A DNA stretch of 64,000 nucleotides from Eucommia ulmoides (lineage: Eukaryota; Streptophyta; Magnoliopsida; Garryales; Eucommiaceae). Shown here in pieces: positions 1-64,000 of the stretch. Under the pieces are notes generated by a model. The model saw only the letters and a program-made list of their open reading frames with translations, had not been told where the DNA came from and made no database searches. The stretch is from assembly GCA_016647705.1 (NCBI GenBank), contig CM028335.1, forward strand, positions 17,381,905 through 17,445,904, read 5' to 3'. Made by a program: the position numbers and the translations under genes. Position 1 is the stretch's first letter. Every line of letters starts with the position of its first letter.

Positions 1-1
1 C

Positions 2-2032
2 GGCAGGGACAAGTTAGATCCTGGTGCTTTAAAATGTGTCTTCCTCGGCTATTTTTGCACACAGAAGGGTTATCGATGTTATAGCCCATCATTACATCGC
101 TCATTTGTGTGTGCAGATGTTACATTCTTTGAGTTCACCCCTTACTTTTCTGCCCCATCCTCTCGAGATGATCTGGATGTTACGCTTCCTTTTCCAATTA
201 AACCAACCCCTACACTATCTTCCTCAACTCCAGATCCTATCCCCACTAGTCGTTCTTCAGCCCTTTTGCAGGTATACTCTCGTTGCCAGAAGGAAGCCTC
301 CGCTGTTGTGCCCATCGATTATGTGCCCTCAGATTCTTCTCCAATAGACCCACCCATGTCTGACTTAGACATTCCCATTACTATTCAGAAGGGTAAGCGC
401 ACTTGTATTAACCATCCTATTTTTAACTTTATCTCATGTGCGCACCTATCTCCTTCCTACTCTTCTTTTGTTGCTTCTCTGTCCTCTATTTCTATTCCTA
501 TGTCTGTTTCAGAGGCCCTCACTCACCCTGGTTAGGCAAAAGCAATGGAAGAAGAAATGTTTGCCTTACATCAGAATGACACTTGGGATCTCGTCTCGCT
601 TCCGCTTGACAAAACTATAGTTGGATGTAAATGGGTGTACACTGTCAAAGTTTATCCGGATGGAACCATTGATTACCTCAAAGCTCTCTTAGTTGCTAAA
701 GGCTATACTCAAGTCTACAGTCTTGATTACTATGAGACTTTTTCTCCCGTTGCCAAGCTCGCTTCTGTTTGTTTGTTCATCTCTGTGGCTGCCACTTTTT
801 ATTGGCCATTACATCAGCTTGATATCAAGAATGCTTTCTTAAATGACAATCTAACTGAGGAAGTATAAGTGGCGCAACCTCCTGGGTTTGTTGCTTAGGG
901 GGAGTCTGATTTAGTATGTCGTTTGAAGAAAACTATTTATGGCCTCAAGCAGTCTCCTAGAGCATGGTTTGGAAGATTAAGTGAAGTGGTCACTGAATTT
1001 GGTCTTCGACATTGTGGATTTGATCATTCTTTCTTCTATCAGCATAGTAAAGTCGGGAGAATATTGTTGATTGTGTATGTGGATGACATCGTAATTATTG
1101 AGGATGACCACAGTAGTATTCAAGAATTGAAAAAGTGTTTGCATAGTAAGTTCCAAACCAAAGATTTGGGGCACCTAAAGTATTTCTTGGGGATTGAAGT
1201 TACTCGATCAAGTCAAGGCATTTACCTATCTCAGAGAAAATATGTCCTTGACCTATTGAGTGAAACAGGATTGCTAGGAGTAAAACCGATTGACTCGCCT
1301 ATGAATCCAAACACCAAATTATTGTCAGACCAGGGTGTACCACTGACAGATTTAGCTCAATATAAACAGTTAGTTGGGAAGTTGAACTACCTGACAGTTA
1401 CCAGACCAGATATCTCCTTTGTTGTTAGTGTTATCAGTTAGTTCTTGGATCGTCCAATGGTTTATCACAGGGATGCAGTGATTCGTATTCTCCGATATCT
1501 GAAAGGTGCTCTTGGTTGTGGTTTGCTATATCAAAATTTCGGTTATACTCAAATAAAGGGCTACATAGATGCAGATTGGGCCGGATCACCCTTAGAGAGG
1601 AAATCTACTACTGGGTATTGTGTGTTTATTGGTGGTAACCTTGTCTCTTAGAAGAGTAAAAAACAGATGGTAGTGGCACGATCGAGTGTAGAATCGGAAT
1701 ACAGGGCAATGGCGCATACCACTTGTGAGTTAACGTGGTTGAAACATTTGTTGGAAGAACTTAGATTTGAACACACTTCACCGATGGACCTAGTATGTGA
1801 TAATCAAGCAGCACTTCACATTGCATCCAACCCAATCTTCCATGAGAAAACAAAGCACATTGAAGTTGACTGTCACTTTATTTGGGAAAAATTGTTGCAG
1901 AAGCAGATTAAGACTAAACATGTAAACTCAATTGATCAGTTTGCTGATATTTTTACTAAATCGCTAGGGGGTTCAAGGATAAAATACATTTGTAACAAGT
2001 TAGTAGCATACAATATATATGCTCCAGCTTGA
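2..2032 (+). pseudogene. Copia pol: integrase C-terminus, reverse transcriptase, RNase H
   Basis: One reading frame runs from base 2 to the stop at 2030-2032 without a frameshift. It begins in the integrase C-terminal region (LKCVFLGY), passes a variable linker rich in P and S, then RT from about 545 (NDTWDL, GCKWVY, QLDIKNAFLN, YGLKQSPRAW, catalytic YVDD near 1074-1086) and RNase H (YIDADWAG near 1565, ESEYRAM near 1690, FADIFTKSL). Five in-frame stops interrupt it: TAG 533-535, TAA 866-868, TAG 896-898, TAG 1439-1441 and TAG 1649-1651. By family comparison they replace Trp, Tyr, Gln, Gln and Trp codons. The domain order INT-RT-RH is diagnostic of Ty1/copia. The protein would copy element RNA into DNA in cytoplasmic particles; this copy cannot. 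Confidence 0.93.
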
Positions 2033-2039
2033 GGGGGAG

Positions 2040-2199
2040 TGTTAAAGGGTAATTAAGTCTTTTCTGTATTAATTAGGGTTTCCCGTACGGTTTAGGTTTT
2101 ACTGTATTGTTTCCTAATTCTTATTATAAATAGTGGGAGAGGCTAACACAATAGTGTAAACCTTCTCGTTCTTCTCATATCACCTTTTTACTTTATCAA
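2040..2199 (+). repeat. 3' LTR of the first copia element
   Basis: Begins TGTTAAAGGG immediately after the polypurine tract and ends about ACTTTATCA near 2199. It holds a TATA-like stretch (TTATAAATAG, about 2123-2132). About 160 bp is short for a copia LTR. The right boundary is set where homology to Harbinger elements B and C begins; the partner LTR is outside the window. Confidence 0.75.
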
Positions 2200-3184
2200 T
2201 GGTATTAGAATGACCATTACCATTTCTACGTTTGATTACAAAATACATTAAACATTGTATTGGAATGACCGATAAATAAAAGTGAAACAATATTCTTAAA
2301 TATTCGGAAATTTTAGAACAAAATTTTGGGAACATAACAAAATGATTCAGAGACACTAAACAAATGTTACCTAGGTTATCCTTTAACCGGACAAACTAAA
2401 GGACTTAGAAGTACTTTCGTGTTTTTGTTTCCCTTTTATCTGTTCCCAAAAAAACTTATAACTGAAATAAATAAAAAAAAAAAAATGATTTGCTTATGTT
2501 CTGATTCTAGGATTTTGTTGTAAAAATCTGAGAACAGAAAAAAATAAATTTTTTCCTATTTTATTGATTCTGTTCCAATCATTTTGTTAATAGACTTAAG
2601 ATATAGAAACACCAAACTCCATTTATGCCTCATTTGTTTAGTGTTTCTGTTCTCATAAAATTGGGAATACAAATAAACATATGAGAGAAAAGTTGTTTGT
2701 TTCTAATTTTATATCTATGTTCCAAGTTGTCTTGGAACAAAAACAAAAATCTAGGAACAAAAACAGAAATCTGGGAACAAAAACAGAAATATGTTCCCAG
2801 ATTTTTGTTTTTGTTTTTGTTCCCATATTTCTATTTTTGTTTTGTTCCCAGATTTCTATTTTTGTTCCCAGATTTCGTTCTCATATTTCTGTTTCTGTTC
2901 CATGTTTTCTAGGAACAGAAACATGAAAGCAACACCACCATATTTTTATTTCTATTCTCAGAATTTTATTTTTTGTTGTGAAAAATACGGAAATAAAAAT
3001 ATAAGTCATACTTCTTACATAATATCTCATTTCATATGAGATTGACTAATCCCATGAGTTGTGGGATTAGTCCTTACTTGAGAATAGGAATGAAAACCAA
3101 TGTCACCAACCAAACGTAAGAATGAAATAGTCATTTCCAACTTCATTCCAATCTCAAGATGAATCCCATGTACCAAACACGACC
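2200..3184. mobile_element. Harbinger-family non-autonomous element A (right part)
   Basis: Aligns by eye with 3297-4319 (element B) through its whole length, including the GGAATGACC start region, the poly-A tract, the AGAACAAAATTTTGGG block and the closing palindromes. It ends CCAAACACGACC at 3184, followed by TTA (3185-3187). The first 110 bases or so, including the left TIR, are missing because the copia element at 1-2199 inserted there. No transposase is present. A large imperfect hairpin sits at about 2730-2925, made of GGAACAAAAACAGAAAT-type arms against their reverse complement. Mobilisation by a transposase like that of element C is inference. Confidence 0.8.
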
Positions 3185-3187
3185 TTA

Positions 3188-3539
3188 CGCTACGTTTGGT
3201 ACCTTGGAATGGAATAGAGTAGAATGGAATGAGTGTGGTATTGGAATAGAATAATCATTACCATTCTTATATTTGGTGACAAACGGGATTAAACATGGTA
3301 TTGGAATAGCCATAACCATTTCTACGTTTGGTTACAAAATACATTAAACATGGTATTGGAATGACCGATAAATTAAAATGAAACAATATTCGGAAATTTT
3401 AGAACAAAATTTTGGGAACATAATAGAATTATTCAGAAACACTAAACAAATGTCACCTAAGTTATCCTTTAACTCGACAAACTAAAGGGTTTGGAAGTAC
3501 TTTCGTATTTATGTTCCCAAAAAAACTTATAACTGAAAC

Positions 3540-3570
<31 letters not shown>

Positions 3571-4319
3571 GATTTGCTTATATTCTGATTCTAAGATTTT
3601 GTTGTAAAAATATGAGAATAGAACAGAACAAATTTTCTCCTATTTTACTGATTCTATTCCAATCATTTTGTTAACAGACTTAAGATAGAAATATCAAACT
3701 TCACTTATGTCTTACTAGTTTAGTGTTTCTGTTCTCATAAAATTGTGAATACAAATAAACATATGGGGAAAAAGTTGTTTATTTTGAGTTTTATATCTAT
3801 ATTCTAGGTTTTCTTGGAACAAAAACAGAAATCTAGGAACAAAAACATAAATATGTTCCCAGATTTCTATTTTTGTTTTTGTTCCCATACTTTTGTTTTT
3901 GTTCTCATATTTCTGTTTTTATTTTGTTCCCAGATTTTTGTTTTTATATTTGTTCCCAGATTTTGTTCCCATATTTCTGTTTCCATTCTATGTTTTCTGG
4001 GAACAGAAACATGAAAGCAACACCACCAATTTTTTTTTTTTGTTCCCAAAATTTTATTTTCTATTGTAAAAAATACAGAAACAAAAGTATATGTATTTCT
4101 TCTTACATAATATCTCATTTCATTTGAGATTAGGTAATCCTAGGATTACCTAATACCTCATGTCATTTGGAATTGACTAATCTCATGAGTTGTGAGATTA
4201 ATCATTACTTGGGAATGGGAATGAAAATCAATTCCATCAACCAAACGTAGGACTTAATGGAATGGTCATTCCCAACTTCATTCAAATCTCAAGATAAATC
4301 TCATGTACCAAACGTGACC
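3188..4319. mobile_element. Harbinger-family non-autonomous element B (complete, 1.13 kb)
   Basis: Bounded by TTA at 3185-3187 and TTA at 4320-4322. The left end CGCTACGTTTGGTAC is the inverted counterpart of the right end GTACCAAACGTGACC. The interior parallels element A, with a poly-A run near 3540-3566 and an inverted repeat of GGAACAAAAACAGAAAT motifs at 3815-4010. Subterminal palindromes (GGTAATCCTAGGATTACC near 4125) precede the right end. The TTA target and GTTTGGTAC-containing TIR fit PIF/Harbinger elements. No coding potential is seen. Confidence 0.82.
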
Positions 4320-4778
4320 TTACGCTACATTTGGTACGCTGGAATGGAATGGAATGAAATGAGTGTGGTATTGGAATGGATGTGGTAATGGAATGGAATG
4401 ACCATTACCATTCCTATGTTTGGTGACAAACGGGATTCAACATGGTATTGGAATGACCATTACCATTCCTATGTTTGGTGATAAACAAGATTAAACATGG
4501 TATTGGAATGACCATTACGATTCCTACGTTTGGTTACAAAAATGTTAAACATGGTATTAGAATGACAAATAAATAAAAATAAAATAGTGAGTATTCAAAC
4601 ATAAATAAACCAACATCAAACATAAACCAAATAAAACAACCATCAAACATAAACCAAATAAAATCAAAACAATTCGTACACATACTAATACCGCAAAATA
4701 AATTGATAAGTCCATAGTTCAAAACAACTCGTACACATACTAATACTGCAAGTCTTGAAAAAAAAACATCAAAAATTT

Positions 4779-5743
4779 TCAAAGATCACCTTTCAATATA
4801 CTTTGGATAAATTCCCGCTTTTTATCATCAGGAATGTTCCAAAATAAGTCAGAAAGGTCTGAATTTTGGAGTAAAACACTGGAAGCTTTGTGTCTCTCAA
4901 ATGTAGATAAGCCTGAAATTTTTGTTAATTCTCCATAAAGTATTTTTCTCGTTTCAAGCTTTGCTTCATCAACCCCTAAGGCGTGGCTAAATGAAGCAGT
5001 GGCATCTCGAATTTCCTTACCAATGATTGATGCAGCATTCATCAATCCATCGATCAAGTCTTCCTCGTTTCTCTTTCGTTTCTTTCATTTTGTGCTTCCG
5101 GATGTCTCTTGCATAGGTGGATTGGTAGACGACATTGTTGCATTCACTTCGTCTCCTTCATTTTCATCATTTTCTTCTCTTTCTGTTTCCTCTATCATAC
5201 CAATCGGTGCTTGTGCAGAAGCACCGGTTGCTCAGTCTTTTCCGAAAATGATGCACAAATCCTCATAGTGTGGCAAAGTTTTGTCCTTAAATTTTTCAGC
5301 CCCCTTGTGGCTCTACAAAACAAATGCAGAATAAGATAAATACATAGACTTGTTAATGTATTAAATTTCAAATAAAAGTCAAGGAATACCTTGAAGTAGT
5401 CGTGCCAAACCCTCGGACTTGCAGTTACACATTTTTTATCGTGATCAAAACCAAATCCACTTGTATCTTTGCCATTGAGCATATCGTAGACGATAGAGAA
5501 GTCTCTCTTTAGAACTTTAATCCGCAACTCGATATGTGGTTTGGCTTTGATACAACTTCCCGGAAGTTTTTCCTCTAAACGTTTTTCAATAACGTTTAGG
5601 TATCCAGATCTAAAACCATTTTCCGCTCGATGTATTCCTGAATTTACCAAGTCCAGGAGTGCTCCAATGAGCTCGTTGTCTTCTTTTATACTCTATTTTC
5701 TTTTATTTTTACCTGGACCACGACTATTACTAGATGATTCCAT
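4779..5743 (-). pseudogene. Harbinger accessory Myb/SANT-like DNA-binding protein
   Basis: The frame starts at ATG 5743-5741 with a Ser/Gly/Lys-rich N-terminus. A Myb/SANT-like domain follows (ELIGALLDLVNSG, GYLNVIEKRLEEKLPG, VYDMLNGKDTSGFG). Exon 1 ends at 5390 (TTCAAG/GT), a 77-bp intron spans 5389-5313 (GT...TTGTAG), and exon 2 continues with the LPHYEDLC motif, an acidic spacer, a KKRKRNEED basic stretch and a helical C-terminus ending at 4779. In-frame stops: an early TAG after KNKRK (where relatives have Trp), TGA after IIFGKD, and TGA before KKRKRN. In this family the protein works with the transposase in nuclear import and TIR binding; that role is family knowledge. Order on the minus strand is transposase first, then this gene. 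Confidence 0.85.
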
Positions 5744-6041
5744 TCCTGTAGGTTTATGAATAGAACATGAAACAATGTTCTTAAATAAGCAGAAATTTTA
5801 GAACAAAATATAACAGAATTATTATGTTGTTCGACCAAGAACATAAATTTTACAACACAATAGAATCCACAACAGAAATTACCTAGTAAATATGAATAGA
5901 ACATGAAACAATATTCTCCCCCCAAAAAAACACTTCATCGGCTATTATGAAGTACAATAATAAACTTTAACTCAAAAAATAGATAAAACAGACATAACCA
6001 ATTCAATAGACATTATGAAATACAAGAATAAATATATTGAA

Positions 6042-7317
6042 TTATCTTCTATTCTGCCTATTTTCTCTCCATTCATCAAACATTTTCTTCGCTAAATTCT
6101 CTCTAAATTCAGTCCATTCAGAAGATGATTCAATCGTTGAAATTAATTCATCATGTTCTTCGTACGCCACATTGCTTTCTTCCTCTAATTATTCCTCATT
6201 TGGGTTAACTCCCATCTCATCTAAAATGTAGTTATGAAGGAGACAACAAGCCATTATTATATTGTTTTGTATTTTGATTGAATAGTAAGACGGACTTCGT
6301 AGAACCGCCCAACGATTTCTAAGTTGTCCAAAACATCTTTTGATCATATTCCTAGCAGAAGCATGCCTCATATTAAATAATTCCTCCGGCGTTCTGGGTA
6401 GATATCCATCTCTCCAATCATTCAAGTGATACCTTTGACCTCTAAAAGGGGCAAGAAACCCTTCACCATTCGTATAACCCGTATCAACAAGGTAGTATGT
6501 ACGTTAAACATATCACAATATTAAGTTAATTATATTATTTATAATTTTTAAAATTACTAAAGAACTTGGAATTTCTTACCACGGGGCACAATCAATCCAT
6601 TCCTCCTACTAATTGCATCTCTAAGGACTCTACCATCTGCTGCAGAGCCTTCCCACCCAGGTAAAACATAAATAAAACGTGTGCCTTGGGAACATACTGC
6701 TAAAACATTAGTAGCGATTTCATTTTTCCTTTATCCATACCTAGGCTTGTCTTCAAGTGGTACTCTAACCCTTATATATGTTCCATCTAAGGCTCCAACA
6801 CAACCCTAAAAAAATAAATATATTAAAGTAAGTATTTTTTTATAGATAACATCAATTTAGCTAAACTTGAATTAGAAAATCTATTAATTACCTTGAACCA
6901 TTTCCATTTCTCATCGGTAGAATTTTCGGGTACAAACTCAGGCTTCTTGAGCAAGTGGTCATGCAATCTTATTAACGAAATCAATACATTCTTGAAGTGT
7001 CTACTAATCGTCTTACCGGATCGTGCAAAACGATGTGCTATCACTCGATTTTTTACATGATGTGCAAGAATGTGCAAGAACATAGCAACTTGTTCATCAA
7101 TAAGCATGTTCTGAGTATGTTGTAACTTCCCTATTGTCTCCAGCATGACACACAACTTACAAAAAGCCCTTCTATCCATCCTAAGCTGAGAAATGCATGC
7201 TTCGTCGCTCTCATATGCGTACTTGTACACTATAACCCTCCTCTTGTAGAAACTAATACAAGAAATAGATCCCATGGGTCTTTTACTTGTACGGTAACAT
7301 ACCACAGCGGCCATCAA
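6042..7317 (-). pseudogene. PIF/Harbinger DDE transposase (HARBI1/ALP1-like)
   Basis: Three exons can be read on the minus strand. Exon 1 (about 7317-6893/6892) holds the helix-turn-helix region (ARSGKTISRHF). An 85-bp intron (GT at 6891-6890 to AG at 6807-6806) joins WFK to GCVGALDGTYI. Exon 2 (6805-6580) has the first catalytic Asp (ALDGTYI), a stop TAA after KPRYG, and the second Asp ([12 protein letters not shown]). Exon 3, from about 6500, has YYLVDTGYTN, the HLNDWRDGYLP block, PEELFNMRHASARN (probable catalytic Glu) and CCLLHNYILDEMG. Stop TAA just before 6189 follows NPNEE, yet homologous sequence runs on to a TAA at 6042-6044. The acceptor of intron 2 reads AAC instead of AG, another defect. 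The N-terminus upstream of 7317 is unclear. The enzyme would cut and paste the element at TTA sites. Confidence 0.9.
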
Positions 7318-7869
7318 AATGTAAAAAAAAATTGACTAGATACATGATATTCATCCACCATGCAAATAAAATCTCGAATTTTTTTTTCCTCATCATTTCC
7401 CTTTTCCTTGTTAAACTTAGACGAGCCATAGCTGTCAAAATCACAAACTGGACCTGAAATTTTGTTGGCCATAGTATCAAAATATTTGTAACTCACTTAT
7501 GATCAAAACTGAAAGTTCAAAGGGTAAGAACCTTTCGTGGATAAGGGAAGAAGAGGGTAGAGAACTAAGTTTTTCATTTAACTAAAAAAATCAGATTAAC
7601 TAAAAAAAATCAGCTTGTTTCTTCTCCCCCTATCTGGAATTTTTTAAAACCTTCTTATGAGCAGCAAACCTTCTTATATTCAGAACAAAGCAACAGAAAC
7701 AGAAACAGAAGCAGAAACAGAAATAGAAACAGAAACAAAGCCTTCTCTTATCATTTACCATTTCTTAGCACACATCAAGAACGAACGTTTTATCAAGACT
7801 CTCTATTCTCAACAAAGCAACAGAAACAGAAACAAAAGCAGAAACAGAAACAGAAACAGAAACAGTTCC

Positions 7870-7872
7870 TTC
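7870..7872. other. Boundary note: purine-rich (ACAGAA)n stretch ends here
   Basis: The leader of element C carries ACAGAAACAGAAAC-type simple repeats at about 7688-7737 and 7818-7864. These resemble the GGAACAGAAAC arrays found in elements A, B and the Helitron. Confidence 0.5.
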
Positions 7873-7883
7873 ACTTTGAGCAG

Positions 7884-8018
7884 TAAAACTTAAACAAAAT
7901 GTTCTTCGCAAACCTATGGTCGCCTCTATCAAACTTTTATCTACGAATCAAATGCAAATGAAACTGAAATCTAGAAACAAAAATGGAAAACTGAAATCTA
8001 TGATCATCTCAGACATTT
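7884..8018 (+). repeat. 135-bp duplication inside Harbinger C, copy 1
   Basis: Matches 8872-9006 without gaps, with three differences by eye (about 98% identity), at a distance of 988 bases. The unit starts TAAAACTTAAAC and ends about CATTT. It lies in the non-coding leader upstream of the transposase. High identity implies a recent duplication, perhaps by template switching during gap repair (inference). Confidence 0.9.
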
Positions 8019-8871
8019 GTTACCTGACATGGGTTTTTTGAGGACTAGCCTTGGTGAATGTTGGTCTAGTTGGATTCTTCAAAAAATCAAGTCAGAAATT
8101 TAAAAAAGTAGATAACTCTTGGGATTCATTTTGGATGCTTCTTTGAGGTTGGGATCGGGTATATATTTTTAAACTTAAAATAAACATCAAACATAAAGCA
8201 AACTTCTATCTTATCGTGTATTCTGTTTCGCGTTTTCGTAGTATTACGTCTCAGCACATATCATGATTCATGAATCAAGTGTTCCGTTTATCAGAGAGAA
8301 AAAGAAATAGGCAATGAATTACTTAAAAGTTTAGAAGGCTAAAATAATAGATGATGAACTCATCCATATTACCCAAAATAATTGAAAATAATTTCCTTGA
8401 TTTCTTTTTTGGATGTCCCAACATAATTTCCACTTCATTTTTTCTCACACAAAAACTTTAGCACTTCTCCAAAACTAATTTTTTTCTCAACCACTCATCC
8501 TAAATTCAGAAGGTTAAAACATTTTTACACCTTTCCTAATAAAGCCAACATAGTAAAGAGAAAACTGTTTAAATACCGTAAATTTGCTAGAGAAGCAAAA
8601 TCAAGTTTGAATTCGATTAGTAAAAAAATCCCGCTTAAAACCTTTTTATCAAGTCAAACTAAGATAATAACTTTGGGAAGGAGGGAGTATATATTTATGT
8701 TCATAGGTGAATCCTAATGCAAACGCGACCTAAAATTTTAGAAAATTTTCAACACAAGAATCAAGAATCCCCACACTCATATCCATTGTGCATCCTAGAA
8801 TTCTCAATACAAGCAAAAAATTTCATTAAGAATTGACCCCTAAAAGATCCTTTTCCATACTGTTGAAATAT

Positions 8872-9006
8872 TAAAACTTAAACGAAATGTTCTTCGCAAA
8901 CCTATGGTCGCCTCTATCAAACTTTTATCTACGAATCAAATGCAAATGAAACTGAAATATAGAAACAAAAATGGAAAACTGAAATCTATGATCATCTCAA
9001 ACATTT
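8872..9006 (+). repeat. 135-bp duplication inside Harbinger C, copy 2
   Basis: Second copy of the unit at 7884-8018, same orientation. The 853 bases between the copies are AT-rich and contain no recognisable gene. Confidence 0.9.
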
Positions 9007-9664
9007 TATCGAATAGTTGGTAGGCAAACATTCAAATGCTACTATAAATCTCTGATTCATGTCAATAAATCAAACCTAAACCAGTAGTGATGAAATGGAA
9101 AATGAAATCCAAACAAATGAAATAGCCAAATAGCCATAAATTACCTGCGTTGGAGATGAAATCGATGGAGGCTTTGGATTAATGAAGACTGAACGACTTC
9201 GATTTCTGAAGAATGAAATGATTGAGCTCACGAATGAAGGATCGTGTTTACCAGACTCGAGCTCAATAGCTTGGCCATGAAGGTGAAATCGATGAAGGAT
9301 CGCTGTCGCTCGATTTCCCCTGCTCGTGGGTCGAAAGGATCGCCATTGCTCGATTTCCCCTGCTCGATCGTCGTCACTCGAATTTGTTCTCCTCTCTCGC
9401 TCATGAAACGCGCTGTCACGGAAGAATGAACACGACGACCAGGATAAGTGAGCTGCGGTATTAGTGAGTTGTGGTATTAGGTAATCCCATGATTACCTAA
9501 TACCTGATTTTATTTATGAATGGCTAATCCCATGAGTTGTGGGATTAGCCATTCCTTAGGAATGGGAATGAAATCCATTTCACCTACCAAACGTAGGAAT
9601 GGAATGGTCATCCCCAACTCCATTCCAATCCTGAGTTTAATCCCACGTACCAAATGGGGCCTTA

Positions 9665-10031
9665 GGGTTTAGTTCTACTATTTTCTCCAAAGATATACTT
9701 TTAATATTATTTTAAAAAATCAAATTATATCATAGAAAATTCATACAAACTTACTTAATTACAATTAATGATCAATAATTCAGTGCATCAAAACTCTAAA
9801 TTTGCGTGTGTGTGTGTCTGTATTCCTTACAAATACTTAGGTCAAAAAAAGCCTCATGTCATGCCCGTTTTACGTCAACTTCCTCAAAGGTCTTATCACT
9901 GGTACTTTTCCACAAACACAATGTTGGTCTCATTTGGGATAACTGTTGAAAGATACTTGTTTAATATGATAGATTGAAGCAATATATATATATATTGCCC
10001 GTCATCATATAATTACACTTCCACAAAATTA
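9665..10031. other. Gene-free spacer between Harbinger C and the Pack-MULE
   Basis: AT-rich sequence with a short (GT)n run near 9806-9818 and an (AT)n run near 9982-9995. I see no gene, repeat boundary or conserved motif here. Confidence 0.6.
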
Positions 10032-10040
10032 ATTTCTTTA

Positions 10041-10368
10041 GAGATTTTTACACTTTGCACCCCTAAAGTTTGACCTCAATCCTACATTGGTCCCTGTAGT
10101 TTCAATTTCAACACATACAACCCTAATGTATTTCAATCGTTTCAGTTAAGACCAAATCACTAATGGTGTTAGAAAATGGATGGAAAAATATCACTTGTTT
10201 GGCACATGACCATTAATGAGGGGTACAATTGTCTTGTTGTTCTACTAATAAAATTCAATTACATACCTAAACTTAATTGGAACAACCATACACCATTAGG
10301 AGTGAAAAATATAATTTTACTTAATTCATTTCATCTTTATCTACCCTCCCTCATCTCACCACCGGTAC
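10041..10368 (+). repeat. Left terminal inverted repeat of the Pack-MULE
   Basis: Matches, in reverse complement, 15461-15196 and then 11461-11400. Similarity runs through TTGACCTCAATCC, CATTAATG and TTTTACTTAATTCATTT and fades near CTCATCTCACCAC. That the match continues across the two pieces shows the right arm was once continuous. Confidence 0.88.
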
Positions 10369-10475
10369 CCTCACCCCTACTCCACCTCCGGTGATGGTGA
10401 ACTGCTCCAACTACCCACAACTCTCTCTTTCTCTATCTCTCTAAATTTTTCGGCTAAAATTCGAAAAACGTAGAC

Positions 10476-11285
10476 ATGGTGTCCAAAATAATTAAGAAAA
10501 CCTCAACTAAAATAATCGAAGATAGAAGAATCCACCACCGCCGTGGCCAAAAGAAGACTCCGATCAAGAGCATCATCACAACAACCTCTATCGTGGTGGT
10601 CGTTTCCATGAATAAGTCCATCTACACTTTCCACCGTTGCCTAATCAAGATCTTCTCCAAACTTTGAATCGGAACCCCTAGATGAAGCCCCAGGAAGCAC
10701 GACTACCAAGCACACAAGAAAGTCTCCAACGGCCCACAAAACATCAGGAGCTCATCTTCGCTATAAAAATACTACTTCTGTCGTTGTTTTCGTTTAACAG
10801 AGGACCATTTTTCTCGATCTGGATGAAACTATGTTCACCAAGCCTGACCCACCTCCGAAGAAATACAATTTCTGCGTCAGGCCAGTGTTGATGGCATGAA
10901 ATTGGATTTCTACACTCTAAAGCGTCCACTCATTGATGAATTTCTACGAACACTTGATGAATAGTTCAAGATCGTGATCTTCACAGTAGAAATCGAAGAG
11001 TTTGCATCGTTGGTACAAGACCAGAGGGCGACAATTTCACACATACTATATCGCGATTCATGAAAGGAATTTGATGTAAAGTTCATGAAGGACTTGTCAG
11101 AATTGGGGACGGACTTGAGAAGCGCGGTGATCATGGACGATAACCCCCAATTCCTACTTGTTCACAACGGAGAATGGTATTTCGAACAGACCGTTTATCG
11201 ATGATCTTGGCAATGAGGAGCTCTAGAAATTAATTGAGTTCTTCGAAAAGTCCGATGGATTTGAAGACATGAGAGACGTCGTCTA
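10476..11285 (+). pseudogene. Captured fragment of a CTD small-phosphatase-like (NIF/SCP1, HAD family) gene
   Basis: The fragment sits between the MULE TIRs. Its start (ATG 10476) is a Lys/Arg-rich N-terminal stretch. From 10804 the HAD signature is read as TIFLDLDET, giving the DxDxT catalytic motif, followed by PKKYNFCVRP. After a one-base frame change come DFYTLKRPLIDEFL, a stop in LDE*F, IVIFT, EEFASLVQD, ILYRDS, KDLSELGTDLRSAVIMDDNP (second Asp motif) and a FIDDLGNEEL-like block in shifted frame near 11193-11222. It ends near GFEDMRD about 11275. Family members dephosphorylate phosphoserine, for example on the RNA polymerase II tail, in the nucleus. This copy has several stops and frame changes and no obvious intron, so it came from a single exon or a processed source. 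The family call is firm; the donor gene is unknown. Confidence 0.82.
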
Positions 11286-12981
11286 GGAGAACCTAAATCC
11301 TGAGAGAAAGAGAAAAAAAAAAAGAGGGAGAGAAAATTGTGGACAATTGGAGTAGTTCGCCGAAGCCAGAGTCGGAGCTGGAGCCAGAACATGGGCGTGG
11401 TTACTAGTGGTGAGATGATGGAGGATAGATGAAAATTAAATGAATTAAGTAAAATTATATTTGTTGAACCTAATGTTTTGATGGATAATTGAACGTCGAT
11501 GTTTTATGAAACTAATGGGTTTCTTGAGTGATTTCAAATTAGAAGCTCTATATGTTTAGATGAGAAAAATAATAAATCAAAAAGGTTAATCGTTGAAGAT
11601 TTACAAGACAAACATTTTATAAAGAGATTCGAGATGGGTGCAAAGTGAAGACATTGAAGATTTTTGGAGTATTGAAGATTTTTTTTTTTTTTTTTATTCT
11701 TAGGTAAAAATAACTCATTACTCTTATACTCCTAATGCAACCGAAATTAAGATCACGTACTATACTTTAAAATAAGTAATCCTATATGAGACATGGTAAG
11801 AAGTGATAAATTTAAGATCTTAAATAATTTTTATAAAAGTGTTAAAATCATAAAAATGTTTTTTCTGATCAAGTTTTAAATTATGAAAATATTTTTAACA
11901 CATAAAATTATTAGTTTCAGGTCAATTTGGTTAACCAGTGAAAATGGTTAATCAACTAACCAAAATAGTAGCTTGAAAGAAAATGTGTGAGGCAGCTACT
12001 AGTCCATTTAGTCAACTGACAAAATAGGTCGGTTAACTAACGAAAACAGTGGCTTGAAGGAAGTTGGAGGGGGACCCCACTGACCAAATCGGTCAATCAA
12101 CCAGAAGGGGCGATCGACCAACAACAAATGAAGCAATGGTATACAGGTTTACCATTGCAGAGGTCGGTCAACCGGCAAGGGGCGGTTGACCAACGAGCGC
12201 AGAATCAATCAACTTTGACTATTTTGTTTCGTGTGATCTTGTACCCAAATCTTATGGTTTTAAACGTTGGAAAAAGATTTGTTTTTTGGGATTTGAGTAT
12301 ATTACTATTATATATCATATATTTTTAAGATCCTATTAATTTGATCCATATACTAATTGATTTTTTAAATTGAATTAGTAAAACTACTTCCTATATTTAA
12401 GAGTTTTGAATCTAAAAACATTTGGGGACCAAATCGAGCTTTTCTAAGAGTATTTTTAAATAATATAGATATAGATATAGATATATATTGATAGTATATT
12501 ATATATAGGGTTTTAGAGTATCATTTTAAGTCTTATCGTTTGGAAACTAGTCGTTATAGGCCTAATTTGAATTCTATTTATAGAGACCTAAGAATTTTAT
12601 TAAGGGTAATCAAAATAATCAGCCTTTGCTTAAAATAGAGAATGATTTTTGCTGAAATGTTTTCTAAGAGAGTTATTTCAAAATATTTCTTGATTGGAGT
12701 GCACAAAAGTTTTCATCACCAGTTTTGTTCTTCAATGAGCTATCTTATCTATTTTCCAGAAATTCCTGTGAGATCTTTCTAAGTGATTTTCTAATATTAT
12801 CCAATTGATTACTAGGAATATTTGTTTTAGGAAAATTGTTTTTTATGTTTGAAAATCTTGCATATCTTAAGAAATGATTTTTGCCTACGAAATCTGATTA
12901 AATATTGATGCAGGTAAATTTGGTTATGAAAGGTCACACGTGCTGGTAACCCCTCCCTATGCCAAGTACAAAGAAAGATTT

Positions 12982-13830
12982 GAGCTACTATGTCCCAACA
13001 CTCTCAGGTCGATTATACCCAAAAGGGGTGGGGATTTCAAACCCCTTCATTCCTCCAGGATGTCAAGTTTAAAGAAAACGTCGAGCTGAGGTGTCAGAGC
13101 ACCCTCAGCTCGGACATTTCCAAAAAAACATGTCTCAAAACCCTCCAGGTCGTCCAGATATCATGTTACCGAGTTGGGGTGTCTGAACACCCTCAGCTCG
13201 CGCACCATCCAAAAAGAGGTTCTCAAATGAAGAAGTATCATTGCTGAGCTGTGGTGTCTAGGCACCCTCAGCTCAGATTATCTTCTAAGTGGATCCCTTA
13301 AGTGAAGGAAAGAGTCAACTTGTCGAGTTGGGGTGTCCAAGCACCCTAAGCTCGGTTTGTCTACAAGTTAGAAAGCCTCAATTAGGATTGAAGACTCAAC
13401 GCCGAGCTGAGGTGTCTAAGTGCTCTCAGCTTAGACAAATGCATAATAAAGACCCTCAAAAGGAAGTTCAAGCTACCCTGTCGAGCTGAGGTATCTGAGC
13501 ATTCTCAGCTCGAATTGGTATAAAAAGAGAATCCTTAAAATGAAGGTTGAAGCTACATGGCCGAGCTGAGATGTTCGAGCACTCTCAACTCGAATTTGCT
13601 CAAATTAGGAAGTGTCAAATGGAATTGAAGATACTTGCCGATCTAAGGTGTCCGAGCACTCTCAGCTCGAACTTATGCAAAAATGGAGGGTCAACCAAGA
13701 AAATGACGAAGCTGCATGGCCGAGCTGGGATGTCTGAGCACACTCAGCTTAGATCTTCTCCAAATGAGCCATCTATTTATTCCTTAAAGATTATTGTACC
13801 TAGCTAACGAGCTTGAGTACTCTCAGCTTG
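12982..13830 (+). repeat. Tandem array of 11 palindromic hairpin units
   Basis: Each unit contains an about 30-nt near-palindrome: arm GAGCTGAGG, a loop about GTGTCTGAGCA, arm CCTCAGCTC. Units start at 12982, 13083, 13171, 13246, 13325, 13404, 13483, 13563, 13640, 13722 and 13809, so the period is 75-101 and mostly about 79. Spacers between hairpins are less conserved than the arms, and several arms show paired changes (for example GAGTTGG). The array does not encode a plausible protein. Confidence 0.88.
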
Positions 13831-14104
13831 GATTCTCCTTGATATAGGGCCTCTCAAAACCGTTTTGAAGCTACCGAAGCTGTTTTGATGCCCTCTCCAC
13901 CTACTGATCATCCAGAAGGGCTAAAAATGGGTCATTATTCTCCATTTCAAGTAGGCCAACCCATGGACTTCTACAAAATAGGCCTAAAATCCCGGTCCAG
14001 GTGATTAAGGCCTTAATCTGCAAACTCATTAGCTATCAAACAAATTAGATTAATTAACCGAGCTCGACTCCCTAATATAACGGTGCTAATTAAGCCCAAC
14101 GACC

Positions 14105-14112
14105 TATAAATA
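14105..14112 (+). promoter_or_regulatory. Putative LTR TATA box
   Basis: TATAAATA lies inside the nested LTR, followed about 50 bases later by a TTCACTCTAGAACATTA block of the kind seen near LTR transcription starts. This is inference from composition and position. Confidence 0.4.
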
Positions 14113-15195
14113 CTCATTCGCATCCCTTGCCCAAAGGTACATACTTCTAATTCACTCTAGAACATTATTAGTCTTTCTCCCCGGTTACTTATTCACATGC
14201 CGGAGAGGTCTCACCCGGCACAACCCCGGTAGGCCTTTGTGTAGGTGCTCGGAGTGCGGATTTGGAGTTCAGCTCGGAGATCGAAACAGAGTTCGAAGAA
14301 GAGTTTGGCTCGGAGTCTGAATAGGATCTCAGAGTTTAGCGAGGAGCTCAAGTCGGATCGCAAGGATTCCCAAAGCGTCAGAAGTTCGTTGATCTTGGGT
14401 TCACCTATTCGCCACCTCCATGTCAGCAACGAATTCTCACATGTCACATGTCCGGACCATACTGTGGGTGCTCACCATTTTTTGACACTAATAAATATTA
14501 TTTGTGTTTTAATTAAGTAAATCAGATTTATTTCTCAGATAGTTTTATCACATAGTATTTGAGACATGAACATGGCATAATTATTTTAAGGTGGTAGAAG
14601 CTCTTGTGGAAATAAACTTGTGAATTTTGTATTTGCAAGTATGAGTGGATTAGACATATTTTGGACGATATCTAATCAGGGTAGTTAGGATTTGATCGTT
14701 AACCTGTAAAAGGATTAGGTTTAATCTTTAGTCTGTTAAAAAAATTATGTTTTAATTATTCCTATAATAGAATTAGGTTAGTCTTTAACCCGAAAAAAAA
14801 TAAAGTTCTTCCGAAGCCTATGAAAAGAAAAAAAAATGTAATAGTGTAGAAGTGTAAAAGTTTGATTCTGAGTCTGCGAAAAGAATTGGGTTAATCCTAA
14901 ATATGTGAAAAGGATTACAAAGGTTTGGTTCCTAGCTGGAAAACAAATTAGGGGTTAAGCTAGAGGATTGGATGCAGGTAAGAGTAACTAACCGAACCAG
15001 GATATATCATTGTGTACTACTTTTCTATATTTCGGTTGTTTAGGTGTGCACTTCGTTAAAAATGTTTCTGTTGTATTACAATATAATAATCAATTAGGGA
15101 ATTGATAATTTATGTTTTTGAGAATTTAATTGTTCAAATTTTTATAATTACGCAATTCACCCCTCTCTTCGGTAAATCTGTGGGCCAACAATATT

Positions 15196-15461
15196 TTTCA
15201 CCCCTAAAGGTTTATGTTGTTCCAATGTAGTCTATGTATGTGGTTGAATTTTAATAATAGAATAAAAAGACAATTTTGCCCTTCATTAACGGTCATGTGC
15301 CAAACGTGTGATATTTTTCCATCCATTTTCTAACACTGTTAATGTTTTGGTCTTAACTGAAATGATTAAAATACATTAGGGTTGTATATATTGAAATTGA
15401 AACCACAAGGAACAATGTGGGATTGAGGTCAAACTTCAGGGGTGCAAAATATAAAAATATC
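15196..15461 (-). repeat. Right TIR of the Pack-MULE, outer portion
   Basis: Reverse complement of the outer 266 bases or so of the left TIR (10041-10310). The inner 62 bases of this arm lie at 11400-11461, on the other side of the solo LTR. Confidence 0.88.
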
Positions 15462-15589
15462 ATTTCTTTATGGAGTGAAGTGCAAACACATCCATATTTC
15501 AGGGTGCAAATTAAGCACAAATTAGTCTATATTTTTTTCCATTTTTTTCGGCATATGCAGTTCATGTGATTGACTAAAACATATATTAA

Positions 15590-15900
15590 TGTTGAGAAAA
15601 AAATAATAAAATATATTTTTACTAATATTTTATGTAGTGGGAATTATTTGGTTGCGGAATTACATACTTTCGTTTTAATACAATAAATTGTGATGTTAGT
15701 GAGTTAGTGTGTTACTAGAAGTAATTGAATAGTTAATATTGGATGATGATAAATCATGAGTTACTAGTTTGTAGTAGTATATATAATCTATATATTTTTA
15801 TTTGAGTTATGTGTGAAGTGTAGTGAGTTTTTTTACATTGCCTTCTTTTTTCTTGTGAGTGAAATTATATTTTCTATGTTTTCATAGGGCCGTCTTATTC
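15590..15900 (+). repeat. 5' LTR of decayed copia
   Basis: Begins TGTTGAGAAAAAAATAA. It shares ATATTTTATGTAGTG, TTATTTGGTTG, ATACAATAAATTG and CTAGTTTGTA with the 3' LTR. The end is placed before AACAAAATGGTATCA, by position of the primer site. Confidence 0.8.
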
Positions 15901-15958
15901 AAACAAAATGGTATCAATAGTAGGTTAGGCTTGTGGTCAGATTGAGTGAGAGAGAGAT

Positions 15959-16640
15959 GTCAAACGACAATTTGCTTCCATTTCAAGTCCCCCAATTCAC
16001 CAAAGATAAATGTATGAATTGGTGTATTCACGTGAAGGCAATTCTTAGGTCACAAGACTCATGGGAGGTGATAGAGAAAGGATATAGGAGCCGCAAGATG
16101 AAGCTACCGTAAGTGCAAATGAAAGGATGGCATCACAGAATATTAAGGTAAAGGATCGACGGACACTTTCCATCATTCATCAATCTTTGGATAATTCTAT
16201 GTTGCAAAACGTTGCCAATGCAACAAAATCCAACAAAAGTTGGATAATCTTCAAACCTCTCATGATAGAGTTGACAAATTAAAGAAAGTTTGCCTCCAAA
16301 TATTAAGAGATGAATTTGAGTCATTGCAAGTGAAGGAATCCAAATTGGTGTCGGATTATTTTTCAACAGTTCCAATGGTGGTGAATCAAATGAAGATAAA
16401 TGGAAAGCAAACAAATGATGCCCGAGTGATAGAAAAAATCCAACGTTCTTTAGATCCCAAATTTGAATATGTTGTTCTGTCATTGAAGAGTCTAAAGATT
16501 TAGACAAAATGTCTGTAGATAAACTCATGGGATCCTTACATGCCCATGAAGAGAAAATTGACAAAAAGAGGCAAAAGACCTTGAGCATGTACTTCAAATA
16601 AAGCTTTCCATGAGAGAGAATGAAGGTAAACAAGAATAGA
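15959..16640 (+). pseudogene. Copia gag (UBN2/retrotran_gag type)
   Basis: The frame starts MSNDNLLPFQVPQFTKD and keeps the characteristic NWCIHVKAILRSQDSWE motif. After frame changes come [67 protein letters not shown] and [11 protein letters not shown] blocks. This is the capsid protein that packs element RNA. Several shifts and stops break it, and the C-terminal CCHC knuckle is absent. Confidence 0.85.
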
Positions 16641-16699
16641 AAAGGGATTGTCGATGAATTCACAGGGGACGCAGATGAGGAACAACTTCAACTCATTCA

Positions 16700-19165
16700 C
16701 TAGGATATGTGTGATCCAATCAAGACATCATCTATTGGTAAGGTAATTATTTTCTTCTTCTTGTTGATGATTTATTTCTCAAAAAACTTGGATTTATTTC
16801 TTGAATTAACAATTCGAGTTTGTTAGAATTTTTACGAAATTTAAAGCTCTTGAATTGAAAAGTGAAGTGAATATGAGAAAGAGGTCATCCAATCCGATAG
16901 AAAAGGTAAATTCGTATCAAATGAGTTCAAGAGTTTTTATGAAGAAAATGGAATCCGATATCCTTTAACAATACTGAGATCACCCCCAAAGAGAAAGAAT
17001 AGAACCATCCTTAACATGACAAGAAGCATGTTGAAAAACAAGAGTATGGCCAAGGAATTTTGGGCCGAAGCCGTAGATTGTGCTGCCTACTTATTGAACC
17101 AGCGTCGTACTAAGAGTATTCCACACCTCAAGTAGCATTAGATGAAGTGAAGCCAAGCATCTCTCATTTGCGTGTTTTTGGGAGCATTGCCTACACTCAT
17201 GTTCTAGATGAGAAGCAGACTGAATAGAAGACAAAGGTGAAAAACATATTTTCATTAGCTATAAGACAAGATCCAAGGGATAAAAGTTGTCCAATCTGGC
17301 CAATGAATTTTTTTTCATGAATAGAGATGCTGAATTTGATGAAGAATGTAAGTCGAATTGGAATGTTCTACAAGATAAATATGATTTTTTCCCCATTCTT
17401 TATAGAAGAGGAAAACAATTGTGATAATGTTGAGGAACCCATGACTCCTCCTACATTGCCTCCTCCTTCCACTCAAACTCAAGAGTCTCATTTATCATTG
17501 GAAGAGAAGGCACATTGTTTCAAAAATATCCAAGATATTTATGATACCAAAGAGGTAATTCAAAGTTTTGGAGATTTCACATTATTTTTATTTTTTTTGT
17601 AGATGTTGAAGCTATATGTTATCAAAAAGAAACACAAGATAAAAAGTGGGGAAATGCAATGAACGAAGAGATTGGATCCATTGAAAGAAATAATTCATGG
17701 GAGTTGGCTCCAATTTCAAAAGGTCAGAAGGCAATTAGAGTTAAATGGGTGTACAAGGTAAAGAAAATGTTAGAGCTGAAGTGGAGAAATACAAAGTAAG
17801 ATTGATGGTCAAATGCCACTACTAGATGCTCGCATTGATTATAATAAGGTATTTGCATTGGTAGTTGTTTGAAACTATTCAATTTATTATTTCTTTGGCT
17901 GCTAATAATGGATAGAAAGTTAATCAAATGAATGTGAAATCCGCATTTCTTAAATGGTTTTCTCGAAGAAGATGAGTATACCTAGCAACTTATTGGTTAT
18001 ATTGTGAAAGGTGAAGAAGATGAAGTCTTGAAATTAAAAGAAAAAGAAAAAACTTGGTATAGGTTGAAACAAGCACCAAGGGCTTAGAATGGTAGACTTG
18101 ATAAATATTTCCAACCAAATATTATTTCTAATGTCCTCATGAACATGCTCTTTATGCAAATGTCAATAAAAATTGAGATATGCTGCTTGTATGTTTGTAT
18201 GTGGGTGACTTCATTTTAACAGGAAATTATTCAAATATGTACCAAGATTTCAAGAAGGCGATGACTTGGGGATGGGAATCTAAAATGACCTACATAGGAC
18301 TTATATCCTATTACCTTGGTATTGAAGTAAAGAAACCAAAAGGAGGTATTTTTATTTATCAAGAGGGTTATGCCAAATAACTTCGTAAGAAATTCAAGAT
18401 GGAAGATTGCAAGGTGGTAAATGCGCCTGTGAAATGTGGAATTAAATTATCCAAGTTTGTGGAATTAAATTATCCAAGTTTGGAATTGGAGAAGAGGTGA
18501 ATTCAAGATTTTTTAAAGTCTTACTGCAAATGTGAGATACTTGATGTGTACAAGACTAGATATTCTCTTTGATGTTCGACTAGTTAGTCACTATATGGAA
18601 ACTCCTGCAACGAATCACTTGAAAGTGGCAAAGATAATTCCTCATTACATCAAAGGTACACTTGATTTCATATTGTTTTACTCCTAGTCTAATTATTTCA
18701 AACTTGTTGGATACAATGATAGTGACTAGGCAGGATATGTGGATGATTGAAAGAATATAATCGGGCTTGTATTTTTTATGGGAGATACGATTTTTAGATG
18801 GAGTTTGAAGAAGAAACCAATTGTTTCACTTTCTACTCGTGAAGTCGAGTACATTGCCACTATTTCATGTGTTTGTCAAGCGATTTGGCTACGAAGTCCT
18901 ATAAAGAAACTTTAGTTACATCAAGAGGAGCGTACGGAAATATTTGTTGACAATAAATCGGTTTTGGAGTTGGAGAAAATTCAGTATTCCATGATCAAAG
19001 TAAGCACATGGATACTCGATATCGTTTTATCCGGGAATGTGTTGCGCGAAAGGATGTGGAGATTAAGTTCACGAACTCTCAAGATCAAATTATTGATATT
19101 TTCATAGGACCCCTCAAAGATGAAGTGTTCTACAAATTAAGATTTTTGCTTAGGTTGACAAGGAA
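16700..19165 (+). pseudogene. Copia pol: partial integrase, RT, RNase H
   Basis: Scattered blocks in all three frames: an integrase C-half (EFKSFYEENGI, AKEFWAEAVDCAAYLLN near 17050-17100), the RT start (WGNAMNEEIGSIERNNSWEL near 17648), the RLKQAPRA motif near 18062 and the active-site region LLVCLYVGDFILTG near 18180-18225. In that region the usual YVDD is YVGD, so the catalytic Asp pair is lost. RNase H blocks (STREVEYIATISC) follow near 18835. The frame changes more than ten times, so this is a relic. Confidence 0.85.
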
Positions 19166-19183
19166 ATAAAGTTTAAGGGGCAG

Positions 19184-19480
19184 TGTTAAGAAGAAAAAAA
19201 TATATATTTTTTATTAATATTTTTAGTTAATATTTTATGTAGTGAGAGTTATTTGGTTGTGGAGTTGCATACTTTAGTTTATATACAATAAATTGCGATG
19301 TTAGTGAGTTAATGTGATAGTGAAAATAATTTGATAGTTAGTACTCGATGATGAGAAGTCATGATCACTACTAGTTTGTAATATATATATAGTCCATGTA
19401 CTTTTTATTGAGATAAGTGTGAAGCGTATTGAGTTTTTTATATTCTCTTCTATATTCTTTTGAGTTAAATTATACTAGCT
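19184..19480 (+). repeat. 3' LTR of decayed copia
   Basis: Starts TGTTAAGAAGAAAAAAA after the purine tract and parallels 15590-15870 by eye. The terminal part diverges near ATTATACTAGCTA, so the end is uncertain. Confidence 0.78.
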
Positions 19481-20095
19481 AAGTGCGGATTTTGGAGTAA
19501 TTTAAATGTATATTTTAGTTAATTGTATAAATTTAGTTTTTTATTAGTTAGTGATTTTTTTTATATTATTTATGTGAATTAACTATGAATTATTGAGATC
19601 ATTAGAAATATTTAAGAGTTTTTTTTTTTTTTTTTTGGGAGTGTGTGTAATATTTGTTTTCAATCAACATTAGGAGCATTTTAGATTTATGAGTTTAAAT
19701 TGAAGGTATTGTTTACTATTTGATGGAATGATAAAATATTTGTTGAACATAATTTTAATTTTAAAAAACCGTGAGATTGCGAATTCATATTTAATAGTTG
19801 TGATGTAGTAAGAAAATAAATATTTCTTTTTAATATTACTTATTTGATTTGGTCAAAAAAAAATTGTTTATTTTTCTCTTTCTTTTCTATCTTCCACTGT
19901 CTCTCAAAATAACCAACCCACCTTTACACACCGACAAATGATTTTCAAATTTTTTTCAAAATTACATCAACAATTTTTTTCACTACATCTAATTTTGTTT
20001 TGTTTTTTTTTCCTCAAAATTACATCTAAAAAATATTAACTTATTTTAAATAAGATATTATAACATATATTTATTTTTTTGGGCTCAAGTTTTTC
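19481..20095. other. AT-rich intergenic DNA, no gene seen
   Basis: Contains poly-T runs (19620-19636) and AT-rich text without conserved protein blocks. Confidence 0.6.
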
Positions 20096-20748
20096 AGGGA
20101 ACAGAAATAAAAATATGGAAATAGAAACACAAAACTAATCAGCATGATAAAAAAATTAAAAAAAATAAATAAAAATTAAAGATCAATCACAATTTTTGCC
20201 ACATATGTTAATGTGGAATTTAAAATCTAAGATGAAGCATAAATTCAAATTTAACTTAGACAAATCCATAATCATCTATTTCACATTAATAGAATTAAGA
20301 GAATATTAGTAGTAGAGGAAATTAATCTTGGCCATCCATTTCACATTTCAATATGATTGAAGAGATGACTAATATTTTAACTCTCATGCATTTCTAGGCA
20401 TTGTCTTTCACTTTTAAATTTTACTAGGGAATAGAAATAGAAACATGGAAATAAAAACATAAAACTAATCGGCCTGATAAAAAAATAAAAAAAATTATGG
20501 AAGACCAATCACAATTTTTGCCGCATATATTAATGTAGAATTTAAAGTTTAATATGAAGCATAAATTCAAATTTAAATTAAACAAATCCATGGCCATCCA
20601 TTTCACATTAATAGAATTAATAGAATATTAATAGTGGAAAGAATTAATTTTAGCCATCCATTTCACATTTCAATATAATTGAAGAGATTATTAATATTTA
20701 ACTCTCATTCATCCCAATGTATTGTCTTCCATTTTTAAGTTTTACTAT
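20096..20748 (+). repeat. Tandem duplication, two copies of about 325 bp
   Basis: Copy 1 (about 20096-20425) and copy 2 (about 20427-20748) share GGGAA(C/T)AGAAAT, ATCACAATTTTTGCC, GAAGCATAAATTC, CCATCCATTTCACATT and ending TTTTACTA. By eye the identity is roughly 85-90%, with small indels. There is no coding content. Each copy begins with the GGAACAGAAA-type motif found in the Harbinger and Helitron elements. Confidence 0.85.
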
Positions 20749-21330
20749 TAGATATTAAATTTCGAGTATTTTTTTTATAAAGCCCTCTTGTTCTAACAAT
20801 TAGACCAATTTTATACAGAAAAAAGAAATATAAGAGTTGTTTATCTCCCTATGAGGTAGTTCTAATAAATATCAAATTTACATCAAGTAAGAGAACCAAC
20901 TAATTTAATGTGTGAAAATAAATAATAAATCAATATTTAAATTTTTGAACTTCACTTGTATCAAAATTAGAACTCATAATCTCCTAAAATCAAGAGTTGT
21001 AACTTAATATGTCTTATTTATTGAAGAAAAAAATAATTCTATATGCCTTTTTCTCCAAGGTGGGCTAAAGATGATGAACTATTACCCAAGAGGTAAGAAG
21101 TGATAAAACCATCACTTAATGTAGGCGTCTGGCATCCAATCTTTGAATTCTCAGACTCCATTAATGGAAGGAAAAGCACTAACAAGATAAACTTTTTGCA
21201 GATTTATTCAACTGACCCTCAAACTTTTTTTCTTTTTCAACTCTGTACCAAAAAAGGCGTATGTGGTCCAGGTTTTATACAATTATATATGTTTACTTTT
21301 TCGTGTAATATGAAATAGAGTTCAAAAAAC

Positions 21331-21378
<48 letters not shown>

Positions 21379-21942
21379 GAAAAGAAAGAGAGCCAAAAGA
21401 AAAAAAGGAAGGAAAGATGTTTATTTTCCGTACTTATGATTGTTGTAACTATTTTAATTATTCGAATCTACTAGAAAATTTCACAATCTAAATTAATCAT
21501 CCCAAAAAAGTTTGTCACGAAATGTGGAGCTAATATTACACCAGTTGTATGAAATTTGAAATTAGTTTATGTTGAATTATGGTGCGGTTTCGATCCGTGG
21601 AGCATTTACAGGGCCCCGAATCTGATGAACAGTAATGTGAGTGAATAGAGCTCTTGTTCTCAATAATTATGTCTATTCGGTAGACATCCATTAGAAATGA
21701 CACATCCTTCGGAATTCTCTCTATTTATAGACATCGATATCTGTAAATTTTCTAATCCCATAAAAATTATAGAAAATTTGAGTGATATTGATTAGTGTGT
21801 GTGTGGATATTAATGAAAATACTCTAGTAGTGTTTTTATTGCTGAAGAGAAAAGAAAAGAATAATAGGTTGTAAAAGGATCTTCCAAATTCAAAAGATAC
21901 GTTTCAGTTTTAATATTTCTGCATTAATTTATAGTTTCAATT
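20749..21942. other. AT-rich intergenic DNA with (AAT)n microsatellite
   Basis: A run of about 16 AAT units lies at 21329-21377. The region around 21575-21760 is GC-richer (GGTTTCGATCCGTGG) but I recognise nothing in it. Confidence 0.6.
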
Positions 21943-22200
21943 TGTTAAATTTATCCCACATCAAATGTGGAAATAGTTGATGGTCAAGTTATAAGTGTGA
22001 GGGAAAGTCAAATTGCCGCATGAGCTGACTATGACCATCCTACTTTGGTATTAGAGCCCAGGTTACAACAACTATGACCCAATAACCACAAAGGGAGAGA
22101 CTGATCGAGTGTTAGCTGATCAAATGACAAAAATGTGTGAGGGGGAGATTATTGGATTTATCCCATATCGGATGTGGAAGAGACTTGTGGTTGCCTCAAT
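21943..22200 (+). mobile_element. TRIM-like mini-retroelement remnant
   Basis: A short LTR-like block begins TGTTAAATTTATCCCACATC (21943). A PBS-like TGGTATTAGAGCCCAGG (22046) follows about 100 bases later, then about 85 bases of internal sequence, a purine tract GTGAGGGGGAGA near 22138, and a second block TATTGGATTTATCCCATATC (22150). LTR-PBS-PPT-LTR with no coding space is the TRIM layout. The second LTR is recognisable only for about 45 bases. It could instead be the two ends of a copia with its interior deleted. Confidence 0.55.
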
Positions 22201-22289
22201 AGGTGGAGAAGATATAGTATTAAAAAAATAGGGTACAGTTTTGAGGAACGTAATATCGAGAAAATGGTAAGTATGATGAGTAACTGAAT

Positions 22290-23136
22290 CGTAGCATTTA
22301 TATCCTTTCGACATGGAAGAATAGCTGAGGACAACACACCAAATAGATTTATCATCTAATTTGGTTCAACTAGGACTCCAATTCTGGACAAAACACGTAG
22401 ATCCAAAGACACGGGGTAAGATGGGAAAAATGGTGCTAGTGGGTTGCAGTATATGAAAGGGGTTTTGCCTATAAGGACAAGACTTAATGTGCGATTAATG
22501 AGATAGGCACCAATAAGAACTGTTGTGTGCCAAAACTATTTGGGAACATTCATTCCACGCAAAATACAACAAACTACAAACATGATGTAACGGTTCTTAC
22601 ATTCCGCTATACCATTCTATTCAGGGGTATATGCACAAGTAAGTTACTGAATGATGTTTTGCTTATTAAGCTTAACCCGAAATTCATCGGATAAGTATTC
22701 TTGCCCATTATATGACCTAATATTGCATACATCGGTTTTATATTGAATTTTTATCATTTGAAGAAAGTAGGTAAAGTGAGTGTAAACCTCTTATTTCTTC
22801 TTCATCAATTAAACTCAAGTACATTGACTATAGTCATCTATAAAGGTGATATAGTGGTGGTGTTTGGAAATAGCTGTAACAGGAGAGGGTCCCTAAATAT
22901 CAGAATGGATAAAATCAAATGCTTGGGATACACATGCGAGAAATGTAAGAGATGCGTGTGTGTTTACAGAGTTCACAAACTGTACATTGAAATTTAAAAT
23001 CCTTGCAAGTTGTATCAATAGATGGAAACAACCTATATGAATACTGAAAATTCGCATGTTCCAGACAGGCATACCATAAGTTTAAAGTTTTGAACAGACA
23101 AATAGAGTAATAAAAAAGCAGGTAGTACAAAAGCAT
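22290..23136 (-). pseudogene. Copia pre-integrase and integrase core
   Basis: The minus strand reads a GAG-pre-integrase zinc-binding segment (LWYACLEHANFQY...CTVCELCKHTR, 23080-22950; the first H of LGH is Asn/His-shifted as LEH). The integrase core follows: FDFIHSDI, FIDDYS, NGQEY-like and TPE*NGIAECKNR blocks to about 22540, then FWHTTV and YLINRTLS. Stops and shifts are frequent. The core would insert the element cDNA. Similarity stops near 22290. Confidence 0.82.
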
Positions 23137-23378
23137 GCATTAAAAGGTGGAACAACTAGAGTTAGAAGACTTTCGAAGTAGTAGAAACCATCGCGTTCAT
23201 ATCCTCTGCCAAAAATCTTTCTTGTGGTCAAGCCCTACAAAAAGCAAAGGTCAAGGAAAAAACTAACGGCGCAATTAAGATTTTTAGCAAGACGACTAAC
23301 CAATATAAGATTAGAGAAAAATTTAGGAATATAGTAGATAGAGTGAAGAGTGATATCAGGGGACAAACAAACATCTCC

Positions 23379-24535
23379 CTAATAACGAATAAGGATAGAG
23401 GTATCATCTGCAATGCACACAAATTGGTTGATAGGGGAAACATGAAAGGTAAAGGTAGAAAATTTATCAGTCATGTGATTGTTAGCCCCGGAGTCCAGAA
23501 TCCAAGTAGGGAGACCAGACTTACCACAAAGCGCAATAGGAGTATCTGAGGCAACAATAGCCATCGGGCCAGAAGACGATGCCAAAGTGGTTAATTGACC
23601 TTGAAAATGGGCAATTTGGGTCTAGTTGTGAGAAAGATCTAGGAGAGCTGGTGGGGGATCAGCCAGACTAGGGACAATATCTGCAATAGCGCTAGTAGGT
23701 AGTGCTCATTTTCCTTTCCTTCCTCCTATGTTTCATGGTTTTAACTCAGGATGAAGATTTTAACAATAGTCAAGGTGATGGCTAGGGTTTCGGCAGTCCT
23801 GACAGTATGATCGCATACCTGATGGGCGAGAATCAGAGGAGGCCGAAATTGCCATCTTCTTAGGGACAAAAATAGTAACTTTTGTTGAGAAAAAAACCTA
23901 TTTTTTGAATAGTTTTCAATAGTAGATAATGCACTAAAATCTAAGTACGAATGTTCTTGTACTCTGAATTTAAACTCATCAAGAAATGGTATGCATGATG
24001 ATGATCCTGGCGCTTAGCTTCGATCTCAGCAACATTCTCGGAAAATTCACTCATAGGTTCATATTGCACAAGTTCTTTCTATCGAGATTGAAGGTAGCCG
24101 AGAAAGTCCCAAGGAGGCATAGGAAATCTCATGGTAGAGCTCAAAGATCCAAGATTCATTGTGAGAGTGGGCATACATCTTTATAAGAGCATACCATAAA
24201 CCTCTGACAGTCTCGTTGAACATAAACATATTATAGATCCGTTCCTCCATAAATTGAAGATCCACTCGTAGTTAGTACAATTATCAACATTCCACTAAAC
24301 AAACTTGGGATCGTTGATATATGGCCTTGACTCAGTGTCGTCAAGCCATTCGGTCTTACTTTTTGTACCAAAGTAGAAATGGAGAGAGCGAGACCAGACA
24401 AGAAAATTTGCTCTATTAAGTAAGATGGTGGTAACACGTTGGATGGTAGTCTTAGTCGCACGGATAGAATCTGAGCGGGTGGGTAGTTGGGGAGTAGGAA
24501 CGGTTAGATATGGGATGTCACCTTCTTTTATGGAT
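23379..24535 (-). pseudogene. Copia gag and protease
   Basis: Gag starts at ATG 24535 (MASIKEGDIPYLTVP) with the core ILLNRANFLVWSRSLHFYFG and TEWLDD. It continues in a shifted frame through MEERIYNMF, VRGLWYALIKMY and HEISYASLG. A zinc knuckle YCQDCRNPSHHLDYC (CX2CX4HX4C) is readable near 23810-23765. The protease follows near 23540-23490 as TWILDSGANNHMT, with the catalytic DSGA intact. Family function: capsid assembly, then polyprotein cleavage. At least two frame changes separate the parts. Confidence 0.85.
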
Positions 24536-25319
24536 GCCATTGAGACAAATGATATGAGATTGTAGAAACGAAACAAATGAACTAATGCTACGAAAGACTA
24601 GTTAGGCTCTAGAAAAAGAAGATACAATATGAGAAGGGTAACTAAAGACGTAGTTACTTCACCATTCAATAAATAGAACAAACGACTTTGTATTTAAGAC
24701 ATTCGGAACACCAACGGATAGAGAACAACAGTAACGAGAAGCAGAGATTTACGGACGAAGACCAGTCTGTAAATTGCAACAGTAGACAGAAGCTATATGA
24801 CTATCTGATGTCAGGCCGCGAGTATCAGCGGCAAATAGAGCACAAGAATTACAAGTAGTTCGCGTAAGATGGTGCACAAAACTGGTGCTCATTCATGAAG
24901 GTCTAATTTTCGGGAGTTTTTTGGTCACGAAGGGTTCGCAAGTTTGCAGTAAGTAATGGCGGCGGTGGCTTGCAGTTTCCAGGTGATAGCGTCTTCGCTG
25001 GTGGTGGCCGCAATTAATGCGCTGCCATTTTCACCGCAAGTGTACGGATCAAGTTTTAGTATAATAGACCTTTCGGTCGGGTATCATATCCAAAGGGATT
25101 GGTTGAAATTACTATCGAGCACCGCGATTGTCATAACATAATTTTATTTAGGCGCTAAAAATGGAATTTAATTAATTAATACTAATATTAAAATACTAAT
25201 TTAACTATACTAATTACTAATACGAGATAGTTATGAGATGGATTATATAGGGATTAACTCTATTTACTTAAACGCGTTTGATTTCATTTAGTTTACAATA
25301 ATGGTGTTCGACATATTCG

Positions 25320-25790
25320 ATAATCTCGGTATCTAAAACTCCTCCGCCACTTCTCCCGAGTGTAAGACGGGGGATATAACGCGATTTCGTGTCAACGAAA
25401 AAGTCCCCATCAACGTCTTAACAACCCTAGGTTGCATGAGTTTTGCCCCAACCTCATTAATTGCACACAAAATCTCAGTTCGTAAACTCCCTCGCCACCT
25501 CTCCCGACTGTAAAACGAGGGATATAACGTGACTTTGTGTCAATGAAGAAGTCCCTATCAACGTCTTAACGACTCTAGGCCAAGTGAGTCGCGCCCCAAC
25601 GTCATTGATTTCATGCGTTGTGTTTACCCTACAGACAATCTCTGTTCTAGAACTCCGCCGTCACCTCTCCCGAGTATAAGACGGGGGAATACATAACTTC
25701 GAGTCAACAAAGAAGTCTCTTTCAACATCTTAACGACCCTAGGTCACGTGAGTCTTGCCCCAACGTCATAGATTGTCCACAATCCTAACC
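25320..25790 (+). repeat. Three tandem units of about 157 bp within the LTR
   Basis: Units share ACTCC..CGCCAC..CTCCCGA, GTGTCAA(C/T)GAA, TCAACGTCTTAACGAC and GCCCCAACGTCAT. CTCC starts lie at 25339, 25497 and 25653. No coding frame is evident. Confidence 0.85.
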
Positions 25791-26249
25791 CCGTATTCTT
25801 CATTTATCATTCTAAGCATGATAAACAAACAATATGATAAACATACTCAAACATTGGAGAACAATCATCAAAGAAACACAACTCAACCAAAACTACGTTT
25901 TTATAAACGATATTAATCCCATACATAATCCACATTTAACCTATGGCCATAGCCATTTCTACAATTGAAACTAGGCTAAACATGCTCAAACATATATTGA
26001 AAACAAGAAATGAAAGGAAAAACGGATGAACTTAGCCAATATTTGAAGATTAGCCGCTAAACCATCCACCGAATAATTATCCTTCTCCGCGTGTTAATCT
26101 TCTCTTTCGGATATGTTGAGCACTCTCCATACTCTCTCTATATCCTAAACTAAGTCTTAAGGGTTGTAATGGCTGGAGAGCCCAAAGGAGAGGGGAGAAA
26201 AGGAGTATAAATAGACAAAATATCTAAAATAAATATCAACACTGCGCGG

Positions 26250-26420
26250 AGGCCATCGCCTAGGTGGTGGAGTATGTCAGTTAAAGTTCGTCTAGGCGAT
26301 GGATTAGGAAAAGTTTCTGCAGGTTCACCGCCTAGGCAGTGAGCTTTCAGCAAAAATTGGTTTTTCTCAACTTTTTCACCGCCTAGGCGGTGGTCTAGAT
26401 GCCTAGGCGGTGGGCTTCTT
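26250..26420. repeat. Cluster of CCGCCTAGGCGG palindromes in the LTR
   Basis: A perfect 16-bp palindrome CACCGCCTAGGCGGTG lies at 26377-26392. Imperfect copies lie near 26252, 26288, 26328 and 26400. Confidence 0.8.
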
Positions 26421-28521
26421 TCAAAATATTGTCTCCTCACTTGTTTTTCCACCGTTCTCCGACCGTTCTCGATACGATTTAATCATTTATGCTCCGATTT
26501 CACATTTTTTCACCCCACGCACCTATTTTAATACAAAAAGAACAAAAATATATTAAAACGTATTAAAAACATAATAAATGTACTCGAAAACTAACAAATT
26601 TGGTTTGAAAATAGATAGGTAATTTACACCTATCAAATACCCCCAAACTCGAAATTTTGCTAGTTCTCGAGCAAAATTCCCATACAATACAAGAAAGTCT
26701 TAAAAACTACTTACGAAAATGAAAACTAAAAATGAAAAAAGCACTAAAAACAAAAATGTGTAGGTTTTGATTATCATCTACTGGCCAAAAGATTTTTCTC
26801 TCATTGGCCCTCAATCCTATCAAGTTCAAGCATAAATCACACCATATGGTATTCTATAATTTCAACGTTCAAAAATAGTAAGCGTCATTTTAGATCTTGT
26901 TTAAGTGTGTGTAATTAAACTCAAATATACAACTATCCATTGATTAGATGGGATTATCCCTTAATATAGTTTATGACTAAAACCTTTAAGGTATAGGGAA
27001 TCCATAGGCTTGACCCGGGATCTATTCTCCACTAATATAGGCTTGGAGGTTCATGAAGATCATTATGGTTTGGTTCGATTTTGGAATAATGGCCACAGGT
27101 ATATCAGAAATACAAAACAGGTTAATCGTCGTTAACGTGACGATACCCGAGGCACATGCTTGGCTCTTTCTCACTCTCGAAACCCTATAGTTTAATTATA
27201 AACAACTCTAAACATACGTTTAAGAATGTCGTACTCACTTGTCATGTCAAAAAGAAACGTAATTTTTTTTTTCATAACACACCCCCAAACTCGTTCGAAT
27301 ATTTAAATTTTAGGAATGTGCAAAAATGATTAACACACCCCCAAACTCATTCGAATTTCTACAATTTTCGGAGTGTGCAAAAATATGAACGACATACGAC
27401 AAGCGAGTACTCGAATACCGAACCAATTTAGAAGTTCGCCCTAAACCTAACCGCTCACGTCAAGTAGCATAATGAATGCTAACTTGATTCACTCAAATAT
27501 GCCTTTAATTCGACGATATAGGTTTGGACATAACTCAACTGGCCAGGGTATTTGTTAACTGTTCAGAATTAAAGCGGCTTTTAGGCTTCGACAGGGTAAC
27601 GAGGGATAATGATATTGCACGGTAGGCTTTAAAAGGCTCAAGCGATCAAATAAATGCCTAAATCATATCTCCTAAACCACCTCGCCTAGGATTTCGCCTC
27701 GAATTTCCCCCAAATCAAGTTCTAGATCCCTATTGTCATGAAATTGATTGACAGATAATCGGTTTCAAGTCAATTAGATAGTGCTATATTGAGTTTACGT
27801 GCTCGTGCATTTAGGATCTACAATAACTTTTATTAAGACGATACGTTAAGCACACAGAACACACATGAATGAGCTTTTTACACTCGACCTCAATACAACC
27901 AGGGGACAGACTCATCATCGGGTAAAGGCCCAGATGACGTTAAAACTCTACACAAAACAACTAAATTAAATAAACTAAAACTAAACAAACATACATACGA
28001 TAAAAACAGTAAAACATACTAACTAAAATACATACTAACACATCACCACCAACTTAAAATAGGTGATGTCCAAAACAACCCATCAGCGATCCCAATGACA
28101 GTATATAGCATAATATTGAAGACGGGGGTTTAGAACACGTACCGGGGAGGCGGTCCGACTCAAAATGACAGAGATGGTTCTAACTTATTTACCCTGGGTT
28201 GCCTCCCGAGAAGCGCGACTGGCGAGATGTTGCAATGAAAGGAACACAAGAGTACTTGTTGATCTAACATCTTCAAGCATCCTGTAGGAAAACAAAAAAA
28301 AAAAAAAAAATTACAAAGAAAAGTTATATACACTAAAAATGTCTAAATTAAAATCAAGTTATTTACTCACAATATCGATAATAATACAAAACACAACTCC
28401 CGACAATCGTTACCAAAAACTTGGTCGTGATCACCGAAAATTGTATTCGACAAACCAATCCCTGGTAACGATGCCAAAAACTTGGTAGACAGTGCCGGAA
28501 ACTAAATATGATAACAACCAA

Positions 28522-28539
28522 TCCCCGACAACGGCGCCA
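28522..28539 (-). other. Primer-binding site, tRNA-Asp type
   Basis: Read on the minus strand as TGGCGCCGTTGTCGGGGA, 10 bases inside the 5' LTR edge. It fixes the orientation and gypsy class of the element. Confidence 0.85.
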
Positions 28540-28548
28540 AAAATTTAG

Positions 28549-28873
28549 TGGCCGCTAATTTAAACTCTGTCACTTTTACCACAAGGTTACGGATCAAGTT
28601 TTAGCATAATAGACCTTTCGGTCGAGTATCGTATCCCCAGGGATTGGTTGAGATTACTATCTAGTACCGCGATTGTCATAACCTAATTTTATCTAGGCGA
28701 TAAAAATGCAATATAATTAATTAATACTAATATTAAAATAATAATTTAACTGTAGTAATACTATATTGAGATAGTTATGTGATGGATTATCTAGAGATTA
28801 ACTCTATTTACTTAAACGAGTTTGGAAACTAACAAATTCAGTTTGAAAATAGATAGATAATTTATACCTATCA
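28549..28873 (-). repeat. 5' LTR of the gypsy/LARD element, internally deleted
   Basis: Ends and outer sequences agree with the 1.63-kb partner LTR, but its middle 1.3 kb is gone. The tandem repeat and palindromes are therefore lacking here. Confidence 0.82.
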
Positions 28874-29159
28874 GTTGGTTAAGGTTGTGAAGGGTTTGCA
28901 AGTTTGCAACAGGTGTTGGTTGTGGTAGCTAGTTAGGGTTTTGAGTTGTGCAGCGGCTGGTTAGGGTTTTAAAATGGGTGGTGGCTAGTTTGGGTGTCAA
29001 GTTTGGTGGCGGTGGTGGATTAGGGCTTCACGTTTGTAGGCGGTGGCTGGTTAGCATTCGGCTAGTTCATGGTGGTGCGACAACGGCTAGGGTTTCAGGA
29101 GATAATGGTAGCGGCAGCTGGTGGTGGTTTTGGGTAAAAAAATTTGACTCTGATAACAA

Positions 29160-29303
29160 AAAGAATATAGAAAATAGGAGAATAATATATTGTATTTGAT
29201 TGGTATATTCAGAATGGATTCTATATCCTTAATTATATAGTCACAAGAGCAAATTATATTAGAAAATATATTACCTGAATAAATTGGCTAATAATGTCCA
29301 ACA
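29160..29303 (-). repeat. 5' LTR of the minus-strand copia
   Basis: On the minus strand it begins TGTTGGACATTATTAGCC (29303) and ends near 29160, next to the PBS-like GTTATCAGAGTC. About 145 bp, the short-LTR type also seen in the other two copias. The partner LTR was not found. Confidence 0.65.
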
Positions 29304-30293
29304 ATCAAGACAACAAAAATATCAAATACATAAATATAATATTTAAACAAATTTTGATACTTTTTCTCAAACCTTCATTCCATTTTTCTCCCTTATCAAA
29401 TAATTTTTTGTTTTATTTTTCACTCGTTTTTTTTTTTTTAATCCAGCCAAACATATCCTATATCTAGTTTATAAGCTACATAGTAGAGAGAGAGAGAGAA
29501 ACTGCAAAATTATTTGTTACAAGCTGTGGGAGAAAAAAAATAATTTTGTTTTTGTGTTTGTTTGTTTGTGTTTTTTTCTGCTAAGAAATAAAAACGGAAG
29601 CAGAGATGGGGGTGGGGGGGACTAGAAGCGGCTGTGGCAGAATCTGAAACGTCAAATCATATGTATAAAAAACTTGAGAAAGAAAGAAAAGCTTTCATTA
29701 ATTTCTCTTCTTGTCATTTCACCTCTGACCGACTGTCCCTCCAAACCACCTTCTCCTCCATTTACTTTTTTTTGGACACACGTCCTATTCACATATACAG
29801 ACAAGTGCTCAATCATCCATCAAGTTTTTTGAGTTTCATAATTTTATTTTTTTTCCTTCACAAAAATGAAGACGCTTCCATTTGAATAGTTTTTCTTGAT
29901 GCCGAAAATTAGGGTACTAATAGTAGATTAAGGCAAATGGAGTGGAGGGTTGATTGGAGCAGAGTTCAGCTGAACTGACAGATTGACTGATCAAGTGATA
30001 AATAAAAATAACATGTGACCTGCATAAATATCTATTAGATGCCCTCTAATCAATTTCCACTGCCGCGAGTAGTAATGGAGCAAGAAATTTGAATTGATAA
30101 GGATCAAATAAAAGTTTTTTTTTTATTCTAGGAATTTTTTTTTTAAATTATACAAAATATGATGGTATTAAGTGAATAATTTGAAAACTTAAGGGGACCT
30201 ACGGCCACTCGCATTATTACACATAGCTTCGCTCTTGAACGTGAGATTAAAAACAAAGTACAAAACCAAAAATTGGTAGCAGTCTGATGACAA
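29304..30293. other. Gene-free AT-rich spacer
   Basis: Contains (GA)n near 29490-29502, a G-rich run near 29607-29621 and poly-T tracts. No conserved protein block is seen. Confidence 0.55.
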
Positions 30294-30499
30294 CCTAAGA
30301 CCGAAATATAATATTTGATAATTAAAACAAAGTTATTTGATTTAGAATCGAATTTTGTCGATTGATCTTAATCCAATCCAAATTTTTGGTGTCATTCCTA
30401 AGACCGAAATATAATATTTGTTAATTAAAACAAAGTTATTTGATTTAGAATCGAATTTTGTCGATTGATCTTAATCCAATCCAAATTTTTGGTGTCATT
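30294..30499 (+). repeat. Near-perfect 103-bp tandem duplication
   Basis: Units 30294-30396 and 30397-30499 start CCTAAGACCGAAATATAAT and differ at about one base (TGATAATT against TGTTAATT). The very low divergence points to a recent event. Confidence 0.92.
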
Positions 30500-30797
30500 C
30501 TCATGTCATCATGTTACTCTTTAAATAATTTTTATTCTAACCAACTATTTTTTTTTTTTTTTTTTTTTTTTTAATTTTATAGTAAGATGTGTTTGGATCA
30601 ACTTATTACGCACCTCAACTGATTACATCTCCAGGTGATTTTAATGACATACTCTCTCACATCAACCCTAGTACATTTATAATTAAATTAAAAATTTAAT
30701 TTATGAAATATTTAAAACAAAAAATCGAATCTGAAAATCTGAAAATAGTATATCTCCCCTAATCTAACTCCGTAACCACCCCCCTCCCATAATCTAA

Positions 30798-30798
<1 letters not shown>

Positions 30799-30831
<33 letters not shown>
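30799..30831 (+). repeat. Poly-C tract of 33 bases
   Basis: An uninterrupted C run, followed by GGCGGGCG. It is the only long C or G homopolymer in an AT-rich window. Confidence 0.95.
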
Positions 30832-30833
<2 letters not shown>

Positions 30834-33214
30834 CGGGCGTTGTTTCCTTTTAAAAATTAGGATCGGCCCAAGCGTAAAGCAGCTGGAAAAAAAGGATAGC
30901 CTAAAATCAGCCCATGGATTGCCTATATAGCCTTCGGCCCAAAATATGTCAAATGGCCATCTGGATTTCAGCTGTTATAGAGCCGAAAATTTTAAGGTAG
31001 CCTTTGGTTAGTGTTAGTGTTCGCACTTATTCTATTTCACTTGAGATGGGATGAGAACGGAAAGACACTCGGGAGTGAGATAGAAATAAAAGGAATTTTC
31101 TCTCAAAACTCCTATTTCAAAAAAAAAAAAAAAAAAAACAAACTTTCCCACTCCCACATAAATAAAACTCATTTAAAACTCCAGTTTATTATTTTTTTTT
31201 TAAATCTACACGTACTCCTATTAATATTTTATAATGACAAAATTGCCCTTCATTAGAATAAAAAAGGATAAATGTTTTGACCTTTTTCTTGCTTATCTCC
31301 ATTACCAATTACCGACTTCCTCTATTTCCATTCCTTCCTCTCAGAAGTATGTGATATACATGACGTATATATAAAACGTGTGTTCCTAATAAAAACCTAA
31401 AGTGCGATGGTCACCATATTAAAAACCCTTTAAGCACAAAAAGAAAATTAATATCACAAGGACCCTAAGATATGGTGTGTATCATAGGTGTCCAATAAAT
31501 TAATTCACATGAAAATAAATATCCACTTGTTACTTTGAAACATATGATGATATGGAAATCCACGTAGCTTCCTGACAAAAATAATCCTAACATGCATAAT
31601 AGGTGATCAGACTAAAACACATATTAACAATATTTATTAAAATAATGAATTAAAATTTATCATACACAATCCAAAATATATAACCTAAATAATCATACCA
31701 ATAATTCAATCATGCTTAGGGCTTCAAGACTTAGCCCCCAACCTAAATAATTTAATTACACATAACTAATATAAATTTGATAGAATTCATAAAGAAAGAC
31801 ATGATTAATAGAAAAGGAAAAGTAAAAGAAATCACTGATTTGACGAATCACGTTGTTGCTTCTTCTTCTCTTTCCTTCTTTTCTCATTTTGCTTGGTTTT
31901 CTTTTTCTCGCTTCATCTGACCTATTTATTATCTTGAGGAAAGGTAAATATTGTGTACATGTTTCTTGCTTCTACCTCTTTCATTTTTTATTTTACTTCT
32001 TCTTCTTCTTCTTTCTAGCACTTCTTTCCAGCTATTTCTTTATTTCCTTCTAACTCCTCATTTCTTCTCTTTTAAGTCTTCTTTCCAATTCTTTCTTAGC
32101 CCTTTCCAACTTCTTATTTATTTTCATTGCAGTGTGAAATTAAATCTTCTAAGTCTGTTACTTTGAGCTATGGGTCAAATTTGACTGCTTGGAATTACTA
32201 TTTATTATTTTATAACAAAATACATTTTTAACCCTATATAAATATATTAATATTCACTAAGACCCCAGAATTTTAAAAATATATAAAATAACCCCCAATA
32301 AAATATTATTTTTTAAAAATATAAATTTATGAGGTATTATATAACGATCCGGTTTTCTAGAACCGCTATTTGGTTTCTCCTATTCGGAGAATTAAAACTA
32401 GAATTGAACGACTAATATTTCCTTTCATAAATCTGATAAATTTTACAATGCGACGGCCACAATAATAATTTATCGAACCAATTTTATAAATTCAAAATAT
32501 AGAAATAGTTGCAATTGCAAATCCAACTCCGTGGCTCAACTGGAAACTGATTCGTTTTATCAATATTTTAGCAATATTAAATATCAATACTAAACCTATA
32601 TATTGGATTCATAAATAACAAAAACCCAATATTTCATTTGGGAATTTATTTTGATAATTAATATCGATTTATCGCGTTGATCTTACAACAATAAATAATA
32701 GATACAATTATTATAAATAGAAATTCAACCAAAATTCTTGGTGCAATTTCGCTCCCATCGGCTCTATAATCAAAATTGTGGGTTGTGAGCCAATGCTCAA
32801 TATAAATTCAACCCCTCTAATACGTGTATCAAATTAATCCCAAAGCAAACACATAATAATTAAATTCCCAATAAACATATAAACGTGTATCTAATTAACA
32901 TGACAAATAAAGCACATAGGTAAGATTTTCACATAATCTTAATTATTTCATGGGTATTAACAACTATACTTTGACAACAATAATAACCTCAACGACAACA
33001 ATAGAGAAATTAAATATATATATTAAAAGAGGTAGAATTTCTACCTAAATTTATAATGGGTGAGAGATGATTATATTCTTTTCTTTTCTTTTCATTCTTC
33101 GGCTTCGTCTGCCTTACCCTCCTCTGTTGCATGAGAATACCATGCATCTCACATTTTCTCTCAATTCACACACATATACCAAAAATATGCTTCTTCATGA
33201 TGGGGCCCAACAAA

Positions 33215-33249
<35 letters not shown>

Positions 33250-33327
33250 ATCAAGTTGAGAGTTTGAAAGTTTGCTGAATATATAGAGTACAATACACGT
33301 GTAATGCTTACTAATCCAAACATGTGG

Positions 33328-33377
<50 letters not shown>

Positions 33378-34757
33378 TGGCCACAAATCAATTTCTTAAT
33401 AGTTAGAATTAAAAATTACATTTAACCGGCATAATTATAAAATAATTCATATTAAACCAAACAATTACACTTATCTACCTAAAAATTATCAAATATTATT
33501 ATAAATTCTCATAACATACAAAATAACTCAAAGATATTAAACCTATATAAAATAATATTTTTAAAAATATAAATTTAACATTTAACTCCAAAGATTATCA
33601 AGTATATTTATACCACATATTTACAGAATCATCCCCCCAAAATATTAAACTTACATAAAATAATATTTTCAAAATATAATTTTTTTTTAGGGGTATGTAT
33701 ATTACATAATAAATTATCTAAAAATATTAATAATTTACTAAAATATGTTAGAAAATAAAGATAAATGGGTAAATAAATCTGTATAAAATAGATCCAACAT
33801 TTCGGTTGGGAACCTAAATTATTGGGTTCCATAATTCTTAGTGGAATTTTACTTTTTATTTTTAGTGGACTTCCTCTTGACTTGTCTAGATTTTTTTTTA
33901 GTGGATTTCCTCTTAATTTGTCTAGTGGATTTCTACTTAATCATTAAGTAGATTTATGTAAGTGATTTTTACGGATATTTAGGGTATCTAAAAAAATATA
34001 TTCTAAATAAAAAATAAAATTCAGTGGATTTTATATTAAAAATAAAATTCATTGAAAAAAAAAACAAAAAAACATAAGGGTATTTATGACATTTTAAAGG
34101 AAAATGTAAATTTTTAATAAAAAATAAGATTAATTAAAAAAAAAAATTATTAAAAAATAAAATTTTAGTGGAATTTTAAAAACTAAGTGAAATTTGTATA
34201 TATAAATGAGAGGTAATATTGAAATGATAAATATGTTGGTACTTTTAAACAAGTCTAATAACAATAGTCCTTAGAAAGTTGTTTTTAAAACTTTTAGGAC
34301 ATTTAAAAAAGAAACCCAAAATAAAATGGGATGAAAATCTTTATTAATAATTGAGAAAATACCAAACGTATCCTTTTCAAATATGGGAATGGATGGGCAT
34401 GAAGGTTTTTTTTCTTTTTTTTTTTTTTTGTTTTTTCATTTCTTTAGAATTTCAAGAATCAATTCCAACATTTTGGTATGAGAGATGGGAACAGAATTGG
34501 GTTTGTCAAACGCGTTCCCAAACATTAATCCCAAAATTTTTAGGATGAGACAAAATGGAATAGATTGGGCACACTAACTAAAGGGGCCGTGAATAATTAA
34601 GGGAAACTTATACTTTTGGTCACTAATATATGGGTTGAGTGTCTATTTGGACCCTCAGGTTTTATAAATTAAACATTCGGTCCCCCAAAATTTCATTTTT
34701 ATTTCAGTCGTATAAAATTAAAACTTTTGTTAACGATTTTAGATGGAAAATAAACTG
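30832..34757. other. Gene-free AT-rich region with homopolymers and microsatellites
   Basis: Holds poly-A near 31119-31138, (TA)n at 33219-33247 and about 40 T at 33331-33370. CT-rich stretches (31850-32130) give long hydrophobic frames that look like composition artefacts. The ends near 30995 (CCTTTGGTTAGTGT) and 34586 (reverse complement CCTTTAGTTAGTGT) form a possible inverted-repeat pair. Text near 32345-32400 resembles gypsy LTR sequence but I could not set limits. Confidence 0.5.
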
Positions 34758-37543
34758 TGATGGCCCAAGAATTACCCAAAAGGGGGGGTGAATTGGGTTT
34801 TGACAAATAATTCTTTAATTAAAATCTACTCATTATAAACTAAATGTTTATGTGATTTGTGTCAAGTGCACAACATATTCAAATAAGAGTAATAATCACA
34901 AACACAAATATATGCGGAAATGTAAAGAGTAGAGTTAGAGAAATTGACACCGGTATTTATAGTAATTCGGCAAACACCCTTTGCCTAGTCTACTCCCCCG
35001 AGCTTCTTCAAGGATTTCACTATCTTTTATCTTCTTACGGGTGAAGAACAAACGGTTTAAGTTGCCGCTTGAGAATGACGTATCTCAAGATTTTACAATC
35101 TAGAGTGAATATATTTCACTTACAAATCTCTCCTCTAAACACTTACTCAAGATTTACAATGAAAATCTCACCGTCTCACAAAATGGAACTTCAACAGTCA
35201 CAAGATATAGAACTCAAGAATCTATGTGTGTGAAACAAATACAACAAACACTAAAAAACTATGAATCAAGGAAGAGTATAAGTGTTGTTGGACAAATTTT
35301 AGCATCTAAGCCTTTCGTAGTATCTATTTGATCTTTGTAGCTCAAGATTGAGTGATTGATACTTGGTGAGTTTCTTTGTTGGTGATTGTTGAACTTCTAG
35401 CTATCTTTATCTTTTTATAGGTGTAGAGAAGTATAAGAAGGGTATTACAATTGGAGTGTAGATAGCTCAAGTAATCGTTGCATGTGATCTCTTCAAATGT
35501 CAATACATATGGGGCTCCTCTCCATTATCTCTACAAATTTGTCAACATTCTATCAACTTTTTCCAACCTTATAAATGTAGATATATCTAATTAATTACAA
35601 AGGACTAATTGTCCAATTTGTCTTTGAGGTAGTGGAAAAATACAACAAATTGTTCTAGATATTCAATGTATATAATTGAGTATGGTTGACATTTAATGAA
35701 TATAGACAAATCATGATAGATATATTCAAAGTTGAGTAGAAATCATTAAATGTAAATCTCCTCAACTTTGAAATATGCAGCATGTTATTCAAGATAAGAT
35801 GTCATTCACATTGTGGGAGGCAAGGCATGTGTTAGCATTTAATGAGTTATCTTACCACTTAGTCAAAATAATATATTTGTATTACCACTTGATTATCTTG
35901 ATAAATTCAAATCTAATACTTATTCATACATGATTATGTATTTGAGCATGTGTATACAATATGTATAAAGCATATTATACATATATACAATCCAATTAAG
36001 CACATACAAGCATTTCAAATATTTGAACACTTAGAATTCATTTAGCATGATGAAAACAGAATTTTCAAACCCTTTGAGCCAATTTGTCGATTAATCATAG
36101 ATGTAATGATAAACATATCAATTAATCATGCATATATATCATTTAGACAAGTTAAAATAACATCCCATAACATGATTTGAACGTTCCGAACAAAATATGA
36201 TGATATGCAAATCCAAATTTGAGTTCATGACAAAATTATGTATTTTGAGTTCTAAAATGTTTCAAAATATTTTGATCAATTCTTCTTCAATTCAATATTG
36301 TATTGATAAAATTGAACGATGAAAACATGTTATATAATCATTATAAAGAATATGAATCATCATACAGCAATTAGAACAAACATACGCTGCCAAAACGTGA
36401 AACCAAAAACAGAGCGAAAACAAGGTAGGAGAGAGAAAGACTATTGATATTTTTATAAACGGTTACTGTTTTATAGGAAAAATATATCCAAAGTTTTTCT
36501 ACTATGCAAAAAAATAAATTTTATTTAGTCAGGTTTCCATATAAAAAAGAATTACCTCATTTGGACTCCAAATGAGTGAGATATAATCGAATAAGTGAGC
36601 AAAGGTTTAGACAAGATTTTCTGTAAAAATCAGCTACTGACTTTTGCCGAAATATTGAAATTTGAACAATCAAATCAACTTGTATTGATATTAAATTTAT
36701 ATGGTTTTAAATATATTGGAATTAGCTTTCCAACCATATAAGATTAATCAGATTTGGACAAGTAATAAGAGAGATACGGTCAATTTACTACAGAAGGTTC
36801 ATTTTGATTTTTTAGACAGCAATAGTTGATTGTTACAGTGTTTTCAACACAATTCTATTTTTCATCGCCCGTTCTTGGTTTTGGTCGATATCTATGATCA
36901 TTTTTTAGCCAAGCACCTTAAAAATAGTATTTCAATGATGTTCAAAGTGTTTTGATGATCCAAATATACAATATACCTTATAATCACATAGAAACGGAGT
37001 TTAAGCAATTTGAGCATTTTTGTGATCAAAATATGAAATTTTCGATTGAGTAAGGTATAAATAATCTTATTGCATAAATCATAATATAATAATTATATGA
37101 ACATATTCAAAATATTCTATCAATGATATTTGAAGTGTTTTCACATTAAGATCATGTAATGTACTATTTGATCACATTAAATCTAAGTTTAGGCATATTA
37201 AACACATTTGTCATCAAGATGTGAATTTTTCAAATTTGCTTGATATGATATTTAGGTATATTGGATTTGTTAGAAATAAAACATCACAAATGTATGCACC
37301 CTCGGTGAATGTGTATAACATATAGAGTTCTGAGTTCAATATCTTGAATAATATTGTCGAAATGAAAAATTGCATTATTTAAATCATACATTTTGACTTG
37401 AATACATCTCCATGATGTATTTCCATAATGTATGGATGATTTATATTTAAAAACAATGTTAATTCATTTAAAACGTCAAATGAGGCATTATCGTCAAAAT
37501 CACATTTTTCGAATATTCTATGATTGAAACCGCTTAGGCTAAC
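34758..37543 (-). mobile_element. Large solo LTR (SIRE/Maximus-like), 2.8 kb
   Basis: On the minus strand it begins TGTTAGCC (37543) and ends with CACCCCCCCTTTTGGG...GGGCCATCA (34758), the typical end of long copia LTRs. Flanks AACTG (34753-34757) and GACTG (37544-37548) agree in 4 of 5 bases. A TATA-like CTATAAAAAG lies on the minus strand at 35420-35411, about 650 bases from the LTR end. No internal genes follow on either side, so a solo LTR is likely. Confidence 0.68.
35411..35420 (-). promoter_or_regulatory. Putative LTR TATA box
   Basis: CTATAAAAAG on the minus strand, placed where U3 would meet R in the solo LTR 34758-37543. Activity is unknown. Confidence 0.45.
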
Positions 37544-39091
37544 AGACTGTGTTCAGTACAATGGTTTTCTAATAAGGATATTTTTGTTATTTCATCACTC
37601 CACTAAATCTAAAACATTTTCTTCTATTTTTTTTTAACGACAATTCTTTAAAAAAAAATAAGAGAAAACTTTAATCGTTGTTAAGTAAAAATATTTTTAT
37701 GTTCAGTGATGATAAAATAAAATGATAAAAATATCTCTATTAGGAGGACACTTACGAAAATAACTCAATTTTTTTTTTTCCAAAATTGTTAATAAAATTT
37801 TTAATTTTGTAAAATTGAAATAAATGTAGAACTTTAGGGATTAATTAACTAATAGAAAATTTAATGTATTGTCATACATAAGCTTAGAGGATATTTTTCT
37901 ATCCTCTTTTTTAAGTAAGTTATTTTTAAGTATGTTATTTTTAACCGTCTATCTATTTCGGTTATATACTATTTGACCATTATATCCTTCTTCTTCTTTC
38001 CTTTTTTCTTTATTTCTTTTTTATTTTTTTTTAACATATATTAGGGAGGGATTTGAACTCTATGCTTTCTACAAAGGAGGTTAGGAGATATCCACCAGAG
38101 ATTTTTACTTGTCTTAACCATGTTTTATAGAGATTTTTTTTTAATAAAAAGATTTTTAATTTGTAATTCATGCATGTCATTTCCTTTTCACAGTTAGGTT
38201 TTTTATTGTTAACATAAGTTAATATTTAAAACTAACTACATTAAGTTACAATTAAATTAAATGAATTTGATAACAAAATAAAATTATTATTTAAAATATA
38301 AGTATAAATTAAAAATTGTTCTGACTCATTCATTTATTTTTTTAGCACTTTTCACTTAAAATAATTAAATATTTATCTGGCATAACCACTATTCAACATC
38401 AATAATAAAAAATCTTTAAAAAAAGTTGTAGAAAAATATTTTAAAATAAGAAAGTAGTAAAAATTATTTTAGGGACAACAATTTGTACAAAAATATTTTT
38501 TTTGGAAACTAAAAGTAATAGAAAAACAAATACTTAATATTAAGCATTTAATAAACTTAACACTATTTAACACTAAAAATTCAACACTTATAAGATTTGA
38601 GCACTTAAATTTTAGTATTATCAAATAAGCCCTTAATTTTTTTAATTTTGATTTCCATTTTTAATTCTTTGTTCTTCGTCTTCACTCTCTATATACTACA
38701 CGAACAAAACTACCATATAAATCAAATCAGCATAAACTTTAACTAATTAGTCTCTCACTATGCAATGTCAACTACATTTTGCTAGTTAACGTCAAATAAA
38801 GTTCCAATCTCCATACACTACGCGTACAGATTTGCCGTACAAATTTAAGCAGTATAGTTAAGTTAGCTAACTTGTGTCTAACGTCAACTGGATTTTGCTA
38901 ATTAATGTTCAACAGTGTTTCACCGGTTGATGCTAACTAAAACAATGCTTTAATAGGTGTATTACATGTTAATTAACATTGCACTTACGTTGTTATTAAT
39001 TCAACAATTAATTAATGTTATTTTCCCACATTATTTGATTAAAAGGAGATTACTGATTTGAACACTCATAGATATTTAATCAAGATAAACC
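37544..39091. other. Gene-free AT-rich spacer
   Basis: Poly-T and AT tracts only. A weak inverted repeat, ATATTTTTGTTATTTCATCACT (near 37578) against its complement near 37735, might be a decayed MITE, but the ends are unclear. Confidence 0.5.
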
Positions 39092-39254
39092 TATTAATGT
39101 AATAATGGGCTTACGCCCACTTAGGCCCATCAGGGCAAACCCTAACCCCCTCTTCCCTTATATATACTTGTGTATATGGTATTTATAAATTTGTATCTCT
39201 TTCACATATATCAATATATGATTCATATTCTTCTACTTCTCAATCATCTTAACA
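39092..39254 (+). repeat. 5' LTR of the hosting copia
   Basis: Starts TATTAATGTAATAATGGG (the expected TG is TA here) and ends CATCTTAACA. A TATATATACTTGTG promoter-like segment is present. It is paired with 52564-52726. Confidence 0.92.
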
Positions 39255-40320
39255 TGGTATCAAGAACAAGTCTTTTCTGGACCTATTTTTCATAAAATTT
39301 TTGTAACTCTAAAAGCTTCCGCCACCGTCATTATTCTCCCGAGAATTTCGTCGCTACTGTAGGCTTCATCCCCGCTCCGATACCAGCAACCACCATACCA
39401 CCATTTTCGTGTTGCATAGATGAACACAACGTCATCAAACTCACCACCACTAGAGATCATAGGCACCGTCATACGCCCAAAACAGCTCGCAATACCACCA
39501 CATCTCGCCGTCTCGGATTTTGGTCTCCACCGCCTCAACCAGGGCTCTAAATCCACCTCACGATATACCATTGGAACTGTCTCGACGAGTCGATTCAAAT
39601 AACGCAAAAATCAGCGTCGTACGATACCTCAGGCGTCTTCACGCGCGGCACATAGATTCTGCATTGTTTTGCCCAAGATTCACGCGCCACCAATCTTGTT
39701 TTTGCCAACATACTACCACATCAGCCCTAAAGCCCATTTAGCTACCACCTCAAAGCCAAGTCAGTGCTACGTCAGCTGCCACGTTACAGCCAGGTCAACT
39801 AGGACCACCACATCAGCTAACACGTCAGTAAAGTGACCACCATATCAACTGCCACCGCACCTGTCATGTTAGTAGTTGACCGCCACATCAATTGACATGT
39901 CAGCAGTTGACCGCCACGTCATCATTGCTTGCCACATTACCGTTTTCTTTTGGCTACCTTTCTTTGATCAGTTCGGCCATTTTTAGACTGATTTTCTAAA
40001 AAGTTGGACCAGTTCCTGGGGTTTTTTGACTTTCTAATTTTGTTTTCGGCCTCCGTTTTATGGTTTGAGGCTCACAAAATATACTTCATGTTATATCCGT
40101 ATGGTTCCTACACCGATTTACTCGATTTTCACTCGATCCTTGAAGATTCAATATCGATTCCTAGATAATTTCAGCATTATGAATCCATCCATGACAACAG
40201 TTTCTCCAGGTTCAATAGTGATATCTATGGGTTCTTCGCTCATTATCAATGCCAAATAGGGTTCAGATAACATCCGATCCTAATATTTTTTCGACTAAAC
40301 TATTCGTAATGAATATCCCT
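39255..40320 (+). other. Copia leader and degenerate gag/protease stretch
   Basis: A PBS at 39255 is followed by C-rich text with repeated CCACGTCAGC/CCACATCAGC words (39712-39925). The start of a protease-like region (ending before IHTTDGSQMPVTHIG) may lie at its right. No gag motif could be recognised, so gag is deleted or too decayed. Confidence 0.5.
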
Positions 40321-40851
40321 AGTATTCATACCACTGATGGTTCTCAAATGCCTGTTACCCATATCGGTTAGGTTTTTACTTTCTATCTTTATATTCTTGA
40401 CACGTATTTGATTCCAAAACTTACCTTAAATCTTTTGTCTATTGGGAAACTTTGTGAATTAGGATTTGAATTCATATTTTCTAATAATGATTGTCGTGTG
40501 CAGGATCCTCGAACAGGAGAAACTCTTGGGATTGGTCGTAAGATTGGAATTTACCAATTTTCACCTTCTATCTCCAACTCCACCACCACCACAATCACAT
40601 GTCCCTTCATCAACATGTGCAATCTGACTACCACCAGCAGTATCATCTCCATCCTCATCCTTATCTCTACAACCACCAGTGTTTGTCTCACTATCTAAAA
40701 TTTGGTATGCTCGTTTAGGTCATACTTCATCTAACCAACTCAAATCGCTTATTTCTAACGGTCAATTAGATTTAGTTCAGCATGAGTCATTCAAATGTAT
40801 CCATTGCTAACTTGCAAAACAACCAGCCCTACCTTTCAAAAAGAGTCAGTC
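40321..40851 (+). pseudogene. Copia protease end and pre-integrase domain
   Basis: Reads IHTTDGSQMPVTHIG, then DTYLIPKLTLNLLSIGKLCE, FEFIFSNNDCRVQDPRTGE and, after a Ser/Thr-rich insert with a frame change, a RLGHTSSNQLKSLI zinc-binding stretch and KCIHC*LAKQPALPFKKSQS. The last codons meet the gypsy solo LTR at 40852, and the frame resumes at 49957 as IYLAPFDLI. This is the segment linking protease and integrase in copia pol. Confidence 0.85.
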
Positions 40852-41275
40852 TGTCACAACCCACCCGGGACACCCATCACCCTAGGGCTGACATGGCATT
40901 ATCATGACATCACCTACACGCCAAAGTAACTGCAAACCGACATATACGCACATAAATACACAACTACCAAAAAAAATTATACTATTTTAATACACTCTCT
41001 AATTGGGGACACACCCGTCCCTACAAAAATTATAATAACCACAAAGATAAATACAATCCTGAACCTCTCATAAGTTTGCATCAACTAGCACCTCCAAAAT
41101 TAATACCCTCTCACTACCGTATTGCCGAATTTTAACTAGCGCTAGTAGGGGGACCGACTCCTAACTGTTTCACCTGCGAGTGTACTGTCTTCTTAATAAA
41201 AAAAAATTAAATTGATCAAGCATATAACATATACACATCACATTCCAAATACAAATCTCATATTATATATATCTA

Positions 41276-41306
41276 CTAGCGTATAACCCGTGCCTGAAGG
41301 CACGGG
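41276..41306 (-). terminator. Helitron 3' terminal hairpin and CTAG end
   Basis: Stem CCCGTGCC / GGCACGGG with a 4-base loop (41287-41306), then TTATACG and CTAG at 41279-41276 on the minus strand. In Helitrons this structure marks the replication end; here it fixes strand and boundary. Confidence 0.88.
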
Positions 41307-42117
41307 CGAAAAAAGAAAACTTAATACTTACGCAATTAAGCAGAAAAATCAATAGACCCAACATAAAAAAAAAAAAAACATTACAGAATATACTGCCAGT
41401 AACCACAACTACAAACATCAAAAATAATAATGAATTTAAATTATTAACACGTGTTTTCAAAGACAACAAATTCGTGCCTGAAACAAACATTACTAAAACA
41501 AATAACAATAACTTAATTACCTTATAATATCTCCACCAATGCAGAACTTTTTCACCTAATTTGTACAACAATCAACGAAGTTAATGAATGCCTTTATACA
41601 TTAAGATGGCGTTTCACTTACCCATGGCACTTTCCCAATATTTTCTTAACCTCTTCGGTAGTATCATTATGTGAAAAACATTCAACTCACTATTAATTTG
41701 ATCTGATTAATCTTATACAAAAGGTTCAATAACCATTCAGTTAATGGGAAACAATCATCGATATACCCGAGTACAAATGAACTATACAATGGGAAACAAT
41801 TTGACAAAATTTACAATTACAAATTTACAAAGCAAATATGCACCGCCAATACAGAAAATACTGGGTAAAAATTCAAAAAATAAAAAAAATACACTTTGAT
41901 TAAACAACATTTAAAATTATTGACTCCTATTTTCAAATTTATACAACCAATAACCAACATAACCACTAACAAACACAACCACTAACCGATAACCAATAAT
42001 CAATTACTATAGAGTATACCTTGTAATATCTTGCACACATTGAGCCTTCCAATTTTCAAGCATAGATTTACAGATTGCTCTAGGCAAGCTATGGATTCTG
42101 TAAAGCACCTAATGTTA

Positions 42118-42653
42118 AGAACAGAAACGGAAACAGAAACAGGGAACAGGGAACAGGAACAGAAACACGGAACAGAACAGAAACAGGTAACAGGAATGGA
42201 AACAATAACGAAAATAGAAATGGAAATGAAAACATGTATATTTCTCTAAAAATAATTCAGGAGAAATGGTAAACATTTATTTTTCTTCAAATTCAGGAAT
42301 GGTAGACATTTATTTTTCTTCAAATTCTTAAGAAATTTTAAAAATGGACTCATATTATTTAAAAAAAAAATTGGGAACAAACACGTGTTTACCAATCGGG
42401 GAACAAAAATATGTTTACCTAAGAACAAAAACATGGAACGACTTATTTATTGAAAATGAGATTCAATAAATACTTAACCTTACCCATTAAGAGAATATGT
42501 GAGATTCAATAAATACTTAACCTAATTCTACAGTCACTTCCCTCTCTCCTCGCTAGCTTGTCTCTCTTCCCTCTGATTCTACAATCGAACAAAACAAATG
42601 CAAATTAAAAGAGTATAAATATGAAAATTAGCACAAAACATAAGATTGTATAA

Positions 42654-42684
<31 letters not shown>

Positions 42685-43290
42685 TGAGTGAGGGAGGGGA
42701 GAAATCTGGGAACATAAACAGAAACGGAAAACAACACTGTTTTTTTTTCCCTACATTTGTTCTAAAAATCTGGTAGCATAATAGAAAGTGTTGGAACAGA
42801 TTTGTTCTAACAATCTTTTTTCCCGAGAAACAGTAAATAAAAAACAAAAACAAAAATGCCAAACAGAAACACACTAAAAAAAATTACAATGTTGACCCAA
42901 AAATAGACATGATTTGAACTATGGTTAAACATACATGATTTATTTAGATGGGAACATTAGAATGATTACATAAATATTATGAATCAGACATTGAACATAT
43001 TTAGTCGGTTTGAGAAAGCGAGGAAGAATTCCAGTTGTCTGACAAAAATGTAAAATCTACCCAAAAAAACCAATATACGGATAATCAGCTAACAGTTCAT
43101 ATGCCTAAGGAAGAGGTAAATAGTGAAGAAACGGTTCATATGCCTTAGAAACAGGGAACAGAACAGAAACAAGTAATAGAACAAAAACAAGAATGGAAAC
43201 AGAAATGGACAAACAGGGAATAGAAACAGGAACAAACAGGCTTGAAAACAAATTCAGAACAAACAGAACAAAACAGAAACAGATCTCAAA
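42118..43290. repeat. GGAACAGAAAC arrays and about 200-bp direct repeat in the Helitron
   Basis: (G)GAACAGAAAC/GGAAACAGAAAC runs lie at about 42118-42230 and 43148-43285. After each comes a related block starting CAAATTCTTAAGAAATTTTA (42319 and 43288), with GGGAACAAA, ACTTATTTATTGAAAATGAG and TTCTACAGTC(A/G)CTTCCCTC. The second block ends near 43490. A short tandem duplication (AATGGTA(A/G)ACATTTATTTT) is at 42264-42330. Confidence 0.8.
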
Positions 43291-43491
43291 TTCTTAAGAA
43301 ATTTTAAAATAGACTCAAATTACTTTAAAAATTTTGGGAACAAAAACGTGTTTACCAATTGGGAACAAAAACGTAGAATGACTTATTTATTGAAAATGAG
43401 ATTCAATAAATACTTAACCTTGCCCATTAAGAAAATATATGAAATTCAATAAATACTAACCTGATTCTACAGTCGCTTCCCTCCCTCCTCG

Positions 43492-43590
43492 TCTTCCGAA
43501 CCTTCGCCGCTCGACATCAGTCCATTTCCGTTCAAATAGTACTTTTCTCGATGATCTTGGCGGTTGGGCGCGATGCCTATATTTGTAAGG
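43492..43590 (-). pseudogene. Exon-like captured fragment, unidentified
   Basis: On the minus strand an acceptor-like AATATAG at 43583-43577 is followed by an open frame of about 40 codons (IAPNRQDHREKYYLNGNG...GEGSEDEEGG) ending TAG near 43453. It is GC-richer than its surroundings. I do not recognise the protein; it might also be a captured 5' leader. Confidence 0.35.
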
Positions 43591-44435
43591 TTGTTAGAAT
43601 TCATCGTTCTAAGCAATGGTCCACGACTAAATCAGAAAAAGAAAACTAAACAAAAAAAAAATATGCTTCTCTTTCTGTTCTTTGAGACCAAAAAACAGAA
43701 ACCATAAATCTAAATTTTGAAACTAAAAAAGAAAATAGATTGCTTTCTAGAACAGAAGCAGAAACAAAAATTTTGGGACCAAATCACATAAGCAGAAAAC
43801 TAAAACAAATGCCTTAGATGCATTTGATCAAGTTGAATTCAAAATCAAAATCCAAAACCATTAAAGTTTCTGAGAATAGAAACACTAAACAAATGCCATC
43901 TAAAAAAACCATAAACAAAAACTTATTTTAGAACAACAAACAATCTTGTGAAACAATTAAAAAATACCTTAATTCTAAAATCGCACCACTAAATGAAAAA
44001 AAAAACAAAAAAACATATTTCTTAGAAACCAGGGGCATATATGCCAGCGATAATAAGAGAAGGAGAAAAAATTGATATTCTAAACTAAATAATTTTAAAA
44101 AAAAAAAAAAATCCATTTTCGAATGCGATGAATTTAAGTAGTTAAACATAAATGTAAAATAAAAAAATTAATCTAAATTAGGAATTGCATAAAAATCAGT
44201 AATGAACTCATCATTTTCATCAAATTAACATAAACATAACATGAATCAAGAAATGAAAATGACAAAAGAAGAAAAAAAATACCTCTAGCGATCCTCTCTC
44301 TCAGCCGTGTAAGCGTTCATCAACGCCAATCCTCTGACCGTCATGGCAAACTTGAGCTCAAATCAAATAGTGGCACCCCAAATACCTCAAGGTGAAAAAA
44401 TACAATTACATAGTTCAGTCTAACCAAAAATTATA

Positions 44436-44920
44436 TTTTTGAAAGTACTCTTGCTCAATGCAACAGAAAATCATGTTTTTGTTCTGGTCTTAACATTTCA
44501 GAACAAACGGGAACAGAAACACAGAACAAACGGGAACAGAAACACAAAACAAATGCTACTATTAGAACAAATGGAAACAAAAACACAAAATGAATGCGCC
44601 ACTGGTATTTTCATTGAAATCACTCTTGCTCAATGCAACAGAAAATCATGTTTCTATTCTGGTCTTAACATTTCAGAACAAATGGGAATAGAAACACAAA
44701 ACAAATGCCACTATTGGAACAAAATAGCAACAAAAACACGAAATGATCCAACCAAAAATTATATTTTTGAAAGCACTCTTGCTCAATGCAATAAAAAATC
44801 ATGTTTCTGTTCTGGTCTTAACATTTCAGAACAAACGGGAACAGAAACACAGAACAAACGGGAACAGAAACACAAAAAAAATGCCACTATTGGAACAAAT
44901 GGAAACAAAAAAAGAATCAC
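44436..44920 (+). repeat. Three tandem units (about 120-180 bp) in the Helitron
   Basis: Units begin near 44436, 44610 and 44762 with TTGAAA(G/T)..ACTCTTGCTCAATGCAA. They continue AAAATCATGTTT, TTCTGGTCTTAACATTTC, GGGAACAGAAACAC and AAATGC(C/T)ACTATT. The open frame through them comes from the repeat and is not a known protein. Confidence 0.85.
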
Positions 44921-45425
44921 CTAATTCTATAAAATTAAAAGAAAAGGCTTAAAAAATACCTACAATTTCCTTTGTAGTTTGACATATCCATCAACAAATA
45001 AATAACATCCAATAGCTTAACCAAATTTAACACCTCATCCTCCTCCTCAATCTTTCCACCCTTAATATTATAGATTCAACCCCCGAAAACTACAAAAAAT
45101 CAAATTCCAAGTTAAATCAAATCCATCAAAATTTCATAAACCTGTAATTGAACTTACATTGTGTAAATAAATCAAAGCGAATCAAATGGCAAAAGATAAT
45201 ATTCCAATAAGGAAGAGAGTGTGGGGTTTAGGGAGGAAGTAATGTACCTGAGCTGCTAATGGGAACGGAGGCAATGGCCATGGCCAACAATTCGGCAGAG
45301 AAATAATTGTGATGAACTTAGCTAGCGGACAACTTAAAGAATACAAAAACTTATTTTAGAACAACAAACAAACTTGTGAAACAATTAAAAATTACCTTAA
45401 TTCTAAACTTATTTTAGTGGATTAC

Positions 45426-45509
45426 TTGGCAAGACCCTTGAGAGCGACGTTGTCCCTATCAAAGTAGGAAAACATGGCATGGTAGGCGTATGAAACATTG
45501 TTTTCCACA
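45426..45509 (-). pseudogene. Captured ferritin exon
   Basis: On the minus strand, an acceptor CACAG (45514-45510) is followed by 84 bases and a donor GTAATCC (45425). The exon encodes [15 protein letters not shown] then [12 protein letters not shown], joined by split codons AA/T (Asn) before and AA/G (Lys) after. This matches the plant ferritin helix-A segment (VEYNVSYVYHA-type) and, from memory of the family, its usual intron phase. Ferritin is the plastid iron-storage shell protein. Only this exon is present; no transit peptide exon or the downstream EREHAEK exon was found. No stop interrupts it. Gene capture by the Helitron including parts of both introns is the simplest reading. Confidence 0.85.
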
Positions 45510-45840
45510 CTGTGAACAACAACATATGAGAACATAAGCTCAAGCAACAAATTCCATAGTATCAAATAATAGCTCAATCTCAAACGAAATTATAAAATAA
45601 AATAATTAGAAACAGATTAATCCATGAACATGATGAGGACAATAAAAAGAAAAGCAGCAAATCTGGACGATTTTTCAAACGAAAATTCCGGGAGAAAGCT
45701 TATCGTTTCGATTGAGCTACCATCATACATTTAAAGGGGAAAAAAAAAAGCACAAATGTTTCAATTAAAACGGAAAAAAAAAAAAAACATACATGTTTCA
45801 ATATGAAATTTTTTAAAATTAGGCAGAAAAGTAAAATTTA

Positions 45841-46030
45841 TGAACAGGAACAGAAATAGAAACGGAAACGGAAACGGAAACATTTATATTTCTCTAACAG
45901 AAAACAAAAACAGAAACAGGGAGCAGAAACAGAAACAGAAACAGGGAACAGAAACAGGAATGGAAACAGAGACGGAAACAGAAACAAGGAACAAGAACAG
46001 AAATAGAAACATGGAACAGAACAGAAACAA
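45841..46030 (+). repeat. (GGAACAGAAAC)n array
   Basis: GAACAGAAAC, GGAAACGGAAAC and GGGAACAGAAAC variants run for about 190 bases. They are related to the arrays at 42118, 43148 and 44500 in the same Helitron. Confidence 0.85.
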
Positions 46031-46649
46031 ATGCAAGAATAGTCTTATCAAGCTCACCACATATACAATCATAAGAAGACAATCTAGGATCCCCAATTTG
46101 CAATAGACAATAAAAAATCAAAGACATAAACTTGAAACACAAATTAGGAAGAAAAAAAATAAAAAATGGAAACTGAAATAGAATAAAAACCAAATAGTGA
46201 TTAAAAAAAGGCATTGGTTATACAAAAAAACACAGACCTAAATATTGTTTCTGTTAATTAAAGGACTAATTCAAAAAAAAAAAAAAACTTCATTAGCTTC
46301 GCAAACGATATCTGTTGTAGAATCAGAAAGACAGAAAAGTTGACAATCAATCTATCACACAAACCTAAAATTTGTTCAATCATTTAAATAGAGATAATAC
46401 CAATCAGTGATTCCATTTAAATAGCTGCAATTAACTTAAAAAATAAATTATAGTTGTATAATGACAAAAGGTAGAGAAAACAATGCAAAGAAAAATGGAA
46501 TTTTTAACAATATTTACATCAGACATAAACTTAAGACTACAACAATTTGCAGTAAGAAGCAAATTTCAGAAGCAAAGAATTTCAAAAACACAATTGAGCA
46601 ATTTTCAGTTCAGCTATAAACAAATAAAATGAAGCCAAAACTCACTTAC

Positions 46650-46745
46650 CATAGCAACCTCAAAGCCTCCACCGCGAGCTTCTCTATAAGGCCCAACGTC
46701 ATCTCATAAAGGATCTCATTCGTAAAACCTAAACAGCTCAAAACA
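46650..46745 (-). pseudogene. Exon-like captured fragment, unidentified
   Basis: On the minus strand an open frame (NEILYEMTLGLIEKLAVEALR) ends at a strong donor TATG/GTAAGTG (46650/46649). I do not recognise the protein. GC content and the donor site argue for a captured exon, possibly from the same gene as the C-rich stretch at 47200-47530. Confidence 0.4.
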
Positions 46746-47186
46746 AACAAACTCAAGCTTAGGAATACACATTTTTTATAAGTTCAAAATGCAAAATAAC
46801 CATGTTGATTGTGAGATAATCAAATGAACTGTGAGGCGATTGAGAGAGAAAGAGAGAGACGTTAATCAAATACAAAATAACCATGTTGATTGTGAGATAA
46901 TCGGCCTTCACACTGTGTAAACCCATTTCAGATCTGAAATCGAAAAAATCACAGAGAAATTAAAAGAAATTTCTGTTAAGGGATAGAGGGGAAAAACAGA
47001 GAAAGGGCTTCAATTTTAAGGGTTTCGAAACCCAAAATCAAGAGAGAAAGAGACCCTAATTTCAAAAACCCTTAAAAAAAATCAAATTCAAACCAATGAA
47101 TTTCAAAACAAAGATTTTTAGTTTGAACTGCTGCAAAATTGAATCAAGAGCTGTGAATCGTGGTGGTTGAGAGAGAGAAAAAAAAG

Positions 47187-47530
47187 GCTTACCAGGGAAT
47201 CTACGACGTCGGGAGCGAGGACTGTGAGCGATTGGAAGAGTCAACTATCAGCGGAGTTGTGACATTAGGAAGGGAGAAGTCGTCGCGAGGGAGAAAGAAG
47301 AATCCGCCGCCGTCGCGAGTGAAGGATGACGGCGTGGATGGCAAGGCGATGACATTGCGGCAAAATAGAGCGGAGGTGGCAGTGGCAGTGGCGAGGGGAT
47401 GGCGGAGGAGGCTGAGAGGAAGTGGATCGCAGGAGACTGAGTAATAGAGAAGATGAAGGTGACGGTGATGGCGATTGTCGGAAGTGGAGAGGGAGCGCAA
47501 GGGAGGAAGAAAGAGAAAGACGAACCCTAA
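47187..47530 (-). pseudogene. GC-rich first-exon-like fragment, unidentified
   Basis: A GC-rich island (CGCCGCCGTCGCGAG) with a minus-strand frame of about 99 codons from ATG 47500, ending in a stop near 47201. A donor-like CCTG/GTAAGCC lies at 47187. Composition is strikingly different from flanking AT-rich DNA. It looks like the 5' exon of a nuclear gene, but no family is recognised. A direct repeat (ACCATGTTGATTGTGAG at 46799 and 46879) lies downstream. Confidence 0.4.
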
Positions 47531-47680
47531 TTTCTCTAGTAGTTGTGGTTTTGATGATAGAGAGGCAACCCTAAATCAGACGTCCAATATTTATATGTAG
47601 GTTTATTTTGATCTAACGGCTACGAATATCCAGAGACATCAAACGGTTGTGAATGTAAATGAGCTAATTTATTATATAGA

Positions 47681-49951
47681 TATATATATACCATAAGGAT
47701 AACACTTTTTTCCTATCACCACAGAATGAACGTATATATGTTTATAACATTTCAACTAAGCAGTAAAAAGTCAAGCAGAACGTCACAATAACCATATAGT
47801 ATAACGCAACTGAAATAATAGATATATTGTCGTAAATAGATACACCAAGCCAGTATAAAATGAAGTATATATAAATGCTATATACGACAAAACACTATAT
47901 ACGACACTACATCACACCACACCTCACCACACCATATCACACCACACCTCGACTAGCCATGTGATCGTTTTAACCTCACGATCGAGAGTTGCAACGGTAC
48001 CGTACCCTGTAGGATATGCCTTCCTAGCGGGATATAACAACGCTCCACTGGACTATGCTAGATGGGTGAATAACGCTCCGCTGGACTATGCCAGACGGGT
48101 GAAACACCGCTCTGCTGAACTATGCTAAGCGGGTGAATATCCACCACCAATCTCCACCTCATCTCAACAACAACAACTCATCTCCACCTCAACAACAACA
48201 ACTCCGCCCACCACCAACTGACACCTCAACAACAATATCAGAAATACCCAAAATAACGCTTGATCCATGTAAGTTAGAAAATTCATCTATTTTCAAGTAA
48301 ACACATTTTTCCATCATATATATATATATATGAAAATATATTTTTGCAAGAAGGCAGTACACTCATCTGGTGATCCGTTCCCTAAAAACCTTTACTGCCT
48401 ATGCTTTACCGTTCTTCAGGTGCCAGCGAACCTATTAGTGACAGGGCCTAAATTAATATTTAGGTAAAAATATAATTTAATCATGAAATGCAGGCCCTAC
48501 ATTCTACAATTTTCCCGTCCCCACATTTTATTATGAAAAATTATTATTATTCACCCCATTCCGTTACAATAATATTTTATGTACAACGTTATTACAATAA
48601 CCGTTACGAAAATTATTTCAATTACGGAAATTGTAACGCTAAAGATTTTATTTAACGAGAAATAATAATCGATTGAAATTTCACCCATTTCCTAATCATT
48701 CGCAGGCCAAGAAGTTGAATTAGTTTTTTAGTTTTTTATTTTTATTTTTGGGGTGGTTAGTGTAATTGTTCTTTCCTATTCCTTTTCTTCTTTCTTTTTT
48801 CTTTCTTTTTTCTGTTTGATGTTACTGTTTTCGTCCGACCACCGATCAACCACCACCCCCTCACGTCCCTCTCACCAGCGGCAACACATAACAGTGCCCA
48901 CACCCCCCGCCATTGTCAACACCACTTCCACACAGCACGATCACACATACCTACACACCGATCACACACCCACTCTCCGACACACTCTCTCTCTCTCTAA
49001 CCTCCCTTCACTACCGGCCATCCCACACTAGCATAACGATCACCACTAACCGACAATGATCCACCCACGATCGTCGATGATCAACGACCAACGATCTAAA
49101 CAGATTCCCCATACACCCACACTCTGTTGCGTTATACCGAAACAAATAAGGCACACGCGCACATGCACTACCTCAGCGGCGACACACACTGCTCGCCGCA
49201 CCATGGCGACGATCACACACATGCACCCATGCACCCGAATGATCAACACAACACATATATACATATATCATAGAAATTTAAACATATACGCCTACTTACC
49301 AAACGACGACGACGAACGGCAACGGTCACGCTATTGACAATCTCACCCCCACGATCGTCGAACAAACAACCGAAGACGCACACATACACAGGGACCGGAT
49401 TGAGCCCACCCGCACAATCGTTTAATGACAAAACCCACAACCACGACGTTGGACTGAGCACACCGCCGAACACCCTCCGATTCTCTCTCTAACTTGTGTG
49501 ATTTTTCCCTTATCTCCCAGCTTTTGATCATGATAACATTTAATTACATGGGTTTTTGTGGATGGATTTTTGGTTTTCTTCATGCCTCGTCGCTCCTCTC
49601 CCACACTTCCTTGTCTCTGGCTGAGCTCACGGCACACGCACGTCCATATGCATATATGTATGTATATATATAAATATCTTTTGTTTAATTACACTTTTCT
49701 CCCCTTTATTCCTTTAACATTTCATTTTTATCCAATTTCCACATTCAAGATTTTCTAAATTGCAATTTCATCCCAATTTTTTTTAATTAAAGTTAAATGA
49801 AAATTTGGGGTTGAATGTTTTCTAAATTTAAAAATCGACCCCTAAACTTTTAAATTTGAATTTTTTTTATTTAATCCAATGTCACCCCGAATTTCTCTAA
49901 TTACTTTAAAATGCAACTAAAATAACGTACGTACGAAATCAGGGTCTCACA
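47681..49951 (-). other. Right part of the gypsy solo LTR, no gene
   Basis: Contains (TA)n, a three-copy 34-bp tandem repeat (48035-48136), a CCACACC-rich stretch (47905-47950) and CA-rich text (48840-49480) giving spurious long frames. Its end TCTCACA joins the copia at 49951. Confidence 0.7.
48035..48136 (+). repeat. Three tandem units of about 34 bp
   Basis: Units share ACGCTCC(A/G)CTGGACTATGC and GGGTGAA and start near 48035, 48069 and 48102. Confidence 0.85.
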
Positions 49952-49956
49952 CTGTC

Positions 49957-52560
49957 TATTTATCTTGCACCTTTTGATCTAATTCTTTTTTATATTTGGG
50001 GGCCTTTTCCCCATGCCTCGATGGATGGTTGTTACTTTATTATCTTTGTAGATGACTACTCTTGATATATATGATTGTTTCTTATGAAACACCAATCCGA
50101 ACTATTCCAAATATATTCTAAGTTTTCTTCTATGGTTCAAACCCAATTTTTTAGAAATATCAAAGTTTTTTGCTCAAATAATGCAATGGAATATAAGGAT
50201 CATGCTTTCCTCAACCTACTTTGCAAAAATGGTACATTCCCCCATCGCTCATGTCCTAGTACATCCCAACAAAATGGACAAGCCAACCACAAATATAGAC
50301 ATATTCTTGACACAGTTCGTGCTCTCCTAATTTCTTTATCATGTCTTAAGCATTTTTTGGGTGATGCTACCTTCACAACCGTCTATACAATAAACCGCAT
50401 CCCTTCCGCTACAATTCAAAACCAGTCTCCATTTGAGCGCCTTTTCGGTAAATCTTCTGATTACTCTGAACTCGGAATCTTTGGTTGCGCTTGTTTTGTT
50501 TTTCTCAAACCACATGAACACAACAAACTGGAACCAAGGGCTCATCTGTGTTGTTTTATTGAATATGGCATCAAACACAAAGGGTATTGGAATTGGGATC
50601 CTATTTCTAAAACCCTTCATATCCCGCGACATGTCATTTTTTGGGAACATCAAATGTTTTCTTCCTTACGTTTATTTGACATGTCCACCCTCACCAACTC
50701 TAGATACTTTACTGATCCATCCATTGAGTTATTTCCGTAGGATACAGTTCCAGGTATTGTTGAGTCCACTCCAGTACCACCAGTTGAACCTAGCCCTATA
50801 CCTTATTCTAAGTCCACCCCAGACCCACCAGTTGAACTACTAGCTGATCGCACCCTTGCAACTCCAGCGACCGTGCCTGAGATTTCTCCTATGGACAATG
50901 ATCCTGTATCGTCTTCCTTTGAAACCCACGTCCCAGATCACCTTCACGGATCTACTAGGGTAACTCATCCTCCATATTACCTTTCTGATTTTTGTTATTT
51001 TTCTACTATACTTCATCTGCATGAGCCTCAATCCTATAAGGAGGCTAGTACTAATCCTCTTTAGCAGAAAGCAATGGACGAAGAACTTTAAGCCCTCGCC
51101 AAAACTCATACTTAGGGTATTGTTGATCTGCCCCTCGGAAAAACTCCTATTGGGTGCAAATTGGTGTTTAAGATCAAGACATTTTCTGATGGCTCTGTTG
51201 AACGATATAAAGCTCGACTTGTTTCCAAGAGATTGGTTCAGGAATATGACATTAACTATGAAGAGACATTTGCTCCAGTAGCAAGGCTAACATCTGTCCG
51301 TACACTTCTTGTCGTCATTATCATTCACAAATGGACTCTCTTTCAAATGAATGTCAAAAATGCATTCCTTAATGGAGATCTTCTTGAAGAAGTCTATATG
51401 CATACCCCTTTCGGCCTAGCTACTCCTCGAAATAAAGTTTGTCACTGTCATCGTGCATTTTATAGTTTGAAACAAGCTCTACATGCCTGGTTTGCCAAAT
51501 TCAACACTATTATTCATCAGTTTGGGTTCACACCTAATGCTCATGATTCGGCTCTATTTATTTTCTATACTGCAAACGGTATTATCCTTCTCTTACTGTA
51601 TGTGGATGATATGGTTATTTCTAGAGATGATCTACATGGTATTTCTGAACTCACAAAGTTCCTCAATGCCTAATTCGAGATGAAAGATCTTGGCAGGCTT
51701 ACCTACTTTCTTGGCCTTGAAGTCTCATATGGTTCTAATGGATATTTTCTCTCTCAAGCCAAGTATGCCTCAGATCTCATTTTCAAGGCTGAGTTCACTT
51801 ACTCAACCACTGCCACTACTCCTCTCGAGCCGAACGTCAAACTTACCTCACTTGATGGTTCACCTCTTCAGGATGTCACTCTATATTGCCAATTAGTTGA
51901 AAGTCTTGTATATCTTTCTGTCACTCATCCTGATATTATCTATGTCGTTCATCAAGTCAGTCAGTTCTTGTCCGCTCCTCGGACCACCCATTACTCGGTT
52001 GTTCTTCGCATTCTTCGGTATGTTAAGGGTACTTTATTTCATGCGCTTTATTTCTCAGCTCCGTCTACTCCCATCTTACAAGCTTATTTTGATGCTGATT
52101 GGGCTAGAGACCCCACCGACAGATGTTCAACCATTGGTTACTGTTTTTTTTGGGCAATTCTCTTATGTCCTAGTGTAGTAAAAAATAAACTGTCTTTGCT
52201 CACTCCAATACTGAAGCTAAATATCGTGTTATGGCTGATGCAACTCAAGAACTTCTCTGGCTTCAATGGCTACTAGCTGACATGGGCATCTCTTCTCCTG
52301 CTGCCACTATTCTACACTGTGACAACAAGAGTACTATTCAGATTGCTTACAATGATGTATTCCACGAGCGTACAAAATACATCGAGACTGATTGTCACTT
52401 AATTCGTCATCACATTCTCCAAAATACAGTTCTTCTACAATCCATCAATTCAGCCGATCAGATAGAAACATTTTTACTAAGGCTCATCCACTCGGATGTT
52501 TTTACTCTCTGGTTTCCAAACTCAAGTTCATCTCCCACTTATAACCTTGAGTTTGAGGGG
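49957..52560 (+). pseudogene. Copia pol: integrase, RT, RNase H
   Basis: The frame resumes from the left piece with YLAPFDLI. The integrase core holds KVFCSNNAMEYKDHAF (catalytic-region Asp replaced by Asn), PSTSQQNGQANHKYRHILD and INRIPSATIQNQSPFE; the C-terminus has LGIFGCACFVFL. RT starts about 51067 (QKAMDEEL) with VFKIKTFSDGSVERYKARLV, FQMNVKNAFLNGDLLEEV, FYSLKQALHAWF and active site YVDDMVIS near 51599. A stop follows NA at 51671-51673 and RNase H (FDADWARDP) has a frameshift near 52180. It ends after a GEADxxT-type block (SADQIETFLL), near 52560. More than five stops or shifts make it inactive. Confidence 0.92.
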
Positions 52561-52563
52561 GGG

Positions 52564-52726
52564 TGTTAATGTAATAATGGGCTTACGCCCACTTAGGCCC
52601 ATCAAGGCAAACCCTAACTTCCTCTTCCCCTATATATACTTGTGTATATGGTATTTGTAAATCTGTATCTCTTTCACATATATCAATATATGATTCATAT
52701 TCTCTCACTTTTCAATCATCTTAACA
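52564..52726 (+). repeat. 3' LTR of the hosting copia
   Basis: TGTTAATGTAATAATGGG through CATCTTAACA, next to TSD AAACC. It is about 93% identical by eye to 39092-39254. Confidence 0.93.
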
Positions 52727-52858
52727 AAACCAATTAATAAATAAAAGTAGGATATATAATGTTTATGTGAAAAATCCTAAGGCGGGGAAAAAATCACGGA
52801 CCGAAGTCCAATATCAACTTTCACTATCACAAAATAATGGAATTATAAACGTTTACAA

Positions 52859-54015
52859 CTTCAAGAGAAAAACTCTTAAATCACCACATAAACATTATCA
52901 AAAAAAAAAATGGTGGATACAACAAGAAATGATAAATGCGGGAATAGAGAGGAATATAAAATCACCAATTGGAAGAGAGTTATCGATTAAGACCGAAAGA
53001 AACAAAGTACTTCATGCCAAGAGCAAACCCTAAAATTTTAGCCCAATCGGAATCCGAATCGCCGTCCAATTGTCAAGTCGAATTAGTTATCTCTCCATTT
53101 CTTTTCTCTCTCTAAACTCACTGCCTTATGTGATCAATTTCTTGCTCAATGTGTTACGCCATGTGTATCTTATGCTCACTAAAAAGGTTGGTTCTCACCC
53201 CTTTTAAATACTTACAATTGTTCATATCTTCAAGAGAAAAACTCATACACTGTGTTTGGTACACGAGATTTGAGATGGGAGACGGGATTGGAATGATCAT
53301 GGTGATCACTTCATTCCTATGTTTGGTACATGGGATTAAATCTCATTCTTATTATCAAGAATTCTCTAATCCTGCAAAACATGGGATTAACCAATACCAA
53401 GATAAACTTGGAATTAATTAATTCAGTTAAATGGAATTAGGTTTTAATCATTCATCGGCCAAAAAATGCGACCAAATACTAACCAAATATTTGAATTGAA
53501 ATGAAATTTAATTAAATTAACTATTATACCTTTTGAAAATTTAATTAAATTACTATTTTACCCTATGATATCATTCAAATACTATATATAATCCATTTTG
53601 TCACAAAACATAGAAATTGTGATGACCATTCTATTGCATTACATATTAATTCCAATTCCGTTGTCATTACATTCCATTCCAGCGTACCAAACGCAACGTT
53701 AAATCACCACATAAACATCACCAAAAAACGTTGGATATGACAACAAACGATAAATACAGGTATAGAGAGGAATACCAAATCACTAATTGAAATAAAGTTA
53801 CCGAAGATCAAGACTAATACAAAACGAAATAGTTGATGTCGAGAGGAAACCCTTAAAATTTTAGTCCAATCGAAATCCGAATCGCGGTTTGATTGTGAAG
53901 CGGAATTAGTTCTCTCTCTAAACTCACTCCCGTATGTGATCAATTTCCTGCTCAATTTGTTCTGTCGTGTGTATCTTGTGCTCAGTAAAAAAGTTGCTGC
54001 TCACCTCTTTTAAAT
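52859..54015 (+). repeat. Tandem repeat of about 330 bp, second copy interrupted by a MITE
   Basis: Copy 1 (52859-about 53215) and copy 2 (53228-53247 plus 53702-about 54015) share CTTCAAGAGAAAAACTC, AAATCACCACATAAACAT, ATTTTAG(C/T)CCAATCG, CTAAACTCACT(G/C)CC and TATGTGATCAATTTC. Copy 1 reads AACTC-TTA-AATCACC without insertion. No coding content is seen. Confidence 0.9.
53248..53698. mobile_element. Harbinger-type MITE, 451 bp
   Basis: Left end CACTGTGTTTGGTAC and right end (reverse complement) CGTTGCGTTTGGTAC, 12 of 15 matching. It is flanked by ATA (53245-53247) and TTA (53699-53701). The uninterrupted sister repeat has TTA at 52876-52878, confirming a TTA target. The GTTTGGTAC core is shared with elements A-C, so the same or a related family is likely. 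Confidence 0.88.
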
Positions 54016-54202
54016 AGCTACTACCACATGATTTTGTTGCCTAATTCACTAAGTTTGGTGCCTTGTTTAATGGTCAATGCTATTGCCGCATGGATTGAAG
54101 AAAAAGCCCTAATGGGCCCTTTGCCTTTTTTTGTTTAGCTAAGTCAAGTCCAATTTGACTTTGGGTTAGATCCACCCCTCATAGACTGGACCTACCTAAC
54201 AA

Positions 54203-54600
54203 CACTACAAGAAAAAAAAAAAAATAACAAGAAAAAAATTGACGCTAAAAGCATTAGATTCGTCACTAAAGCTTTTTAGCGAGGAAATAAGTTTGTCGTC
54301 ATGGTCGTTGCAGAAATCTCCTCGACAAAAGTTTTTAGTGGCGAATTTTAAATTCTTCGCTAAAAAATATGTATTTAGTAAGGAATTATTTTGTCGCTAA
54401 TTTCCTCACTAAATGAACTAGTTCGTCACTAAAAATTATCTTTTGCAACGAAATTTCTCACTAAAGTAAGTGTAAAAATTTAGCAACAAAATGTCATTCC
54501 TCGCTAAAACTAGAATTACAACATTTAGCAACAACAATAAATTTCTTCATTAAAAGCATATATATTCATCATCGCTATAATTTGGGACAAATATTTAGCA
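54203..54600 (+). mobile_element. CACTA (En/Spm) element end, orphan
   Basis: CACTACAAGAAAAAA begins at 54203 after CAA. Subterminal repeats of the type TCGTCACTAAA / CGCTAAAA recur in both orientations to about 54560. The matching TTCTTGTAGTG end was not found in the window, so this is a truncated element or solo end. No transposase is visible. Confidence 0.68.
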
Positions 54601-55014
54601 TAATACCTATTTATCACATCCAAAATTCAAAAAATTCATAACAATAACATACATTCTAAACATATGTAAATAAAACACTCACAACAAACAAATATGTCTT
54701 AATTAAATCTCATAATGTATAAGTATTGAAGTACATGCACTTGTTTTTTTTTTTTTTCTTTCAAATCCTATAAAGGAAGAAAAACAGTTAAATAGTCGTA
54801 TCAAATATCTTCCTTTGCATAAAAATATAATCTTCGTAATTTCAGATCGGTGAGCCAACAATCAGCATCACAAACAAACTAGATAAATCAATAACTCATA
54901 TCTTACTTCTGACTTAAATAATTCACGTAATCTTACTCTAGTCTGCTCTCCAACAAAAAAATAGAGAACAAATCCATGAAAGTGAAATAAATTTACATTT
55001 TTTCTCTTAGCTCA

Positions 55015-55050
<36 letters not shown>

Positions 55051-55744
55051 TTTTCAATTTCTCTATCCTGGTTTTTTTTTTCTCTGTTATTTTTTTTTTA
55101 TTTAATTCAGTTCAGTTTTTTTAATTTTCAGTTACCGATTTTTACTTTTTATTTGTTTTTGTTCTGTTTTGTTTTTCTTTTTGTTCTATTTTCTGGTTTC
55201 TATTTTAAAAAAATAGGTATAGATGGAAGTTTCTTTACAGAAAATAGAAGTATGTATTCCTTTAAGTGATTGGTATTTTATATAAAGAGTACAACGGAAC
55301 TCTTCATGCACAAAAATATACAAGAACACCATAACCTATAACCGCGCGCAAGCCATACCATGGAGTGATAGATCCAACCATCCCTACAGGCTCCCTAAGA
55401 ACATGGCATTTAAAAGTCTCCATTGGAAGAGAAATAGGGGTCTTCTGCTTATGAGCAATTCAAGAGCTTGGAACGGGAACTACTCTCTCTCGAGTATCAA
55501 TTTAGAAGAGCATGTTTTCCACCAATCTCAATATCAAAGTACATTCTGTTGGTCATTTTTTCTAAATCATCTTATGATGTCTTTGACTTTATCTATAGGA
55601 GATAAATTAATGTAAATAGAATTGAAAAACAACTTGTTGAACTTCACATTCATCAAAATAATTAGTGGACTTGTGAAATGAAATATATGCAGAGAGCAAA
55701 CGTATTTTCATTTCGCTGACCTCATCATTTCCTTTACTCTGTTG
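54601..55744. other. Gene-free AT-rich spacer
   Basis: (AT)n at 55015-55050 and T-rich text. No conserved block or boundary is recognised, although some CACTA interior sequence may remain. Confidence 0.5.
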
Positions 55745-56618
55745 ATAACTTCTTTATGCCCTAGAGAGACTCCGACCGCATTCAACCGAATCTGGAAGTA
55801 ATTGAAAATCGATTGAGTACCAAATCATTTCCACATGAGAACTAAAAGATCTCAACAATTGGAATTTAATCAACAAATAGAAGTTCAACAATGAATTGAA
55901 CAACGACCAAACAATGTTCCTTAAGAGACTCTCTCTCTGCAATTCTCAAAATTCTGTCCCATAAGAACTTTTGTCATCATATCTGAACCATCATTATCTG
56001 TGTGTATCTTCTCAAATTGTAGCAACTTCATATCCAACACACACGAATCCAATGGTACCTCACATTGGATCTCACATGAAAAGTTAAATTTTTGGAAAGA
56101 TAAAAGGCACTATGATTATCATAGTAAAGATTGTACTTCTCTTGTTGAAAATTCAATTCTTGTAGAAACTTCTTCAACCGCAAAACCTCTTTATATGCTT
56201 ATGTCACTAGAATGTATTCTGATTCCGTGGTTGATAAAGGAACACACTTTTGTAACCTGAATTGCCATGAGATTGCTCCACCTACAAAGGTAATCAAGAA
56301 TTTGGATGTGAATTTTCTTGTATCGATATCATTTGTCATGTCTGCATCTGTATACCCCTTCTAACATAGGTTTTCCATTGTCAAAACATAAACAGACTTT
56401 AGAAATGCCTCTGAAATACCTGAAAATTTATTTTACTATTTCCCAATGCTCGTTGTCCGGATTCAAGAGAAATCGACTTACAACGCCAAATGCCTAAGCG
56501 ATGTCCGGCCTCATGAATACCATAGCATACGTTAAACTGCCAACTACTGAAGTATAAGGTACTTTCACCATTTCAACCATGTTATTTTCATTTGAAAGAT
56601 ACTCATTTGAACTTAACT
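55745..56618 (-). pseudogene. Copia RNase H / RT C-terminal fragment (Angela/Tork-like)
   Basis: The minus strand reads VPYTSVVGSLTYAM, MRPDIA*AFGVVSRFL, PDNEHWEIVK, FRYFRGISKVCLCF and EGYTDADMTND, then FVGGAISWQ and VPLSTTESE; it continues in broken frames to about 55745. The block order is that of copia RNase H of the Angela/Tork group. It is cut at 56618 by the gypsy LTR; the rest of the element would lie beyond the gypsy element outside the window. Several stops are present. Confidence 0.85.
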
Positions 56619-59169
56619 TGTGACGCGCCCCGATTTTCCAAAAGGAAAATGATTTTAAATAATAAAGAAGCTTAAAGGAGAAGGAGTTTTTTTAAAGCAC
56701 TGGTTTTCTCAAAAAAGTATTAAGGCCTTTTTAAAAATAGGAGTCACCACTTAGCATTGGGTCTAAATGGTGTGTTAGATCACTGAATTTAAAAAAATAA
56801 AATAAAATTAAAAGGCCTAAGTAAAAATCAACTCCAAAAATTATGGTCAAACCAAAGATTCATTTGAAAAGTTCAAGAGTCAATTATGCTCAGGAAATGT
56901 ATTAGGTACTCCAAAAAGCCCGTTCAAAAATAGTACCTTATATCCAATTAAGTCCAATTAGTTTAGTCCGAATGTTTCATTTTATTTTGAAATATTTTTC
57001 CTTCTTATAAAAATCTTTTTGGTATTTTCAAAAATAAGATGGGACAAATTTTTTATTTTTGGGAATATTCTCCCAGTATAACCTCTTATCGAATATTAAG
57101 AATTTGATAAGAATGGTCCCCGGGAGGTGGTTTTATGTATTTTCTCGAGAGATTTTTTATTTATTTAAATGGGCAAATTAAAATATGTGAAAAATTATGA
57201 AGGAATGTAAGCAAAATGCAAATGATGATATGAACCTTTATTTATGCAAAAGTAATGCCCTGAAAATAACTTATATAATTTTTATGCAAAAATGGTCTTA
57301 ATTTAAGCATGTCAAAGCAAGTGATATGAGTGCGGGAATGAATTAGAGAATACTACGTGAATTAACATAATTATGCGTGGCAATGATTTAATTATTTAAT
57401 ATATATAAAAAAAAAAAAAGTTTAAATATGTGTACTTGTCGTGACTAAATGAGAAGATGTGACATGGATTTGTGAATTCTTAAAAAACCTATATGTATGA
57501 AATATAAAAAATAGTAAGTGGTAAAAGTGTCCTAAATATGTCATCTAAATGATACAAAAAATAAACATGGATTACGAACAAGATAAAAAAAAACTATATG
57601 TAATGGAATATCTAAAAAGTGTAAGTGGTGAAAATGTCATAAACATACCGTCTAAATGATACATGGAATAAATATGCGATATGAATGTAAAGGATGTGTA
57701 TTTTAAATTTACCCAATTAATTCAAAGAAATCGTGATTTAAAACTCCCTCAAACTCTATGGAGATAAGAATTGAGGAAAGATCACGAAAACAAATTTGTC
57801 AGAATTAATCTTTTCAAAACTTAAGCAGAATCCCACGAAAAAGGTTTATTGAGAGAAGAGATTTCCTAAAACCAATCGTTTCTAAATTCCACTCTAGTCC
57901 GACAATGGAAACGAGGTCACAGAAAACTCTCTCACGATTTATCGAATCGTCGAATTCATCCTAAGGTTCGTAAGGATTAATTCCCACAAACTAAGATTTT
58001 ATTATTTTTGAACTTTTATATTTTTATATTTTTAGGGATTTTTACAAAAAGAAAGAATAAAAAAATAAACAAAATAAAAAATGAAAACATCCTTCACCTA
58101 AAGCTTGAGGTTAAGTTTAAGCAGGAGAAACCCATCCTGGCATTTTCATTGGATCATCAAATGACTTATTATTTATTTATTTATGAATTGTAAACACATA
58201 AAAAAACGAATTCAAAAAAAAATTAAAAAAAATACAGCGAGATATGGGTGTCCTTGTCTAAACGCTCAAAAGTTCAGATTGAGAATAGAGAACCTCATCC
58301 CGACGTTTTCATTGAGTCTTTGGGTAATTAAAAGATATAAACTTGCCATAATTTAAATTGCGAGAAAAAGGAATAAGCTAAAAAAAGAATTAAAGATAAA
58401 AAAATATACCCGTTCTAGGCCAAGAATCCAGATGTTCGGGATTTTCCTCTCTCGCAGACAGCTTCCCGAAAGGACTTTCGATGAGAATCACTCTTTCTAG
58501 GGGTTGCTCATCTCAAGTTTTTTTGAATGAAAGAGGTGGAGGACGGTCTTATTTATTGAAAAAGATTAGGCCTGAAACATACTTAGAAAACCTTAAAAAT
58601 TAGGTATGACCGCTTAAATCCAGTCCAAGTTGGACAAGGAAAGGGTAAAATTAGAAAACAGCAAAAAAAAAATGGAATTTTCTAGAATTTGGGGGCCTTT
58701 CACTGCCTTTTCCCTTTGGCCGACACGTGGTAGACCCAAGCCCCCTTTTTTTTTTTTTTTTTGACAATGGGAGTGGGCCTATGGCCCTTTTCTTCCCTTT
58801 TCATGTGTTGTGGTTGACCAAACAAAGATGCCTATTTTCTTGTTTTCTTTTGTTTTAGACGACTGACAAGGCATGAGCCCCACCTCCATTCTCTCTTTCT
58901 CTCTCTCTCTCTCTCTCACTCTCTCTCTCTCTCTCTCTGATTTTCTCCCTCTTGGCAGAATAATGGGCCCCCACGCCCTCTCACTCTCTTCTATTCTCTC
59001 TCTCTCTTTTTCCCCTCTCTCTATTATCTTTTAGCCCCCCTTTTCTTTTATTTCAATTTTTCCGTCATTTTTTTTTCTTTTTATTTCTCTATTTTTTTCC
59101 TCTGAAAATAAAAAAAAAATTATAAAATAAAGCGTAAATTTTTTGCGGAGCGAACAAAATTCTGTGTCT
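56619..59169 (-). repeat. 3' LTR of the Tat/Ogre-type element, 2.55 kb
   Basis: On the minus strand it begins TGTAGACACAGAATTTTG (59169) and ends CGGGGCGCGTCACA (56619), which resembles the 15 bases of the 5' LTR at the window edge. It contains (CT)n at 58885-58938 and G/T-rich text. No gene is present. Confidence 0.82.
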
Positions 59170-59284
59170 ACAACTGTCTCTCTTTGTTATACGAATTTCA
59201 CTTGCTTGACAAAGATAGGAGACCACGTCATTTTGATCGTCCCATTTTCTAAATTTGTTAAAGCATATTTTTGACAATAGAATA

Positions 59285-60110
59285 AATAAAATATAAAAAT
59301 GATACTCATAAAGAACAAGTGTCCGTTTAGAGGATCGTTTAGAATAATAGAAAATGACTCATGCCGATGCTCATGACGAACACATGCTCGTTTAGATGAT
59401 CGTTTAGAGTAATGACAAAAAGACTCATGACAAACAAGTGTTTGTTTAGAGGATCGTTTAGAGTAATGAAAAATTACTCATGATGATACTCATGACGAAC
59501 ACGTGTTTGTTTAGAATATCATTTAGAGTAATGAAAAATGACTCATGACGAACATGTGTCTATTTAGAAGATCGTTTAGAGTGATAGCAAATGACTCATA
59601 ACGATACTCATTATGAACAAGTATTTGTTTAGAGGATCATTTAGAGTATTGAAAAAACTGACTCATGATGAACGTATGTCCGTTTAGAGGATCGTTTAGA
59701 GTAATAAAAAAATGTCTCATAACGATACTCATGACGAACACGAGTTCGTTTAGAGAAATAAAAAAATGACTCATGATGATACTCATGACGAACACGTATC
59801 CATTTAGAGAGTCATTTCAAGTAATTAAAAAGATAACTCATGACGATACTCATAATGAACGCGTGTCCGTTTAGAGAATCGTTTAGAGTAATAAAAAATA
59901 ACTCATGACGATACTCATGACGGACACATGCCCGTTTAGAGAATCGTTTAGAGTAATAAAAAAATGACTCATGACGATACTTATGATGAACACAAGTCAA
60001 TTTATAGGATCATTTAGAGTAATAAAAAATTACTCATGATGATACTTATGACGAACAAATATCCATCTAGAGGATCGTTTTGAGTGATAGAAAATGACAC
60101 TCATACCCCA
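59285..60110 (+). repeat. Tandem array in the gypsy 3' region, about 12 units
   Basis: Units of about 60-110 bases share ACTCATGACGATACTC, ATGACGAACACGTGTCCG and TTTAGAGGATCGTTTAGAG. The units are diverged with internal deletions. Tandem arrays near the 3' end of the internal region are known for Ogre/Tat elements. Confidence 0.88.
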
Positions 60111-61439
60111 GCCCTTTTGGCTGGAAGGAATAAAATAAAGTCCAGAGGCATAAAATATGCCACAACCTGTGGTTGGGTAAGAATGAGAGATCAACGATAT
60201 AAAATGTGCCCAAGCTTGCGGATGAGGCCGACTCTCAAATGACTGAACCATTACAGGTTGCCTACGTACCTTAGCACTATGCCAAGGATCAAGTTTAACG
60301 AAGTTCATTGAACGCCCCTTTTAGGGAAAAACGCATACATGGATGCTCATTTAGAGCTTTTGAATTTTAGTAATAACAGTTTCCAATTCAAGTCAGCAGA
60401 AAGGTGAAAGGACCTAGTGATAAAGAGATTCATTCTCCCGGCCTTTTTGAGATTTCTGTAAGTGGACAAAATAACACTTTCAAAATAAAATCTTAGTTTG
60501 AAAAAATTGGTTACCTTTGATGACTCGCAATTCCATTCCCCTATTTTTCGTCGTAGTCACTCGGCTTACGGCACTAGATTTCTTGGGGTGATTTGATGAG
60601 ATTTTTTTTTTTTTTTTCAATTCAAAGACATCGCTTCCAAACTTAGGGGAGGGATTCACGTGCCTCATCAAGGTCTTCTTGGCTTCCCTGACTGGATTCT
60701 TAACCTTTTAAATTTCTAGATTCTTCTATAGATAAGGTTTTAGTACTCTTGCATGCTTTGTGATTTTTCAAATCCTGCAAAACTGATTTAGTCCAAAATA
60801 AATTGGCAAAATGTCAAAAATTACTGAAATGAGTACCTTTAAAGCTTGATATGATTTTCTATGAAATCTTGAGTTTAGATTGCAGAGGCATATGATTCCA
60901 ATATACTTACAACCAAGTTTATTTTCACAAATTTTGATTCTACTCAAATCCATCAAGTTCTGATCCGAAAACATCGTTTGCCTGTCAAATTGGCTCAAAG
61001 CGGAAACCTTCAGCGAACCAATCTATCCTATTTTTTTTCTATTCAAATTTTTTCACATTTGCACCAGCGCTTCCAGCTCGGTTACCCCCATTGTTCATTT
61101 TTCCTTTGGTTTTCTATTTTTATTTTTTTTAAATAGATTATCGAACTTACAATAATTCGGTGATAGCCGAGCTTAGAAATGAACTTGATCTTCTTCGCGA
61201 ATTGAGACCTGCTTAAAACATTTGAGAGCTTCTTCATTGGGATCATTGGCTTGGAATGATTATGTTTCCTTTTCTCCATTGAGTCCGACAGTAGGCAAAC
61301 AAGGATATTTATACCCAATTTTATCAAATCACTAAAAGACCATCGAGACAGCTTGATCAACTTGCAGCAATATATCAAAGCATTGTTAGGGAAATGGATT
61401 CAAATCTTGACTTTGGAATCCTCCAGTACTCTGGAATTG
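60111..61439 (-). other. Non-coding part of the gypsy interior where pol would be expected
   Basis: Neither strand shows RT, integrase or RNase H motifs. The minus strand has only short open frames without recognisable domains. Most of pol has therefore been lost. Confidence 0.6.
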
Positions 61440-63252
61440 TTGTCGGATTTGGTCAACGGCTTTTCGAATCTCCTCATCGTTTGGTAGAACAAAATATTCT
61501 TTTGCTTTTATTCCCATTGGATCGTGGTTTAGCTCTATATTAAAATCATATCTTTCTATCCTTGCTCAATCACATCACATACAACATATGCAGGTAATTT
61601 TAGGTTCTTGAAATATTAAGATTCAAATATTATACCATAGTTTGGATAAAACAGTATTGTATTTACTGAAATTTAAAAATCTATTATAGAGAAAATCATT
61701 TTCCCTCCAAAATATCAATGAGATGGAAAGATAAGTATACGAAAATATCCCAATTTTATCAGACACCCAGCAAATTGAAAGTAAACAAGGTCCCCAGTTT
61801 TGCAGCCTTTATATTTTTCAACTCAAGCCTCAGTCACATGACTCACTCTCATCTCGGCCAATGTTTTGGTAAAGCTCGACTTCACCACTCCCTGAAGGTG
61901 CATTATCAGGCAGCAGATTCAATTGGCAATTAGGCGTAATGGCGTCAATTATTTTGTTGGAAAACGTGAGGGCCCCCATCCGTATGAATTCTCAGATCTT
62001 GTATTTTAGTTGAAAGCAATGCTCGATCGTACGTCATCTGACTCCCAAGTGGTATTCAAAAAAAACATTCAAAGAAATGGCTTTACCTCTCTGCTTAGGC
62101 TTGTAAGATAGAAGAGGCATCAACATTCCCTAATTTAAACAATTCTGGTACAGCTCGATGATTGAGATTGGAAGGTCTAGTGGTTCATTTTTAGGATTCT
62201 GAAAGTTTCCCTCAATAGTGCAAGATGGATAGCCCAAGTGGTTTTGGGTTCTTGGCTTTAGGGTGTGGATAAGAATTTGAGGTAAGGAATTTTGGTTTGG
62301 TTGATATGTATGGTAAGCGGGTATTTGGTAGGCTTAGGGATAATATTTGGGAGTGTGGTTTGGATAAGTGAGAGGTACGTTCTGGTAATAACGGGGATGA
62401 CTTTGGGAATATGTCTGGTTACAGGGGTAATATTGGTTTGGTATTGGTTGTTTTTGTTCGGATAGTTTTGGGGATATGAAATTTGGGGGTTGTTCTGGTA
62501 AAGGGTTTGCTGGTGGGAAACAAAGACAACTACCTCATTCTCTTTCTTCTTTGGCTGAGCTGACCTCTTCATTGGATCAGGCGAGGCCCCTTTAATCTTC
62601 TGCTCCTTATTTCTTCTTCTGTCACCTCGACTTACTTGATTGCATCGTCGAAAGAAGCCACTACTATGATAGAGAGATCTCGATAAAACAACAGCGTTTG
62701 AATTGACTTGGATACCTCTAATTGAGCCTCCTCGCGCAGCTTAGGGACAACTTTGGCAGCCTCCTTCCTCTAACAGATAGTGTACTTATGAAAACTTTCA
62801 TCTTTCTTGTTTAATATTTGGTAAATGGTATTACAGTCCAGTGTGACTTCCTTACTGTATACATACTGCTCACATAATTCTTTTACCATATCCTCTAACA
62901 TTTTAATCTGCGATAAGTCTAGGGTCATGTACTAGATGAGAGTCGATCGCTCCAACGATCACCAGAACATGTTCAGGTGAAGGTCTTCATTACAAGCATG
63001 AACTCCCAACTCTTCCTTGTGGATCTTGACATGCCATTCTAGGGGACCAGTACCGTCATACTTCGTGAACTCTAGAACCACAATGTTTTTCGGGTATACC
63101 ACCTGGGGTGGTGCTGACAGCTCCTTATACGTCGCTTTTTTGGATGGCTTTTTTCTTTTCAATTCTTCTACGGTTCTCTCCAATTTCATAATTTTCAAAA
63201 CCCTGGCCAGATGGGGTCCATCTTCTTCTCTATTTTTGATTTTAATGGCCAA
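61440..63252 (-). pseudogene. Gypsy (Tat/Ogre) gag
   Basis: The minus-strand frame from ATG 63252 holds a basic coiled stretch (LERTVEELKRKKPSKK) and the gag entry block FTKYDGTGPLEWHVKIHKEE. It continues in other frames through an EQYVYSKEVTLD/NKKDESFHKYTIC stretch (about 62880-62790), VVPKLREEAQLEVSKS and FYRDLSII. Downstream is a Gln/Asn/Pro-rich region (62570-62260) and a final DPMGIKAKEYFVLPND block near 61510. These fit the capsid of Tat/Ogre-type gypsy elements. At least three stops or frame changes occur. A zinc knuckle was not found. Confidence 0.78.
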
Positions 63253-63965
63253 GGCTGGTACTTGGGAGGGTTTCCATTTGGTGATTTAGTAACCGGAGTT
63301 CCACTGGACGGAGGCACAAGCACCTCCTGAGGTCAGCTAAGTTCATTGACCTTTTTCCCTAAGCATGTCGATGGTTTCTTACATCTGAGCCATCTGGGCC
63401 GTACAAGGAGATTCAGGATTGTCTTTTGATGTCATCCTGGAATGAGTCTAGGCCCGACTATAAGTAAACAACCAGACTTCGGATGGGGGGGAACCAAAAT
63501 TGATTTTTTGGGACCAATTTTCTTGTCTTGTCTTATTTTTACAACAAACTCATTTATTAGTCCATGTAGGTCTTAAGTAATCTTAAAATCTATTCGGGTT
63601 CGAAGTTCTCAATTTCGATAATGATCGATCCAAACAGATAATGATTTATGAAAATGCCTTTGTTTCTTAATCGGTATTAAAAACTTTGAACTCGTTTGGT
63701 TTTTAATATTTCCTAAGACATCATCATTAATCCACTAGGTATAAAACCTCCTTCCACATCTTATATTCATAGAATACCATGGGGATAATATGGATACAAG
63801 ACGACCATACTTGTATCAGAGGGTTTATGACAATATAAAAGACCAATTAAAAAAAAAAAAAAAAACTTATTTACAAAATGGAAGGAAAAGGTAACAAAAT
63901 AAAATATAACATTCGGACATGGATTAGGTGGACTTATTTGGATATATTACGCTTGACCCTCTAAT

Positions 63966-63983
63966 GTTCCCCAGTGGAGTCAC
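63966..63983 (-). other. Primer-binding site, tRNA-Arg type
   Basis: Minus-strand GTGACTCCACTGGGGAAC, a one-base variant of the TGGCGACTCC(A/G)CTGGGGA-type PBS of Tat/Ogre elements. It places the 5' LTR at the right edge and fixes orientation. Confidence 0.75.
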
Positions 63984-64000
63984 TAGCTAACGCGGCCCGA

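Follow-up and report, generated by a model that had tools for sequence, protein, structure and literature searches.

The locus described here lies in a 64,000-nucleotide stretch of Eucommia ulmoides DNA (hereafter the window). It holds three insertions, a copia element, a gypsy LTR and a Helitron, each inside the one before (Table 1). Very probably the best explanation for the whole arrangement is three nested insertions, a ferritin passenger that derives from an earlier capture, and a fusion that produced the Helitron.

Table 1. Features of the nested locus, in positions of the window
Feature	Position	Strand	Remarks
Copia TSD AAACC, left	39087-39091		
Copia 5' LTR, 163 bp	39092-39254	+	starts TA, not TG
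Copia interior, left part	39255-40851	+	GAG-pre-integrase match in 40628-40807; frame broken
Gypsy LTR TSD CAGTC, left	40847-40851		
Gypsy solo LTR, arm left of Helitron	40852-41275	-	3' part in gypsy sense
Helitron, inserted between A and T	41276-47680	-	TC at 47680-47679, CTAG at 41279-41276
Helitron 3' part, repeat family T	41276-43919	-	same kind of 3' terminus
Helitron 5' part, ferritin-carrying family (F)	43915-47680	-	Helitron positions 1-3766
Ferritin-derived piece	45412-45720	-	211 bp intron, 84 bp exon, 14 bp intron
Ferritin exon, 84 bp	45426-45509	-	27 residues then (K); AG acceptor, GT donor
Stretch matching L048 (86%), 91 bases	47057-47147	-	just upstream of the L048 ferritin piece
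Gypsy solo LTR, arm right of Helitron	47681-49951	-	5' part in gypsy sense
Gypsy LTR TSD CTGTC, right	49952-49956		
Copia interior, right part	49957-52563	+	SH3_retrovirus and RVT_2 matches; frame broken
Copia 3' LTR, 163 bp	52564-52726	+	
Copia TSD AAACC, right	52727-52731		

Three insertions and their order

The outermost layer is a copia element, with the AAACC duplication present on both sides of its LTRs, as the preliminary description had stated. Copia-type integrase-region domains ahead of the reverse transcriptase and a 5-bp TSD place the element in Ty1/copia, with the qualification that the 5' LTR starts with TA and not with the TG usual for the group. Pfam matches follow the order gag_pre-integrs, SH3_retrovirus, then RVT_2 in four of the six open pieces of the interior, and none of the six matches the integrase core. 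Aligned over 162 sites, the two LTRs show 8 differences, every one a transition (K 0.052; 95% interval of p 0.022-0.095). With a plant substitution rate of 1.3e-8, this corresponds to an age of ~2.0 (0.8-3.7) million years.

The second layer is an LTR, probably of the Ty3/gypsy type (40852-49951), that starts with TGTCACAACCC and ends with GGGTCTCACA. Its target site duplication, found where it had been described, has one mismatch (4/5 bases alike). Without the Helitron the LTR is 2695 bp long, and no interior lies beside it. It is repeated in the genome (946.7 Mb, 391 contigs), with 3571 candidates for the left arm, and relatives occur as LTR pairs, such as C16:3333107-3335719 and 3340491-3343198, which are ~4.8 kb apart. 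Because relatives have LTR pairs and no interior is present here, the window copy, a complete LTR with a TSD, is a solo LTR. A relative on contig C2 (L044) retains a partial interior, with RVP_2 followed by RT_RNaseH on the minus strand (two of four pieces matched, none of them to RT), and a TATCAGAGCC-like primer site, presumably that of tRNA-Met, abuts its LTR. These minus-strand protease and RNase H matches, together with the abutting primer-site-like sequence, place the window LTR on the minus strand, an orientation absent from the preliminary description.

Empty sites support the insertion of the gypsy LTR into copia. Searches with the copia flanks gave 1638 candidates on the left and 1999 on the right, and the best 40 were scored for each. 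Nine of the 39 other copies listed for the left flank were examined, and in all nine the two flanks meet at one CAGTC-like site. A one-base overlap between the flanks arises because the left copia query included one base of the LTR. In one copy (L059), the BLAST alignment of the right flank starts 7 bases in, although the sequence itself is continuous there. The earlier claim that the reading frame is restored across the LTR also holds in that the copia frames agree by hand coordinate arithmetic, though stops break the coding region on both sides.

The third layer, on the minus strand and, as previously described, between A and T of the LTR, has the ends of a Helitron: 5' TC, a 3' terminus of the CTRR type, and a GC-rich hairpin of 20 nt (CCCGTGCCTTCAGGCACGGG) located 11 nt before the 3' end. 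Similar ends occur in relatives, some of them decayed. The insertion lacks a duplication, and the surrounding (TA)n tract blurs the exact base at which it occurred. The longest open stretch within the element is 166 aa. In four of the five LTRs compared, only (TA)n lies between the arms, with a tract of 40 bp in L067, 12 bp in L068, and none in the other two; the fifth, L044 on C2, is occupied by a ferritin Helitron.

What was the order of events? Containment orders the insertions as copia, then gypsy, then Helitron, and the empty copia and LTR sites back this order. The copia element inserted first, duplicating AAACC, and a Ty3/gypsy element then inserted into copia pol, duplicating CAGTC. 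Recombination between its two LTRs would have left the solo LTR, and a Helitron entered the (TA)n tract of that LTR. The Helitron family had captured the ferritin piece together with its intron sequence at an earlier time and another place, and in the window Helitron an F 5' part is joined to a T 3' part, which brings the terminal hairpin, at a 5-bp microhomology. The solo LTR may have formed before or after the Helitron entered, and the window locus alone does not order solo-LTR formation, ferritin capture and fusion. The unambiguous order claimed in the preliminary description thus stands for the three insertions and fails for these other steps. Of the checks that it had proposed, joining the flanks and comparing them with other copies gave uninterrupted relatives at both levels (9/9 for copia, 4/5 for the gypsy LTR). 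Dating was less useful: the Helitrons form a near-star tree in which the end branch to the window copy is 0.027, or ~2.1 million years, so the dates do not separate this layer from the copia LTRs.

The ferritin passenger

The Helitron does carry the ferritin exon sequence described earlier, with its AG acceptor and GT donor, and the best solved relatives of this ferritin are chloroplastic. The exon is not exactly bounded, as had been claimed, since the ferritin-derived piece includes intron sequence on both sides. Nor is it a fourth level of nesting. A 301-bp query (45340-45640) has full or near-full matches at 20 places including the window, the 19 others at 90-96%, among the best 40 scored. 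The other 20 of these 40 matches cover one side only, seven the ferritin side and 13 the other side. The 5' end of the Helitron is common to 12 of the 19 ferritin copies examined; two match only from Helitron position 1645 onward, and five constitute a related group that shares sequence only from the ferritin piece on. Both Helitron ends were seen in some of the 19, not in all. The 19 other places and the common 5' end indicate that capture predates the insertion in the window, and the ferritin piece is thus a passenger, already carried when the Helitron arrived here.

Where did the passenger come from? Of the seven places with a match confined to the ferritin side, six (L048-L053, 1.9 kb each) were compared; the seventh lies on C14. 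In L048-L052 the next ferritin exon is also present, and the frame is broken in all five; in L053 both exons are open, and it may be a working ferritin gene. The window piece differs by 5.8-8.9% from L048-L052 versus 30% from L053, which makes a dispersed broken copy the nearer source. Hence, the piece probably came from one of several such copies rather than directly from a working gene. A further stretch of the Helitron (47057-47147) is linked to the ferritin-bearing loci by its match to L048, which is not to say that it is itself ferritin; when family copy L036 is compared, the stretch likewise matches L048-L052 and not L053. A plasmid search with the ferritin exon gave no match, and scanning for a guessed motif was uninformative (378 matches versus 729 in the control).

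A fused Helitron in a shared (TA)n tract

The window Helitron is a fusion: its 5' part belongs to the ferritin-carrying family, F, and its 3' part to a second repeat family, T, with a 5-bp overlap between them at 43915-43919. In the F family, ~550 bp more follow the junction point before that family's own hairpin. In the window, 2639 bp follow it (positions 3767-6405), and none of the 19 ferritin copies has a strong match of ≥150 bp to this stretch; the five related-group copies match it weakly, over 178-318 bp at 72-78%. The T stretch is found in other repeats, such as C76:498325-500910, where the match contains a gap. It has 125 matches, many of which share the same 3' base as their end. The T family, seen here by its 3' end, is probably itself a Helitron. 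Across the 600 bp before the junction, four T copies have no match of ≥60 bp to four ferritin-carrying loci. The fused nature of the element is absent from the preliminary description.

The fusion may have occurred before arrival or in place, the latter from two adjacent elements and a deletion. Specifically, a T element could have landed in the (TA)n tract next to the ferritin Helitron, and one deletion at the 5-bp microhomology could then have joined them. Consistent with such an event, the two families overlap by 5 bp at the junction, the C2 relative demonstrates that a two-ended ferritin Helitron can occupy this tract, and the junction is spanned by the window alone among the best 40 scored of 181 candidates, a uniqueness that holds for the scored places only. 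A unit fused elsewhere that then moved once would look identical, and we consider fusion in place to be slightly short of an even prospect.

At the C2 locus (C2:10324501-10331708), an LTR from this gypsy family likewise contains a ferritin Helitron, which has both ends and shares the (TA)n tract and the orientation of the window copy. Among the 40 places scored for each LTR-Helitron junction, only the window and C2 match both junctions well. At the hairpin-side junction the C2 match stops at base 118 of 140; at the other junction C16:6384958-6385067 matches to base 111 of 160, which is 31 bases past the junction. The shared position raises the possibility that the Helitron had already inserted into a gypsy LTR at another site and rode into copia with it, such that the Helitron-in-gypsy step would be older than the gypsy-in-copia step. 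The relationships of the LTRs argue against this, and arrival of the Helitron inside a gypsy element was thought unlikely on these grounds. The other LTR of the C2 element is empty at the same point and is the closest match listed for its Helitron-bearing partner (95%), while the window LTR ranks 18th among the 40 rows, counting the query itself, at 90%. For the window left arm, the best match among those listed is the empty C2 LTR (92%), a point that can be held in favor of the carried-in Helitron, with the Helitron-bearing C2 LTR ranked 9th among 40 rows (90%), again counting the query itself.

Divergence between the two loci points the same way as the LTR relationships. Between the window and C2, each LTR arm has diverged by K 0.105 (415 sites for the left arm, 1236 for the right) and the Helitron by K 0.058, a contrast with p 1.5e-7 for all differences and p 0.10 for transversions alone. 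On the near-star tree, the window and C2 Helitrons do not group as sisters; forcing them together costs 8 log-likelihood units, although at p-AU 0.062 sisterhood is not rejected at the 0.05 level. The shared tract needs no common descent, because a hot spot suffices: a (TA)4-or-longer tract lies beside an end in 9 of 14 ferritin Helitron rows (7 of 12 without the window and C2). Among A|T sites drawn at random from these loci, the corresponding count is 85 of 1983. Together, LTR relationships and divergences favor two independent Helitron insertions, with gene conversion between the window and C2 being possible, and a Helitron carried in by the gypsy element appears improbable. An assembly chimera inside 40852-49951 is more improbable still, even with a fusion junction seen at only one of the 40 places scored, since the window contains no N and the LTR arms and copia flanks close up on both sides of the insert.

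With independent insertion as the favored reading, a broader scenario can tentatively be put forward, and is perhaps somewhat doubtful: a (TA)n-seeking Helitron family may have hit one gypsy LTR tract at least twice and, in the window, swapped its 3' end with that of another family through an adjacent insertion and a microhomology deletion. If true, landing in a hot spot would offer a route by which Helitrons become chimeric and gain new terminators.

Comparison with known systems

What can be learned from such a locus? First, nesting orders insertions by containment and does not order their cargo, and Helitrons themselves can be fusions. Second, repeated use of one LTR tract, together with the fusion junction, provides a testable case for the origin of new Helitron 3' ends. 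The literature searched contained no paper that combines Helitron, gene capture and ferritin.

Nested retroelements have been described in maize intergenic DNA, where the oldest lie at the base, and the same maize region has 187 gene-fragment Helitrons in 22 Mb (PMC2773423). Relative to those nests, nothing essential differs; the window nest places its Helitron within a solo LTR, which in turn interrupts copia. Compared with plant Helitrons such as Mothra (PMC4683698), the window Helitron has a ferritin piece and a fusion, and among the loci examined the ferritin family favors (TA)n tracts. As in Helitron transduplication of gene fragments (PMC13317346), a captured gene fragment has been multiplied with the element; unlike in that description, the nearest source found is the dispersed broken ferritin copies and not the likely gene. 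Both nested retroelements and Helitrons with gene fragments are a standard feature of plant genomes (PMC2773423, PMC13317346, PMC4683698), and the locus is therefore a good example of known processes rather than a surprise.

Variants among the ferritin-carrying repeats

Among the fetched copies, five loci (L033, L037, L040, L043 and L046) make up a related group of ferritin-carrying repeats; they do not share the initial 1960 bp of the Helitron in the window. Nine further loci (L029, L031, L034, L036, L039, L041, L042, L045 and L047) carry an extra ~1.0-1.1 kb at position 1645-1647, counted from the Helitron 5' end, and the matches flanking it overlap by 3 bp; the window's copy, L032, L035 and L044 are without it.

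A possible further hit of the LTR tract

A segment of C16 matches the Helitron 5' end, together with 31 bases beyond the Helitron-LTR junction, at 88%. It may represent a third insertion into the (TA)n tract of the gypsy LTR family that ferritin Helitrons occupy in the window and on C2.

Other sequences in the window

Within the Helitron, a 170-bp unit occurs three times, the other two being 69% and 94% like the first. Two stretches resemble, on inspection by eye, the ends of additional captured exons, each followed by GT donor-like bases. At the window's left edge lie open pieces that resemble a further pol of copia type when inspected by eye.

Positions of the features discussed
Feature	Location	Strand
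Possible third tract hit	C16:6384958-6385067	
170-bp repeats	window 44419-44916	
Candidate exon end	window 45210-45340	minus
Candidate exon end	window 46640-46730	minus
Pol-like open pieces	window 2-2029
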